Shown: in pieces, positions 1 through 58,682 of the stretch | How the letters are laid out: the number at the start of each line of letters is the position of its first letter | Position numbering within the stretch: position 1 is the stretch's first letter | Source of the DNA: Syntrophobacteraceae bacterium | Lineage (GTDB): Bacteria > Desulfobacterota > Syntrophobacteria > Syntrophobacterales > Syntrophobacteraceae | Length of the DNA stretch: 58,682 nt | Assembly (NCBI GenBank): GCA_031292215.1 | Contig: JARLHO010000022.1 | Coordinates: 1-58,682, forward strand | Direction: 5' to 3' | Made by a program: the position numbers and the translations under genes | Notes under the pieces: model-generated | The model's database searches: none | The model's input: the letters and a program-made list of their open reading frames with translations, nothing else | Told to the model about the DNA's origin: nothing

Positions 1-255
1 CATGTTGAACGAGCAATTAACATGTCCGACACCTTTCAGTCGGACAGATCGGCCAGACTTGTCCTGGCGTACCGAAGCACACGAAGAAAGAGCAAAGGTC
101 GGGCTAAAAATCCCCGGCGGTTCTTCGTGGTGAACGATTACCGGGAATGTTACGGGGAGGCTTCGCGCAAGGTATCGCCGAGTTCCGAGCACAACCTGGC
201 GCAAGATTTTTCTCTACACATAGAAAATGGCCCTTACAAAGGAAGGGAAGCGGAT

Positions 256-783
256 ATGGACGGCCAGCCAACAAAGGCTTTGCAGAGATGGCCCCTATCG
301 CCTGCCAATAATCCAATTGGAGCAGTTAAGCGAGTTTCGGGGGGCTACACGCTCGTCGAGCTATGTATGATTGTCGCCATCCTAGGAATTTTGAGCAGTG
401 TTGGAATGTACTCCTTCAATAGCTGGAAATTAAAAGAACGCAATAGTAAGGCGATGTATGATATCAAATTACTGTCAGTATCCATCGACAGCTATTGTAT
501 GGATTACAAAGCATATCCGCAGAGTTTGAACGACTTGCAGGAAGGAATCCCTGTCGATCCTTGGGGCAATCCCTACCAGTATCTAAACTTGGCTAATGGG
601 GGCAATAATGCTCACGGTCAATGCCGCAAAGATCGAAACCTAAATCCGATAAATACAGACTACGATCTTTTCAGTATGGGTGCTGATGGACAAACGCAGA
701 AGCAGTTGAATTCCAAATACGGACAAGATGATGTAATCAGAGCACAAAATGGAGCGTACCTGGGTCTTGCCGGCGATTTCTAA
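256..783 (+). CDS. Type II secretion/type IV pilus-like pseudopilin (GspG-like)
   Basis: 175-residue prepilin-like protein. A prepilin-peptidase type site (Gly-Gly followed by YTLVE) precedes a hydrophobic helix that runs to about residue 60 and would anchor the subunit in the inner membrane. The C-terminal part contains the VDPWGNPYQY signature and the acidic DYDLFSMGADGQ stretch of GspG-type major pseudopilins. The reading frame is open further upstream to base 22, but the ATG at 256 has a GGAAGGGAAG ribosome binding site and leaves a leader of plausible length. No secretion-system genes are adjacent, so it may be an orphan pseudopilin. The HD-GYP gene follows after 15 bp. Confidence 0.8.
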   Translation: MDGQPTKALQRWPLSPANNPIGAVKRVSGGYTLVELCMIVAILGILSSVGMYSFNSWKLKERNSKAMYDIKLLSVSIDSYCMDYKAYPQSLNDLQEGIPVDPWGNPYQYLNLANGGNNAHGQCRKDRNLNPINTDYDLFSMGADGQTQKQLNSKYGQDDVIRAQNGAYLGLAGDF

Positions 784-798
784 TGCAGGATAATTGTC

Positions 799-2946
799 AT
801 GATGAAAGGAACATTTTTACAAAGCAGATTGGGCCGTAAGATCTTTTCTTTGTTCATATGCTGTTCAATAATCCCTATCGCCGTTCTTTGCGTGCTTTCA
901 TTTATCCAAGTAACTAAGAATCTCCAAGAGCAGGGGAGCAGGAGGCTTCATCAAGCGACCAGGCTCTTTGGCCAATCGATACTTGAGCGTCTGCTGCTGT
1001 TGGACGATGAACTTCAAAGGGTCGGGACCGAGCTCGACAAAGGACTTCCAATCGTCCCGCTGGCTATGCCCAATGACAGGAAGACTACATTTTCGCCATA
1101 CAGGTGGATAGCGGTCTATCATCGCGATGGTTCTTTGAAAGCATTGTTTGGAAATCCCAAAAGACATATTCCCGACTACGACGAGATACGAATGGGGCTC
1201 CAAACCGGCAAGACAAGTGTCGTCACTTATTCGGGCGCCGATCATATGGCAAGAGTGCTGCTGGCCATACAGCTCCAATCCTCCCCAGACTCCATCCTTG
1301 TCGCGGGGTTGGACAGCAGCTACTTGTGGAGCGTTGGTGTAGAATGCTCGCTGCCGCCCATGACCGACTTATGCGTGATAGACTCATCGGGGCGGCCGGT
1401 CATCAGCTCGATTCCCGACCCCTCGCCTTTATTACGATCGCTCTTGGTCAACGAGAAAAACAACAGGTACGACTTTTCCTGGGAAAACGATGGCGCAGGC
1501 TACATAGCCAACTACTACCGGCTCTTTTTGCAATCGCGGTTTGCGGCCAAAACCTGGATAGTCGTCCTGAGTCAGAGTAAAAAGGACCTGTTGGCCCCCC
1601 TGGATGATTTCAAAGTTATTTTCCCCGGAGTAGCCCTGCTCTCCTTGCTCGTGGTGGGCTTTCTCAGCATGTACTATATCCGCCACACTCTGGTCCCTCT
1701 CGAAAAGATAAAGGAAGGAATCCGGCAAGTTTCGAGCCGCAATTTTGACACGCAGATCGCGGTTACGAGTAACGACGAGTTCCAGGAACTGGCCCAAACC
1801 TTCAATAACATGGCCTCTCAACTAGGCAAGCAGTTCAGGGCGCTCAACACGAAATCGGAAATCGACAGATCGATTCTTTCCTCCCTGGGAACCGAACACA
1901 TCATCAACTCGGCGCTAACAGGTATCCAGGGGTTTTTGTCCTGTGAGAGTCTGAGCATCGTAGTGGCCGATCCCGGCAACCCGGCAGCCGGAATGAGCTA
2001 CGCCTCGGGTGGGACTCCGGGCGCTCGGGAAGCCGCGACGGTTGTTCGCTTCAGCCCTTCGGATCTGATGGAGCTTCGCAGCCGGAAGGAATGTCTGGTG
2101 ATAAACGATGGAGAAGTTGTTCCCGGATATGTAGCGGCGCCCGATGGAGCGAGGATCCAATCGGTTGCCATTCTGCCGGTATTTGTAAAAAACCGGCTGA
2201 GCGCCACTATAAATCTGGTATACGCAAAAGATAGAGCCCTGGCCGACGAGGATATCCTGCATGCCCGACAGTTTGCCGATCAAATGGCAGTGGCTCTTTC
2301 CAACGCGTCCCTGGTGGAAGAACTTGACCAGTTGAACTGGGGGACGCTAAAGGCGCTGGCGAGAACCGTCGACGCTAAATCGAGCTGGACGGCCGGTCAT
2401 TCCGAAAGAGTCTGCGAGATAGCTCTACAGATCGGGAAAATCCTCCATTTGTCGGATCCTGAAATGTCGATACTGCATCGTGCCTCCTTGCTTCACGATA
2501 TCGGCAAGGTGGGGATTCCCAACAAAATTCTCGACAAACCCGGTAAGCTAACGGAAGAGGAATTTGATGTGATACGGAGTCATCCCGGCAAGGGGGCAAT
2601 AATCCTGGAACCTATCACGACTTACCGGGCTGTGATACCAGCGGTTCACCAACACCACGAAAAGTTCAATGGAACGGGATATCCGAACCGGTTGCGAGGC
2701 GAACAAATCGACATTGGCGCCCGCATAATCGCGGTTGCCGACGTTTTCGACGCCATGACAGCCAGCCGACCGTACCGGGTCGGGATGGATTTGCCGGATG
2801 TATTGAAATACATCGAGACCGCGGCGGGTAGCCATTTTGACCCGGATGTGACGAAGGCCTTCCTGATAAGCGCATCTTCCACTATGGACGGTTTTTCAGA
2901 CCTGGTGACTGAAAAGGAAATAGTGCCTTTCGTGTCGAAACGCTAA
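799..2946 (+). CDS. Membrane sensor HD-GYP c-di-GMP phosphodiesterase (HAMP-GAF-HD-GYP)
   Basis: 715 residues. A first transmembrane helix (about 13-33) and a second (about 273-295) bracket a periplasmic sensory domain, probably Cache-like. A HAMP segment follows, then a GAF-like domain (about 360-515) and a C-terminal HD-GYP domain. The HD-GYP motifs are clear: HDIGK near residue 566, and HHE followed by NGTGYP near 620-629. The family hydrolyses c-di-GMP to pGpG or GMP. It directly follows the pseudopilin gene, which suggests control of surface structures, though that is inference. The start has no strong Shine-Dalgarno; a second Met lies at codon 2. Confidence 0.88.
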   Translation: MMKGTFLQSRLGRKIFSLFICCSIIPIAVLCVLSFIQVTKNLQEQGSRRLHQATRLFGQSILERLLLLDDELQRVGTELDKGLPIVPLAMPNDRKTTFSPYRWIAVYHRDGSLKALFGNPKRHIPDYDEIRMGLQTGKTSVVTYSGADHMARVLLAIQLQSSPDSILVAGLDSSYLWSVGVECSLPPMTDLCVIDSSGRPVISSIPDPSPLLRSLLVNEKNNRYDFSWENDGAGYIANYYRLFLQSRFAAKTWIVVLSQSKKDLLAPLDDFKVIFPGVALLSLLVVGFLSMYYIRHTLVPLEKIKEGIRQVSSRNFDTQIAVTSNDEFQELAQTFNNMASQLGKQFRALNTKSEIDRSILSSLGTEHIINSALTGIQGFLSCESLSIVVADPGNPAAGMSYASGGTPGAREAATVVRFSPSDLMELRSRKECLVINDGEVVPGYVAAPDGARIQSVAILPVFVKNRLSATINLVYAKDRALADEDILHARQFADQMAVALSNASLVEELDQLNWGTLKALARTVDAKSSWTAGHSERVCEIALQIGKILHLSDPEMSILHRASLLHDIGKVGIPNKILDKPGKLTEEEFDVIRSHPGKGAIILEPITTYRAVIPAVHQHHEKFNGTGYPNRLRGEQIDIGARIIAVADVFDAMTASRPYRVGMDLPDVLKYIETAAGSHFDPDVTKAFLISASSTMDGFSDLVTEKEIVPFVSKR

Positions 2947-2976
2947 GGTCTGGAAAGGGTAACCAACCACCTCGCC

Positions 2977-4026
2977 TCAGGCGTTGCCGCCTCCTGTAAT
3001 TTCGGTCCACAAAGAGAGAATATCCGGATCGCGGTCGTCTACTTCCAAGGCATGGGAAATATGGGAAAGCGCATCCGACCGGTTTCCCGCCCGCCATTTC
3101 GAAAGAGCCAGCAAATAGAGCGCGCGCGGGTGATGAGGATTTAAAGTCAATGCACGCAGGCAAGTAGAGGCGGCGAAACTTTCGTCGCAGCGCTCCAATG
3201 CGGTCGAGGCCTCATCGACTAGCCGGGCGATGGCAGCGATTTGGGACCGCTCCCGTATCCAGCAGATGGAGCGAGCGGCGAATTCACGCGCGTGATGTTC
3301 ATGCCTTTGCACTTCGCAGGGCATTTCGTAATAGCAGGTGTACTTGCCGGTTGCAGCCCCGGGACGCTTCAACAGTTCCCGAAATACCAAACGGTCCTCG
3401 CCGGAGCCGTCGGCAAAGGCTGCAAGCGACCAGACAGGCAGGATGAAATGGCAGGCGCCTTTATCTAGCAACAGGCAACTGGGGTTTACAAAACCGCCGA
3501 AACGCTCCTGGTTGATGCCGCCCTCCGGCCCTGTCGCATCCCACTCGTCTTTGCAGATCGGCCAACCCGTTTCCCGGTCGACCAGCCAGCGGTAAGAAAA
3601 AGCCCAATCTTTTTCCCGGATCGCCAAAAGCAATGCCGACAAATGGGTTCGCCCCCACCAGTCGTCATCGTCTAAGTAGGCGAGGTATCTGCTGTTTGCG
3701 GCATAGCTTAAGATGGTCCGAAGAGCGCCCCCATAGTGGTTGAAGTAAAAACCGCCATGGCGATGCGAAGTGGAGTACCCAAGGTCCAGCAGGGTTAATA
3801 GTACGTTTTCCGGGCACTCGCGAGAAAGAGTATCCAAAAGGGCGCTATCTCCCTGGTGGGTATCGATGCCGATAAGCACCTGGATGCGCCCGAGGTGGTC
3901 TTGATCGAAGACCGAGCGAACGGCTCGCAAAAGTGAGGGGCGAAGGACCGTTTGAATCACCACCGCCACATCGGCGGGCGCTTGAGCGTTTCCAGTCAAA
4001 TTTTTCGTTAGAGTTTCACTTTTCAT
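2977..4026 (-). CDS. GT2-family glycosyltransferase with C-terminal TPR repeats
   Basis: 349 residues. The N-terminal half is a GT-A fold: VAVVIQTVLRP opening strand, SVFDQDHLGRIQVLIG, and the acidic metal/nucleotide-sugar motif YLAYLDDDDWW. From about residue 265 there are helical repeats with TPR character (ALTLNPHHPRALYLLALSKW, ALEVDDRDPDILSLW). Soluble GT2 enzymes with TPR tails usually act in cell-surface polysaccharide or protein glycosylation; donor and acceptor cannot be read from sequence. It is convergent with the HD-GYP gene, with 30 bp between them. The ATG at 4026 is the only obvious start. Confidence 0.78.
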   Translation of the reverse strand: MKSETLTKNLTGNAQAPADVAVVIQTVLRPSLLRAVRSVFDQDHLGRIQVLIGIDTHQGDSALLDTLSRECPENVLLTLLDLGYSTSHRHGGFYFNHYGGALRTILSYAANSRYLAYLDDDDWWGRTHLSALLLAIREKDWAFSYRWLVDRETGWPICKDEWDATGPEGGINQERFGGFVNPSCLLLDKGACHFILPVWSLAAFADGSGEDRLVFRELLKRPGAATGKYTCYYEMPCEVQRHEHHAREFAARSICWIRERSQIAAIARLVDEASTALERCDESFAASTCLRALTLNPHHPRALYLLALSKWRAGNRSDALSHISHALEVDDRDPDILSLWTEITGGGNA

Positions 4027-4112
4027 TCCGCAGCATGTTCCGCAGTACTTTTACCGTCAAAATCGCGCCCCGACGATGGTTTTGGTCCCGTAAAGCACGG
4101 GACCCCACCCGT

Positions 4113-4492
4113 CTACGAGTTTTCCCCCACGCCGCCCGCTTCCGGCCGGAGGTCCCGGATCGGATACCAGCGCTCCGGTTCGGGTTCGATGGGCATCTCC
4201 TTTTCCAAAAGAACCCACGCGTAGTCGTACCTGTCCTTCACTATAACGAAAACAACAGGTTTTGCACAAAAAAGCCGGCAACCGCCGCAAAAAACCCGGC
4301 AATGATCATAACCATTACAGCGAGGTTGCTCACGTGGGGCAGAACAGCTTCCAGGAGGGAGGATCGAGCCGATCCGGGAGGGAGGTGGTGACGGCAACCA
4401 CGGGGTTTTTCGGCCCTCTTCCGGTTGCGAAGGCATGGGGGGGGGACATCGCTTTGAGCTATCGCCACTTTAGGCTTTGGCAAATCGGCCAT
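4113..4492 (-). pseudogene. Possible frameshifted small membrane protein
   Basis: Starting at an ATG at 4492 that overlaps the end of the receiver gene, one frame encodes a Pro/Arg-rich stretch and then a hydrophobic helix (VMVMIIAGFFAAVAGFFVQN) and stops at 4241. An adjacent frame then continues with a coding-looking tail (KDRYDYAWVLLEKEMPIEPE) to a stop at 4113. The two halves join naturally if one frameshift lies near 4245. A run of nine G on the plus strand near 4440 is another slippage site. I do not recognise the family; this may be chance. Confidence 0.25.
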
Positions 4493-4865
4493 TTGCGAAA
4501 GCAAACGGCGTCTTTGCTTTGAGCGCCCGCTCGACTTTAGCCTTCAACCGGGTAAGGTCAAAGGATTTTACTACGCACCAATCCAGGGTCGGCCGCCCGA
4601 TGTTCCACCGGCTAAAATCATAGGCGCTGCACACCACAATGGGAAGCTCCGGAGCAAAACCGCGGATTTTTTGAAGCAACTGGAGCCCTTCCAAGTCGCC
4701 CGATTTGATATCGAGAACAATCAAATCGGGATTAAATTCTTCGAGTTTGGCTATGAGCTCGCAACCGTCCGGAACAGTCAGAACTTCATGGCCGATTTCG
4801 GAAAATTCGCTGTGATACAATTCTCGAACGTGCTTATCGTCGTCAATCACAACTAGCCTCGCCAC
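4470..4865 (-). CDS. Single-domain response regulator (CheY-like receiver)
   Basis: 131 residues, one receiver domain and no output domain. Acidic pocket Asp8-Asp10 (VIDDDKHV), phospho-acceptor Asp52 (IVLDIKSGD) and the conserved Lys100 (VVKSFD) are present; the usual Ser/Thr switch residue sits in VVCSAYD. The 30-residue tail is basic and unstructured-looking. Such proteins relay phosphate from a hybrid kinase or act by protein contact. No histidine kinase is adjacent; orphan kinases lie at 16.0 and 45.9 kb, but there is no evidence linking them. Confidence 0.85.
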   Translation of the reverse strand: MARLVVIDDDKHVRELYHSEFSEIGHEVLTVPDGCELIAKLEEFNPDLIVLDIKSGDLEGLQLLQKIRGFAPELPIVVCSAYDFSRWNIGRPTLDWCVVKSFDLTRLKAKVERALKAKTPFAFANGRFAKA

Positions 4866-5174
4866 TGACCTATCCTTTTTAAACAGATTTCACACTGGCT
4901 CAAGCGGAGTAGGAACGTTGAAAGTCGATAGAAAGAAAGGCAGCAACCCCCCCCCCGGGGTTATCCGTCCTGCCTCCGGAGCTTCCCATGGCCTTTTTCA
5001 CTTTTTCACTTAACTGGAGCAAGTATGACAAAGCAACATTACGAAAGCGCGTCAGGAGGGTGGAGATTTTATTAAGGAAGCGGCGCGCGGCGAAAAGACA
5101 GGAAAGAGCCGGCGGCGTCCGCCCCCTGTTCCTGCCCATCGAATTGGAAAGATAAGAACAGGGCGCGAGTGGTG
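4866..5174. other. Gene-free stretch
   Basis: No convincing gene. It holds a short C-run/G-run (bases 4949-4960) between the receiver gene and the ribB remnant. Nothing else was recognised. Confidence 0.5.
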
Positions 5175-5478
5175 TCAAGGAGCTTTTTGCCGCAACCCCG
5201 TTCGATATTCGACCAGATCCGCCACGGTAAGGACGGGCATGCGGTGCTTTGCGGCAAAAGAAACGATTTCGGGTAGACGCGCCATCGTGCCATCCGGGTT
5301 GGTAAGCTCGCACAGAACCCCGCAAGGATTCAGTCCCGCCAGGCGCATGAGATCAACAGTGGCCTCAGTGTGCCCCGCTCTTTCCAAAACGCCTCCGGGC
5401 CGAGACCGCAAAGGGAAAATATGGCCGGGATGGCTCAGATCTTCGGGTACGGCGCCCTCGGCTATGGCGGCTTTTTTC
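5175..5478 (-). pseudogene. ribB: C-terminal remnant of 3,4-dihydroxy-2-butanone-4-phosphate synthase
   Basis: The reading frame encodes the last ~95 residues of Rib[18 protein letters not shown], then [40 protein letters not shown] and a [11 protein letters not shown] ending. The family makes the four-carbon unit of riboflavin from ribulose-5-phosphate and is normally about 210 residues. The first ~125 residues, including the catalytic acidic loop, are missing, and no start codon precedes the homologous part except an internal TTG at 5411. Upstream the frame runs into riboswitch-derived sequence, so a deletion has fused leader to gene. Not functional as an enzyme. Confidence 0.85.
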
Positions 5479-5496
5479 GTGGTCAGCCACCGCCTT

Positions 5497-5594
5497 ACCC
5501 TCTGCCATCCGGACTGTTACCGTCGGCTCCGGCCTTACACCGGATCTGCTGACCTCCCTTCACGTCGAAAGGAGCGCTCGCGGGCTCCCCGTCT
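5497..5594 (-). promoter_or_regulatory. FMN riboswitch (RFN element), 5'-truncated remnant
   Basis: Read on the minus strand, this segment has AGCCCGCGAGCG, then a variable stem, and the highly conserved 3' block GCCGACGGTAACAGTCCGG followed by ATGGCAGAG. These are diagnostic of the FMN aptamer, which controls riboflavin genes, and it sits directly upstream of the ribB remnant. The expected 5' third (GGGGCAGGGTGAAATTCCCGACC-type) is absent; at about 5595-5604 the sequence changes to the end of a dispersed repeat. The aptamer should not fold completely. Confidence 0.82.
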
Positions 5595-5604
5595 AAAAAC
5601 TTAC

Positions 5605-5811
5605 AATTACCCACACATGCGCCCACCTATTTCCTTTTGCAAAGTTGCAAATAAGGGGGGCGAGCGAGCCCGGCCGGTCCATGCGCGTCATTGCAAGCGG
5701 CTGGAGAGTAAATCCCCCCAACCCCCCTTTGCAAAAAAGGGGGGCGATCGGGCCAAGCCCCTTTCTTGGGAGTCTCCGCTAAGGGGTAAGTGGGCGCATG
5801 TGTGGGTAATT
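5605..5811. repeat. Dispersed C/G-hairpin repeat, composite copy with 22-bp inverted ends (copy A)
   Basis: The segment begins and ends with a perfect 22-bp inverted repeat (5605-5626 and 5790-5811; core ACCCACACATGCGCCCAC). Inside are a degraded module near 5640-5672 and a full module from about 5708: six C, AA, six C, then TTTGCAAAAAA and six G forming a strong hairpin, followed by GGGCCAAGCCCC and AAGGGGTAAGTGGGCG. Its left arm abuts the truncated FMN riboswitch. It looks like a non-autonomous MITE/REP-like element. Confidence 0.8.
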
Positions 5812-5831
5812 ATCAGGCTCTTAAGGGAGCA

Positions 5832-5907
5832 GTTGGGGTTATCACCCCAACGGGTTTTATCGCCGCCGTCCCGGCATCGGGGAAGCAGTTGGGGTTATCA
5901 CCCCAAC
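5832..5907. repeat. Two identical hairpins downstream of tmk
   Basis: The 20-bp sequence GTTGGGG-TTATCA-CCCCAAC occurs twice (5832-5851 and 5888-5907), each followed on the plus strand by a CGGGTTTT-like tail. The second copy touches the tmk stop codon. On the minus strand each can form an 8-bp stem and may act as transcript 3'-end or stability elements. Tandem duplication is visible from the shared flanking GCAGTTGGGG. Confidence 0.6.
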
Positions 5908-6564
5908 CTACGGGTTTTGCGGCCAGAACTGCGCGCGCAATTGCTGCGCCACCTCTTCTAGCGGCCGGGAGGCGTCAAGGATCAAAAATCTTTCCGGTTC
6001 TTCCCCGGCGAGGGCGAGATAGCCGTTTCGCACCCTGCGCTGAAACGCTTCGCCTTCGAGTTCGATCCGGTCCCGGTTCGAGCCCTGCCTTCGGCCAAGC
6101 CGTGCGAGGGCCAGCTCAACGTCACAGTCCAAAAGGACCGTTTTGTCAGGAATCAGCCCCCCCGTGGCCCACTTCTGAATCTCTTTTAGCCTCTCCAGCT
6201 CGAAGCCTCGCCCGAACCCCTGGTAGGCGAAGGTTGCGTCGACAAACCGGTCGGCCAGGACCCAGACCCCTTTTTCCATGGCCGGCGCTATGACCTGCGA
6301 GATCAATTGAGCCCTGCTCGCGCTGTAGAGGAGCACCTCGGCCCGGCCGGTCATCTCCGAGCAAGCGGGATCGAGCAGGATTTGCCGGACCTTTTCGCCG
6401 ATCGACGTTCCTCCCGGCTCACGCACCCTGACGTAGGCAATGGACCTTTCCGTCAGCTCGCTCGCCAGCCGGTCCAAAAGGGTGGATTTGCCGCAGCCGT
6501 CGATACCCTCAAAGCTTACGAATTTTGCCCGGGGCAAAAGCCCCCTGGATTCATTCACCGTCAA
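5908..6564 (-). CDS. tmk: Thymidylate (dTMP) kinase
   Basis: 218 residues, normal family length. It phosphorylates dTMP to dTDP in the cytoplasm. Walker A FEGIDGCGKST near residues 19-29, the EPGGT motif of the dTMP-binding site (REPGGTSIGEK), the DRF motif (LADRFVDATFAYQG) and a lid region with NRDRIE are all present. Its ATG overlaps the last four bases of the dUTPase gene (ATGA), so the two are translationally coupled, and together with thyX they form a dTTP-synthesis unit. Two hairpins follow its stop. Confidence 0.95.
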   Translation of the reverse strand: MTVNESRGLLPRAKFVSFEGIDGCGKSTLLDRLASELTERSIAYVRVREPGGTSIGEKVRQILLDPACSEMTGRAEVLLYSASRAQLISQVIAPAMEKGVWVLADRFVDATFAYQGFGRGFELERLKEIQKWATGGLIPDKTVLLDCDVELALARLGRRQGSNRDRIELEGEAFQRRVRNGYLALAGEEPERFLILDASRPLEEVAQQLRAQFWPQNP

Positions 6565-7148
6565 ACCTTTATGGAGCGATTGTCAGCTTCGGTTTTTGTG
6601 TCCTCGTTGTAATTTTTTCGCTGCCTCTCGAAGTTGATCTGGTTTTTGGCAAGGTAGATCTTTTTAAATGCGTCGAAATCAAGGCCGAATACGGCGCAGA
6701 TGCCAAAGAGAACGGCCCACAGGTCCGAGAGGGCGCTTTTCGCCCTCTCGGGTTTATACCCTCCGCCTTTTGCCCACCATTTCCACTTGAGGCTCCCCTG
6801 GAGTTCATCGAGGGCAAGGAATGCCAGGAGGGCACACGCCTCCAGTCGATCCCCTTGGGGGTGCGGGGCGAAGGCGGGGAGCTCTTCGGGTTTTACGCCA
6901 ACGATCTGGGAAAGGCTCACCAGGAAATGAAGCATGTCGATAATTTCGACCTTGCCGTTTTGAGTCGCAAGGCCGTGGTCTCGAACCTCTCGGATGAGCT
7001 CGGCGAGCTCGGCTGACAGGGCCTTGCGGTAGTTTTCGATCCAGATAAGCTTTTGTTGCGGATCGTTTATCGTATTTTCAAAGTCCAGGCCGGCATTGGC
7101 CAGCGTGTGGACGTTTAGCTCCCATTGAAGAGAAAATATCTCAACCAT
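6561..7148 (-). CDS. Dimeric (all-alpha, MazG-like) dUTP diphosphatase
   Basis: 195 residues. It hydrolyses dUTP to dUMP and PPi, keeping uracil out of DNA and supplying the ThyX substrate. It belongs to the all-alpha dUTPase group seen in Campylobacter, trypanosomatids and phages rather than the trimeric Dut fold. The metal motifs are ELAEL (EXXE) followed by EIIDMLHFL (EXXD); a WKWW segment and the C-terminal LAKNQINFERQRKNY fit the family. It begins 10 bp after thyX on the same strand and overlaps tmk by 4 bp. The last 20 residues are charged and probably disordered. Confidence 0.85.
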   Translation of the reverse strand: MVEIFSLQWELNVHTLANAGLDFENTINDPQQKLIWIENYRKALSAELAELIREVRDHGLATQNGKVEIIDMLHFLVSLSQIVGVKPEELPAFAPHPQGDRLEACALLAFLALDELQGSLKWKWWAKGGGYKPERAKSALSDLWAVLFGICAVFGLDFDAFKKIYLAKNQINFERQRKNYNEDTKTEADNRSIKV

Positions 7149-7158
7149 TGCTTTGCGC

Positions 7159-8169
7159 TCACTCCCCTTGCTCTCTCGGGACTCGGAGCCCCAGCCCCTC
7201 GAAATATTTTTTTACCTCTTTGGCGATAATCCGTATTCGCGGGTGGGCCTGGCTCGAGTCTCGAAGCCGTAGAAAATGGTTCCAGCCGCTCCACCTGCCG
7301 CTTACAAAGAGCTCGCTTTTCAGAAGGTTAGGCAAAATATCGCGCGCGATCTCGGGCCGCAACCCCCGGGCAAGGTCTTCGCCGTACCAGTGAAAAAGGA
7401 TTTCGGCGCGCTGCAGCCATTGGGCGGCAAGAAGGTTGTCCGGCGCCAACTGGCCTGTGGCCACATCGTATGCACTGTGCAATTCTTCGGGCAAGATGAG
7501 TTCCATGCCCCGGTTTCCATAGTTTACGTAGCGCGTGCTTTCCTGGGTGAAAGACAACACCCGGTGGCGCACCACTTCGTGGGTTATGCCCCGGTCGCAG
7601 ACAAATCTAAAGACAAAGACCGGAAGATCGAAGGAGGGGTCGTTTTTTAGAAGGGCAAGTTGTTCCTGTTCGCCTACGAGCGAGACGCGGGGGGGAAAAG
7701 AACCGGCCGGGGCCGAGAAAAGGGCGGGGAAAAAGCGGGTAAGGCTTTGACAAAAAAAGTCATACAGAGCTTTACGCGGTTTCAAATAATCCAGGGTCTC
7801 GACCCAGGCGCGAAAGTTTGCGGCCAGGTAAAACCCCTGGTTGGAGCCCAGCGGATAGATTCGGTGAAAGCCCAGCCGGTCGCGCAGAGCTTCGACCAGC
7901 ATTTCAAAGGAAACCCCGGCGCAGCCTCCCCCGGTTGGCGCACCGGGGTCGTTTTCGACCTTTAGCACTATGTTGCTGTGTTCGAGGACCGACAGATGGC
8001 CACGCGACTTTAGCATCGGCACAAATTTTTTGGCGGAATCCTCGGTAATCTTATCCTCGGATTTATAGGCGGTCCTTCCGCACAGCTCGACAAGACGCAA
8101 TGCGCGGTTTTCATCGGATGGCGCCATACCAAAGGCGGAGACCGAGCTTTTGACGAACCGAACAGCCAT
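7159..8169 (-). CDS. thyX: Flavin-dependent thymidylate synthase
   Basis: 336 residues from the chosen ATG at 8169 (GAGGGAGGG ribosome binding site). ThyX methylates dUMP using methylene-tetrahydrofolate, FAD and NADPH. The signature RHR-X7-S is exact (RHRVLSFTQES, followed by TRY). The frame stays open 23 codons upstream, but those codons derive from the dispersed repeat (copy B), so the longer start is rejected. It is longer than minimal ThyX (about 220-250) and resembles the longer variants with an extended C-terminal part. It leads a thyX-dut-tmk operon. Confidence 0.95.
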   Translation of the reverse strand: MAVRFVKSSVSAFGMAPSDENRALRLVELCGRTAYKSEDKITEDSAKKFVPMLKSRGHLSVLEHSNIVLKVENDPGAPTGGGCAGVSFEMLVEALRDRLGFHRIYPLGSNQGFYLAANFRAWVETLDYLKPRKALYDFFCQSLTRFFPALFSAPAGSFPPRVSLVGEQEQLALLKNDPSFDLPVFVFRFVCDRGITHEVVRHRVLSFTQESTRYVNYGNRGMELILPEELHSAYDVATGQLAPDNLLAAQWLQRAEILFHWYGEDLARGLRPEIARDILPNLLKSELFVSGRWSGWNHFLRLRDSSQAHPRIRIIAKEVKKYFEGLGLRVPREQGE

Positions 8170-8189
8170 TGCACCCTCCCTCTTTTGCA

Positions 8190-8292
8190 GTAAATCCCCC
8201 CAACCCCCCTTTGCAAAAAAGGGGGGCGATCGGGCCAAGCCCCTTATCGGGAGTCTCCGCTAAGGGGGAAGTGGGCGTATCTGTGGGTAATT
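8190..8292. repeat. Dispersed C/G-hairpin repeat, copy B
   Basis: Same orientation as copy A: C-run/TTTGCAAAAAA/G-run hairpin, GATCGGGCCAAGCCCC, GGGAGTCTCCGCTAAGGGGG and the GTGGGCGTATCTGTGGGTAATT end. It lies about 20 bp upstream of the thyX start, so it would be in the 5' leader or promoter region of the thyX operon. Confidence 0.85.
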
Positions 8293-8392
8293 GCAAGCTT
8301 TTTACGAGCGTTGGCTTCGAAGTAGAGCCGCCGGAGCAAAGGCGCGAAGGCCAAACGGCGCCCCGCCCCGCGCGCGCGGCTCTCCCGCCGGT

Positions 8393-9622
8393 TTAGTCCA
8401 TGTGTTCGATTAGCGCCCGTCCAAACCGGGAGCAGCCGACTTCGGTCGCCCCGCTCATTTGCCGCGCGAGATCGTAGGTGACGATTCCCGCCCCGATCGT
8501 TCGCTCCAGAGCTTGATGAATGAGTTGCGCGGCCTCCACCCAGCCCAAATGGTCCAGCATCATGGCCCCGGATAGAATCAGCGAGCCGGGGTTAATCTTG
8601 TCAAGCCCCGCATATTTGGGGGCCGTCCCGTGCGTTGCCTCAAAGACCGCGGCCTTATCCCCGACGTTTGCCCCGGGGGCCATCCCCAGGCCGCCGACCT
8701 GAGCTGCCAGGGCATCCGAGAGATAGTCCCCGTTCAAATTGGGCGTTGCGAGCACGCTGTAATCTTCCGGTCTTAGGAGCGCCTGCTGGAACATCGAATC
8801 GGCGATTCGATCCTTTATCACCACTTTTCCTTCCAGATCCTGTCTTCCCGCCAGGACCTCGGCTTCGGTAACGGTACGGTCGGAGAATTCCTCCCTTGCC
8901 AGTTCATAGCCCCATTTTCGAAAGGCCCCTTCCGTGTATTTCATGATGTTTCCCTTGTGGACCAGGGTGACGGAAGGAAGGCGCTGTTTTAGCGCATAGG
9001 CAATCGCTCGGCGCACGAGCCTTTTGGTCCCGGCGGGGCTCATCGGCTTTATTCCGATGCCCGATTTTTCGGGCAGCGTGATGTCAAAATTTTCAAAAAG
9101 AAGCCGCGAAACCCTTTCGGCTTCCTCGGAGCCCGACTCCCACTCGATCCCCGCGTACACATCCTCGGTATTTTCCCTGTAAACGACCATGTCCACTCTT
9201 TCGGGATGCAGAACCGGCGAGGGAATTCCCGGAATATAGCGTACCGGACGTATGCACGCATAGAGGTCCAGAACACGTCTTAGCGTAACGTTAAGGCTCC
9301 TCATGCCCGTCCCGACAGGGGTTGTAAGGGGCCCCTTTATCGCCACCACGCATTTTCTGATCAAATCGATGGTCTTTGCGGGCAAGGGTTCCCCGGTTTG
9401 CTTCATGGCCCTTTCGCCGGCAAAAAGCTCGAACCAGTGGATCTTCTTTTTCCCGCCGTAGGCCTTAAGGACCGCCGCATCCAATACCGGCCCGGTAGCG
9501 GCCCAGATGTCGGGCCCCGTTCCGTCGCCTTCGATGAAAGCGATATTGGGGTTTGGTGGAACGTTTAGCGCTCCCTGTGCGTCCAGAGTGATCCACTCGC
9601 CACTCCACTGCGTTTCTGCCAT
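8393..9622 (-). CDS. icd: NADP-type isocitrate dehydrogenase
   Basis: 409 residues. It oxidatively decarboxylates isocitrate to 2-oxoglutarate. Family landmarks: [11 protein letters not shown], the substrate serine/arginine loop [10 protein letters not shown] (equivalent of the phospho-regulated Ser of E. coli Icd), [46 protein letters not shown], and [13 protein letters not shown] at the cofactor site. The start chosen is the ATG at 9622, 14 bp after the prmA stop, with a GGGAAGGGTGG Shine-Dalgarno; a GTG-type extension to 9664 would run into prmA. It is probably co-transcribed with ridA and prmA. Confidence 0.94.
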
Positions 9623-9636
9623 GCCACCCTTCCCTT

Positions 9637-10506
9637 TCACTTCGTAAAGGCCAAAAGCACCCATTCTCCCGCCGCGATACGGCCGGAAGGGGCAAGGCCC
9701 ATCTTTTCATATTCCGCGCAGACCAGACCTGCCTGTTCCAAAAGGATACCGCTAAGGGCAAGGCGCCCCCCGGCTCTTACTTTGGAGGCGATCGCCCCCG
9801 CCATCCGGATAAGAGGGCCCGATTCTATGTTGGAGATAACGGCGTCAAATTGCCCCTCGACTTCGGAAGGCGTTTGGCACAGGATCTGGATCCGGTGTTC
9901 AAGGCCGTTTAGCAAAGCGTTTTCTTTCGCCGTTTCGACAGCCTCCGGGTCGTTATCGACCGCTGTAATCTCTTTGAACCCGAGAAGGGCGGCGCCGATA
10001 GCAAGTATTCCCGAGCCCGTCCCTACGTCGAGGAGCGTCACCGGGGTCGTACCCAGGGAAAAACCAGAGTCTTCGAGCCATTGGAGGCAGAGCCGGGTAG
10101 TCTCATGGTGGCCGGTCCCGAAGGCGCGCCCCGGATCGATTCGAACGATTAGCCGCTCGGAGTCCCGCGGCGCGGGTTCCCAAGTCGGGGAGACGAGAAA
10201 TCGCGTGCCTACCGGAAGCGGGTGGAAATTTTCCTTCCACTTCCTCAACCAGTCCTCGTCGGGAATCTCGGCAAAGGAAATTTGTCTTGGCCCCTCGCCG
10301 GGATGGCGCGGCACATCGTCTACTATTTGGAGCAAGCGCTGCCTGCTTTCGGCCAACCGCTCCCCTGCCAGGTAGACGCGGACGCCGTCCGAGACGTATT
10401 CCACGCTCACCCCGAAGGCCTCGGCAAGCTCGGAGGCCAAAACATCTGCTGAGTCCGCCCCGCAGGTTATATCTATTCGCGTCCAGTTTCCGTTCACGAT
10501 ACACAC
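9637..10506 (-). CDS. prmA: Ribosomal protein L11 methyltransferase
   Basis: 289 residues. SAM-dependent Rossmann methyltransferase that trimethylates ribosomal protein L11. The N-terminal substrate-recognition domain is followed by the PrmA-specific [21 protein letters not shown] region, the SAM site [15 protein letters not shown], an acidic loop ([15 protein letters not shown]) and an NPPF-like motif position occupied by ISNIESGPL. That last substitution departs from the usual N-(I/P)-L-x-x-P pattern but keeps the Asn. GTG at 10506 is used; a second GTG three codons later is possible. The stop of ridA lies 7 bp upstream. Confidence 0.88.
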
Positions 10507-10513
10507 CCGATAA

Positions 10514-10900
10514 CTAGGTCGGCAACGCCGCCACGCATTTTACCTCGACCACGGCACCCTTGGGGAGGCCCTTTACCTCGACAACGGCCCTCGCCGGCTT
10601 GTGCGCCGAGAAAAACTCTTCATACACCCTGTTAAAAGCTGCGAATTCATTAATATCGGTCACAAAGACATCCACGGCAACAACTTTTTCCAGCCCCGCG
10701 CCGGAGGCCATAAGAATCTCTTTCAGGTTTTTAAGCGCCTGTCTTGCCTGCTCCACAAAACCTCCGCCGACTATTTCGCCGCTTTGCGGATCCAACGGAA
10801 TCTGGCCGCTCACAAAAACGAACCCGTTTGCCCGGATCGCCTGGGAATAGGGGCCGATAGCGGCGGGGGCCCTATCCGTTCGTATCGATTGCAAACTCAT
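10514..10900 (-). CDS. ridA: RidA/YjgF-type enamine/imine deaminase
   Basis: 128 residues, typical single-domain length. RidA hydrolyses reactive 2-aminoacrylate-type enamines, protecting PLP enzymes. The motifs GPYSQAIRANGFVFVSGQIPLDP, VDVFVTDINEFAAFN and the catalytic Arg in PARAVVEVKGLPKGA with the following EV-x-C/A segment are present. First gene of the ridA-prmA-icd group on the minus strand, divergent from the protease gene at 11.1 kb. Confidence 0.93.
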   Translation of the reverse strand: MSLQSIRTDRAPAAIGPYSQAIRANGFVFVSGQIPLDPQSGEIVGGGFVEQARQALKNLKEILMASGAGLEKVVAVDVFVTDINEFAAFNRVYEEFFSAHKPARAVVEVKGLPKGAVVEVKCVAALPT

Positions 10901-11076
10901 CTCTTCGTCTCCTTTTTGAAGCCATAAAATGTATACGGTCGGTAACTTAAAGTAACGTCAGCGATTGTTCAAATCCATTTTTCACCTTATTATGGAATTC
11001 GTCAGGCTGGCAAGAACAGGTCCCGCCGAAGCTGGCGGATCAAAAATTGGCTAAAAGAGAAACTGCGGGGTGGTAC

Positions 11077-12339
11077 ATGAAACGAATCGGCATCAGAAGG
11101 AAATTCCTCGGATTGATTGTTTGCGCCTGTATCGGAGTGGGCGGCGTGGCGGCAGGCGTCAGGCTGGATCGGGCGGTTTTTGCCGAAATATCTGCGTCGC
11201 AGGTCGGGCAAAACGCCCCGGGGCTCGATTACAAGCTCATAAACGAGGTCTGGCAATTAATCGAGGGCAAATATGTGGACCGCGCGGCGATTAAGCCCAC
11301 AAAGCTCACTTACGGAGCAATCTCGGGGATGGTGAACGCCCTGGGGGACACCGGCCACAGCTCGTTTCTCGACCCCGACATGGTGGGTATCGAGTCGCAT
11401 TACCTGCAGGGCAATTTCAGCGGCATTGGCGCTCAGATCCAGATAAAGAACGGCCACGTCGTGATACTCGCCCCTCTTGAGGGGTCTCCGGCGCTTCGAG
11501 CAGGCCTGAAAACGGGCGACATTATTATGAAGGTGGACGGAAAGGACATCACCGGGCTTCCACTGGAGCAGGTCGTCTCGCGTATTGCGGGAAAGGCGGG
11601 CACCTCCGTCACTTTGACCATATTGGACCCCAAAACGGAGGAATCCCGGGAGGTGACGATCGTCCGGGCCAAGATCACCGTTCGCAATGTGACGTGGGCG
11701 CAAGTGCCCGGAACGAGGATAGCCGATCTTCGGATCGCGGGCTTTAGCGAGGGAGTCACAAAGGATGTGCGAAAAGCCCTGAGGCAGATCGAAGCGGGAG
11801 GGGCCACGGGTATAATCCTGGATATGCGCGACAACCCGGGGGGCGTTTTGGGCGAGGCGATATCTACGGCCAGCCAGTTTCTTAGCAGCGGGACCGTGGT
11901 TCTACAAAAGGACAGCAAGGGCGATATCAAGCCGATTAAGGTTCAGCCCGGGGGGCTTGCCACCACCATTCCCCTGGTGGTGCTCATAAACCAGGGGACG
12001 GCCAGCGGATCGGAAATAGTTGCCGGGGCGCTAAAAGACGCAAACCGCGCCAGGCTGGTGGGAGAAAAAACGTTTGGCACCGGCACCGTGCTCCAGGAAT
12101 TCCACCTCTCGGACGGCTCAGCCGTGCTGCTTGCCATCGCGGAGTGGCTGACCCCCGCAGGCCACGTCATCTGGCACAAAGGCATCGAGCCCGACGTGAA
12201 GGTGAGCCTTTCGCCCAAGGTCACGCCCCTCTACCCGGAAAAGGAAAAAGGGATGTCTTCTGCGCTTTTGAAAGCCAGTAGGGACGCCCAACTGCTAAAG
12301 GCCTTGGAGATGGTGAACAGGGGATCGGTGAGTCGGTGA
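11077..12339 (+). CDS. S41-family C-terminal-processing-type protease (PDZ), non-canonical active site
   Basis: 420 residues from ATG 11077 (GGGGTGG ribosome binding site). Layout: N-terminal membrane/signal segment (FLGLIVCACIGVGGVAAGV), helical region, PDZ domain about residues 110-195 (GSPALRAGLKTGDIIMKVDGKDI), then the tail-specific protease core. The nucleophile is Ser310 (NQGTASGSEIVAGAL). Twenty-five residues later, where CtpA/Prc enzymes carry the Lys of the Ser-Lys dyad (TFGKG...Q), this protein has Thr335 (TFGTGTVL); the downstream Gln is Leu. Either a variant subfamily with another base (Lys331 is close) or a pseudo-protease. Periplasmic, membrane-anchored. Confidence 0.82.
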   Translation: MKRIGIRRKFLGLIVCACIGVGGVAAGVRLDRAVFAEISASQVGQNAPGLDYKLINEVWQLIEGKYVDRAAIKPTKLTYGAISGMVNALGDTGHSSFLDPDMVGIESHYLQGNFSGIGAQIQIKNGHVVILAPLEGSPALRAGLKTGDIIMKVDGKDITGLPLEQVVSRIAGKAGTSVTLTILDPKTEESREVTIVRAKITVRNVTWAQVPGTRIADLRIAGFSEGVTKDVRKALRQIEAGGATGIILDMRDNPGGVLGEAISTASQFLSSGTVVLQKDSKGDIKPIKVQPGGLATTIPLVVLINQGTASGSEIVAGALKDANRARLVGEKTFGTGTVLQEFHLSDGSAVLLAIAEWLTPAGHVIWHKGIEPDVKVSLSPKVTPLYPEKEKGMSSALLKASRDAQLLKALEMVNRGSVSR

Positions 12340-12364
12340 GTCGGCGAATGGGTGAATGGGTGAG
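12325..12364 (+). repeat. 8-bp tandem repeat spanning the protease stop codon
   Basis: Five 8-bp units, TCGGTGAG twice and then TCGGCGAA, TGGGTGAA, TGGGTGAG. The second unit contains the TGA stop of the protease gene, so unit gain or loss would alter only the last few residues or the 3' UTR. Confidence 0.75.
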
Positions 12365-12534
12365 TCCGGCGGTCAAATTCCTTGTGGGTGCTGGGTTTCG
12401 GCTGGACAGGTATAAAGGAAGCGATTAATCGGGGAGTCTTTTGGAAGATCAGATCAATTTTTCCGAAAGACTCCCTAGCCCCGGGAAAGATCCTGTGGAT
12501 TTTTTCGTCCCTTCCGGCTCTGCTTGCGCGGGCA

Positions 12535-12661
12535 GTCCAAATAGTTGGACCCACATTTTTGCCAATCGACGGTATGGATTTGTAACCTGTCGGTCCGCCT
12601 GCAAAAGGTTGGGGTCTAAAAACCTGGACCAAATATTTGGCGCCGGTCTAAACATCTGGAC
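12535..12661. promoter_or_regulatory. Three operator-like 16-mers in a long intergenic region
   Basis: GTCCAAATAGTTGGAC (12535), GTCTAAAAACCTGGAC (12614) and GTCTAAACATCTGGAC (12646) share GTCYAAANANNTGGAC with dyad character; the last two start 32 bp apart and flank a perfect CCAAATATTTGG palindrome. The rest of 12365-13313 holds a possible 48-codon frame, repeat copy C and one inverted repeat. No regulator is identified. Confidence 0.3.
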
Positions 12662-12743
12662 AACGTCGGGAGATCTCGATTGCAAAAGAGGGGAGCTGCC
12701 GAAAAGAGGATGAAGGCAGGAACAAAGGAGTCGTCGGGCGATT

Positions 12744-12890
12744 TTACGCGGGCATGTCGAGCAGTGAGTCCACGAGCAGGTAGAGTTCGAGCCATGCCTT
12801 TTCCACCATGATGGCGCAGGACATGTCGTCTGCTGCGGTCGCATCTCCGCTACCGGCCCCCCGGGGGGCAAATACATCGCTTGAGTCCAT
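12744..12890 (-). CDS. Possible small acidic protein (48 residues)
   Basis: An ATG at 12890 with GAGAAAGG about 8 bp upstream opens a 48-codon frame. The product starts MDSSDVFAPRGAG, is rich in Asp/Ala, and ends in an amphipathic helix (VEKAWLELYLLVDSLLD). No family recognised. Support is only the start context and the sensible composition; neighbouring DNA carries no other gene. Confidence 0.3.
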   Translation of the reverse strand: MDSSDVFAPRGAGSGDATAADDMSCAIMVEKAWLELYLLVDSLLDMPA

Positions 12891-13076
12891 CCTGCTCGGC
12901 CTTTCTCATCGGTTGAGCCTTCTTTGCAGGAAGTGTTAAATCACGCGATTGAAACGCACGGGGAACCCTCCGTCCCGGCGCAAGCATTACAGAAGCTATA
13001 GCGATACTATTTAATTTCGATTATTTAACACCAGGCTATATTTGTGTCAAAAGATATTGGGATTAAGAATAGGGAG

Positions 13077-13209
13077 GGAGTTTACTCCGTGCTGCACGAA
13101 CAGAGACGAAATCCCCCCAACCCCCCTTTGCAAAAAAGGGGGGCGATCGGGCCAAGCCCCTTCTTGCGCGTCTCCGTTAAGGGGTAAGTGGGCGAACGTG
13201 TGGGGAATT
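13077..13209. repeat. Dispersed C/G-hairpin repeat, copy C
   Basis: Hairpin core and tail as in the other copies (TTCTTGCGCGTCTCCGTTAAGG, then GTGGGCGAACGTGTGGGGAATT). It is preceded by GGAGTTTACTCCGTGCTGCACGA-type sequence (13077-13100) that is also found, diverged, in front of copy D, so the mobile or recombining unit extends about 30 bp to the left of the C-run. Confidence 0.85.
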
Positions 13210-13275
13210 GTAAGGATAAAGGGTGCGCCCACTCGCAAGAGGCTTCAGGAAAGCTAAATAAAGACTCCCCGAAGC

Positions 13276-13301
13276 GATGGGTTGCACTTCGTTTACCCAT
13301 C
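13276..13301. repeat. Inverted repeat GATGGGT...ACCCATC
   Basis: A 7-bp perfect inverted repeat with a 12-base loop (TGCACTTCGTTT). A related left half (GATGGGTTGCGCTTCG) occurs near 18283. It lies just downstream of the GT4 gene end and could serve as a minus-strand transcript end, but there is no T-tract. Confidence 0.5.
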
Positions 13302-13313
13302 CACAAATGGAGC

Positions 13314-14459
13314 TTATCGAAAGAGAGAGCTATCCCCCCTGGCCGCGAACCGTGAAAGAAACGAGAATATGTGGTCTGCGCACCTCTCCCACCTGTACGA
13401 CCCCGCATATCGGTAGGCCAGAGCAGAGCACTGCCTTCGCTTACAACGATCCAATATCAGTTCTCTCATCGCTGCGGCTATCTGCTCGGAAGACTCCGGA
13501 TCAAAGTACAGGCAGGCATCTTTTAGCATTTCGGCCACCGGCCCTCGATTGGAACAGGCGATGGGAAGCCCGCAGGCCATGGCTTCCAGCAGGGCCCAGG
13601 GGATGTTTTCGCAGCCCGAAGCGTATACGAAAAGCTCCGAGCGCCGGTAGAGCGAGGAAAGCATGGAGTGGGGGATCGCACCCGGACAGCGGATGAACAT
13701 GCCATTGGGGTCGGCTTTGGCAAGCAGGTTTTGGAAAGGCTTGCTCGATGGTCGGTAAGCGGGCCCCACTATGTCGAGCATCACCGGGAGTCCTTCTCTT
13801 TTTAGGCGCACAACCGCCTCGGCAACCCTCCACTGGTATTGTAAAACCTTTAGGGTAGACACATGGAGTATGCGAAACGGATCGGCGGCCGAGCAATTTT
13901 CTATCCTCCTTTGCGGACGCGGGGCGGAAAAAAAATCAGCGCTTATTCCGTGAAAAATTATAGCCTCCGGCGTACGGGGGGCACAAATCGTTTGAGCCCC
14001 CCGGCCACTGAGGTAAATCACGCCGGGTGCGGCCTCCAGGGCGGGCGTCCGCGGGCTTTGAGCCCTGATGAGCTTTAGCGGTATAAGGGATATCCCATGG
14101 CGCAGGGCTTTTAGCCAGGCGAAGGGGAGCATGTTTTGCCGCATTTCGACAAAAGGCCTGAACGAGCCGGTATACGAACCGCCGGGGCAAAATAGAAGAT
14201 CGCACCCCTTTTGGCTCGCAAGGTTTTGGAGCAATAGTTTCCGCCAAAGCCGCCTTAGGGGAAAAGATCGGTCCAACATCGGTTCGTGGACCTTTTCCAG
14301 CCATGGGCGGTCCTGAATTTTTTCCAGGGTTTTCGCGCCGCCCCAAAAAATCACCCGGGATACGCCCTGCCGGTGAGGTTGGGCAGCCCGCAAGACTTCC
14401 ACGATAGTCGTGAGTCCGCCTCCGTTGCCGATGTTTGACCCATCGATGGCTACGCGCAT
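13314..14459 (-). CDS. GT4-family glycosyltransferase
   Basis: 381 residues from ATG 14459; an in-frame GTG at 14483 would add 8 residues. The opening MRVAIDGSNIGNGGGLTTI is the loop that contacts donor and acceptor in GT-B enzymes. The C-terminal domain contains IIFHGIS, RILHVSTLKVLQYQWR, VGPAYRPS and the diagnostic E-X7-E element (CENIPWALLEAMACGLPIA). The family transfers sugars onto lipid carriers or polysaccharides; substrate unknown. No other polysaccharide genes are adjacent, and the collagen-like gene is divergent. Confidence 0.85.
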   Translation of the reverse strand: MRVAIDGSNIGNGGGLTTIVEVLRAAQPHRQGVSRVIFWGGAKTLEKIQDRPWLEKVHEPMLDRSFPLRRLWRKLLLQNLASQKGCDLLFCPGGSYTGSFRPFVEMRQNMLPFAWLKALRHGISLIPLKLIRAQSPRTPALEAAPGVIYLSGRGAQTICAPRTPEAIIFHGISADFFSAPRPQRRIENCSAADPFRILHVSTLKVLQYQWRVAEAVVRLKREGLPVMLDIVGPAYRPSSKPFQNLLAKADPNGMFIRCPGAIPHSMLSSLYRRSELFVYASGCENIPWALLEAMACGLPIACSNRGPVAEMLKDACLYFDPESSEQIAAAMRELILDRCKRRQCSALAYRYAGSYRWERCADHIFSFLSRFAARGDSSLFR

Positions 14460-14707
14460 ATTTCGCCAGTCCCGCCCCTGCACGAAGAAATACCGGAGGC
14501 GATGTTTTGCCTCAGCCCGTCATGTAAGGTGTTGCCTTTGGTTGCAGCAAAAGCGCAGGCGGTTAGTAGCAAATGGCGTGCGAAGCGGTTCCGGGGCGCT
14601 GTCGGCGGGGGAGTAAAGGAGCTATTTATCTCTACGCCAACCAGCGGGTCAAGGTTTGCCTTGGGGGCCAGGCCAAAACACTTACCTACGAATCGAGGGG
14701 GGCTATC

Positions 14708-15454
14708 ATGAAGGGACGGTTTGCGGCCATACTGGCAGTAGTGGGACTGGGCGTTGGTCTAACCTGTGGCGGCGCTCACGCGGGCGAGGGGGTCATCACC
14801 GCTTGCATCGACCGGTACGGCTATGCGCACATTTTGCTAAATAGCGGCCAGCGTTGCGCCTCCGGCCAGACGGCTGTGAGCTGGAACGGGGCGGGCAACA
14901 CGGGCCCCGCGGGTCCGCAGGGACCGGCCAGGCCGCAGGGACCAGCCGGCGCCAAGGGAGCTGCGGGACCCGCGGGTCCGCAGGGGCCGGCCGGTCCGCA
15001 GGGACCGACCGGAGCAACCGGGCCTCAAGGGGCGACAGGCGCAACGGGTCTCCGTGGGCCGGCAGGCGCCCCTTTGCCTCAGCCCATTCAGGCGCTGCAC
15101 CTCAATTCGGGCATACCTTTCCTTTCCGGTTCCCTGGTGCAGGTGCAGGTGCTGTGCTGCGATGAGCCAGTGTCACTTTTGATGACCGGCTACTATCTCC
15201 TATACGATGCCACGACCGGTTCTCCGTTTCAGACCAACGTGAGCGCAACTCAGAATTTTACGAGCACGAGCACTGGAATCGCCACGCTGTTTACCGTGCC
15301 GACAAACTCTGAATTCGTTCTCACCGACGTAGTTGCGGTATTTTCTCCGACTTCGACCGGGGGCACGGCCTGCGGCAGTTTTTATGGAAACATCCTCCAA
15401 AACTTCACCGTAAAAACCACATTCGCCTTTCCCGACCTGTCAACCACCCCTTAA
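14708..15454 (+). CDS. Secreted collagen-like (Gly-X-Y) repeat protein
   Basis: 248 residues, chosen start ATG 14708 (GAGGGGGG ribosome binding site). Signal peptide with cleavage after AHA (residue ~24). A short domain with paired cysteines ([18 protein letters not shown]) ends in VSWN and is followed by about 55 residues of Gly-X-Y triplets ([22 protein letters not shown]). The C-terminal ~110 residues form a predicted beta-rich globular domain with three further cysteines. Bacterial collagen-like proteins trimerise through the triplets; this one is likely a surface or secreted protein. A 9-bp hairpin lies 30 bp after the stop. Confidence 0.85.
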
Positions 15455-15484
15455 GGGGCATCCATTGCGGGCCAGGCAACGATC

Positions 15485-15509
15485 GAGGCAGCCCTTCAGT
15501 GGCTGCCTC
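15485..15509 (+). terminator. Hairpin downstream of the collagen-like gene
   Basis: GAGGCAGCC-cttcagt-GGCTGCCTC, a 9-bp perfect stem 31 bp after the stop. It is followed by AAAAATT rather than a T-run, so termination strength is uncertain. Confidence 0.5.
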
Positions 15510-16027
15510 AAAAATTCCAAGGGTAGTATTTACATTTAAGGCAACGGGGCTCCGCGGCCTCATCTGCTGCCTGACCCCATCCCACCTTTCTGCGGGACCG
15601 GGGCCAATTGCGGAGGTGATCAAAAAAGATTTCCGGCCAATCCCCTCACCTGCCCGATCAAAGTCTTGGGGTGTTCCCATAATACATGCCTGGACCCATT
15701 GTGTTACGTCTTGCGATGAACAAAAATGGCGCCAAGGATACCGGTTGAGTATGAGGCCACGAAAAAGAGGATTTCCCGCCACCCTCAGCCAGCCGGTAAA
15801 GGGCGTTGCCAACGAGGCCGCTTGCCATGGAAGCAGAAATTGCCCGGTTTTCCAGGGGGGGTATCCCGGACAGTAGTCTTCGATCGTTTCAAACGATACT
15901 ATCGCTGCTTACTGTTTTTTAGAACAACTTCTTGCCCCATTTATCGTTTCGGCCATGAGATCTCAGGCTCCGTTAGTCGGATTCGAGTAAAATTCCATAC
16001 TATGGTTCAGTGGATGAGGGGAGCAAT
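15510..16027. other. Gene-free stretch upstream of the hybrid kinase
   Basis: About 520 bp with no reading frame I can support. It presumably holds the promoter of the kinase at 16028. No strong sigma-70 or sigma-54 box was recognised. Confidence 0.45.
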
Positions 16028-18139
16028 ATGAAGGGTTATCCAACGTATAAGGTGCTCGTTATTGACGATGATAAGCAGCTTGTGGAGTCGATAGCGCAAT
16101 ACCTTCTGGAACAAAACCTGGATGTTTGCAAGGAATATGGCGCTGAGCGCGCGATTAAAAAAATCAGCCAATACCAGCCGGATATTGTCATATCGGATAT
16201 CAGCATGGCCGATATCGACGGATGGGACTTGTTTAAAAGAACCGCGGCGATGCGAACCAAAATGATTTTTATATTCATGACCGAACACGGCAATATCCCC
16301 GACTCGGCCGATTCGATCAGAAAGGGAGTCTTCGATTACCTGGAAAAGCCATTTTCCTCGCACAAGCTACAGTGCGTGGTAAATTCCGCCATAGACTTTC
16401 TCGATACCCTTGCAGAGAACAAATATCTTAATGGCAGGCTAAACCAGTTGCAGTCGCAGAGCTCCCAGGTCGATCTGCTGCTGAAAAAGGCGGACATGCT
16501 GACCGATTTCATGTCGAGCTTAAAAAATGAAACCTCCACCGAGGAGGTCCTAAAGAAACTGCTGCGAGCCTCCTTGGAGACCACGGGCAGCATCAAAGGC
16601 TCCATTTTTCAGTACCGATCGCGGGAAGCAAGCCTTGAGCTGGTGATGATCGACTGGCTTGAAAACAGCAACGGACTGAGCTCGTACGGCTGCTTTGAGG
16701 CTGTGGATAAACCAAGCGGGCAAACGGAGGGGGCCTTTTCGCCCGAACTGCCCCAAAAGCCTCGGAGCGCGCAGGGACGGTGCGGGAAGCCTGAAAAGTT
16801 TTCGCTGACCATCCCGGTTGAGGATGCTCACACGACCTGGGGGATTTTGTACCTGCACGGCAAAATAGGCGGAGGCCAGTATAGTTCGGAAGATTTCATA
16901 AACGTCTCCTCGCTTACAAGAAAAGCGGTAGAAATTCTTAATCAAATCGAGTACATGGGCCAACACTCGATTTTTAGCACCGACAGGGAAAAGCTGCAAA
17001 AAGAGCATCGGCGGCTGCAGATTCATAAAACGTCGCTAAAAAGATCATCATCGGTGGCGTCGGTGCTGGTAGATGGTAATTTATCGGTATTGCATGTCTG
17101 TGACAAGTACAAGGACACATTTGGATCAGGCGAAAATATGGCGACCGGTTCCTTTAAAAAGCATAGAATATGGCAAGGAATTGGGACCATTACTCGTGAG
17201 AGGATAACCAATTCGCTGTCATCAAACGAGGTGATAAGCGTTGATGACGCTGTTTCACTGGACACCCACAGTGGAATGCGTCTTTTTAAAATAAAATTTA
17301 TACCTGTTCCGTTATATAAAGGAAATTTTAGTATCGGTATGTATATGATAATAATTGAAGATATAACTGATCAGGAAAAAATTACAAAAAGATTGGCATT
17401 ATTAGAAAATCTGGCCATAATGGGAAAATTCGTTGCAAATATTGCACATGATTTGAACAATCCGCTTGACGGCATCAATCGATTGATTCGAATACTTGAA
17501 ATAAATATCAGCAACGTAGCTTATATTGAGCACGACATATTCGAGATGATCTATTCGGCTATCCGTAGGATGGGCAATACTGTTAGATCGTTCTTGGAAT
17601 GTACAAGAGATGCGATGTTGAAGACTACATCCAGTCCATTGTTAAATCTTATTGATGATGCTCTGTACATAATGGCCCCTACTCTTGAAGACAAGAATAT
17701 ATCCATAGTCAAAAAATATAATACAAAAAATGCGCGCATGGAAATCCCAACGAGTTTCTATCACGTGTTCATAAATATTATCAAGAATGGCTACGATGCA
17801 ATGGACGAGGGCGGGGAGCTGCAGGTCAGGGTAAGCGATGGCGCCGACAAAAAAACGGTCATGGCCATATTCTCCGATAGCGGCCAGGGGATCCCGGCGG
17901 CAATCATGGGAGATGTGACCAGGCCTTTTTTTACGACCAAAGAGGACGGCACGGGGCTGGGGCTGGCGCTTTGCGAGAAAATCTCCAAAGGTTTCGGAGG
18001 AGACATAGTGTTTAAGAACCGTAAGGGCGGCGGATGTGAAGTGAGCGTGATTATCCCGCTTGCACAGGCCGGAAGGGTTGCAGCCCCCCGGGGAGTATTG
18101 GCCGGGGGGGGCGGGAAAGCAGTGGCCCATATTTCCTAG
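16028..18139 (+). CDS. Response-regulator/histidine-kinase hybrid (REC-GAF-PAS-HisKA-HATPase)
   Basis: 703 residues, start ATG 16028 with GAGGGGAG ribosome binding site. Receiver domain 10-120 with Asp57 (VISDISM) and a KPF switch Lys. A coiled linker leads to a GAF-like domain (about 165-315) and a PAS-like segment (about 340-450). The kinase core has H-box His474 (ANIAHDLNNPLDG), N-box (IIKNGYDAM), G1 (FSDSGQGIP) and G2 (TKEDGTGLGLALC). Cytoplasmic, no membrane helices. Putting the receiver first suggests it is a phosphorelay intermediate. Bases 17,100-17,780 are much more AT-rich than both ends of the gene. Confidence 0.87.
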   Translation: MKGYPTYKVLVIDDDKQLVESIAQYLLEQNLDVCKEYGAERAIKKISQYQPDIVISDISMADIDGWDLFKRTAAMRTKMIFIFMTEHGNIPDSADSIRKGVFDYLEKPFSSHKLQCVVNSAIDFLDTLAENKYLNGRLNQLQSQSSQVDLLLKKADMLTDFMSSLKNETSTEEVLKKLLRASLETTGSIKGSIFQYRSREASLELVMIDWLENSNGLSSYGCFEAVDKPSGQTEGAFSPELPQKPRSAQGRCGKPEKFSLTIPVEDAHTTWGILYLHGKIGGGQYSSEDFINVSSLTRKAVEILNQIEYMGQHSIFSTDREKLQKEHRRLQIHKTSLKRSSSVASVLVDGNLSVLHVCDKYKDTFGSGENMATGSFKKHRIWQGIGTITRERITNSLSSNEVISVDDAVSLDTHSGMRLFKIKFIPVPLYKGNFSIGMYMIIIEDITDQEKITKRLALLENLAIMGKFVANIAHDLNNPLDGINRLIRILEINISNVAYIEHDIFEMIYSAIRRMGNTVRSFLECTRDAMLKTTSSPLLNLIDDALYIMAPTLEDKNISIVKKYNTKNARMEIPTSFYHVFINIIKNGYDAMDEGGELQVRVSDGADKKTVMAIFSDSGQGIPAAIMGDVTRPFFTTKEDGTGLGLALCEKISKGFGGDIVFKNRKGGGCEVSVIIPLAQAGRVAAPRGVLAGGGGKAVAHIS

Positions 18140-18430
18140 CGTCGCATCCGGTGAGAGCCTCGATATTTTGGAAGGCGGAGTCCTCGATTGCGGCGAGCGC
18201 CCCAATCGAGTTGAAACCCTCATTTACGTCGGAACCAGTCCCTTTGGATGTGTTATACCAGATTGGGTTCAAGATTAGCCAGATGGGTTGCGCTTCGAGA
18301 CTGTGTCGTAACCGGCCGCCCGGGTAGAGGCAAAGGACAGTTTTTGATTGATGGTTCTGATCTGCGACCGCTCACGGGGTCGTCTCAGGGGGTATCGGCC
18401 TCACGGCCTCAATTGATACCTTGGTATGTT

Positions 18431-18546
18431 TGAACGGAGTTTACTCCATGGTGTGCGAAAAAGCCTGAAATCCCCCCAACCCCCCTTTGAAAAAAAGGGG
18501 GGCGATTGGGCCAAGCCCCTTTCGGCGATTGAACCAAGCCCCTTTC
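18431..18546. repeat. Dispersed C/G-hairpin repeat, copy D
   Basis: Starts with GGAGTTTACTCCATGGTGTGCGA-like sequence shared with copy C, then the C-run/G-run hairpin (here TTTGAAAAAAA in the loop) and GGGCCAAGCCCCTTT. The AAGCCCCTTTC segment is duplicated (18530-18546), and the GTGGGCG-type right end is missing, so this copy is 3'-truncated. Confidence 0.8.
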
Positions 18547-18703
18547 TAAATTACTGCTCATGCGCTTAGGGCAAACAATATTTAAGCGCCCCGGCGCCCT
18601 ATAGCTCAGTTTGCGAATTTCTCTTACGACACAGTCTCTTCGCTACCCCCATCCCACGCCGGCAAACGCATCTTAAACCCTCACGACCTGGGGCAGTAGA
18701 TGG

Positions 18704-18729
18704 CTCACCCCGGCTTTGGCCGGGGTGAG
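18704..18729 (-). terminator. Perfect 11-bp hairpin between convergent genes
   Basis: CTCACCCCGGC-tttg-GCCGGGGTGAG. It lies 115 bp beyond the ppiC-type gene stop. There is no T-tract on either strand, so it may be a bidirectional transcript-end or stability structure. Confidence 0.45.
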
Positions 18730-18844
18730 GATGTCTGCTGCGCGAGACTCCAGGTATCGCGCCCTTTTTAGGCCGTCCGGGGGAGCGGGCAACCCTTTTC
18801 GCTCCCCGGAACATACTTAATCGCATCCCTTTAAATTTTGCCCC

Positions 18845-19831
18845 TTATTTGGCGGCGACAACCGGGGCTGCGGCCTGAGCCGTTTGCGGCTCTTGGGGCC
18901 CGGGAGCATTGGACGCTGTTTGCTCGATTGCCGCCAGTTGTTCCTTATCGATTTTTATTGCGCCATTTTTCTCGACGTTTTGTACGAGCTGCTTAAAGGA
19001 GTCGTGGGCCTTTTTTTGAAAAAGTTTCTCTCGTATATCGTTAAAGGCCACATTGAACGGCTTAAAGCCCGGCGCATAGATCTTGTCGGCTTTAAAAATC
19101 GCATAGCCGGCCTTGGTCGTTATTATGTCGCTTGTCTCCCCCCGGGCGAGCAGAAAGAGGACCCTACCGAGTTCGCTTGGCTTTTTGCTCTCCGATATTG
19201 TTCCGATGAGGCCGCCTCGCCCGCCCGTTGGAAGATCGATAGAGTATTGTTTGGCAAGCTTTGCGAAGTCCTGGCCGTCATGGAGCTTTTTTTGCACCAT
19301 TTGAGCCTCCTCCCGGCTCCTTAGCAGGATATAGCTTGCCTTCACCCTGGGAGGGGTTCTAAACTCCCCCCGGTTTTGGTCATAGTATGCCTTTATTTCC
19401 TGTTCGCTCACCTGCACCTTCGAGCGGATTTGGTCCTCGACCCAGCGGGAGACGATCTGGGTATCTTCGTAGTCCTTTACCCGGGCGATAATGGCGGGGT
19501 CTTTGCGGTATGCCTTGACCGCATCGATTTGCAGGAGCAGTCGGCGTCTTATGAGGTCTTCGAGAATACCCGCTATCTCGGCCTTTGTAAGGGCATCTTT
19601 GCTTTTGGTGGTCTTGTAGCCGGCTATGGCCTGCTCGAGTTGGGACCGGGTGATCGCTATGGTTTTATTTTCGCCCGCAACCGCCACTATGTCGCCTCCA
19701 GCGGGCGCCGCCTTTTTGGTTGCCGTTGGCGAATCGGCCCCGGCGTACGTTTTCCCTGCCGGCGCCCCAACGGCCAGCAAAGCCGCCAGAAGCGAGAGCA
19801 AAACCGTTTTATTTCCCTTTGCACCAAACAT
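18845..19831 (-). CDS. Exported PpiC/SurA-type peptidyl-prolyl isomerase
   Basis: 328 residues. N-terminal signal sequence (LLSLLAALLAVGAPAG...YAGA), then a SurA-N-like helical chaperone region (about 45-165) and a parvulin domain (about 165-265) with VKASYILLRS, ARQ-like FAKLAKQYS, GGRGGLIGTI and GYAIFKADKI motifs. The last 50 residues are Ala/Pro/Gln-rich. Periplasmic foldase for envelope or outer-membrane proteins. It starts 13 bp after the HEAT-repeat gene, with which it presumably forms an operon. Confidence 0.85.
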   Translation of the reverse strand: MFGAKGNKTVLLSLLAALLAVGAPAGKTYAGADSPTATKKAAPAGGDIVAVAGENKTIAITRSQLEQAIAGYKTTKSKDALTKAEIAGILEDLIRRRLLLQIDAVKAYRKDPAIIARVKDYEDTQIVSRWVEDQIRSKVQVSEQEIKAYYDQNRGEFRTPPRVKASYILLRSREEAQMVQKKLHDGQDFAKLAKQYSIDLPTGGRGGLIGTISESKKPSELGRVLFLLARGETSDIITTKAGYAIFKADKIYAPGFKPFNVAFNDIREKLFQKKAHDSFKQLVQNVEKNGAIKIDKEQLAAIEQTASNAPGPQEPQTAQAAAPVVAAK

Positions 19832-19844
19832 AACAGCGCTCCTT

Positions 19845-21182
19845 TCAATTCAAGCTGGAAAGATACTGATTGGCCTTATCCCTTACGAAAGCATCGCTGC
19901 TTTGGGCCGCCTGTTCGAGGGCGCTGCGGTCGGAGGCGCCGTAGAACTTGCCGATCATAAATATTGCCATTTTTCTGGTTTCCGGCTTCTGGTCATCTAG
20001 AAAATCGAACAGGTACTTGTAGTTATCCGCGCTTGCAAACCTCATGTAGGAAAAGAAGGCGTCTTTTCGCAGTTCGGGGTCCTCGGAGGTCAAAAACGGC
20101 TTGATGATGTCCGCGGCTTGCTTTCCCCCCGACTGTGAGATCAGCTTGATCGCTTCCCCCTGTACCTTCGGATCCCCGGTATAGACCAGGGGGGCAAGGG
20201 CTACGGCGAGTTTTTGGCGGCCGGGATTGCCGTGCAGGCCCGGTTCGATCTGCTGGAGCATATCGAGCTGTTTTGCCGGGCTAAGGCCCCCTTCGGTGAG
20301 CACTTTGCCAAAGATATCCGGGGCCGAGGGCATCACCGCGAGCATCGATACGGCGTCCTTTCCGAGCGTGCCGTTTTGGATGGCGTCAACGATCCATTGC
20401 CGTACCTGCGGGTCCTTTGATTCGGAGAGGGCCGCAACGCTGTAGGCCTGGTTTTTCCCGGTAGTCGATTGTGACTGCTGCTTGAGAAGGGAGAAAGCCT
20501 GCGGGGAGCCGGCCTTGGCGAGGGCGGCAAAGGCTGCGCCCCGCACTTCGGGATCATTTGTCTGCGAGATGAGCTTTTCTATAAGAGGAACGCTTTGCGG
20601 GGTAGCCATCATGCCAAGCGCTCGTGACGCCCACCCCAGCATGGCGCTGTCCTCAGGCTTTTGCCCGCCCCCTGCGCCCTGGAGAAAGGCTGAGACTACC
20701 GGCAGGGCTTTGTCTTTTTCCAGTATCGCATCAACTAGAAGGGCTTCTCCCCGGGAGGGGAAATCCTTGTCGAGCGCCTTTTGGGCGAGCAGCTTGCAGG
20801 CCTGCTCGGAGTTTATTCCTCGCTGGGCGAGCACGCCAAGGGTGTTTAAGGCTTCCGAAAGAATAGCCGGGTCCTTGTTGGTGTCGATAAGGGCGACCAG
20901 CCTCTTCATATTGGCGGGTGTGGGATTCATCCGGGTAGCACGCACCTCGGCTATTTCGCCGTTTCTTTCCTGTTCGGCCTGCCGATCGGCATCCGAGGGG
21001 CGGGCAAGGCTTGGGACCGGAGGTGGAGAGTCCTTCTTTGTCACTGAGCTCTTTTGGCCTTTTGCCCCGGCTTGTAGCGCGTTTTTCGACCTGTAGCCGC
21101 TCACAATCGTTGTGATAAGGGCGCTTGCCAAAATCAGCGCCAGAACTGCAAACAGTGAGAATTGGAGCTTTTTGTTGTTCAT
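19845..21182 (-). CDS. Membrane-anchored HEAT-repeat protein
   Basis: 445 residues from ATG 21182 (GGGGGAA ribosome binding site); a longer frame to 21257 lacks a good start. One N-terminal membrane helix (FSLFAVLALILASALITTIV), a charged linker, then repeated helix pairs with HEAT/PBS-lyase character (DPEVRGAAFAALAKAGSPQA, DPELRKDAFFSYMRFASADN, KPETRKMAIFMIGKFYG). The repeats probably face the periplasm as a protein-interaction scaffold. Co-transcription with the downstream isomerase suggests a joint envelope role. Confidence 0.78.
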   Translation of the reverse strand: MNNKKLQFSLFAVLALILASALITTIVSGYRSKNALQAGAKGQKSSVTKKDSPPPVPSLARPSDADRQAEQERNGEIAEVRATRMNPTPANMKRLVALIDTNKDPAILSEALNTLGVLAQRGINSEQACKLLAQKALDKDFPSRGEALLVDAILEKDKALPVVSAFLQGAGGGQKPEDSAMLGWASRALGMMATPQSVPLIEKLISQTNDPEVRGAAFAALAKAGSPQAFSLLKQQSQSTTGKNQAYSVAALSESKDPQVRQWIVDAIQNGTLGKDAVSMLAVMPSAPDIFGKVLTEGGLSPAKQLDMLQQIEPGLHGNPGRQKLAVALAPLVYTGDPKVQGEAIKLISQSGGKQAADIIKPFLTSEDPELRKDAFFSYMRFASADNYKYLFDFLDDQKPETRKMAIFMIGKFYGASDRSALEQAAQSSDAFVRDKANQYLSSLN

Positions 21183-21590
21183 GGTTTTTCCCCCGCGCTG
21201 CCGGAGGAGGTCGACTGAGCGCGCCTCTTCCGTAGGCATATCCGAAAGTGGAATCAATTGGTTTTCACAACGCTATTATCGCATCGTAGCCCTTCTTCTC
21301 CGTTACTCTTGTCTTTGAACCCGACTCCCCGGGGGCCCCGGGGCGCGGGGCCGGCGGCCGGATTCAAGGTCCGCTAAAATAAGCGTTCACACCTATGGGA
21401 GCCCGTTTTTTAAAACCGGAGGGTTGTCGATTTCCGGGCCGCCCCCTCCGAAGAGGGCGGCATGGTATACGTTAGACAAAAAGCCTCCCCCGCGGTGGCG
21501 CGGGGCTAAAAAGCCCCCCGTCACCGCGGGTCTTAAGGGCGCCCCCCGTGTTGCGTGTGCGCGTTGCGGGGGGCGCGCGGTAGACGACTT
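21183..21590. other. Intergenic region with nested inverted repeats
   Basis: About 400 bp between the end of the secreted-protein gene and the HEAT gene. It holds three GC-rich hairpins: near 21438-21462, at 21490-21529, and a C-run/G-run pair at about 21540-21582. No gene supported. Confidence 0.5.
21490..21529. terminator. Nested GC-rich hairpin (cruciform-like)
   Basis: Outer arms CCGCGGTG/CACCGCGG are perfect; inner arms GGGGCT/AGCCCC enclose AAAA. Together with the neighbouring hairpin it probably ends the minus-strand transcript of the gene at 21591-22661. Confidence 0.5.
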
Positions 21591-22661
21591 TTACGGGCAC
21601 GAGGTGCCGCCGATTACGCCGGTTCCCGCCATTCCAATGTACTTCAGGAACACGTTGTCCGCCCCGAAGTAGTAGTCATTGGGGTTGGTGGTTTCCGGAA
21701 TCCCGATGGAGACATCGATCATGTCGCCGCTGCTAAGAGTGAAGCCGGAGGCGAAGTTGCCGACCGGAAACGGGCTGGCGCAGGTCTGGGGCATCGCCAC
21801 AACGATCGATTCGTCAAAGAGAGCCGTCGAAACGAAGGGCAGATCGCAGACCGGGTAGAGCATGCAGTTGGCCTGGGGCTGGGTCCGTGCATAGAGCTGC
21901 TGGATGCAGTTAAAGCCCAGGGAAGCATTGGGGCCGGGGATCGCCACCGCGGTAATGGTGGGAAGCGTCTGCTGCCAGAAGAGCAGGTAGGGGCCGACAT
22001 TGAAAAAGCCCGTCTCGCCCGGGGTGGCGAAGATTCCCGTCGGGCAGTTGAGCGATTCGGTCAGCACGCAGTCTTCGATGTTGATGTTGATGTCCGAGGT
22101 GGGTTTTTCCTGCAGTACGATCCGCCAGCGATAGATGGCCCCTGATCTTTCCGGGGTGAAGACCGATTTGTACGGGAAATGGCAAGTGGAGCCCAGTGCG
22201 TTGCAGGTGAACGTGAAGCAGGGATCCAGCTGTGACTGGTAGTTTGTGCCGGCTACGGCGAAAAACTCCGCCGGCTGGCAGGGTATGGCGGCATAGTTGG
22301 AAGCCACGCAGGCGTATTTTCCGCCAACCCCTGCGCCGCCCGCGGGGGGGAGATTGCCAAAAGGCAGCAGGCCGGCAACGCCAGGCTGCGCCGCGTCGGG
22401 ATAACTCATGCCCTGGACGCTTATCCAGGGGTTGTAGATGACCCCGGAGCTGTAGGTCGTAAAATTGCTGCTCGTCTCCAGACTGCCTCCATTGGCAACG
22501 ATCTCGGCCAGGACCTTGTCTACGAAAATGTTGGCCGAATCGAGCCCCACGGCGTCGAATTCGGGGACATAGCAACTTGCGTGGGCAGTCGAGACAAGAG
22601 CGGTCGCGGGAAGGGCGATCAGCGCGGCCCCAAAAAACCATGTCATGAGTTTCTTAATCAT
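21591..22661 (-). CDS. Secreted protein of unknown function
   Basis: 356 residues from ATG 22661, with an AAGGAG ribosome binding site 7 bp upstream. Clear signal peptide (FFGAALIALPATALV, cleavage after AHA), leaving mature protein starting SCYVPEF. About a dozen cysteines are spread over the mature part (CVASNYAAIPC, CFTFTCNALGSTCHF, CVLTESLNCP), consistent with disulphides in the periplasm or outside. It ends GVIGGTSCP. No catalytic motif recognised. Monocistronic, with hairpins downstream. Confidence 0.72.
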   Translation of the reverse strand: MIKKLMTWFFGAALIALPATALVSTAHASCYVPEFDAVGLDSANIFVDKVLAEIVANGGSLETSSNFTTYSSGVIYNPWISVQGMSYPDAAQPGVAGLLPFGNLPPAGGAGVGGKYACVASNYAAIPCQPAEFFAVAGTNYQSQLDPCFTFTCNALGSTCHFPYKSVFTPERSGAIYRWRIVLQEKPTSDININIEDCVLTESLNCPTGIFATPGETGFFNVGPYLLFWQQTLPTITAVAIPGPNASLGFNCIQQLYARTQPQANCMLYPVCDLPFVSTALFDESIVVAMPQTCASPFPVGNFASGFTLSSGDMIDVSIGIPETTNPNDYYFGADNVFLKYIGMAGTGVIGGTSCP

Positions 22662-23070
22662 ACCGTTCTCCTTAAATTCACAATTTATCAAACCCAACTC
22701 TTTTCCAAACCCCATTGGTAAAGCCAATCGAATAGATACCTACGCCGTTTTATCACCTCCTTTCCTTGCCGGTTCCCCGGGCCGGGCACATCCGGTTTAG
22801 TCCGGGCGCGTTTGCTACTTGAGAACCCGCCCTGGCGCCGGCCCCGGACAAATCCATGGCCACGCTCAAATCCGTTCGGGCAAAGGCAAGCGCCAAGCCC
22901 TAAGACTGAGCGACTTGGCGGCCGCGCCGGCGCCAAAAGCCACGCCGACAGGATTTCCCGAAAACCCTCCTGGCCGCAGCGGGTGTACGAGGCGATTGCC
23001 AGGGGGGAGTGTTTTGACCCGTATTGGATTTGGTTTCGGCCCGAGCCGATTTGTTTATCCAATCTTGCCC
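22662..23070. other. Gene-free stretch upstream of the secreted-protein gene
   Basis: No supportable gene. The leader next to 22661 carries the ribosome binding site of the secreted protein; a GGTGATAAAAC-type sequence lies near 22745-22760 on the minus strand. No known riboswitch recognised. Confidence 0.4.
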
Positions 23071-23179
23071 CGGCCGGGTGGATGAAATGTTTGCCCGCCC
23101 ACGCGATGGTTGCCTTTGCTTTGGAGGAGGCAAAGAGCAAAATCTTACATAACGGTACAAGGCAGATTTTCGTCCTCAT
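23071..23179 (-). pseudogene. Decayed N-terminus of a Trp-rich exported protein paralogue
   Basis: An ATG at 23179 with a GGAGGAGG ribosome binding site encodes MRTKICL...LLFASSKAKATIAW, closely matching the start of the exported protein at 35070 (MRMKIGL...ILFVFSKAQATITW) in both protein and DNA. Similarity fades after about 30 residues, and the frame continues into unrelated low-quality sequence. Read as a truncated gene copy or a signal-peptide relic. Confidence 0.5.
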
Positions 23180-24208
23180 GCACCTCCTCCTCTCCCTGAA
23201 GGTTTGCGGGAATCCACTGGTGTTTGAACGGGCGCTCTTGCCGCGGGGGACGGTCCATAAAAAAGGCGTGGTCGCCGCGCGGGGCACTGCAGGTCCCCCC
23301 GGTTGAGCTTTCCCGCAAGCAGAAGCGATCCCGGGGACTGATTCGGAAAAGGCGCAAGTGCGGCAAGGTCAATCGCCGAGAGGTTGCTGCCTCTGCGGGC
23401 AATAGAGGCAAACGCCGTGCCAAATAAACTAATGAGTCGATTACAAAGGATAAATCGATCTTGCACCCAGGGCGCGCACATTTCTTCGCGCGGCAGGAAA
23501 ACTATTTTCGAGGCCCATGGCCGTGGAGGCAATGGCAGCGATGACTCCCGGGCGCGGGGAGCGCTGCGTCACGACCCGGGTGGAGCCTTCTTACCTCCGG
23601 ACAGCGAGTTTTCGATGGCAAAGCCGCCGCCGCCAAAGGGGTCTAATTTGTTTGACAAAGCGGGGGATCACGGTCTAAAATGGTAGACAAGGATTTTTAT
23701 CTAACTAATCGGTGTGTTGGAGGCCCTTTCGGCCGATTGCCACCATGCCGAGTCTAAATATTGAGATTCCGGCAAGCAACGTTTTTTCTAAAATCCGGGA
23801 ATTTGCCCCCGATGGTGCAATCGATCGAAAGATGACACGGGCAAGGATTTCCCAGTCCTGAAACAATCGATCTGGCACTGAAATTGCCTCAAGGCTCCCT
23901 TGCGAAGTTTCGCTTTGGCAGGGCCGATGTGGTCGGCCACGGGCTGGATAACCCAGCCCTCGGACTGCGAGTTTAGGCAAGGCCAGATGTTGCGCGTAAA
24001 AGGGTTTAAGGGATTTACGGGGTGAAGGGCTCTCCCCTGGAGCTGCCTTCGGGGGGGCGCCCGGATGGTGGTTGCCTTCCAATACCTGCGCGGAGACAAG
24101 GCCTATCGGCAAGCCGTCCCATGGAAGACGACAAAACGGGAGGGGCCTTTGTGGCAGACCGCGCCACGGCTTTCAACGGCCGGCTCGAATGTGGACCGGG
24201 AGTCGCTA
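23180..24208. other. Long gene-free region upstream of the NtrC-type regulator
   Basis: About 1 kb. Apart from the promoter/dyad pair at 23641-23688 I see no gene, repeat or RNA. Reading frames here are short and shift often, which suggests decayed sequence. Confidence 0.45.
23641..23688 (+). promoter_or_regulatory. Candidate promoter overlapped by two dyad 16-mers
   Basis: GTCTAATTTGTTTGAC (23641) and GTCTAAAATGGTAGAC (23673) start 32 bp apart, the same spacing and leading GGGGTCTAA as the pair at 12614/12646. TTGACA (23652-23657) and TAAAAT (23676-23681) with 18 bp between them give a sigma-70-like promoter inside the pair. The next plus-strand gene is the regulator at 24209. Confidence 0.35.
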
Positions 24209-25621
24209 ATGAATTCAAATCGATTATTGGTCGTAGAGGACGACAAAGTGGTCGCTGTCTCTTTGAAGATGTTTCTGCAGAATTTGAATTTTCAAGTTGA
24301 CGTGGCGGCCAATGGGACCGAGGCCTGGGAACTGATTCAGTCGCAAAGCTACGAAATAATCCTTTCGGACATAAATCTTCCGGGGCTTCATGGAAAGGAA
24401 ATCCTTAAGCTTATCAAACGACACGGGGTCGATGTCGAGTTGATACTGTTCACCGGATACGGCAGCGTTAGCGATGCGGTGGAGTGCATAAAGGGTGGGG
24501 CATACGACTATTTTACCAAGCCCATCGATAATGAGAGATTGTCGCTCACAATCCGGCACGCCCTGGAGCGAAAGGCCCTGCGAGATGAAAATAAGGGGCT
24601 AAGGCACGAGCTGGACAAATCCAATTCCCATCATGTCTATTTCCGGTCCAAGCTGATGGAGCTACTGGTTAAAAAGGCGAGCATAGCCGCCGAAACCGAA
24701 GCGACCGTGCTCATAACCGGGGACTCCGGAACGGGCAAGACGCTTTTGGCCAAATTCATTCACGGATGTTCCAAAAAGGCCGGCCAGCCCTTTGTCGAGG
24801 TGTCGTGCGGGGCCTTATCCGAGGGGCTTTTGGAATCCGAGTTGTTCGGCCACAGAAAGGGAGCCTTTACGGGGGCGGACAAGGACAAAAAGGGCAGATT
24901 CGAAGCGGCGCGGGATGGGACCGTTTTTCTAGACGACATCAATTCGGCTTCCATCGGCCTTCAGGCCAAGCTGCTAAAGGTTATAGAGGAAAAGACATTT
25001 GAGCGGGTCGGGGACACCAAGTCGATGTATACGGCCGCCCGGGTGGTTGCGGCCACCAACCGCGACCTGCGAGAGCTTGGCAAAAAAGGGATGTTTCGCG
25101 AGGACCTGTTCCACCGGCTAAACGTGGTAAGCCTTTCGATTCCCAAGCTAAGCGAGAGAAAAGAGGATGTTCCGATCCTGGTGCAACAGTTTTTACAGAA
25201 ATTTTCCCGCAAACACAAAAGAAACATCAAAAAGTTCGATGAGTGGGTGCTGCCTGCCCTTTGCAACTACAACTGGCCGGGAAACGTGCGGGAGTTGGAA
25301 AATGTGATGGAAAGGGCCGTAATATTTTGCCGTGGCTCCGAGATAAGGCTCTCGGATCTGCCCGAGGAGATATCGGGGCTGGGAAAAGGACTTGACCTCC
25401 AGACCCCGACAATGAACCTTTCGGAGGCGTTGCAAAGATTCGAACACCATCTCATCAGCCAGACCCTGGATCTAAACAAGGGGAGCCGAGATAAAACGGC
25501 TAAGGACCTGGGAATCAGCAGGGCGACTCTTTTTAATAAATTGAAAAAATGCTCTTTTGCCTCCGCAAGGAAAAAAGGGGGCCGTAAAGGTATGGGCGAG
25601 GCCGAGGATGGTTTGGGTTAG
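24209..25621 (+). CDS. NtrC-family sigma-54 response regulator
   Basis: 470 residues from ATG 24209 (GGGAG ribosome binding site; the open frame upstream to 24065 lacks coding character). Receiver with Asp54 (ILSDINLPG), AAA+ domain with Walker A (GDSGTGKT), the sigma-54-contacting GAFTGA loop, Walker B (GTVFLDDIN), sensor Arg (AATNRDLREL) and WPGNVRELEN, then a Fis-type HTH (KTAKDLGISRATLFNKLKK). It activates RpoN-dependent promoters. No cognate kinase is adjacent. Its stop overlaps the convergent PilZ gene by 4 bp. Confidence 0.92.
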   Translation: MNSNRLLVVEDDKVVAVSLKMFLQNLNFQVDVAANGTEAWELIQSQSYEIILSDINLPGLHGKEILKLIKRHGVDVELILFTGYGSVSDAVECIKGGAYDYFTKPIDNERLSLTIRHALERKALRDENKGLRHELDKSNSHHVYFRSKLMELLVKKASIAAETEATVLITGDSGTGKTLLAKFIHGCSKKAGQPFVEVSCGALSEGLLESELFGHRKGAFTGADKDKKGRFEAARDGTVFLDDINSASIGLQAKLLKVIEEKTFERVGDTKSMYTAARVVAATNRDLRELGKKGMFREDLFHRLNVVSLSIPKLSERKEDVPILVQQFLQKFSRKHKRNIKKFDEWVLPALCNYNWPGNVRELENVMERAVIFCRGSEIRLSDLPEEISGLGKGLDLQTPTMNLSEALQRFEHHLISQTLDLNKGSRDKTAKDLGISRATLFNKLKKCSFASARKKGGRKGMGEAEDGLG

Positions 25622-25998
25622 CCGGAGTTTAGCTTCATGGATAAAGGTTCGATAAATTTTACTCCCACCCCGAGCAAGCCGTCCGAAGGATTTAGGGTGC
25701 GCACGATTGCGGCCAATCCGCCCATCGGAAGGTTTTCGCCCGAATCCATATCCTTGTTTTCAAACGACAGGCTAACATCGAGATCCACGCGGAGAATGGA
25801 GCCCGGGTTGAGTCGCTGGGAGCCCTGGTATTCGAAGTAGGCGCCCAGGTGACTTATGTTTTTTAACCTCGCCACATCCCCCCATTGCTCGCCGCACCGG
25901 CCCGGGGTCTTGGAGACGGCCCTGGCAATCTTTATGCGCAGATTGACATTGATTCTTTTTGCCCTGCGTCTTTCAGCTCTGTCGCTCCCATCCACCAT
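25618..25998 (-). CDS. PilZ-domain c-di-GMP-binding protein
   Basis: 126 residues, a single PilZ domain. The c-di-GMP-binding motifs are both visible: RxxxR near the N-terminus (RRRAKRINVN) and N-x-S-x-x-G (KNISHLGAY). Strands typical of the beta-barrel follow (ILRVDLDVSLSF, AAIVRTLNP, GVGVKFIE). The family transmits c-di-GMP levels to motility, secretion or polysaccharide synthesis. A loop of about 25 residues with AGGLA is somewhat longer than minimal PilZ. With the HD-GYP protein at 0.8 kb it shows c-di-GMP signalling in this organism. Confidence 0.82.
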   Translation of the reverse strand: MVDGSDRAERRRAKRINVNLRIKIARAVSKTPGRCGEQWGDVARLKNISHLGAYFEYQGSQRLNPGSILRVDLDVSLSFENKDMDSGENLPMGGLAAIVRTLNPSDGLLGVGVKFIEPLSMKLNSG

Positions 25999-26632
25999 GC
26001 CCCGTTCCCCAGATTCTATGGTGCAACAATCACCCGCGGCCTCATGCCTTGCCTGCGGTGATCGAAGGACCGTTTACGCGTAGCACTTCGAAAGAGTCTC
26101 TTTAAAAGGAAGAACCTTTATCGAGAGATAAGGATTGCTCCATCCGAACAAAACGCTTCGACGGACGCCGCAGCAACTCTACCCTTATGACCAGGGGCGG
26201 CGAGCGGCGTCGTTTCGCAAGGACCTCTCCTGCAGGGTTCTTTTCGTAAGAACCAAGAGGGTTTGATCCAACACATAGAGCAAGTTTTGGGCCAAAGCCA
26301 GGGGGCTGCGACGCCCAAATTAATCCGGAAGACGCAACGGGTATGAATGGGCAGAGGAAGAGGCGCGCGCGACCGCTCCTCTGCGGTGGACCGGCCGCTC
26401 AGTGCGCGATGCCCCCCCCCCCTCCCCCTGCCCCCAAACGGCCTCAAGGGATCGAGCCGGGGTTTTTGGGGCCCCCGTAGGTGCTGGAGCCAAATCGCTT
26501 CGGGTGTGGAATTTGAGATCGGGGGAGTAAAAAAAAGGGGACGCGATCCGGTGCGCTTTCCTATGAGGATGCGGGGTAGTGGTGCTAAAGTCCATGAGAT
26601 ACTCTTTAACAAAACCTCGCATTCCCCGGTCT
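25999..26632. other. Gene-free stretch
   Basis: Between the PilZ and Mug genes. It includes a C-rich run near 26410-26440. I see no gene or RNA I can support. Confidence 0.4.
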
Positions 26633-27223
26633 TTATCGATCTGCCGGTAGAATGTAAGGAGTATCTGATTTTTCGGTAGCCTCTCTTAGCTCTATCAGCA
26701 ACCGCACGAGTTCTTTCATCGGGTAATTCGCGTTTATTCCGCTCGGGCCGGGCAAAACCCGGGCGGTGGAGATACCGGCTATTTCCTCCCGGCCGGGGCC
26801 CGGCGAGGCCTCAGGTTGCAAGAAGGCTCTCCGGTAAGCCCCAAGGCCCGGGACAGCGCAAAACCGGGGCTTAAAGACGAGAACCTTTTGTGCTAGCGCC
26901 CGCCCGCCTACGGCCAGTTCCTCTGCTCCCGGTTCATCAGCTCTGGCCGTTGCCCGTTGCACCAGGTTAACGATTCCACAGCCGTAGCGCAGGAGGTTTT
27001 CTTCCTCGAATGGCGAAAACAGCCTCGGAGTAAAACCGGCATGGTAGAGCGCGGGCCAGAACCGGTTGCCGGGCCTTGCGAAATGGCGCCCCGTCGCTGC
27101 CGTATAGAGGCCGGGGTTTATGCCGCAAAAGAGCACTTTTAGCCCCGGGGCTATGAGGTCGGAAACGGTCTTTGCCTTAGCGTCAAGTATCTGTTTTTTT
27201 GTTGGCTTAAAAGATTTGTGCAT
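26633..27223 (-). CDS. mug: Mismatch-specific (G/U, G/T) DNA glycosylase, Mug type
   Basis: 196 residues. It removes uracil or ethenocytosine opposite guanine. The family motif is GINPGLYTAATGRHFARPGNRFWPAL, with the catalytic Asn in GINPG. The second active-site block, LPGPSGINANY, corresponds to NPSG-type loops. The ending is polar and slightly longer than the E. coli protein (168 residues). It stands alone on the minus strand between unrelated genes. Confidence 0.9.
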   Translation of the reverse strand: MHKSFKPTKKQILDAKAKTVSDLIAPGLKVLFCGINPGLYTAATGRHFARPGNRFWPALYHAGFTPRLFSPFEEENLLRYGCGIVNLVQRATARADEPGAEELAVGGRALAQKVLVFKPRFCAVPGLGAYRRAFLQPEASPGPGREEIAGISTARVLPGPSGINANYPMKELVRLLIELREATEKSDTPYILPADR

Positions 27224-27475
27224 CGGATTCTTCTGTCTTTTTTCACTCTAAGAACGAAAGGGCGATAGTAAAGCATCTGGGCCGGATGGGCCAATTGATT
27301 TCGCCTGAGCGGACCGGACAGGAGCTTTTCCGGAGTTATGGCATGAACAATGCATATACTTAAATAACTGGACAATCGGCCGTGACGAAGGACGAAAGCT
27401 TTCCCTTTACTTTCTTCCGTTTTTGGGCAATAAAGCCAAATTCAAGTCATTTGTAAAAAAAGGGGCAAACAAAGT

Positions 27476-27775
27476 TTGGCAAGCAAACAGGGAGCGATAT
27501 CAGCGCCCGTTCCCGTCAAAGGCAGGGGGAATGGGGTCGGGCAGGCGCCCGAAGCCGCCTCTCGGGTCGAAATGACCTCGCGTGGCAGCGTTGTGGCGGG
27601 TTCGAGCATCGGCGTGGAAGGCGCCGCCTCCACCTGGTTTCGAGGATTACTTCTGCGCAGAAGGTGCGATTCCTGTGGAACGAGGATCCGCATACTCGGA
27701 GAAGGCGATGACAAGGTGTTTATGAGATGCCCTGAATGTTTGCGTGAATATGTTTTTTTCCACCGCCACGAATAG
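27476..27775 (+). CDS. Small zinc-ribbon protein
   Basis: 99 residues if the TTG at 27476 is used; an ATG at 27572 gives 67 residues and keeps the recognisable part. The C-terminal third carries a zinc ribbon, CDSCGTRIRI ... MRCPECLREYVFF, with two CxxC pairs 18 residues apart. The N-terminal half is low complexity. Function unknown; such ribbons bind nucleic acid or act as structural scaffolds. A longer overlapping minus-strand frame has no motif and is rejected. Confidence 0.5.
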   Translation: MASKQGAISAPVPVKGRGNGVGQAPEAASRVEMTSRGSVVAGSSIGVEGAASTWFRGLLLRRRCDSCGTRIRILGEGDDKVFMRCPECLREYVFFHRHE

Positions 27776-27944
27776 GCCCACTCCTTTTTAACCCCATCCC
27801 CTGCAGTAAATAGCACCCCCGACCCAATCGGTAACCGTTTGACTAAAAGACCTCGTGTGGAGCAAGGGAGCTGCACGCCTTATGGATGTGGTTTTGACCG
27901 GGAAAGTTTTCGGATTTGTCCCTCGGGTTTGGTGTAGGCCCCGG

Positions 27945-28010
27945 GTGAGCGCCCGGTCACGTATCTGTTTGACAAGGCAGGCTCGATTTGTATAATGACC
28001 GCCTGGTCAT
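27945..28010 (+). promoter_or_regulatory. Sigma-70 promoter of tetR-mqn operon with two palindromic operators
   Basis: TTGACA (27969-27974), 16 bp, TATAAT (27991-27996): full consensus boxes. A perfect palindrome ATGACC-gcct-GGTCAT (27995-28010) overlaps the -10 and start site. A second, 5/6-match palindrome GTGAGC-gccc-GGTCAC (27945-27960) lies exactly 50 bp upstream, just before the -35. The layout fits autorepression by the TetR protein encoded 20 bp downstream. Confidence 0.75.
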
Positions 28011-28030
28011 TTTAATCGATTAGAGGTTGC

Positions 28031-28723
28031 ATGGCTGCCCGCGATACGTTTACCAAACTAGGCGAAGACAAAAAGGCCAGGATACTGGATGTGGCCGTGG
28101 AGGAATTTTCGCGCCACGGGTTCCGGCAGGCGAGCGTAAATCGCATGGTGGAAAGCATCGGTATCGCCAAGGGATCGCTTTTTCAGTATTTTGGAAGCAA
28201 AGAGGGGTTGTTCACGGTCATCTTCGACCATGCCGTGGAACTGGTAAGACAGTCTTTGCGGCAGGTGAAAAAAGAGAGCTGCGAGAAGGATTTCTTCGGC
28301 CGGATAAAGGAGAGCCTGCTTGCGGGAATCCGCTTTATCGAGCGCCACCCCAGGGTCTACCGAATTTACCTCAAGATGATTTTTCAGGAAGATTTTCCGC
28401 TAAGAGCCGAGTTTTTGGAGCAGGTGCATCTTTTTTCGGCCGAATATCTTCAGCCGGTAGTGGAGGCGGGCATCGAACGGGGGGAGCTCCGGCCGGATAC
28501 CGACGTAGAGATGACCGTGTTCATGCTTGACGCTCTCATGGACAGGTTGCTGCAGGCGTACTGCGTTCCTTTTTTAGACGCGGGGGCAAGTATTTACAAG
28601 GCGCCGGCAGATGTGCTGGAGCGAAAAGTAGACGAGTTTATCAAGTTGCTTCGGTGTGGGATGGGCGCCGCAGGGGGGCGTTTAGTCCCGCAAGGAGGAG
28701 GGGGGGTGGGAGAATATGTTTGA
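28031..28723 (+). CDS. TetR/AcrR-family transcriptional regulator
   Basis: 230 residues. N-terminal TetR HTH (KARILDVAVEEFSRHGFRQAS, then VNRMVESIGIAKGSLFQYFGSKEGLF). The remainder is helical ligand-binding domain (FIERHPRVYRIYLKMIF, MTVFMLDALMDRLLQAY). It is the first gene behind the promoter with two GGTCA-type palindromes and overlaps mqnE by 8 bp, so it almost certainly regulates its own operon, the menaquinone genes. The ligand is unknown; acyl or quinone-like compounds are possible. The last 20 residues are Gly-rich. Confidence 0.88.
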   Translation: MAARDTFTKLGEDKKARILDVAVEEFSRHGFRQASVNRMVESIGIAKGSLFQYFGSKEGLFTVIFDHAVELVRQSLRQVKKESCEKDFFGRIKESLLAGIRFIERHPRVYRIYLKMIFQEDFPLRAEFLEQVHLFSAEYLQPVVEAGIERGELRPDTDVEMTVFMLDALMDRLLQAYCVPFLDAGASIYKAPADVLERKVDEFIKLLRCGMGAAGGRLVPQGGGGVGEYV

Positions 28724-29840
28724 GCCACGCTACTATAGGAACTTCGGTCTTGAGGAGATCGCCCGCAAAGTTTGCGACCGGGAAAGGCTAACGATTGCGG
28801 ACGGAGAAAAGCTCTTTGCCTGCCCGGACTTAAACGCCGTTGGCTCGCTTGCCCACGAGGTCAGGAAAAGGCTTTACGGAAACCAGGCATATTATGTCGT
28901 AAACCGGCATATCAATTATTCCAATATTTGCGTCAATGGCTGCCGCTTCTGCGCTTTTAGCAAGAAAAAGGGCGATCCGCTTTCCTTTGAACTCTCCGAG
29001 GAGCAAATCCTTGAAAAAATCGGCGCCAATGGACACGATTTGACGGAAATCCACGTAGTCGGCGGCTGCCACCCGGATCTGCCTCTTTCCTTTTTCGAGG
29101 GTCTTATCGGTAAGATTCGGGAGCTACAACCGCATGCCTTCATCAAGGCCTTTACAGCAGTCGAGGTCGCCCATTTCGCAAAAAAAGAGGGGATCGCGAT
29201 CGCTCAAGTTTTAGCCCGGCTAAAAGCTGCCGGCGTGAAGATGATGCCGGGCGGGGGGGCGGAAATTTTTAGCGACCGGGTAAGATCTCTTCTTTGCCCG
29301 GAAAAGCTCGACGCCCGCGGCTGGCTCGATTGCATACGACAGGCGCATGAAATGGGAATTAAGACCAACGCCACGATGCTCTACGGCCATATCGAGACCC
29401 GGCTGGAAAGGCTCGAGCACCTGGTGGCCCTTCGCGAGCTCCAAGACCGGACCGGGGGGTTTGTCTGCTTTATCCCCCTTAGTTTCCAGACGGCCAATAC
29501 CCCGCTTGGGGCCATGGAGCCGCCAACCGGGGTCGAAGACTTAAAAACGATCGCTATCAGCCGCCTGATGCTCGATAACATCCCCCACATCAAGGCCTAT
29601 TGGGTGATGCTCTCGGCAAAAGTCGCCCAGGTCGCCCTCTACTTCGGGGCAGACGACTTCGACGGCACGGTGGTGGAGGAAAAGATAGGGCACATGGCCG
29701 GGGCAAAATCCCGGCAGGAAATGACGCGAAGCGAGATCGAGGGGATCATCCGGGACGGGGGGTTTTTGCCCGTGGAACGTGACAGCCTATTTCGAAAAGC
29801 CGGCCGGGATTTTTTGGAAACGGTTGACAGTAAGGTGTAA
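28716..29840 (+). CDS. mqnE: Aminodeoxyfutalosine synthase (radical SAM)
   Basis: 374 residues. It joins 3-enolpyruvylbenzoate and SAM to form 6-amino-6-deoxyfutalosine, second step of the futalosine menaquinone route. The 4Fe-4S motif is CVNGCRFCAF in the context HINYSNICVNGCRFCAFSKKKGD. Later landmarks are HVVGGCHPDLPLSFFEGL, MMPGGGAEIFSDRVR, TNATMLYGHIET and GGFVCFIPLSFQT. The ATG overlaps the tetR stop, implying coupling; mqnC follows after 3 bp. Confidence 0.93.
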   Translation: MFEPRYYRNFGLEEIARKVCDRERLTIADGEKLFACPDLNAVGSLAHEVRKRLYGNQAYYVVNRHINYSNICVNGCRFCAFSKKKGDPLSFELSEEQILEKIGANGHDLTEIHVVGGCHPDLPLSFFEGLIGKIRELQPHAFIKAFTAVEVAHFAKKEGIAIAQVLARLKAAGVKMMPGGGAEIFSDRVRSLLCPEKLDARGWLDCIRQAHEMGIKTNATMLYGHIETRLERLEHLVALRELQDRTGGFVCFIPLSFQTANTPLGAMEPPTGVEDLKTIAISRLMLDNIPHIKAYWVMLSAKVAQVALYFGADDFDGTVVEEKIGHMAGAKSRQEMTRSEIEGIIRDGGFLPVERDSLFRKAGRDFLETVDSKV

Positions 29841-29843
29841 GTT

Positions 29844-30908
29844 ATGAGTCAAAACGGCAGGTTAAACCTGGAGCAGGCGAAAAGCCTTTATGTGGACGGT
29901 GATTTCTATACGCTGGGCCGCATGGCCCATGAAGCGCGCCTTGGAAAACACGACCGCCCGATTGTCACCTATGTGGTTGACCGCAACATCAATTACTCCA
30001 ATGTATGCGAGTGCGGATGCCGTTTCTGCGCATTTTTCAGGCCCGTTGGCCACAGCGAGGGCTATGTTCTCAGCCGGGAGGAGCTGTCCCAAAAGATCGA
30101 GGAGACCCTTAAGCTTGGCGGAACGCAAATCCTTTTGCAGGGCGGCCATCACCCCGAGCTGCCGTTTTCCTTCTACGAGGACATGCTTGGATTTATAAAG
30201 TCCCGGTATCCGATCCACATACATGCTTTCTCGCCCCCGGAGATCGTGTTTTTCGCCCGGCGGGAGTCCCTTAACGTAAAAGAGGTGATAGCGAGGCTCA
30301 AAATCGCGGGGTTGGATTCGATCCCCGGGGGGGGAGCTGAAATTTTAGTCGATTCGGTAAGGCAACGGGTGTCTCCTCGCAAATGCTCGGCCGCCCAGTG
30401 GCTTGCAGTGATGGAGGAGGCGCACGCACAGGGGCTTCGAACGACTGCCACCATGATGTTTGGCCACGAGGAAACGGTCGAAGACAGGCTCACCCATCTT
30501 TTCGCCCTGCGAGACCTCCAGGACCGCACGGGGGGCTTTACGGCCTTTATCCCCTGGGCCTTCCAGCCGCAGAACACCGCGATCCGAAGGGAACCCGAAA
30601 CGGCGGTGTCCTACTTAAGGCTTCTGGCGATATCCCGGCTCGTTTTGGACAATTTCGAAAATATTCAGGCCTCCTGGGTGACAATGGGGCCCAAGGTCGC
30701 TCAGGTGGCCCTTTTTTTCGGCGCAAACGACTTCGGCTCAACGATGATCGAGGAAAATGTCGTGGCGGCCGCAGGGGTGAGTTTTCGCCTTTCGGTCCAG
30801 GAGATCCGCCGGGTAATCGAGTCGGCAGGGTTTTTGCCGCGTCAGCGGACGATGGCCTACGAACTGCTCTGCGACTCGGCCGGCGAACGGGAGGGGAAGG
30901 TGCTGTGA
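29844..30908 (+). CDS. mqnC: Cyclic dehypoxanthine futalosine synthase (radical SAM)
   Basis: 354 residues, a paralogue of MqnE. It cyclises dehypoxanthine futalosine by a radical SAM mechanism. Cluster motif CECGCRFCAFFRP after RNINYSNV; the MqnC-type QILLQGGHHPELPFSFYEDM, SIPGGGAEILVDSVRQRVSP and TTATMMFGHEETVEDR are present, and GGFTAFIPWAFQPQNT separates it from MqnE. It starts 3 bp after mqnE; its stop TGA overlaps the GTG start of mqnX. Confidence 0.94.
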   Translation: MSQNGRLNLEQAKSLYVDGDFYTLGRMAHEARLGKHDRPIVTYVVDRNINYSNVCECGCRFCAFFRPVGHSEGYVLSREELSQKIEETLKLGGTQILLQGGHHPELPFSFYEDMLGFIKSRYPIHIHAFSPPEIVFFARRESLNVKEVIARLKIAGLDSIPGGGAEILVDSVRQRVSPRKCSAAQWLAVMEEAHAQGLRTTATMMFGHEETVEDRLTHLFALRDLQDRTGGFTAFIPWAFQPQNTAIRREPETAVSYLRLLAISRLVLDNFENIQASWVTMGPKVAQVALFFGANDFGSTMIEENVVAAAGVSFRLSVQEIRRVIESAGFLPRQRTMAYELLCDSAGEREGKVL

Positions 30909-32143
30909 AGGGGGTCGATGAAATCCCGGGGCAGCCGCTGATTCACCGGGCCCAGTGGCTTATGCCGGTGTGCGCTGCCCCCGTTGCAAACGGCGCGGTT
31001 TTTACCTCGGGGGGCCGGGTCGTTTTCGCCGGCGCCTACGCGAGCGTAAAAAAGGAGTGTCCCGCCGGAACCCGTGTGATCGACCACGGCCGGGCGGCGC
31101 TTTTCCCTGCCCTTGTAAATTCTCACACGCACTTGGAACTCTCCGGCCTAAGAGGCAAAATAGCTTTCCCCCAGCCTGGCTTTCGCGAGTGGATAAGGCT
31201 CCTGTTCGACCTTCGGGCCCAAACGGCATCGGAGGCGCCCGAGCGGGCCTTAAGGCTTGGAGAAAAGGAGAGCTTTGCGAGCGGCACAGGGCTTTGCGGG
31301 GATATCACCAATGGGGGCGCGGCGCGCCGGTCGGATTGGGGGGGGGTGGAGAGGCTGATTTTTCTCGAACTCCTGGGGTTTAACCTCGATTCGCTCACGA
31401 GTTCGATGCCGCCGGGTCTTCTCCTGGACCCATCCGGTCTTATCCCGGCGCCTCATTCGGTTTATTCGGTTTCCGCCCCGATCATTTCCGAGTGCAAGGA
31501 GTGGACACGGGGGCGCGGGCTTCCCCTTACGATGCATGTCGCCGAACATGTAGACGAAATCGAGTTTTTACAGACCGGAAAAGGTTTTTGCCGCGAACTG
31601 CTGGAAAGCCTGGGGAGATTTCCCCCCGGATGGAAGCCGCCCGGAAAAACCCCGGTAGAATATCTTGACTGGCTGGGCGCACTCGACGCAAACACAATGC
31701 TCGTACACGCGGTTCACCTGTCGGAGTCGGACTGGGCGCTTGCCGCAAAGAGAAACTGCTCGGTGGTTTTTTGCCCCAGAAGCAACAGTAACCTTGGCGC
31801 CGGCCGAGCGCGGATTGAAAAGGCGCTCTCCCTGGGCCTCAATTGCTCCCTTGCTACCGACAGTCTTGCCAGTAACACGGATCTCGATCTTTTTGCCGAA
31901 GCCGCTCACGTCTTCGCGAGCCACCCGGCGATCGACCCCGAAAAAATCCTTGAAATGATTACGGTAAACCCCGCCCGCTCGCTTGGTCGCGCGGGGGATT
32001 TCGGGTGTATCGCGCCGGGGGCCACAGCGAACATGCTTGCGGTGGCACTCGGAGCGGGCGCAAATGAGTCGAGCCTTGCCCAATCCCTTATCGAATCAGG
32101 AAAAAAAGGAGCATGGAAATGGGTGAACAATCAGCGGGCTTAA
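30905..32143 (+). CDS. mqnX: Aminodeoxyfutalosine deaminase (amidohydrolase)
   Basis: 412 residues from GTG 30905, preceded by a GGAGGGGAAGG ribosome binding site inside mqnC. It deaminates 6-amino-6-deoxyfutalosine to futalosine. Amidohydrolase metal ligands: NSHTHLELSGL, HVAEHVDEIEF, HAVHLSES and the terminal Asp in LATDSLASN. The frame is open upstream inside mqnC to 30383, but that part has no homology and is rejected. It overlaps mqnA by 31 bp. Assignment as MqnX rather than a generic SAH deaminase rests mainly on context. Confidence 0.88.
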   Translation: MKGVDEIPGQPLIHRAQWLMPVCAAPVANGAVFTSGGRVVFAGAYASVKKECPAGTRVIDHGRAALFPALVNSHTHLELSGLRGKIAFPQPGFREWIRLLFDLRAQTASEAPERALRLGEKESFASGTGLCGDITNGGAARRSDWGGVERLIFLELLGFNLDSLTSSMPPGLLLDPSGLIPAPHSVYSVSAPIISECKEWTRGRGLPLTMHVAEHVDEIEFLQTGKGFCRELLESLGRFPPGWKPPGKTPVEYLDWLGALDANTMLVHAVHLSESDWALAAKRNCSVVFCPRSNSNLGAGRARIEKALSLGLNCSLATDSLASNTDLDLFAEAAHVFASHPAIDPEKILEMITVNPARSLGRAGDFGCIAPGATANMLAVALGAGANESSLAQSLIESGKKGAWKWVNNQRA

Positions 32144-32964
32144 GGCTTGGAAGGATAGATTTTCTAAACGTTCTTCCGATCTACCATGCGCTTGAAGCGG
32201 GCATGGTCGAAAATCCCTTCGAGATCATAGCCGGGGATCCCGCCCGGCTAAATGATCTTTGCGCGGGAGCAGAACTGGACATAAGCCCTGTTTCCTCCAT
32301 AGAGTACGCTCGTCGAGCGGAGCTCTATCAGATAGTGCCGGAAATCTCCATTAGTTCGGCGGGTGAAGTAAAGAGCGTGCTGCTTCTTAGCCGCATGCCG
32401 GTCGAAGGGCTAACGGGGAAAAGGGTCCTTCTTAGCTCGAAGTCCCAAACCTCGGTGGGGCTGCTAAAAGTTTTGTGCATGCGCTACGGGGTTACCCCGA
32501 AGTTCGAGACCGGATCGTGTCTGGAATGTTTTGTGGAAAGCGAGCGTCCCGATGCGTGCCTTGCCATAGGAGACGAAGCGCTGCGGCTTGCGGCGAGCGG
32601 TCTTTACCCACACGTACTCGACCTCGGCGCCGCCTGGCTCAAGTGGACCGGGCTTCCTTTCGTTTTTGCCGTATGGGTGGTGCGAAGGGACGTGGTCAGG
32701 GACAAATCCGCGCAGTTGCCCCGGGCAATCGAGGCCCTTCTGTCTTCCAAAAGATGGGGTCTTGCCAACATCTCCCGGATCTGCGAAGTGGCCGCCCAAA
32801 CGGGCTTAATGCAAGCGCGCGAGTTCGAGGAGTACTACCGCTGTCTTCAGTACGAGTTGAACGAACCGGAGAAAAGAGGGCTCGAACTGTTCTACACCTC
32901 GCTTGTTGAGGCGGGGGAACTCGATCGCGTGGCTGCGCTCGACATGTATACGCCCTTTGCCTAA
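32113..32964 (+). CDS. mqnA: Chorismate dehydratase
   Basis: 283 residues. First step of the futalosine pathway: chorismate to 3-enolpyruvylbenzoate. The periplasmic-binding-like fold begins LGRIDFLNVLPIYHALE, followed by LDISPVSSIEYARR, VLLSSKSQTSVGLLKVL and CLAIGDEALRLA. The chosen ATG gives a short polar N-terminus; a second Met at codon 3 is also usable. It overlaps mqnX by 31 bp and ends the operon. mqnB/MTA nucleosidase and mqnD are not in the window. Confidence 0.93.
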   Translation: MEMGEQSAGLRLGRIDFLNVLPIYHALEAGMVENPFEIIAGDPARLNDLCAGAELDISPVSSIEYARRAELYQIVPEISISSAGEVKSVLLLSRMPVEGLTGKRVLLSSKSQTSVGLLKVLCMRYGVTPKFETGSCLECFVESERPDACLAIGDEALRLAASGLYPHVLDLGAAWLKWTGLPFVFAVWVVRRDVVRDKSAQLPRAIEALLSSKRWGLANISRICEVAAQTGLMQAREFEEYYRCLQYELNEPEKRGLELFYTSLVEAGELDRVAALDMYTPFA

Positions 32965-33341
32965 AGTGGCGTGAGGGGGTTTGACTACCCCTCCCGGGAT
33001 TTGCGCTGCGGGGCGCCTTGCCCGCACTACTCCCGGGGGCCGGCTAAGAGCCCCCCTGGAGCGACCTATAGCAAAAATCGGCTCGCAAGGAATGTTTTTT
33101 CCCTTCCGGCTGCTTTTTTTGCCCCATTGCTTTTTCCCTATCTGGTTGCCTTATCTATTGCCGCTTCTGGTTTCCCCTTCCCGTTGCCGTTTTGCAGACC
33201 GGGGCAATGGGAGCTAAAATCCGGAGCACCCAAAGTGGAACCAGCGGCTTTGCTGGGAAGCGGCGGTTTTTTGCCGTTTTTTTTTCCCCTTCGTTTCTAT
33301 TCTCACCCGATCACCGGTCAGGGGCCAGGGAGATACAGTCA
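32965..33341. other. Gene-free stretch between mqnA and the DUF5681 gene
   Basis: About 375 bp, pyrimidine-rich on the plus strand (several T-runs, 33100-33300). No gene or clear terminator; the T-runs could assist termination after mqnA. Confidence 0.4.
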
Positions 33342-33803
33342 ATGGCTAATACATGCGAGCCTAAAGCTAAACGCTCGAGCGGATGGGGACGCCCGTTTTG
33401 CAAAGGCCAATCGGGCAACCCCAAGGGCAGGCCCAAGGGGAGCCGGAACAAATCCACACTCATCGCCCAGGCGCTCCTTGAGGGAGAAGCCCAATTGCTT
33501 ACGAGAAAAGTGGTGGATAAAGCCCTTGAAGGCGACAGGACCTGCCTTCAAATCTGCATGGACCGGTTGATCCCGAAAAAAAAGGACTCGCCGATCAAAT
33601 TCAACCTGCCTCAAATCGGGGCCTCCTCGGATATTCCAAAATTTTTAGCCGCCATTGCGGCCCGGTTTGAAGATGGGGAAATCACACCGGTAGATGCCCG
33701 GGCTCTGGCCGATCTGGCCAATGCCTATCGAAAACTAATCGAAATGGCGGAGCTCGAACCGCGCGTTAGCGAACTCGAAGAGATGATTGAACAGCAGAAA
33801 TGA
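33342..33803 (+). CDS. DUF5681-type small basic protein
   Basis: 153 residues from ATG 33342, with AGGGAGA upstream. The N-terminal FCKGQSGNPKGRPKGSRNKST is the hallmark of the DUF5681 family, found in many proteobacteria and often near phage or accessory DNA. The middle is helical (LIAQALLEGEAQLL, VVDKALEGDRTCLQICMDRL) and the end is a coiled coil (ELEPRVSELEEMIEQQ). Function not established; DNA binding or a terminase-small-subunit-like role is conceivable. Confidence 0.7.
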   Translation: MANTCEPKAKRSSGWGRPFCKGQSGNPKGRPKGSRNKSTLIAQALLEGEAQLLTRKVVDKALEGDRTCLQICMDRLIPKKKDSPIKFNLPQIGASSDIPKFLAAIAARFEDGEITPVDARALADLANAYRKLIEMAELEPRVSELEEMIEQQK

Positions 33804-33921
33804 GCTTTTTGGACCCTTGCGCGCGGCCCCGTTCCAAGGCTGGTAGCGCGCGCCGGACTTATTGCCGGGTCGCTTCCATCAGTGCGGGGGCGACCCGGCG
33901 ATTGGTTTTCCCCATGCCCGG

Positions 33922-35070
33922 TTAATCTTTTTCCCAAACTCCCAGGGTATAATTGTAGAACCACCGTGGGTTTGAGCTCCCCACATCATAGAAAAGCCAT
34001 GTTTGGTCGCTGGCTCGGTATACGAATGGATAGACTGTCTGGCTCGTCCACCAAAACGTTTGCATCGTCTGGTCCCAAAACCAGACGTTGTCTGTGGAGG
34101 TCCCGAAGGGAAAGAGCCATCCATGGGTTTCATGGTATATCCAGGGACAATAGTTTGCGCTAAATTTGCCGAACCAGCTCAGATACAGCCAGTCGTTTCC
34201 ATCGTCTGTAGCGTTTTGCCAGAGTGGGGACCCCGGTGAAAGCGAAGCCGTGATGGTGACCGGGATTGTCTGCGTGCCGACGTTAAAGTTGCCGTCGATG
34301 TTTCCAAGGGAGTTAAAACTCGTCCGGTCGAGGTTGGTAAACGAGGTCACTATGCCGGCCGGGTTCGTTACCCCGCCCACGTTGGTGACACTCGAAAGCG
34401 CTACGACGAACTGGTAGGAGTCCCCCGCCACCAGGGGCACTATCACTTGCTGGGACGAAGCCACAAGGCTTGAGAGGCTGAAGGTTTGCGAGTCCAAAAG
34501 CGTGGTGGTGTTCTGGTTGGTATCGGTCCGAAAGATTTGGACCATCCCGGTAAGCTGAGGTGTGGGCGCTTGGGCCGTCCCCGTTGTCGTGCCGCTCCAG
34601 TCAAGCGGCGCCAGGGCGGAGGCCGAAAGGATATAATAGCCTGTCGAGCTCACCGTGAAGGGTCGGTTGATATAGGAGCCTACATTCTGTCCGTTCAGGC
34701 AGACCCCCACGGGGTTGTCCAGAGCGAAGCAATTGTTTGCATAGACGTTGACCGTCGCACCTCCTGAATCCTTATCCGAATTCTGGAACGACTTGCCCCA
34801 GGCCCCCGAAGCCATGGTCAAACCCGGCTGCGATTCGGTAGCGGTTGCCACGTCGGAATTTTCCAAATTGCCCGAGGTTGAGGATTTTTCGGCCGCAGCG
34901 CCTAACATGGCAGGGGGGGGGCCATTGGGGGTGGGATTATAGTAAATCCCCCCCGCATCTTGGGTCTTGTAATCGAAATAGTCGCTCGACCAGGTGATGG
35001 TGGCCTGCGCCTTCGAGAAGACAAAAAGAATACATCCCAAAATTAGCAGCAAACCGATTTTCATCCTCAT
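33922..35070 (-). CDS. Exported protein with Trp/Tyr-rich C-terminal domain
   Basis: 382 residues from ATG 35070 (GGGGGAG ribosome binding site). Signal peptide (IGLLLILGCILFVFSKAQA), a Ser/Thr/Asn-rich beta-type middle (TVSSTGYYILSASALAPLDW, VPLVAGDSYQFVVALSS), and a final ~85-residue domain dense in aromatic residues (WLYLSWFGKF, CPWIYHETHGWLFPF, NVWFWDQTMQTFWWTS, YPFVYRASDQTWLFYD). I recall similar C-terminal tails in secreted proteins of Verrucomicrobia-like bacteria, where they may anchor or sort the protein. Function unknown; a decayed N-terminal copy lies at 23.18 kb. Confidence 0.68.
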   Translation of the reverse strand: MRMKIGLLLILGCILFVFSKAQATITWSSDYFDYKTQDAGGIYYNPTPNGPPPAMLGAAAEKSSTSGNLENSDVATATESQPGLTMASGAWGKSFQNSDKDSGGATVNVYANNCFALDNPVGVCLNGQNVGSYINRPFTVSSTGYYILSASALAPLDWSGTTTGTAQAPTPQLTGMVQIFRTDTNQNTTTLLDSQTFSLSSLVASSQQVIVPLVAGDSYQFVVALSSVTNVGGVTNPAGIVTSFTNLDRTSFNSLGNIDGNFNVGTQTIPVTITASLSPGSPLWQNATDDGNDWLYLSWFGKFSANYCPWIYHETHGWLFPFGTSTDNVWFWDQTMQTFWWTSQTVYPFVYRASDQTWLFYDVGSSNPRWFYNYTLGVWEKD

Positions 35071-35716
35071 GTGGCTCCCCCTCTGATGGTAGAGTTTATC
35101 GAAGTTTTTTCGTTTTCCGAGTCTTTCCAGATGGTGTCGAAACGGCCGTTTTACGTGGAACGGCCGGCTTTGCTGAAAAAAACCGTTTATGCTCACCGGG
35201 AGCTGCGGCCAAACAGGGTTCCGGGAAGTCTTCCAATGAAAAATGTACCAGAGCTGATACGGAAAAAGGGCCGTGGCGGTATTTTTTCCATCCGGCAGGG
35301 CTATTTGCTTGACGGGTTAATCAGCAAGTGCTGTGCCAACTAAATAACTAGCCGATACATCTATTTAAATTGGCTTAAATGGCCGTCTTCAACGCGTCTT
35401 ATCCGAACCGCTGCGAATTAATACCAGGGGATGTTCAGGGGTGATTGGAGGGGTGTTGCGGCCAAGCGTTCGCGCCCGGGTGTGTGGAGGGGGGACGGGG
35501 AAGCGCCGCGGTAAAAACCCGTTATTTTCTTCCACGCCAGGGATTGGGACCGGGGATGGACCTTCCCGCCCGGCTTCTTCCGGTTAGGAAGAGCCGGTAC
35601 GGGCAGCTAGCGGATAGTCTAAACCGCATCTTTCCAGGATGATATTATGGCTTTGATCGTGAGTGATTCTCGCTTGCCGGCAAATATGTTTAGCGGGTCA
35701 GCTTCTGCCTTGCGCC
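35071..35716. other. Gene-free stretch
   Basis: About 650 bp between the exported-protein start and the end of the helicase pseudogene. It contains no recognisable gene, repeat or RNA beyond the leader of the exported protein. Confidence 0.4.
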
Positions 35717-37560
35717 CTACCTGCCTCTTCTATTTTCCTCGAACATTTCCACCGGCATTTCGTGTCTTAGTCTCCACACCATTTCAATAGGCTTTTCACT
35801 CTGGTAGCTCACCAACTCCGCGGGTCCGAGATAGGAAAAGGGCAAGACGGATTTATTTCTTTTCTTCTAGGACCTTGCAAAAAACAAAAACGTGTAGCCA
35901 CGCTCTTTGTGGTGTATCAGATTCTGTCCCGTGGCTGATTCCTGCGTGGTGTTCGACCGGGACTCCCAATGCAGGAGGTCGCGGCTCACAGGGTAGTCCG
36001 CATACATCGTGCTCGGAGAAAACTAGCGCTCGGTTTTTTGGAAAGTCGCGAGCAGGGCATATGCCCTGAGAGCAGGAAAATGTATGACTCCAACGCCCCG
36101 TTGACCGGCGGAGCGCAGGTCGGCCTGTCCCAGCCTGGCTTGAATGTCCGGAGTCGTATAATGGGCATGCAATTCCAATGAACATGCGAATGGCAGCTCA
36201 GGCGCCAGACCCCTTATCGTCGATTCCGCTTCCGCCCATGCCAGTATTTCATCGAGGTCGTTTAAAATCGAGGGGTTGCCCGAAAGCCTGGCAAAAGAAT
36301 CCTTCAGCGAAGAAATATTGAGATTACTTCCTTTGTCACCCCAGATTCGGTAATAGAGGGGTATCGCTTCATCGCCCGCAGCTAAAACAGCGGCGCCTAT
36401 CAAGCCCTCGGCTGTTTTCCTCAATACCCGCTTTGTAAGGGCAATCTCCTTGGGGCCATTCATAAAAGCCGCACGTAACAGCGTCTTTCTCAATTTAGGA
36501 AGGTCGGGGTCCGAAGGGATTGGAGCGAGCTGCGCCCTTGCCTTCCATTCAGTCCAGCTCTGTTTGGCCAGTAAAATTTCGGGTTCGTAGTCATGACGAC
36601 GCACAAAATTGCCAAAGGTGAGCTCCTTTCCAGATTCATTGGTAAAAGACTGCAGGCGCTCGGGGATTTGCACCGAGAGGTTTTTAAGATTTTCCCTTAT
36701 ATTATCAAGGATATACTTTCGAGAGTATTGGTCGAGTTGGATAGAACACCCGGCAGGCAGATGGGGGAAGTCCATTTCGACCTCCCGGTCTATCGAGTAT
36801 CGAAGCTTTGGCAGGAGAGCCTTCAATTTGGTATCCACGCGATAGCGCCGATGGGCCTGCCCCACACCATGTCTATGACCGTGAGGCAGTCCTTTTCAGG
36901 GGCGTGACGCAGTCCGCGTCCCAACTGCTGGAGGAATACGGTCAGGCTTTGGGTAGGGCGCAGGAAAAAAACGGTGTTGACCTCGGGGAGATCCAGACCC
37001 TCGCTGAGTTTATCGACAGTAAAAAGAAAGGTAAGTCGCCCGCGCGCGAGATCTGTTAGCAGTTTAGCGCACAGATCGCTCTCCACTCCGGAGACAACCG
37101 CTTCGGACGGGATTCCACGGCCATTAAAGGCGTCCGCCATGTACCTCGCGTGCGCGATGCTGACGCAAAAACCGATCCCCTTAACAGCCCCCAGGTCCGG
37201 TTCATATCTTTTGATAGCCACGAGGATGGCGTCTATGCGCTGGTGCGCCAGGGCATGCGCTCCCGTATGGACTTTCTCCAATTGGCCAGTGTCATACCTT
37301 CCGTTTTTCCAGTAACAATCCTGGTTCAGGCTGACAGGGTCGGCAACGCCGAAGTAATGGAAGGGACAGAGCAGTTTTTCTTCGAGCGCTTCCGGAAGAC
37401 GAATTTCTGCGGCAAAACAATTATGAAAATCGGCGGCAACGTTTCCGCTGTCCATTCGTTCCGGGGTAGCGGTAAGACCGAGGAAAAACCTTCATCCAGG
37501 TTTCCAACGTTTCCAGCATGCTCCGCAATCACTGTCGCCCGTCCCGTTGCATGAGATTGC
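35717..37560 (-). pseudogene. Broken DEAD/SNF2-like helicase with DUF3427 C-terminus
   Basis: Consecutive pieces of one superfamily-II helicase. A piece near 37500 (SMLETLETWMKV) shifts frame into FLGLTATPERMDSGN (motif III-like) and the helicase-C block (VGFCVSIAHARYM, FTVDKLSEGLDLPEVNTVFFLRPT, LQQLGRGLRHAPEKDCLTV). A frameshift near 36868 leads into GQAHRRYRVDTKLKALLPKL and the DUF3427 region. TAG at 36023 interrupts KTER/FSPSTMYADYP, and another TAG at 35867 precedes LPFSYLGPAELVSYQ and the natural end at 35717. Two frameshifts and two nonsense codons make it inactive. The N-terminal part is missing or unrecognisable. Confidence 0.85.
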
Positions 37561-37580
37561 GTTCCTGACATCGGCGACAC

Positions 37581-38185
37581 GAGCGTGCCGGCCGATCATC
37601 CGGCATACGCCGTGCCGTGACTCGGGTGGTTTGAAAACTCACCCGTTCGTCGGCGAACTTCCTCTAGCTGTTTTTACTATGATCCTGCACTGATCGCCGG
37701 TATTATGTAGCTCCTCCGGGGTAGATCAGACAAAAGCCGCCCGCCATGGCGGCCCCCAGCGAGAACAGCGCACAACATAAATCCGAGAGCGCGTCGATTG
37801 TGTTTTGCCTGGGTACAGTGAACCATTTTCCGGGGCACTGTCGCGGATGGACAAGGTGAAAGAGCCAGGTTCTGCGAGCTAAAAATGCCGACCCCCAAAT
37901 TGCAAAGCCGCAGTTTTCTTGTATGAAACTTTCAGCGGCGTGTCGCCGCAGACGGGTTGCCAAGCCCCGACCTGCCCGACTGGCTGCGCCGGCGGCGGCT
38001 CGGACCGCAGTCCGCACCGCCTGCCGGGTGAGGTAGGCGCCGAAGTTTCATCTCGTTCAAGCCGCATCCCCGGAGGCGGCGGCCCCGCTAATATCGAACC
38101 TTTGATCTGGCCTGCCGGCTCGGTAACCTACTGAAGCGAGGCCATTTTTTGTCCACCTGGATTTAGGGATGCCTGCAGGGAAAAA
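37581..38185. other. Region upstream of dcm, no intact gene
   Basis: About 600 bp between the helicase remnant and the methyltransferase gene. It could contain further unrecognisable helicase N-terminus on the minus strand. No motif found; the promoter of the dcm operon should lie at its right end. Confidence 0.35.
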
Positions 38186-39433
38186 ATGATATATACAAGT
38201 GAAGAACCCCAATTGGTTATGAGTGTCCGCAGCATGGACGAAGAGATTTTCGAAATGCGTACAAGAGGCCGGCTTGACTCAACATTGCGGCCCCGACTCA
38301 TCGATTTGTTCTCTGGAGCCGGGGGGATGACAATCGGATTCACATCGTCTTTCGGCCATGCATTTGAACCAGTCTGGGCTAATGATAACAACGGTTATGC
38401 TACCAGAACCTACAATACCAATTTTGGCGAACACTGCGTCCTTGGAGACATTGTAGATATCCTTCGGGGTGGGGCGGTAACAATACCACGGGCGGAGGCC
38501 GTCATCGGGGGGCCACCATGCCAGGGATTCAGTCTGCTGAACAAATCGCGTAGCGAAGACCCCAGGAAACAGCTTTGGAGGCCATTTATCAAAGTGGTCG
38601 AAAAATCAGGTGCGACCGTGTTCCTAATGGAGAACGTGCCACAATTGATCGGCTCGATCGAACATCAAATGATCTTGGAGGCCGCTGAAGAATTGGGATT
38701 CAAAACAGCATCAGCCAGGCTTTGCGCCGCCGATTACGGCGTACCTCAAATGCGGTGGCGTGCGTTTATCATCGGCAGCAAATTTACGGACCCTAAATCG
38801 GTTTTTCCTCCAAAGCGAACGCACTTCCCTCCTGAAAATGGCCATAAGCGCATTTTTGCTGAAAAGGAAATACCATTCGTGTCCAACCCAAGACCCTATG
38901 TCACCGTGAGGGATGCGATCACCGATCTTGAACCACCGCATGGAACTGAAATAAGAGACGTCCCTCCGCCATATGACCTCCATTTCGGGCGCTCTCCGAC
39001 CGCAAAGAGTCTACAAAGATACATGGCAGTGCCCGATGAGGGCATGAATCGATTCGACCTTCAAGAGCGGGCGCCAGACTTAACACCGGAGTGCTGGATC
39101 AGAAAGACCTCCGGAGGAACGGACCTATTTGGTCGACTGTGGTGGGATAGGCCTAGTGTTACGATTAGGACTGAATTCTTCAAGCCTGAAAAGGGCCGAT
39201 ACCTGCACCCGGAACAGCACCGCCCAATCACCCACCGGGAGGCTGCCAGAATACAATCATTCCATGACGGGTTTCGATTCATAGGCTCCAAAATTGAAGT
39301 CGCAAAGCAGATAGGCAACGCGGTCCCGCCTGGGTTAGCGGCGAGGCTCGCCGACAGCGTCTACGCCCTGCTACTCGATGTGAAAGGGAAGGAATGGCGG
39401 ACGTCTTCAGCAGGGAGAAGCGCAGTGCAATAA
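38186..39433 (+). CDS. dcm: DNA (cytosine-5-)-methyltransferase
   Basis: 415 residues. C5-methyltransferase motifs in canonical order: I DLFSGAGGMTIGF, IV GGPPCQGFSLLNKSR (catalytic Cys), VI ENVPQ, VIII QMRWRAFIIG, X IGNAVPPGLA. The target-recognition region is about residues 225-330. The ATG at 38186 has a GCAGGG ribosome binding site; later Mets (38219, 38234) are possible starts. The 3' end overlaps vsr by 40 bp. Recognition sequence cannot be read. Composition is less GC-rich than core genes, in line with a transferred restriction cassette. Confidence 0.93.
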   Translation: MIYTSEEPQLVMSVRSMDEEIFEMRTRGRLDSTLRPRLIDLFSGAGGMTIGFTSSFGHAFEPVWANDNNGYATRTYNTNFGEHCVLGDIVDILRGGAVTIPRAEAVIGGPPCQGFSLLNKSRSEDPRKQLWRPFIKVVEKSGATVFLMENVPQLIGSIEHQMILEAAEELGFKTASARLCAADYGVPQMRWRAFIIGSKFTDPKSVFPPKRTHFPPENGHKRIFAEKEIPFVSNPRPYVTVRDAITDLEPPHGTEIRDVPPPYDLHFGRSPTAKSLQRYMAVPDEGMNRFDLQERAPDLTPECWIRKTSGGTDLFGRLWWDRPSVTIRTEFFKPEKGRYLHPEQHRPITHREAARIQSFHDGFRFIGSKIEVAKQIGNAVPPGLAARLADSVYALLLDVKGKEWRTSSAGRSAVQ

Positions 39434-39822
39434 TGTCCCGAATACACGGGACCGACACGGAGCCGGAGCTTCAAGTCAGAAAAAAGCTGTTTTCCATGGG
39501 CTTCCGATATAGGAAGCACTACGCAAGATTACCCGGAAAGCCTGACATTGCTCTACCCAAAGACAAGAAAGCGATTTTTGTCCACGGCTGCTTTTGGCAT
39601 GGTCACCTGGATTGCAAGAGATCAAAGCGCCCCTCGTCCAACGTCGAATTTTGGCAGACAAAGATCGGGCGGACAATCGAGCGCGACCGAAATAATGTAG
39701 AACTACTCACTGCGCTCGGATGGAAAGTTTTGACGGTTTGGTCCTGCGAAACCCGAAACAGCGAACTTCTGGGACAAAAATTGAAGGATTTCCTGAATGG
39801 TCCGACAATCGAAAAAAAATGA
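39394..39822 (+). CDS. vsr: Very-short-patch repair endonuclease
   Basis: 142 residues. Vsr nicks next to T:G mismatches produced by deamination of 5-methylcytosine, preventing mutation at methylated sites. Family pattern: SREKRSAIMSRIHGTDTEPE, the catalytic Asp in LPGKPDIALP, and the zinc/active-site segment FVHGCFWHGH followed by CKRSKRP and the NVEFWQTKI block. The gene lies out of frame within the dcm end (40 bp overlap) and overlaps the HNH gene by 26 bp, a typical compact order of methylase, Vsr and nuclease. Confidence 0.94.
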   Translation: MADVFSREKRSAIMSRIHGTDTEPELQVRKKLFSMGFRYRKHYARLPGKPDIALPKDKKAIFVHGCFWHGHLDCKRSKRPSSNVEFWQTKIGRTIERDRNNVELLTALGWKVLTVWSCETRNSELLGQKLKDFLNGPTIEKK

Positions 39823-40726
39823 TCCAGCGAGCTTGCTGAAGCGGTTGGAGCACTTACTGGCCAATTTCGTCCACGAACTAAAATACGATGATCTGCGCAG
39901 AAAAGTACCGGCCCTCGTCCCAGCGAATACGGCTTTGCGGTCCCTTGGTTCGGCACTCATAGAGAAGCAGTACGCCCAAAGCGCCCGTGACCGCATACTG
40001 TTTTATCTCCGCAAGTACCCGCGCACAATCGTAAGCGGTAACGAGTTGATGGTTGTCGCCGGAATAGGCGACTGGCCGCGCCGCGTGCGTGAGCTGCGCG
40101 TTCAGTTTGGATGGTCCGTAGTGAGCGGATTGACGGCAAAAGAAATCGCCTTGGCGGAGGAAGTCGCTCTACCCGGTACTAATCTGGCGGCGATGAAGCC
40201 AAGCGAATACATCCTCATTGATTAAGAACAAGACCGTGACGCGGCATTCCGTTGGAACACTGCTAACGAAATAAGACGCAAGAGTTCTTCAGTAAAGGAC
40301 AAAATTCTTGAATACCTCCTAAAGAATGTCGGCACGAAAGTGACCGGTGAAGAACTTAGGTATGTGGCAAACAATCGGACCGAGTGGGCACGAAGGGTTA
40401 GAGAACTCCGAGCCGAGATGGGGTGGCAAATCATGACGAAGGTCGCTGGAATGCCCGAACTTCCCATTGGCGCCTATGTGCCGGCAAGTTCGCGACAGGC
40501 ACCTGAACACGACAGGGCGATACCCGACCAAGTGCGCCGTCAGATCCAACAAAGGGACGAATACAGGTGCAGAAACTGCGGATGGAGTTATGAACAGTGG
40601 AACCAGTCCGACCCGAGACACCTTGAGGCGCACCACATAGCGCCACACGCTAAAGGCGGGCAAAACACCACGGAGAATCTCATCACGCTTTGCAATATTT
40701 GCCAAGATGAGATACACCGTAAATGA
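39797..40726 (+). pseudogene. HNH restriction endonuclease interrupted by an in-frame stop
   Basis: One continuous frame of 309 sense codons broken only by TAA at 40223-40225. Before the stop: winged-helix-like module RDRILFYLRKYPRTIVSGNEL with RRVRELRVQFGW. After it: a second copy of the same module (KDKILEYLLKNVGTKVTGEEL with RRVRELRAEMGW), then an HNH domain (YRCRNCGW, LEAHHIAPHAKGGQNTTENL, CNICQDEIH). The likely role is the nuclease of the dcm-vsr system. Alternatives: two separate proteins (an internal GTG at 40340 could start the second, weak ribosome binding site) or readthrough. Confidence 0.8.
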
Positions 40727-40790
40727 GAGTCAGCAGATAGTCTAAGGGTTGGATTTTCCTAGATTACATCAAGGCCCTTCCGCCTGCGGT

Positions 40791-41195
40791 TCAACTGCCG
40801 CCACCCTCCTCGGCCCCCCTCCAAAATCCGCCAAGGTAGCAATCGATGACCGGGAAATCGGCCTCGGCCCAGTCAAGCTCGCGAAGCTCCGCGGGCAAAA
40901 GCCATTTTATGGCGGCATGCTCGTTTAAAACGATTTCACCCGAGGATATCCGGCAGACCACCGGGTAGAGGGTGACGGAAAAATCCGGATAGTGATGCGT
41001 GGTGGAAGGTAAAACGGCCCGTACGTCGATAGAGATCCCCATCTCCTCTTGCAGCTCGCGCCGGACGCATTCTTCAACCGATTCCCCGGACTCGATCTTG
41101 CCGCCGGGAAACTCCCACTTTAGCTCCATGGCCTTCCCCTGGCCCCTCCTGGCCGCAAGCACCATTTCGCCGCGCTCGATTATGCCGCAGGCCAC
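40791..41195 (-). CDS. mutT: MutT-type Nudix hydrolase (8-oxo-dGTPase family)
   Basis: 134 residues. It probably hydrolyses oxidised dGTP to keep it out of DNA. The Nudix box is complete: GGKIESGESVEECVRRELQEEMGI. WEFPGGK before it and the C-terminal WLLPAEL segment are MutT-like. The only in-frame standard start before an upstream stop is the GTG at 41195; the upstream codons read SHIHVACGII, which resembles usual MutT beginnings, so a non-standard start (ATA/ATT) or a lost start is possible. Confidence 0.85.
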   Translation of the reverse strand: MACGIIERGEMVLAARRGQGKAMELKWEFPGGKIESGESVEECVRRELQEEMGISIDVRAVLPSTTHHYPDFSVTLYPVVCRISSGEIVLNEHAAIKWLLPAELRELDWAEADFPVIDCYLGGFWRGAEEGGGS

Positions 41196-41429
41196 GTGAA
41201 TATGACTCTTTATGGCGGACTCCCTGTGTAGTACCCATCCGGCAACTTACCGGTGCACGGATAAAACTCCGTCCCTGTTCTTAAGAATATAGAGGAAGGA
41301 AGCATTTAAAATCCCCCCATTGCCAGGGGCGTCTAAATCGACCCTCGTTTTTGACCGGATACTTACTCCCGAACTGATGAAGTATTAGATAGTCGTTTCG
41401 TTTTTTCCGGCTCTGGAAGTGGCAGGAGA
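41196..41429. other. Short intergenic region with a repeat-like element
   Basis: On the minus strand it contains GGAGTTTTATCCGTGCAC (near 41257-41275), resembling the GGAGTTTACTCC flank of repeat copies C and D. Nothing else recognised. Confidence 0.4.
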
Positions 41430-41500
41430 GTAAATCCCCCCCACCCCCCTTTGCAAAAAAGGGGGGCGATTGAGCCAAGCCCCTCCCCATGCGAGTCATT
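41430..41500. repeat. Dispersed C/G-hairpin repeat, copy E
   Basis: GGAGAGTAAATCCCCCC start as in copy A, hairpin core, GATTGAGCCAAGCCCC, then CCATGCGAGTCATTGCAA, which in copy A lies upstream of the core instead. The rearranged order shows modular recombination between copies. It lies just downstream of the FeoB-associated gene. Confidence 0.8.
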
Positions 41501-41535
41501 GCAAAAGAAGATAGGCGGGCGTATGTGTTGGTTCA

Positions 41536-41712
41536 CTATTCACCATGGTTACAGCCGGTCCTATCAGCACCCGGCTTTTCGCCGCACCCACCCGAGCAGG
41601 AACATCCCGAACATCCCGAGTCAACCCCGGTGCGGTATACTTTCAAGAAATGGCGCACCAGAAATATCGCCGCGACAACCAGCAAAACGACCGTAGCGAT
41701 TGTTTGCCACAT
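41536..41712 (-). CDS. FeoB-associated Cys-rich membrane protein
   Basis: 58 residues, too short for standard gene calls. ATG 41712 with GGAGG upstream, overlapping the end of feoB by 12 bp. One membrane helix (IATVVLLVVAAIFLV), a short basic linker, then a cysteine cluster (SGCSGCSCSGGCG) and one more Cys near the end. This matches the small Cys-rich proteins commonly encoded directly after feoB, thought to assist ferrous iron handling at the membrane. Confidence 0.8.
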   Translation of the reverse strand: MWQTIATVVLLVVAAIFLVRHFLKVYRTGVDSGCSGCSCSGGCGEKPGADRTGCNHGE

Positions 41713-41724
41713 ACCGGTCCTCCT

Positions 41725-43929
41725 CTAGAGGCCAAGTCCTAGAAGCCGTCCGCCCTGATACACGAGAACGGCCACCAGAAAAGCCACCGACGTATTGAAC
41801 ACCACCGAAAACAATGCCCATTTCCAGCTTCCCGCCTCTTTTGCCAGGCATACGACGCTTACGATACAGGGCACATAAAACATTGTAAAAAGGATCATGG
41901 TAAAGGCCACAAGCGGGTTCCAGGCCGGATCCGCGGCAAGAACCGCGCCCAGGGGGGCCTCCTTCCCGCTGCCCGTTCTGCCCATCGAATAGGCGGTGCT
42001 AAGAACCGAGACCACGATCTCCTTTCCCGCCACACCACCGACCAGGGCCACGTTCGTTCGCCAGTCAAATCCGCAAAAGCGCGTTATATGCTCCAGGGCA
42101 ATGCCCATCCGGCCGGCATACGAGTGTCTCAAGGCCTCGCGGGCCTGAGCGGCGTCGATTGCGGCCGCGGTGGAACCGCCGGCCAATTTGCCCGCCACCT
42201 CCGCCGGCGGGCTTTTCACCGTGGACGCAAGGCCTGCGACAAGGGCGCGCCTCTGCGCATCGAAGGCCGCGTTCCGGGACTCCGAAAGGCGTGGAAAGTT
42301 CATGAGCGCCCAGAAAAGAATGGAGACGGCGAGCAAAACGGTTCCGGCCTTTCTCACGTAGATCCATGAGCGCTCCCAGGTGTGAATGGCCAGCCCCCGC
42401 AAGGTCGGCAGCCGGTAGGGGGGCAGTTCGAGCAGGAAAGGCGTATTGGGGCCCCGAAGAATCGTAGAGCGCAAAAACCTGGCCACAAGGAAGGCCATCG
42501 ACCAGGAGATAAGAGTCAGGAGCATCATCATCTGCGGCTTGCTCCGGGCAAAAAAGGCGCCGATTAGAAGGGCGTAGACCGGCAGTTTCGCCCCGCAGTT
42601 CATGAAGCCGATGGTAAGCATTGTCGCCAGCCGCTCGTTGGAGCTGCGAAGCGTGCGCGTGGCCATGACTCCGGGCACCCCGCACCCGCCGGCTATCCCC
42701 CCGCCCACGATGTAGGCCATAAAGGAGTTTCCATGGAGCCCGAAGGTGCGAAAGACCCGGTCGAGCATGAAAGCCGCCCTCGCGAGATAGCCCGAGTCTT
42801 CAAGAAAGGCGATGCCCAAAAAGATGAAAATAATTATCGGCACAAACCCCAGGATCCCGCCTACCCCGTCGATGATTCCATTTACGAGGAGCGAGCGCAG
42901 AAGACCCGGGCCAAGGTGAGTTCGGATCACTCCCCCAAGGGCCGCAAAACCCGCCTGGAGCCATCTAACCGGGGCATCGCTTCCCGTAAACGCAAAATAG
43001 TAGAGACCGTAGAGGACCAGGGCCATGATGAGAGGGCCGGCCAGGCGATGCGTTAGAACAAGGTCTATGCGGTCCGACAGGTAAAGACGGTCGGCATCGT
43101 GCTTATGTTTTAGAACGCCCGATTTTAGCACCGCCGAGATAAAGCCGTAGCGGTAATCGGCGATGATGCCCTCCGGGTAGGTATCAAGGGTCTTTCGAAG
43201 ATGCTCTGCGACCCGTGCGACCATCTTTTCGAGCTCGGCCGAAACTTCCGGATACCCCGCCCGGCCTTTGGTCACGACTTCCTCATCGGCTTCGAGATAC
43301 TTGAGCGCTATCCAGCGCGCCGGGTAAAGGTCTGTCAGAAGCCCCGATGAAGAGATTTTCGCCTCCATCTCGTGGAGCACCGGGTCGATATCGGGCCCGT
43401 AGGGGATCTGGGGGGGTATCATCGACCCCGCCCCTTCCCGGGCCACCCGGGCTGCGACCGCAAGGAGCTCCTCTTTTCCCTTGCCACTCCTTGCCACGGT
43501 CGGGATCACCGGCACATTTAGCTTTCGCGAAAGCTCCCCGGCGTCGATCTCGATCCCTCTTCCCTCGGCCACATCCATCATGTTTAGAGCGATTATCACC
43601 GGGATTCCCAGCTCGAAGAGCTGGAGCGTCAGGTAGAGGTTTCGATCGAGATTGGAGGCGTCCACGATGTTTATGACCACCCGCGGACTCTCCAGGGTCA
43701 GGACCTCCCGCGCCACCAGCTCTTCGGGGGAGTAGGCGGTCAGGGAATAGGTGCCCGGCAGATCCACGATGTGGAGCTCCAGGCCGTCGTGCGAATAGTA
43801 GCCTTCCTTTCTCTCAACGGTCACCCCCGGGTAGTTGGCCACATGCTGGCGCGCCCCGGTGATGGCGTTAAAAAGGGAAGTCTTTCCCGCATTGGGATTT
43901 CCTGCCAGAACTATCAGGTCGTTTCTCAC
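41725..43929 (-). CDS. feoB: Ferrous iron transport protein B
   Basis: 734 residues. N-terminal GTPase: G1 AGNPNAGKTS, G2/G3 VANYPGVTVE and DLPGTYSL, G4 NMMD. A helical GDI-like region follows, then the polytopic membrane domain with two nucleoside-transporter-like Gate blocks (VGGILGFVPIIIFIFLG, GGGIAGGCGVPGVMATR, VALVGGVAGKEIVVS). It imports Fe2+ through the inner membrane. Start GTG 43929 with AAGGAG within a 12-bp palindrome (43938-43949). No feoA lies next to it, which is unusual; the Cys-rich partner follows. Confidence 0.95.
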   Translation of the reverse strand: MRNDLIVLAGNPNAGKTSLFNAITGARQHVANYPGVTVERKEGYYSHDGLELHIVDLPGTYSLTAYSPEELVAREVLTLESPRVVINIVDASNLDRNLYLTLQLFELGIPVIIALNMMDVAEGRGIEIDAGELSRKLNVPVIPTVARSGKGKEELLAVAARVAREGAGSMIPPQIPYGPDIDPVLHEMEAKISSSGLLTDLYPARWIALKYLEADEEVVTKGRAGYPEVSAELEKMVARVAEHLRKTLDTYPEGIIADYRYGFISAVLKSGVLKHKHDADRLYLSDRIDLVLTHRLAGPLIMALVLYGLYYFAFTGSDAPVRWLQAGFAALGGVIRTHLGPGLLRSLLVNGIIDGVGGILGFVPIIIFIFLGIAFLEDSGYLARAAFMLDRVFRTFGLHGNSFMAYIVGGGIAGGCGVPGVMATRTLRSSNERLATMLTIGFMNCGAKLPVYALLIGAFFARSKPQMMMLLTLISWSMAFLVARFLRSTILRGPNTPFLLELPPYRLPTLRGLAIHTWERSWIYVRKAGTVLLAVSILFWALMNFPRLSESRNAAFDAQRRALVAGLASTVKSPPAEVAGKLAGGSTAAAIDAAQAREALRHSYAGRMGIALEHITRFCGFDWRTNVALVGGVAGKEIVVSVLSTAYSMGRTGSGKEAPLGAVLAADPAWNPLVAFTMILFTMFYVPCIVSVVCLAKEAGSWKWALFSVVFNTSVAFLVAVLVYQGGRLLGLGL

Positions 43930-43937
43930 GGTTGATT

Positions 43938-43964
43938 CTCCTTAAGGAGTTAGGTAGCACTAAC
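43938..43964 (-). promoter_or_regulatory. Palindromes in the feoB leader
   Basis: CTCCTTAAGGAG (43938-43949) is a perfect palindrome containing the feoB Shine-Dalgarno, so it could hide the ribosome binding site. Immediately upstream is GTTAG-GTAGCA-CTAAC (43949-43964), a perfect 5-bp dyad resembling DtxR/MntR-type boxes (TTAG...CTAA). An iron- or metal-responsive control site is plausible but unproven. Confidence 0.4.
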
Positions 43965-43999
43965 AACTTTTAGAGTCAACAACTATTCGCCCCCCCCCT

Positions 44000-44842
44000 T
44001 TAATGGGTCAGCACCAGAAACGACCAGAGAAGCGACCAGAAAAGCACCGCCAGGGTGGCCGCCGCGCAGATCGCCCCGAGGAGCTTGTCATAGAGATTTT
44101 CGCCCCTTCTTTCCTGGTAGCCCAGAAGGTAGCCCGCCAAAACCCCGCAAGCGAGCCCCCCGCCGTGAGCCCAGTTGTTTATTCCCGGCACCAGGAAACC
44201 GAAGGCGAAAATTGCGATCACCCAACCGATCACCTGCTGGTAGACCATTTGCCCGTATTGGCCGCCCCGGCTCTTGCCAAAATAAAGAGTCGCCCCGATG
44301 AGGCCGCAAACCGCAGCCGATGCCCCTAGGGTAAGAGGCACGCCGACAAGGTAGGAAAGGAGAAAGCCTGCGATCCCGCTAAGGGTGTAGATCGAAAACA
44401 TCCGGTAGGCCCCGAATTCCTGGACAACCAGGGGCCCGATCTGCCACAGGGCCATCATGTTGAAAAAAATGTGCAGGATGCCGCCGTGCAGATAGTTGGC
44501 GCTAAGAAGCGACCACCACATGTGAAAGCGGGCTATCGGAATGGTTCCTGTCGCCCCGAGCAAAATCAGGCTCTGAGAGCTGGGAGACAAAAAATGGAGC
44601 GGATTTGCCGAAAGAGCGATCGATCCCGGACGGATAAGAATCGACAGGAGGAACATGCCGACGTTTAGCGCGATGATGTTGGTCACGATGCGGTTGGAGG
44701 CAAAGAGCCCCCGGCCAAAGGAGATATTTTTCCAGCGCGATCCGGGGTGGGCCAGCCCGCAGTAGGGGCAACGCTCTTCATCGATGCTGACCAACCGCGC
44801 GCACTTGGGGCAAAGAAGCGAATTTCTGCTCTGTCCTTCCAT
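44000..44842 (-). CDS. Rhomboid intramembrane protease with N-terminal zinc ribbon
   Basis: 280 residues. A CPKC...CPYC zinc ribbon occupies residues 11-30, followed by about seven membrane helices. Rhomboid motifs: YLHGGILHIFFNMMALWQIG (the HxxxN segment), the nucleophile Ser in LGASAAVCGL, and the catalytic His in NNWAHGGGLACGVLAGY. It cleaves membrane helices within the inner membrane. The zinc ribbon on the cytoplasmic N-terminus could recruit substrates. Upstream of feoB on the same strand (70 bp gap). Confidence 0.9.
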   Translation of the reverse strand: MEGQSRNSLLCPKCARLVSIDEERCPYCGLAHPGSRWKNISFGRGLFASNRIVTNIIALNVGMFLLSILIRPGSIALSANPLHFLSPSSQSLILLGATGTIPIARFHMWWSLLSANYLHGGILHIFFNMMALWQIGPLVVQEFGAYRMFSIYTLSGIAGFLLSYLVGVPLTLGASAAVCGLIGATLYFGKSRGGQYGQMVYQQVIGWVIAIFAFGFLVPGINNWAHGGGLACGVLAGYLLGYQERRGENLYDKLLGAICAAATLAVLFWSLLWSFLVLTH

Positions 44843-45001
44843 GGGATATCCTGTATTCTTGAGATGAACAAAAGCCTTTTTATATCACATCTACGGGATC
44901 GAACAACCGGCAAGCAAGCCCGCCCCCCGGGGGGTATTCTGTTCTAACTCAATCCCACCGTTAAATCGACTATTTAGGATTATCTCCGGAAGCGGTTCTT
45001 C

Positions 45002-45064
45002 CCGCTTCTCGCTTCTCGCTTCCCGCTTCCCGCTTCCCGCTTCCCGCTTCCCGCTTCCCGCTTC
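45002..45064. repeat. 7-bp tandem repeat (CCGCTTC)9
   Basis: Nine 7-bp units: CCGCTTC, TCGCTTC twice, then six CCGCTTC. It is located just downstream of the exported-protein gene (stop at 45082 on the minus strand). A simple sequence array of this kind is prone to length change. Confidence 0.9.
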
Positions 45065-45081
45065 TTAAAGGACTGCGTCGC

Positions 45082-45693
45082 TTAGCGCCAAACCCTTTTT
45101 ATCACCGCTTTTTCCTCTTTGATCCGCCCCGGTCCTTTTTCGCCCTCGAAAATGGTCGCCTTCCGCACGGTCCATAGCGGCCCGCTGGTGTCCAAGTCCC
45201 CCACCAGGTCGATTTCCACTCCTTTTTTCCCACCCTCGCAATAATAGTTAACGATCAAGCCCTGTATCTCCCATCCCGCGCCGGTGCGTTTCCGGCAAGT
45301 CGATCCATCGGCCAGTTCGACAAGCCAGGCGCCCGCCTTGGCAGCCGGAGCGGTTTGAGCGTCGGGGACTGGCAGCGGCCGTGTCAGCTTCATCCTCATG
45401 CCCGGATCGGACTTTGCGGGGTCCGGGTCGCACACCACAAAGCCCTTGTCTTTTCCCGTAAAGCAGGGGTCGAAAATCCCGTTTCCCGCCATGCACCGCC
45501 ACGCATCCGGCCTGTCAACCGCGATCGAACCGGTCCAGCAGTATCCGCTGAGCATCCCGTGGCCCGGCAAACGGGGGACAAACCGTATGAGCTCCGTCGC
45601 CCGGCCCGAGCCCTGCGCGAGATGGAGCGCAAAGGAGGCCGGCAAGGCCGCGAGAAGAAGCGCCAGTGAGATTTTCCATTTCGTGAGCGCCAT
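45082..45693 (-). CDS. Exported protein of unknown function
   Basis: 203 residues. Signal peptide (KISLALLLAALPASFALHLAQG), then a mature domain with cysteines in GYCWTGSIAVDRPDAWRCMAGNGIFDPCF, a second pair near VVCDPD and CRKRTG, and NYYCEGG. I recall a similar CW-S-[RP]-DAWRC...DPCF pattern in exported proteins of other bacteria, but no function is known. The protein ends in a charged strand (DTSGPLWTVRKATIFEGEKG). Alone between the rhomboid gene and the divergent histidine kinase. Confidence 0.7.
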   Translation of the reverse strand: MALTKWKISLALLLAALPASFALHLAQGSGRATELIRFVPRLPGHGMLSGYCWTGSIAVDRPDAWRCMAGNGIFDPCFTGKDKGFVVCDPDPAKSDPGMRMKLTRPLPVPDAQTAPAAKAGAWLVELADGSTCRKRTGAGWEIQGLIVNYYCEGGKKGVEIDLVGDLDTSGPLWTVRKATIFEGEKGPGRIKEEKAVIKRVWR

Positions 45694-45850
45694 GTTCTTT
45701 TCCTTTCGTTGTTTTTTGTGCCCACACTTGCCGATCCGTCCTTCGCCCCTGTAGCGTTTATGTGGTAAATACCTTAACTCCTTATATGAGGCCCGATAGT
45801 GCTATACTATAATAATGCTTATCGTCTAAACAGAGGGTCAGGGAGCGATT

Positions 45851-47254
45851 ATGGTCGAAGAGGCGTCGTGCGAGCTTTTCAGGCAGGGGGGGAGCGTATC
45901 CTCCGGGGAAATGACCTATTGCATCTCGCAGCGGGTGCAGGAAAAAAAGGGAAGCTATGAGCGCTACGGCTTCGAGCGGTCCCAGGAGGAGGCTTTCGCA
46001 ACTTTTTTCGACCTCGCCCAGGAATACACGACGATCGATTCGCTCTACCAGATTTGCTCCAGTGTCGCCAAAGAGTTTTTAGACCTCGAGAGCCGAATCT
46101 ATATTATCGAGCCCAAGAGCTCGCAACTGGAGCTGGTGTGCACCAGCGAGGAGGGGCTGGTCGGGCCCGGAGGTCGCGCCACGCACCGGGCGGTGGTAGT
46201 CGATGCGCCCACCGAATCCGATGCGTCGTGGCTTTTCCCGATTAGAGGCAACCAGGCCCTGGTAAACACGCTCCCGTTTCTGGGGCAACGATCCATTCTG
46301 GGAGTTTTCGAAGTCTTTCCCAAAGACAGGATCGATGAGCGCAAACACTTTTTCCTCGAAAAATTTACGAACCGGATAGGCTACAATCTCCACCAGAAAC
46401 TGCTGGTCCAGCAAAATATCAATCATATCAAGTTCATAAATCAGCTCGTATCGGACATCGAACACAACGTTATTACGCCCAATATGTACTATAAGCTCTT
46501 CCTTATACGGCTAAGGAAAATGGTCGAAAATTACCGGGCCATCGAAGAGCCGGTGCAAAAGGCGGCGTCCGGTTTAACCGGGGCCATCGCCAAATCTTTG
46601 GCAGGTGCGGCCCAAAGGCTCCATGAGGCCAACCAAAGCCTTCAAAACGAGCTATCGGCGCTTTGCAGTCACTACGAGCACAACAGCCTTTTTCTGGAAA
46701 CCCTCATGCGAAAGGACCATTTTCAAAAAGGCGCCTATGTGCTCAGGAAACAGTCGTGCAATTTCCAAAAAGAGATTATCCGGCCGCTTATCGATCGCTA
46801 CTACGCCCATTTCCAAAGAAAATCGATAACGGTCGACGACAGGATCGAAAAGGGGCCCGATGAACCGGTCACCCTGTTTGTCGACAAGGGGCTGATCTCC
46901 CAGGTTTTCGACAACTTTTTTTCGAATGCGCTAAAATATGCCGGGCAAACCCGTGAGGACGGCGGGCCCGCAAGGGTCTTTTCCCTAAACCGGCAGATCG
47001 TACGGAGAGCCTTCGCACAGGATAAACCGGGCGTTCGATTCGAATTTTTCACCTCCGGGGCCCCCCTTAGCCGGGAAGAATGCGAACGGGTCTTCGATGA
47101 GGGGTTCCGGGCGGGGGGCAACGCGGAGGAGGGGAAGGGACACGGCCTCTATTTTGTAAAAAACGTGGTCGAAATCCATGGGGGGCTGGTGGGGTGCGAG
47201 CCGCAACCGGGGGGCAATCTGTTCTATCTGGTCTTGCCGCTCGAAAAACAGTAG
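45851..47254 (+). CDS. Cytoplasmic sensor histidine kinase with unusual long linker
   Basis: 467 residues, ATG 45851 with AGGGAG ribosome binding site. The N-terminal ~200 residues form a GAF-like sensor without membrane helices. H-box-like His205 sits in SDIEHNVITPNMYYKLF, resembling H-x-x-x-x-P boxes. A long helical stretch with a coiled-coil part (about 235-300) separates it from the ATPase domain: N-box VFDNFFSNALKYAG, G2 region EGKGHGLYFVKNVVEIHGG, and final strand NLFYLVLPLE. No response regulator is adjacent. Upstream of clpX but with its own leader. Confidence 0.78.
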   Translation: MVEEASCELFRQGGSVSSGEMTYCISQRVQEKKGSYERYGFERSQEEAFATFFDLAQEYTTIDSLYQICSSVAKEFLDLESRIYIIEPKSSQLELVCTSEEGLVGPGGRATHRAVVVDAPTESDASWLFPIRGNQALVNTLPFLGQRSILGVFEVFPKDRIDERKHFFLEKFTNRIGYNLHQKLLVQQNINHIKFINQLVSDIEHNVITPNMYYKLFLIRLRKMVENYRAIEEPVQKAASGLTGAIAKSLAGAAQRLHEANQSLQNELSALCSHYEHNSLFLETLMRKDHFQKGAYVLRKQSCNFQKEIIRPLIDRYYAHFQRKSITVDDRIEKGPDEPVTLFVDKGLISQVFDNFFSNALKYAGQTREDGGPARVFSLNRQIVRRAFAQDKPGVRFEFFTSGAPLSREECERVFDEGFRAGGNAEEGKGHGLYFVKNVVEIHGGLVGCEPQPGGNLFYLVLPLEKQ

Positions 47255-47527
47255 GAGGCCAACGATTGACACCCTATTGATTTTTTCTTTCGGTAGGGTT
47301 ACCTCTTCGCCTCATGAGGGGGCCTTTCCGGTTGGAAAAGGAGCGGCTAAGTAGCGGAAATCGTTACGGCGCCCAATTTGAAGTAGCTTAATCTCGTTTG
47401 CGTTGTTATAATAGCTGAGCCTGTCTTCCCAATAGTAAGATTTGATTCATAGTAAATTGGAATCGACCCGATATTCTTATTGAGAATAGACAAACCCGGG
47501 GAAGATGCAGGTAAGGAGGAAATTTTA

Positions 47528-48781
47528 ATGGCCAGAAAACGTGACGACCGTGGTGGTGAGCTCAGATGTTCTTTTTGTGGAAAAAGCCAGGATGAAGTAA
47601 AGAAGCTGATTGCCGGTCCAACTGTCTATATTTGCGATGAGTGCGTCGAGCTTTGCAACGACATCATTGCCGAGGAGTATGAACGGGAGGGCGCGGCGCG
47701 AGCCACCCAAATCCCCAAGCCCGCCGGCATCAAAGAGATTCTCGACCAATACGTGATCGGTCAGGAGAGGGCGAAAAAAGTCCTTTCGGTGGCCGTCCAC
47801 AATCATTACAAGAGAATCGAGCTAAAAGTCGACAAAAACGACGTGGAGCTCCAGAAGAGCAATATCCTGATGATCGGCCCCACCGGGTCGGGAAAAACCC
47901 TGCTTGCGCAGACCCTTGCCAGGATTTTAAACGTACCCTTTACGATTGCCGATGCCACCACCTTAACCGAGGCGGGCTACGTTGGCGAAGACGTCGAAAA
48001 CATCCTGGTAAGTCTTATCCAGGCGGCCGACTACGATATCGAGAAGGCATCAAGGGGCATTGTCTACATTGACGAAATAGACAAGATCGCCAAAAAATCC
48101 GACAGCCCCTCGATCACCCGCGACGTCTCGGGGGAAGGCGTGCAGCAGGCGCTTTTAAAAATCCTTGAGGGCACCGTGGCAAATGTTCCCCCCAAGGGGG
48201 GCCGCAAGCATCCGCAGCAGGAATTCATAAAGATCGACACGACCAATATTCTTTTTATCTGCGGCGGGGCTTTTAACTATTTGGACAACATTATTCGGAG
48301 CCGGGTCGGCGTAAAGGGCATGGGGTTTGGCGCCGAAATCCGGAGCAAGGAAGAAAAGAGCATCGGAGAGGTATTGCGCCATGTGCAGCCCGAAGACCTG
48401 CTAAAATTTGGCATGATTCCCGAGTTTGTCGGCAGGCTGCCGGTCATCGCAACCCTTAGCGAACTCACCGAAGACGAGCTGGTAAATATTCTAACCGAGC
48501 CCAAAAACGCTTTGATCAAGCAGTACAAAAAGCTATTCGAGCTCGAAAACGTACGGCTGCACTTTAACGACGGGGTTCTTCGGGCGATATCCAAGGAGGC
48601 CATACGGCGCAAGTCGGGCGCCCGCGGTCTTCGGTCCATCATGGAAAACATCATGCTCGACATCATGTACGACCTGCCGTCCCACCCGGAGATCCAGGAG
48701 TGCATCGTAAACGAGGACGTGCTCCTAAAGAACGCTCAGCCTTTACTCCTGTATCGGGGCCAGGACCAGGAGTCGGCGTAA
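47528..48781 (+). CDS. clpX: ATP-dependent Clp protease ATP-binding subunit
   Basis: 417 residues, start ATG 47528 with AAGGAGG; an in-frame extension to 47480 lacks a ribosome binding site. N-terminal zinc-binding domain ([26 protein letters not shown]), Walker [13 protein letters not shown], Walker [13 protein letters not shown]-type loop region and sensor motifs ([17 protein letters not shown]). It unfolds substrates for ClpP. clpP is not upstream, unlike the common clpP-clpX order; lon follows 83 bp later. A TATAAT at 47407-47412 may belong to its promoter. Confidence 0.96.
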
Positions 48782-48809
48782 AAGAGGTTTTCGGCCAAAC
48801 GGCTCGCGT

Positions 48810-48830
48810 ACCTCCGGTGTAGCCGGAGGT
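48810..48830 (+). terminator. Hairpin between clpX and lon
   Basis: ACCTCCGG-tgtag-CCGGAGGT, an 8-bp perfect stem followed by ATTTGATTTC. It could be a partial terminator or attenuator that lowers lon expression relative to clpX. Confidence 0.45.
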
Positions 48831-48864
48831 ATTTGATTTCACTGAACGAAAGCTGTCTACGAAT

Positions 48865-51300
<2,436 letters not shown>

Positions 51301-51459
51301 GGGGGCGGCGGCCAAGGGAGAGCGCGACCCGGGGAACGCCCGCTGTTTTTGAGGCTGGTTCAAAGCATTCCCGGGCCCCTCTCTTTAAGGGCCGTCGGTT
51401 GGGCTAACCTCAGCGCAGCCCTACGAAAACTTTTCGAGACGGGCAGCCATCTAAACTGC

Positions 51460-51488
51460 TTGACATGGAAGGCCGTTTCGATTAATAA
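51460..51488 (+). promoter_or_regulatory. Promoter of the tRNA-Val/tRNA-Asp unit
   Basis: TTGACA (51460-51465), 17-bp spacer, TAATAA (51483-51488). It lies about 70 bp before tRNA-Val and has the strength expected of a stable-RNA promoter. Confidence 0.6.
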
Positions 51489-51559
51489 TACTCTTCTCTT
51501 GGGACGCGAGGGGCACAGGGCCTGTCCCGGCCCTTCTCACACCGGGGAAGGGAGTTTTT

Positions 51560-51632
51560 GGGCGGGTAGCTCAGCTGGGAGAGCATCGGCCTTACAAGCC
51601 GAGGGTCACAGGTTCGAGCCCTGTTCCGCCTA
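51560..51632 (+). tRNA. tRNA-Val (anticodon UAC)
   Basis: Cloverleaf can be drawn: acceptor GGGCGGG/TCCGCCT (two G-U pairs), D-arm TAGCTCAGCTGGGAGAGC, anticodon stem-loop TCGGC-CTTACAA-GCCGA with TAC, T-arm ACAGG-TTCGAGC-CCTGT. The CCA end is not encoded. Confidence 0.93.
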
Positions 51633-51644
51633 ATAGTTCGATTT

Positions 51645-51721
<77 letters not shown>

Positions 51722-51731
51722 GAAAATTCGA

Positions 51732-51761
51732 GGGCTTACGGTTCATCCGTAAGCCCTTTTT
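51732..51761 (+). terminator. Rho-independent terminator after tRNA-Asp
   Basis: GGGCTTACGG-ttcat-CCGTAAGCCC, a perfect 10-bp stem followed by TTTTT. It ends the tRNA transcript. Confidence 0.92.
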
Positions 51762-51962
51762 AGTTTCCGTCCAAATTTTTCACACACCCAGATATGCAAG
51801 GAATACCCCGGCCAAATTTGGTTTCCACTGTGACACCCGCCTGGAAGCCTCGTGTCGCTGGCGGCGTGAAACTGTAGAAAAAATGGCGGTTTGAAAATGT
51901 TTGATTGGGTGAGCCGCCGGCACCGGGTACTTTCGTATACCGACGGCTTCGTTAAAGCGTGT

Positions 51963-52742
51963 TCAGGATTCAATCTCGTCCTTCATCCGATAACTTTTGC
52001 CTTCAATAACAATGGTCTCTGCATGGTGTAGAAGCCTGTCGAGAATGGCTGATGTAAGAGTTGAGTCATTGTTGAAGATCCCCGGCCAGTCCCTGTATGC
52101 TCTGTTTGAGGTGATGACCGTTGAGCCCTGTTCGTAGCGCAAGCTGATGATCTGGAAGAGAAGATCGGCGCCGTGCTTATCGATGGGAAGAAACCCCAGT
52201 TCATCCAGACAGAGCAAAGAGGGAGCAAGGTATCTTTTTAGCTCTGCTTTCAAACGATTTGCCGCCTGTGCCGCAGATAAGGTATTGATGGCATCGACAG
52301 CCGTGGTGAACAGGAATGATCGGCCCTCCAGGCAGGCCGTATAGCCAAGGGCGGTGGCAAGGTGAGTTTTACCAAGGCCCACGCCGCCGAGCAGGATAAC
52401 GTTTGTCTTATCATCGATGAACTTGAGGCGGAAAAGGTTTTGGACGGCTGCGCGGTTGATCGCTGTGGGCCAGCTCCAGCGGAACTGCTCGAGCGTCTTT
52501 ATTACCGGGAATCGTGCCAGCTTAATGCGTCTTTTTATGGAGCGTTGCCGTCGCAAACCCGTCTCGCCCTCGGCAAGGGCTGCAAGGTAGTCGACGTGGG
52601 GCCAGACATTTTGAGCCGCCTGGCTGGCGAGCGCCTCAAAATTGTCCCGCATGAAGGGAAGGCAAAGCGACTCCAGATAGGCGGCCAGATTCGTTGGGGT
52701 GGGTTTTTTGTCCGCAATTCTATTTTTTCCCATCGATTCCAT
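51963..52742 (-). CDS. istB: IS21-family helper ATPase
   Basis: 259 residues. AAA+ (DnaC-like) ATPase that assists the IstA transposase in target selection. Walker A GGVGLGKTHLATALGY, Walker B LLCLDELGFLPID, sensor STVITSNRAYRDWPGIF, and the C-terminal DRLLHHAETIVIEGKSYR of the family. The start is either ATG 52742 or ATG 52733. It overlaps istA by 23 bp. Confidence 0.95.
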   Translation of the reverse strand: MESMGKNRIADKKPTPTNLAAYLESLCLPFMRDNFEALASQAAQNVWPHVDYLAALAEGETGLRRQRSIKRRIKLARFPVIKTLEQFRWSWPTAINRAAVQNLFRLKFIDDKTNVILLGGVGLGKTHLATALGYTACLEGRSFLFTTAVDAINTLSAAQAANRLKAELKRYLAPSLLCLDELGFLPIDKHGADLLFQIISLRYEQGSTVITSNRAYRDWPGIFNNDSTLTSAILDRLLHHAETIVIEGKSYRMKDEIES

Positions 52743-54210
52743 CCTTTTTGGATTCCTTTTGGTAAATGGATAGATCGGGCCGCTGGACTTCCAGTTCCAA
52801 AAGATCGGCTCTTCGAGTAAGCATCAGTGCGCCGGGCTCGGGCAACCGCCTTGTGCGTTGCTCGCATAGATTTGCGATGTATTCACAGGAAAACGCCTGG
52901 AAGTGGAATGCGTCTTCCATGGCCCTGGCCACCGGCTCCGCGCCGTATATTTCGCTAAGAGCGACAATTTTTTGCACGTGATGGCGCGGATTCATGCGGC
53001 GCTTTTCGAGTTCGCGGTAGTAGTCGGAAGCGTGTTGGGAAAGGAAAAGGAAACGCATGTAGAGCTTCTGTTCGCGGGCCTTCTTGCGTTGAGCAAGCAA
53101 CGCTTTTGGATGGTCCGGGTCCTCGAAGTCAATATTTCTGTCGTAAGACCTCGGGTGGCGAGCGATGAGCTTATCGCCGCAGTAAATGCAGAGCCTGTCC
53201 GGATATGCTTTGAGCGTGAGGTTCGCCCCGGCGTATTCCGCGGGAACGGAGTAATGGTTCGAATCAAGTGTTACCCGAAACTGCGTGGAGGCGCGCACCC
53301 GGGTGATTGTGCCGATATCGTAAGGGTGAGCGGGGAGCGGCAAAAGGGACTGTTTTTCTTCGGAAAACATCTCGACCGGTTTCTTTCTGGTTTCCCCGTG
53401 GATTCTGACGTTGGCGATTGTATCGAGCCACTGCCTGGAAACGTTGCCCATTGCGTCGAATTGGGGTAACTCAAGACCGGCCAGAAGATTTTTCTTAACA
53501 TAGCCCACCCCGTTTTCAACGCGTCCCTTCTCGTTTCCTTTCCCGACGCCGCACGGAGCTATTTTGAAACCAAAGTGGTTTGCGAAGTCGAGGTACTTCG
53601 GGTTAAAAACCGGGGCATGCCCGACGATCCGCTTCAACACGGCGCTTTTGAGATTGTCGACCATAATCTTTCCGGGCACTGAGCCAAAGGCGTCGAAAGC
53701 GTTCTGATGGCAGGCGAGCCAATGCTCCATGGTCTGTGAAACCGTGAACTCGAGATACATCATCCGGCTGTAACAAAGGACCATCACAAAGAAGCTGAGC
53801 CTTCTTGTGCTCTCTCCAGTCCTTATTGTGCCCAATGATCCCCAATCGACCCGGGCGCACTCACCGGGTGCAAACGCCAGCTTTAAAAATGCCGGGCTGC
53901 GTTTCGGACGGACCTTGCGCACGTATTCTTTCACGATGGTATATCCGCCCTTGAACCCTTCCTCGCGGATTCTTTGCAGGATCTGAGCGGCGCTGTATTG
54001 ATGGGCTTCAAGCATCCGAACGATTGCCCCCTTGAAGGGGTCGAGCGTACTTGGACGCATAACCGGCGCCCTTTCGCGAAAACGTTTTTCTTGCAACCAC
54101 TTGGAAACGGTCCGCAGATCAAGACCCAGCTCGTCTGCGATCTGATTGGCACTCAAGCCCTTCTGTTCGTGATAGTTCCTGATTGTTGAAAACAGCTCGA
54201 AGTCGATCAT
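52720..54210 (-). CDS. istA: IS21-family transposase
   Basis: 496 residues. N-terminal HTH (KGLSANQIADELGLDLRTVSKWLQ), a second DNA-binding part, then the DDE integrase core (ARVDWGSLG, GKIMVDNLKSAVL, EKGRVENGVGYVKKN) and the C-terminal Mu-type domain (HYSVPAEYAGANLTLKAYPDRL). It appears full length. The ATG at 54210 overlaps the stop of the accessory gene (ATGA), so translation is coupled. Active if the element is recent. Confidence 0.95.
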   Translation of the reverse strand: MIDFELFSTIRNYHEQKGLSANQIADELGLDLRTVSKWLQEKRFRERAPVMRPSTLDPFKGAIVRMLEAHQYSAAQILQRIREEGFKGGYTIVKEYVRKVRPKRSPAFLKLAFAPGECARVDWGSLGTIRTGESTRRLSFFVMVLCYSRMMYLEFTVSQTMEHWLACHQNAFDAFGSVPGKIMVDNLKSAVLKRIVGHAPVFNPKYLDFANHFGFKIAPCGVGKGNEKGRVENGVGYVKKNLLAGLELPQFDAMGNVSRQWLDTIANVRIHGETRKKPVEMFSEEKQSLLPLPAHPYDIGTITRVRASTQFRVTLDSNHYSVPAEYAGANLTLKAYPDRLCIYCGDKLIARHPRSYDRNIDFEDPDHPKALLAQRKKAREQKLYMRFLFLSQHASDYYRELEKRRMNPRHHVQKIVALSEIYGAEPVARAMEDAFHFQAFSCEYIANLCEQRTRRLPEPGALMLTRRADLLELEVQRPDLSIYQKESKKDGIDGKK

Positions 54211-54617
54211 GACGTCTCTCCCAACATCTGTTTGAATAGGCGGCCGATGGACACGGCGGCATCCTGAGTTGGGCCTGGCCTGGCGTTTCGCGGGTCGGGT
54301 TTGCTCTCGTTGCAGGGATCAAGCGAGAGCACCTGATAGAGGGGGTCCTCGTAGGCTACGAGTTTTGTCCGGATCAGGTTTTGGCGGGCCGCATGCAGGG
54401 TTTGGACATCCATGCCGAGCCTGCTCATAAGGGATGCGTCCGAATAGTAGCTAAGCCCCTCCTGGTCGGCCACGGTCACCAAAAACAGGTAGAGGGCCGC
54501 CGCCGGGTGTGAGCAGGATTCAATGTGGCGGTCACGGACCAGCCGGTGGTCCACCCAGCTGAACTGGCTTGGTACCCGGCGTATCCGCAGGGGATAGATG
54601 GGGAGCTTTTTGATCAT
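54207..54617 (-). CDS. IS21-associated accessory protein (HTH-like)
   Basis: 136 residues, immediately upstream of and overlapping istA. The sequence is compatible with a winged-helix replication-initiator-like protein: WVDHRLVRDRHIESCSHPAA, LYLFLVTVADQEGLSYYSDASLMSRLGMDVQTLHAARQNLI, then VLSLDP. Basic IS21 elements contain only istA and istB; a subset carries extra genes in this position. It probably modulates transposition or transcription; function not established. Confidence 0.65.
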   Translation of the reverse strand: MIKKLPIYPLRIRRVPSQFSWVDHRLVRDRHIESCSHPAAALYLFLVTVADQEGLSYYSDASLMSRLGMDVQTLHAARQNLIRTKLVAYEDPLYQVLSLDPCNESKPDPRNARPGPTQDAAVSIGRLFKQMLGETS

Positions 54618-55113
54618 AAATACCTCCTCGGCTTTGAATTGGGCGATTTAAAATATCGCTTCCCAATTTTTGGAAGCGCCGGGCGGTTTTTACAATGTCA
54701 TCTTGTAACGCCGAGCCTGTTAAGTGGGAGATTAGTCCTATTAAAACAGCTGGTTGTGCGGAGAAGAGTTCTTGTAACGCAGGGGCGAAAGCGGGTTGCA
54801 CGTCACCCAAAGATGGTTTAACAGGTGGATTTTTAACATCTTTTCCGCACAAGCGATCTTGTAACGCTTCTTTTTTCCTTCGGGAATATCCCGGATGGGC
54901 CTTTCTCCACTCCTGAACGCGCTCCACATTGTGAGGTCCTCGGAAGTAGTCCCGATTCTCCGGCGCACTCAGCCAACGGGCCTGGCTTGCCGCTTTAGCG
55001 GCCTTGCGGCACTCAGGTTTGGAACAATATTTCTGTCGTTGCCGGTTTCGGTGATCGGGGGTGAAGAAAATCCCACAGCACAAGCATTTCCGCTTCCTAG
55101 TCCTTTTCGCCAT
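54532..55113 (-). CDS. IS21-associated zinc-finger protein
   Basis: 193 residues from ATG 55113 with GGAGGTAAA upstream (a GTG at 55137 would add 8). The N-terminal zinc finger CLCCGIFFTPDHR...QKYCSKPECRKAAKAASQARWL is followed by a charged helical region and a Pro-rich tail. First gene of the element; its 3' end overlaps the next accessory gene by about 85 bp in another frame. The finger suggests DNA or RNA binding, perhaps regulation of the transposase genes. Confidence 0.65.
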   Translation of the reverse strand: MAKRTRKRKCLCCGIFFTPDHRNRQRQKYCSKPECRKAAKAASQARWLSAPENRDYFRGPHNVERVQEWRKAHPGYSRRKKEALQDRLCGKDVKNPPVKPSLGDVQPAFAPALQELFSAQPAVLIGLISHLTGSALQDDIVKTARRFQKLGSDILNRPIQSRGGIYDQKAPHLSPADTPGTKPVQLGGPPAGP

Positions 55114-55518
55114 TGACCGTTTACCTCCGTCGGTCAATGGATCGATTCGCTAAGAAAAAGAATTAAGGAAGAAAAGCCAATAGGAAGAAGATGTTATGCG
55201 GAATTTTGGGGAAGAAAAAGCAGGCGATCAAACTCCATTTTCAGGACGCCGGTTTCAGGCCGGTTTCAGAACGCCGGTGACACCTGCCTGATTGGCTTGG
55301 CGCTCCAGGTCATGCTGGATCGATCTCATCCGGGGGTTGAATGCAGATCGAAATAAGCTTCTCGCGGACTGGAGAGCTACGAAGAATTGGCGAAACTCGT
55401 CAGCCATTATCTGCTATAATCCGCAAGGAAAATGAGATTAGATTTGGGCAGAATGGCCTGAAAAATGGAAATTCTGGCGCTCGCGTGTGCTCTTGAATTT
55501 ATTTGTCGGACCGTGGAA

Positions 55519-56847
55519 ATGGCTAAGAATATTCATGAAATTCGAGATCCCGTTCATGTCTTTGTCCGCTTGGACAATCATGAGCGGAAGGTTCTGGATT
55601 CCCGAGCCTTTCAACGACTTCGTCACATCCATCAATTGGCAATGACGTATCTGGTCTACCCTGGAGCGACACATCGACGGTTCGAACATTCGCTCGGAGT
55701 GATGGAATTATCAGGTCGGGTCTATGATGTAATTACCAACCCGGATAATGTGGACGATCAAATTCGAAGACTTCTCCCCGAAGTGACGACTGAAGATACC
55801 CGTCGTTATTGGCGGAGAGTGTTGCGGATGGCTGCGTTGTGTCACGACTTGGGACATCTTCCATTTTCACACGCTGCCGAGAAAGAACTTCTTCCGAAGG
55901 GATGGGACCACGAGCGGCTCACGGCTGAAATTATTCAGAGTGAAGAACTCAAAGAGATTTGGAATAGTGTGACCCCGCCTTTGCGACCAGATGACATTGT
56001 AAAACTTGCATTGGGGCCGAAAGAAGCCGCCGGCTTTAAATTTTCGGATTGGGAAACGATCCTATCTGAAATAATCGTAGGCGATGCGTTCGGTGTGGAT
56101 CGAATGGATTACCTGCTAAGGGATTCTCATCATATTGGCGTGGCTTATGGAAACTTTGATCAGTATCGTCTGATCGATACCTTGCGCATACTAACCGCTC
56201 CTCCCATGGGTGTCGGCGATAACAGCCAAGAGCCGGCGCTCGGTGTTGAAGAAGGTGGCTTGCACAGTGCCGAAGCACTGATGCTTGCACGGTATTTTAT
56301 GTACTCACAGGTCTACTTCCATCCCATTCGGCGTATTTATGACATTCATCTCAAAGACTTTCTCAAGGCTTGGTTGCCGAATGGGGGATTCGAGACAAAT
56401 ATACAATCTCATCTCGCAATGACAGATAATGAAGTTACATCCGCTTTAAGGAAGGCTGCGTTTAATCAAGATGAACCCGGTCATATTGATGCTGAGCGTA
56501 TTGTCCTCAGAAAGCATTTCAAAGTACTATATCAACGCAATCCTACCGACATCAAAATAAACCTGGAATCAGGCGGAGCCATCTACCGTGCCGGGACAGA
56601 ACGATTCGATGCTGCATTACTTCGACACGACAGGTACGCCCAAAAAGGAGGATCTCTGGATTTTCCAGTTTTGATGCGAGATGGCAGGATTGAATCCTCA
56701 TTGGCGGTTTCGACTACATTAGAAAAACTGCCGGTTGTCATAGTTGATTACGTATTTACCGACCGAAGCATTTTCCCGGAGGCGGATGAGTGGCTAAAAC
56801 ATCATCGGCAGCAGATCATCGAGGCCGCTACTATACAGGAGGGGTAA
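55519..56847 (+). CDS. HD-domain dNTP triphosphohydrolase-like protein (SAMHD1/YwfO-like)
   Basis: 442 residues. HD-hydrolase landmarks: IRDPVHVFVRLDNHERKVLDS, QRLRHIHQLAMTYLVYPGATHRRFEHSLGV (H of the metal site), AALCHDLGHLPFSHAAE (the HD pair), and VGDAFGVDRMDYLLRDSHHIGVAYG (the last Asp). This is the SAMHD1/dGTPase-like group that cleaves dNTPs to nucleoside and triphosphate. Composition is clearly more AT-rich than core genes, it follows an IS element, and it is linked to the next gene, so lateral transfer and a defence role are plausible. Confidence 0.85.
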   Translation: MAKNIHEIRDPVHVFVRLDNHERKVLDSRAFQRLRHIHQLAMTYLVYPGATHRRFEHSLGVMELSGRVYDVITNPDNVDDQIRRLLPEVTTEDTRRYWRRVLRMAALCHDLGHLPFSHAAEKELLPKGWDHERLTAEIIQSEELKEIWNSVTPPLRPDDIVKLALGPKEAAGFKFSDWETILSEIIVGDAFGVDRMDYLLRDSHHIGVAYGNFDQYRLIDTLRILTAPPMGVGDNSQEPALGVEEGGLHSAEALMLARYFMYSQVYFHPIRRIYDIHLKDFLKAWLPNGGFETNIQSHLAMTDNEVTSALRKAAFNQDEPGHIDAERIVLRKHFKVLYQRNPTDIKINLESGGAIYRAGTERFDAALLRHDRYAQKGGSLDFPVLMRDGRIESSLAVSTTLEKLPVVIVDYVFTDRSIFPEADEWLKHHRQQIIEAATIQEG

Positions 56848-56849
56848 TA

Positions 56850-57380
56850 ATGGAAAAATATCAGAGAGCATCAATTCTTTTTGAGTTAATAGAAAGTTTG
56901 CGAAAACAGGGAAGTTGGTGCGGGGAAACGCACGTCCAGAAGGCGGCCTATTTTTTAGAAGCACTTTGTGGAGTTCCTCTTCATGTTGGCTTTATATTGT
57001 ATAAACACGGGCCTTTTTCCTTTGAATTGCGTGATGAACTGACTGAGCTTAGAGCCGATGGATTGCTAGTTCTCCAGCCTCAACCGCCTTATGGGCCACG
57101 ATTGAACATTACCATCCCGGGCAAAACTCTTAAAGATCGGTTCCCCAAAACACTTGACAAATACAGGTCGTGCATATCTTTAGTCGCTGAGAAGTTCGGT
57201 CAAAAAGGGGTAAGTGAACTTGAGTGTCTTGCTACTGCACTCTATGTAACAAAGACGTCACAACTACCTGGATCAATTATGAATAGGGCAAAAGAGCTGA
57301 ATGCTGCAAAACCACATATTGACCTGACGGTAGCGCAGAATGCTATTGAAGAAATAGACATTATGTTGAAAGCAGTATGA
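56850..57380 (+). CDS. YwgA/Panacea-like small protein paired with the HD hydrolase
   Basis: 176 residues from ATG 56850 with AGGAGGGG, 2 bp after the HD gene. The first half, HVQKAAYFLEALCGVPLHVG followed by LYKHGPFSFELRDELTELRADGLL, resembles the YwgA/DUF4065 (Panacea) fold; the C-terminal half is helical. In Bacillus I recall a YwfO-type HD hydrolase next to YwgA, so the pair may be conserved. Panacea domains act as antitoxins in other systems; here it could restrain the HD enzyme. That role is inference. Confidence 0.6.
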   Translation: MEKYQRASILFELIESLRKQGSWCGETHVQKAAYFLEALCGVPLHVGFILYKHGPFSFELRDELTELRADGLLVLQPQPPYGPRLNITIPGKTLKDRFPKTLDKYRSCISLVAEKFGQKGVSELECLATALYVTKTSQLPGSIMNRAKELNAAKPHIDLTVAQNAIEEIDIMLKAV

Positions 57381-57624
57381 AAGATTACCGTTTAAACTTT
57401 TTGAGCACTATTAGCCAGCTAGAGCTATAAAAAAGGACCGGACCGGGAGAGAGTACTTCCTCGTTTCCAATCCCACGACCTGACAAGCCCGTCCCTAACG
57501 GACAAGTTGCTTCCTAAAAACTCCGAGTATTCATGAATGGGTAGGGGGCCTTGATCCAACCTTTGGTCTTCCCCCCTCGAAAGCTAGATCAGAGTTTGAT
57601 TTGCGAAAGCTTCCCCTTTGACTG
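57381..57624. other. Short gene-free stretch at the deletion junction
   Basis: Between the YwgA-like gene and the truncated helicase. It carries the junction where the rest of the helicase is missing. No gene. Confidence 0.4.
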
Positions 57625-58057
57625 TTACTCCAGGCCCGCCATGATGGTCTTGCCCGCACCCGGATCGTCGGCGAGCAGGAATCGGAGCGGCTGCCGTGGA
57701 AGCATGGCCTCGTAGACCGCCGTAATCTGGTGCGGTAGAGGATCAACCAACGAGGTGTGGACGGCAAGCACCGGATCGAAAAGGTGGGCCAGGCGAATGC
57801 GGTGCGCTTCGGAAACGAGTCGAAACAGGGCGCCGTCGCCATCGAAGCTCCAGGGGCGACCCTGTTCGACGATTTCCAGGCGCTGTTCCGCATCTCGGTA
57901 GAGGAGCTCGTTTGCAACTTTACCCGTGGGCGTTTTATAAGTCAGCTCCAATGCTTCGGAGCCATACCACTGGACGCTGACAACGGTGACGAGACTGTCT
58001 GGAAGCAGGCCGCAGATAGCGGCGTTAACCTGAAGGTCTTCGGTCTTCGAGTTTCAT
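57625..58057 (-). pseudogene. N-terminal remnant of a SNF2/DrmD-like helicase
   Basis: The minus strand encodes, after an ATG at 58057, MKLED, a duplicated 7 bp, then LQVNAAICGLLPDSLVTVVS, WYGSEALELTYKTP, WSFDGDGALFRLVSEAHR, LVDPLPHQITAVYEAMLPRQ and Walker A FLLADDPGAGKTIMAGL. It then ends abruptly at a stop (57625). The family (DISARM-type/RapA-like helicases) is about 1000 residues, so everything after motif I is gone. A tandem 7-bp duplication (58035-58048) also puts the start out of frame. Confidence 0.85.
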
Positions 58058-58113
58058 CGTTTAAGCCTCTTCGAGAGTACAGGTGGCGCCCCTATCAATC
58101 ATACATCCGATTA

Positions 58114-58422
58114 CTAAAAAATGTTGTGTATATATTGAGCCCAATTGTCGAAACAGGATCTCATCTTGTCAGCGAACCACCCCCCTCGTAACAACGGGTA
58201 GTAAAACCAATGCACATTACGGTTGTTGAACCCAATCAATTCATGTTGTGAAACCAGGGAATCTACAGTTTCTAATGAAACCGCAAACACCTTCTGTAAT
58301 ATCAATTTCTCTACCGTTTCCTGTGCTCTTCGACCGTAACTAATCACAGGGTGCCAAACCCAAACACACATTTTTGAAAAAATTTCTTTATTTGGCCGAA
58401 AATTGCACTTCGTGCGGGACAT
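58114..58422 (-). CDS. Unrecognised AT-rich reading frame
   Basis: 102 residues if started at ATG 58422. It contains EIFSKMCVWVWHPVIS, VEKLILQKVFAVSLETVD and NRNVHWFYYPLLRGGWF. No family recognised and the ribosome binding site is weak. It sits between a helicase remnant and an IS66 gene and might be a fragment. Confidence 0.3.
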   Translation of the reverse strand: MSRTKCNFRPNKEIFSKMCVWVWHPVISYGRRAQETVEKLILQKVFAVSLETVDSLVSQHELIGFNNRNVHWFYYPLLRGGWFADKMRSCFDNWAQYIHNIF

Positions 58423-58485
58423 TCTCAAGTTATTCTGGTATGGGAAGGTGAAAAGCTGTGAACATGGAGTGGGGACTTACAGCCG

Positions 58486-58682
58486 ATGCCTTCCGAAATT
58501 CCAAATATCGATGCAATCCCTGACCGTACCTTAACTCACGAGGAATGGGAAAAAACCCCTGCCTCGGTGCAAGCGCTTGTTTTTCAATTGCTAAAACGTA
58601 TCGAGGATCTTGAGGCCAGACTCAATCAGGATTCGTCAAATTCCAGCCGTCCTCCCTCCTCTGACAGCCCATACAAAAAGGG
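58486..58682 (+). mobile_element. IS66-family transposase, N-terminal part (runs off the window)
   Basis: An ATG at 58486 opens MPSEIPNIDAIPDRTL, then LTHEEWEKTPASVQALVFQL and LLKRIEDLEARLNQDSSNSS, followed by RPPSSDSPYKKG, the characteristic coiled-coil leader and NSSRPPSSD segment of IS66-type TnpC. The catalytic core lies beyond the window. It marks another insertion sequence at this end. Confidence 0.8.

Follow-up and report, generated by a model that had tools for sequence, protein, structure and literature searches.

A TetR-type regulator and its conserved operator very probably control menaquinone genes in Syntrophobacteraceae and related bacteria

How menaquinone supply is controlled is the question raised by an operon of futalosine-pathway genes that opens with a gene for a TetR-family regulator. 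To our knowledge, transcriptional control of menaquinone supply has been little described. The operon lies in the window, the whole stretch of 58,682 nucleotides of Syntrophobacteraceae DNA that was analysed. On the forward strand, tetR (28031..28723), encoding 230 aa, was followed by mqnE (28716..29840), encoding aminofutalosine synthase (TIGR03700, 481.5 bits, cut-off 434.55), and mqnC (29844..30908), encoding cyclic dehypoxanthinyl futalosine synthase (TIGR03699, 499.1 bits, cut-off 428.1), so that both radical SAM enzymes scored above their family cut-offs. Next came an mqnX-like amidohydrolase gene (30905..32143; PF01979, 129.4 bits) and mqnA (32113..32964), of the chorismate dehydratase family (PF02621, 238.5 bits, cut-off 26). 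The genes were tightly packed, with overlaps of 8 bp (tetR/mqnE), 4 bp (mqnC/mqnX) and 31 bp (mqnX/mqnA) and a gap of 3 bp between mqnE and mqnC. The mqnX product was named aminofutalosine deaminase by context; in the profile search against PRK08418 it scored 117.5 bits and did not reach the cut-off of 320. The mqnA product gave no NCBIfam match at 0.001, and PF02621 covers MqnA and MqnD alike without separating them; we named the gene mqnA because of its place in the operon and because there is a separate mqnB-mqnD pair. MqnB was found above its cut-off elsewhere in the window's genome (C169:17122-17856), adjoined by a second PF02621 gene.

The promoter of this operon combined strong boxes with palindromes. 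The -35 box TTGACA (27969..27974, forward strand), also seen in many Syntrophobacteraceae-type loci, and the -10 box TATAAT (27991..27996, forward strand), 16 bp after it, matched the consensus at 12/12 positions, the sole such score among four promoter-like sites (9/12 or better; 3.8 expected from shuffles) in positions 26000-35000. The main operator O1 (27995..28010) was the perfect palindrome ATGACC-GCCT-GGTCAT, with a core conserved in relatives. A second operator-like palindrome, O2 (GTGAGC-GCCC-GGTCAC, 27945..27960), carried one core mismatch and sat just 5' of the -35 box, exactly 50 bp upstream of O1. The O1 consensus across related loci, a dimer-type palindrome, was RTGACCRSSYGGTCAY; with at most one mismatch it occurred at two places in the whole window, O1 and O2, whereas shuffled windows gave a mean of 0.24 matches and reached two in 2/100 shuffles. 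The original prediction of a tetR-headed mqnE-mqnC-mqnX-mqnA operon behind exact TTGACA and TATAAT boxes 16 bp apart was thus borne out by the gene coordinates, profile matches, short gaps or overlaps and promoter score. Its perfect and near-perfect palindromes at a 50-bp distance were also found, but O1 did not cover the -10 box as described: it takes in only the last two bases of that box, and then the presumed start site.

The prediction would have failed had these palindromes not been conserved upstream of tetR-mqnE orthologs, and it withstood this comparison. The core TGACC-N4-GGTCA was found upstream of tetR in 45/45 related loci, a set that leaves out L053 (tblastn figures equal to those of L052) and L078 (25% identity, Clostridium). 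A phylum sample of 395 genomes yielded 77 strong orthologs, scoring from 357 down to 191 bits with the next match at 141.5 bits; this count leaves out L229-L231, whose genes are identical to L187-L189. The orthologs formed one clade apart from eight paralogs in quick trees (SH-aLRT 100). A perfect core stood upstream of 55/77, compared with 0.01 expected from shuffles; in the type with mqnE downstream, 48/52 had the perfect core and the other four had one mismatch, and the core with at most one mismatch was present in 59/59 orthologs outside the tetR-mqnB type. The regulator-operator pair was found again in many families of the phylum. Among the eight TetR paralogs, which were taken from the weaker matches, one (L243) had a core-like palindrome upstream.

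Pairing of the operators was far less constant. A second copy 50-52 bp upstream was observed in 7/45 loci, all from seven of the 11 same-genus genomes, and perfect-core second copies at this distance in six close relatives. Other pairs were spaced 15 bp (four loci) or 22 bp (two loci), 32 loci had a single site, and in tetR-mqnB-type genomes the site pairs at mqnE lay 43-57 bp apart, a different geometry. The upstream copy in the window is degenerate, and the 50-bp pairing is local. Because the spacing varied and most sites were single, the suggested arrangement of two dimers on one DNA face is at most a local feature, and same-face pairing was dropped as a general rule.

The genomes in which tetR lies apart from mqnE indicated which gene the operator accompanies. 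This arrangement occurred in 18 genomes, 17 of which have tetR ahead of mqnB. No site was found in front of tetR in these 18 genomes, and 14/18, G355 among them, carried a site before mqnE, with the nearest copy ending 17-106 bp upstream of the gene. Four of the 18 (G111, G358, G074 and G426, of the tetR-mqnB type) had strict sites, none of them before mqnE; in G111 mqnE was located and had no site. A core palindrome just 5' of an mqnL gene (L310) was also seen in G111 and was left out of the counts. Control mqnE loci in genomes without the regulator had a site in 0/30 cases, these being the 30 best-scoring loci and not a random draw, and a site was likewise found in 0/30 control loci whose PF02621 gene lies elsewhere than in the tetR operon and was taken to be mqnD. 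Judged by this distribution, the operator goes with the target gene and not with tetR.

Genes for TetR proteins often lie near unrelated operons, and the palindromes could have arisen in the promoter by chance or for structural reasons, with the protein acting elsewhere. The 45/45 conservation, the excess in the phylum sample and the sites before separated mqnE genes make this explanation barely credible; comparative conservation should count as strong evidence against chance, more so than the counts within the window. Dedicated TetR control of the operon, as originally proposed, is therefore supported by the conserved promoter-overlapping operator and by its presence before mqnE where tetR lies apart, and the control is probably autoregulatory. 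These results suggested that the menaquinone genes are very probably shut off by a TetR-type repressor at a site common to many related bacteria. In the window's genome, no site was found at mqnB-mqnD, so that control there would reach some steps of the head-group pathway but not all. In addition, 166 of the 236 phylum genomes matching the MqnE profile (192 of them above the cut-off; some of the 236 matches are MqnC or CofH relatives) had no strong ortholog, and the control is therefore not universal.

Sequence comparison leads us, with good confidence, to regard tetR as encoding an autorepressor that governs menaquinone head-group supply by the following mechanism and signal. A regulator dimer on O1, over the -10 end and the presumed start site, would block RNA polymerase, and regulator and enzymes would be made only at a quinone shortfall. 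In those members of the genus that have it, the additional palindrome upstream would tighten repression, and the mechanism would work without it. Some TetR proteins activate transcription, and the second site 5' of the -35 box in part of the genus would suit an activator. Activation instead of repression is nevertheless very unlikely, as a promoter of 11-12/12 with its -10 box ending in the operator was found in 24/45 loci, where binding over the presumed start should block polymerase, and the promoter boxes of the window are already at consensus.

For the repressor, the likeliest signal would be the end product, (demethyl)menaquinone, as a co-repressor; an inducer in the form of polyprenyl diphosphate, which the prenyltransferase uses as co-substrate, would come next. 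The evidence on this point came from the other settings of the regulator. Of the 77 orthologs, 51 had mqnE downstream and in one more the contig broke off at that point; the remaining 25 included 17 that headed mqnB. Seven genomes with the regulator had no MqnE/MqnC match, no PF02621 match and no MenB above the cut-off (342.7 bits; weak crotonase-family matches in every genome, none above). The highest MenB scores came from G375 (331.8), a genome with the futalosine genes, and from G092 (284.6), one of the seven, from which the classical route is likely absent by this score. In these seven genomes, G061 and G092 among them, the regulator headed an operon of quinone-tailoring and ABC-importer genes with MqnL/MqnP or MenG/MenA relatives, and the operator had a perfect core in 7/7; one of the contigs stops after the ATPase gene of the importer. 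The ABC system, with substrate-binding proteins encoded for instance at L229:3909-4859 and L232:2140-3108, is a putative naphthoate importer. In a further locus (L076), tetR and two operators were followed by relatives of DAHP synthase, isochorismate synthase, MenD and MenH, which are classical menaquinone genes. By gene content, then, the link between the regulator and the futalosine route is not obligatory.

Because regulator and operator stay unchanged before futalosine, importer or Men genes, we infer a signal common to, and downstream of, all routes; (demethyl)menaquinone or polyprenyl diphosphate would answer to this better than chorismate or futalosine. Alternatively, the signal could be a metabolite of one route (chorismate, aminofutalosine, futalosine or 1,4-dihydroxy-6-naphthoate), the protein being a futalosine-pathway regulator proper that captured the import and classical operons secondarily, with a switch of ligand. 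The futalosine setting is indeed the commonest among the orthologs; the operator and several recognition-region residues are unchanged in the import-type loci, the operator is unchanged in the classical-type locus, and the tree calls for at least two changes to account for the import type, which together make this alternative unlikely. A change of ligand may nevertheless have accompanied the change of operon, and the case for a common signal would then be weaker. Of the metabolites proposed originally, chorismate became unlikely, as did the futalosine intermediates, since genomes that lack the futalosine genes also carry orthologs with this operator; the quinone end product fits better, as does the shared isoprenoid substrate. 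Tentatively, and at somewhat under an even chance, one TetR lineage and its operator could form a route-independent sensor that reads the (demethyl)menaquinone pool directly for futalosine, classical Men and import supply, the controlled SsuA/NMT1-type ABC systems being the missing dihydroxynaphthoate importers. A constant regulator-operator pair under a changing supply route offers a clean handle on the sensed signal, and bacteria without the early pathway are predicted to take up naphthoquinone precursors through a specific ABC importer.

The regulator protein showed an N-terminal TetR helix-turn-helix domain (PF00440, 51.7 bits, cut-off 24) and PF21256 (35.2 bits, cut-off 27) in the all-helical C-terminal ligand/dimer region. 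The AlphaFold model (pLDDT 88) had an ordinary TetR fold, and a structure search with it returned 341 chains at E 0.001 or better. The domain, the overall fold and a palindromic operator near its own promoter are thus typical of the TetR family, as far as sequence can tell. Among solved structures, PDB 3nrg (Caur_2714 from Chloroflexus aurantiacus) came closest, at ~30% identity: the profile match spanned almost the whole protein (E 1.3e-37), and comparison with the model gave Z 19.3 and rmsd 3.9 over 208 residues. It is recorded only as a TetR family regulator, without target or ligand. The acyl-CoA repressors FadR of Bacillus and FasR of Mycobacterium are alike in fold and size, and solved relatives hold lipophilic ligands. 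A lipid or acyl-CoA signal of membrane state, with the quinone genes as one output, would agree with best fold matches that include FadR, FasR and TM1030 with octanol. We regard such sensing as distinctly improbable: the FadR and FasR family models scored far under their cut-offs (45.5 of 200 bits and 35.4 of 330 bits), an unsystematic reading of the operons covered, where the linked genes serve quinone supply, showed no recognisable fatty-acid gene, and the fold is common to many TetR proteins. For this last reason, naming a ligand from the structure was rejected.

A search of the open-access literature returned neither a published description of this system nor any regulator dedicated to the futalosine route. 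Futalosine-pathway mqnEAC operons (PMC4746308) bring the same enzymes together, and the main text of that paper names genes and enzymes and does not mention regulation. Feedback inhibition of MenD by 1,4-dihydroxy-2-naphthoate (PMC9835592) is also a control of menaquinone synthesis, exerted by a late intermediate, but its target is the activity of a classical-route enzyme and not transcription.

Finally, sites were sought beyond the operon. With at most two mismatches, 204 places were found in the window's genome, compared with 94 for the control. In the relatives, no quinone gene was recognised by eye at 13 loci with extra strict sites among the matches listed (L161-L168, L113, L118 and L097-L099). 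The strict core occurred at three places in the window's genome, the operator included; C175:64079, in an apparently coding region, and C66:15278, within open frames that overlap one another, were considered as further targets and taken as chance. In G037, eight GTGACC-core copies look like pieces of a repeated element.

In the window, the original prediction of an operon in which a TetR-family regulator gene (tetR, 28031-28723) precedes mqnE, mqnC, mqnX and mqnA, ending at 32964, was borne out; neighbouring genes overlap by 8, 4 or 31 bp, apart from a single 3 bp gap. Family searches placed both MqnE and MqnC above curated cut-offs and assigned MqnA clearly to PF02621; the name MqnX, given to an amidohydrolase, comes from gene context. 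An mqnB gene and a second PF02621 gene, taken as mqnD, adjoin each other on another contig of this genome (4.89 Mb, 177 contigs, 97% complete), and thus the head-group route is present. Of the named relatives, those closest to this genome are metagenome assemblies that carry the label Syntrophobacteraceae or Deltaproteobacteria. We also observed a DUF5681 open frame 3' of the operon (33339-33902) and then a strong terminator-like hairpin (33861-33902).

The window promoter is TTGACA-16-TATAAT. A perfect palindrome (27995-28010) shares its first two bases with the end of the -10 box, and an upstream palindrome (27945-27960) with one core mismatch ends 8 bp upstream of the -35 box. Conservation upstream of tetR, the check proposed with the original prediction, was examined in 45 loci, comprising the window and 44 of 46 relatives' loci (one near-copy and one non-ortholog were left out). 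The operator core TGACC-N4-GGTCA was present without mismatch in all 45, and letter counts from 56 sites gave the consensus RTGACCRSSYGGTCAY. A promoter matching at 11-12 of 12 positions and ending in the operator, exactly the window's arrangement, was found in 24 of the 45 loci; in most Desulfovibrionales-type loci, no promoter of window-like geometry was scored. The predicted pairing of operators 50 bp apart proved to be local: a second copy 50-52 bp upstream was found in the window and six relatives with 83-88% identity (7/45 loci; 7 of the 11 same-genus genomes), and 32 of the 45 loci had no second copy. The second copy lay at 15 bp in four loci and at 22 bp in two, and among the seven loci with the 50-52 bp pair, only the window's second copy has a damaged core. 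In L062, L065, L067, L068, L070-L074 and L077, and also in L181 and L186, the operator region is flanked on its far side by a divergent mqnD-like gene; a single site in such loci could serve both directions.

To place these loci in the phylum, we sorted regulator orthologs by their neighbours. The regulator profile gave a match at 1e-20 in 92 of 395 phylum genomes, and all 77 members of the strong group (at least 191 bits; next match, 141.5 bits) were inspected. In a quick tree without bootstrap, the 77 orthologs formed one clade apart from eight paralogs (SH-aLRT 100), and the three neighbour types needed six changes on it, the minimum being two. The recognition-region residues A34, S35, N37, K47, G48, Y53, F54 and K57 (window numbering) are shared by at least 90% of the members of each of the three groups. 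In group A (n = 52), mqnE lies downstream of tetR in 51 (the contig of the other, L265, ends there), and the operator has a perfect core in 48 and one mismatch in four. Group C (n = 7), with neither mqnE nor mqnB/mqnD as neighbours, has a perfect site in all seven. In group B (n = 18), tetR is not beside mqnE and is followed by mqnB in 17 and mqnD in 15 (L283 has neither); no perfect or one-mismatch site was found upstream of tetR in these 18. Altogether, a perfect site was observed in 55 of the 77 upstream regions, compared with 0.01 expected from dinucleotide-preserving shuffles of the same regions. The MqnE profile matched 236 phylum genomes (192 above cut-off), of which 70 had a strong regulator ortholog and 166 did not.

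If the palindrome were a mere part of the tetR promoter, it should be lost once tetR had moved, as in group B. Against this expectation, the operator stands before mqnE in 14 of the 18 group B genomes, with 17-106 bp between the end of the nearest copy and the start-equivalent of MqnE. The distance between tetR and mqnE is about 9 kb in G355; in the remaining 13, mqnE is over 100 kb away or on a different contig. Strict sites were also examined in G111, G358, G074 and G426, and none lay before mqnE. In G111, a core palindrome, GTGACC-AGAG-GGTCAC, lies directly before an mqnL gene (L310:1501). Two sites 43-57 bp apart were found at mqnE in nine of the 14 genomes (eight of the nine genomes of family f21, and G355; L312-L314, L318-L322 and L332), with a geometry different from the window's pair. 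By eye, the first site of the f21 pairs overlaps a -10-like box in several cases, and the second is placed after the promoter and ahead of the gene, unlike in the window. The core was absent from the fetched stretch of all 30 best-scoring mqnE loci, which come from genomes without a regulator match at 1e-20, and was likewise not found at 30 PF02621 loci that lie outside the tetR operon.

Group C consists of G061, G098, G190, G092, G213, G154 and G425. An MqnE profile search at 1e-60, which would catch MqnC too (342.7 bits for the window's MqnC), gave no match in these genomes, nor was a PF02621 protein or MenB above cut-off found in any of them, G213 being only 73% complete. Behind tetR, G061, G098 and G190 (L229-L231) carry MqnL, an MqnP-like prenyltransferase and an ABC importer whose binding protein is of the SsuA/NMT1 type. 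In family searches, run on the G061 and G098 proteins, the menaquinone decarboxylase MqnL scored 636.3 bits (cut-off 495.9), and the prenyltransferase fell under the MqnP cut-offs and over the UbiA-like one. A second core site directly precedes mqnL in all three (L229:1557, L230:1568, L231:5951). The other import operons (L232-L235, from G092, G213, G425 and G154) have the same kind of ABC importer, followed in G092, G154 and G425 by MenG and MenA relatives (family searches: G092); the G213 contig stops after the importer ATPase. On a straightforward reading, group C cells would import a dihydroxynaphthoate and then finish it, with the ABC systems as candidate importers; this reading comes from gene content, and relatives of this ABC family transport, by family name, other compounds such as sulfonates, taurine or nitrate. 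G262, of the same genus as G061, G098 and G190, combines the futalosine and import gene sets in one run, tetR-mqnE-mqnC-MTAP-like-mqnX-mqnL-mqnP-ABC importer (G262:C251:6200-20500; L292 and L327). The MTAP-like phosphorylase stands where mqnB might be expected, and no PF02621 protein, i.e., MqnA or MqnD, was found in this genome (92% complete). On a contig of an unclassified bacterium (L076, 4860-10417), tetR with two sites heads classical-route genes, namely DAHP synthase, an isochorismate synthase relative, MenD and a MenH relative. DAHP synthase (389.6 against 335) and MenD (401.5 against 244.2) exceed their cut-offs; the isochorismate synthase relative reaches 214.6 of 224.75 bits and the MenH relative 166 of 208.55. 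The L076 regulator falls inside the ortholog clade on a long branch of the quick tree.

TetR autorepressors are a well-known kind of regulator; the regulon of this one is unusual. All evidence is drawn from sequence, which shows where the operator sits on the promoter, that it is conserved and that it goes with the presence of the regulator. The regulator would repress by steric block, tetR would be autoregulated, and the sensed signal would lie downstream of all supply routes. Group C, where MqnA, MqnE and MqnC were not found, should not form futalosine intermediates, and naphthoates of the MqnP/MqnL type presumably differ from those of the MenA type; the shared candidates are therefore (demethyl)menaquinone and polyprenyl diphosphate. 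We give (demethyl)menaquinone roughly an even chance of being the signal, as co-repressor, and polyprenyl diphosphate, as inducer, a clearly smaller one. The structure model of the regulator has the common TetR fold (pLDDT 88; 3nrg, Z 19.3) and, as modelled, does not decide between ligands. In open-access papers, covered by listings and abstract openings and by passages of PMC4746308, neither a regulator of the pathway nor a named importer of this type appeared; a regulon database may contain an earlier prediction.

The tetR system seems to be duplicated in some relatives. Two tetR genes in one genome were observed at G019 (contigs C47 and C56) and at L053 and L054, and G019 has three PF02621 proteins.
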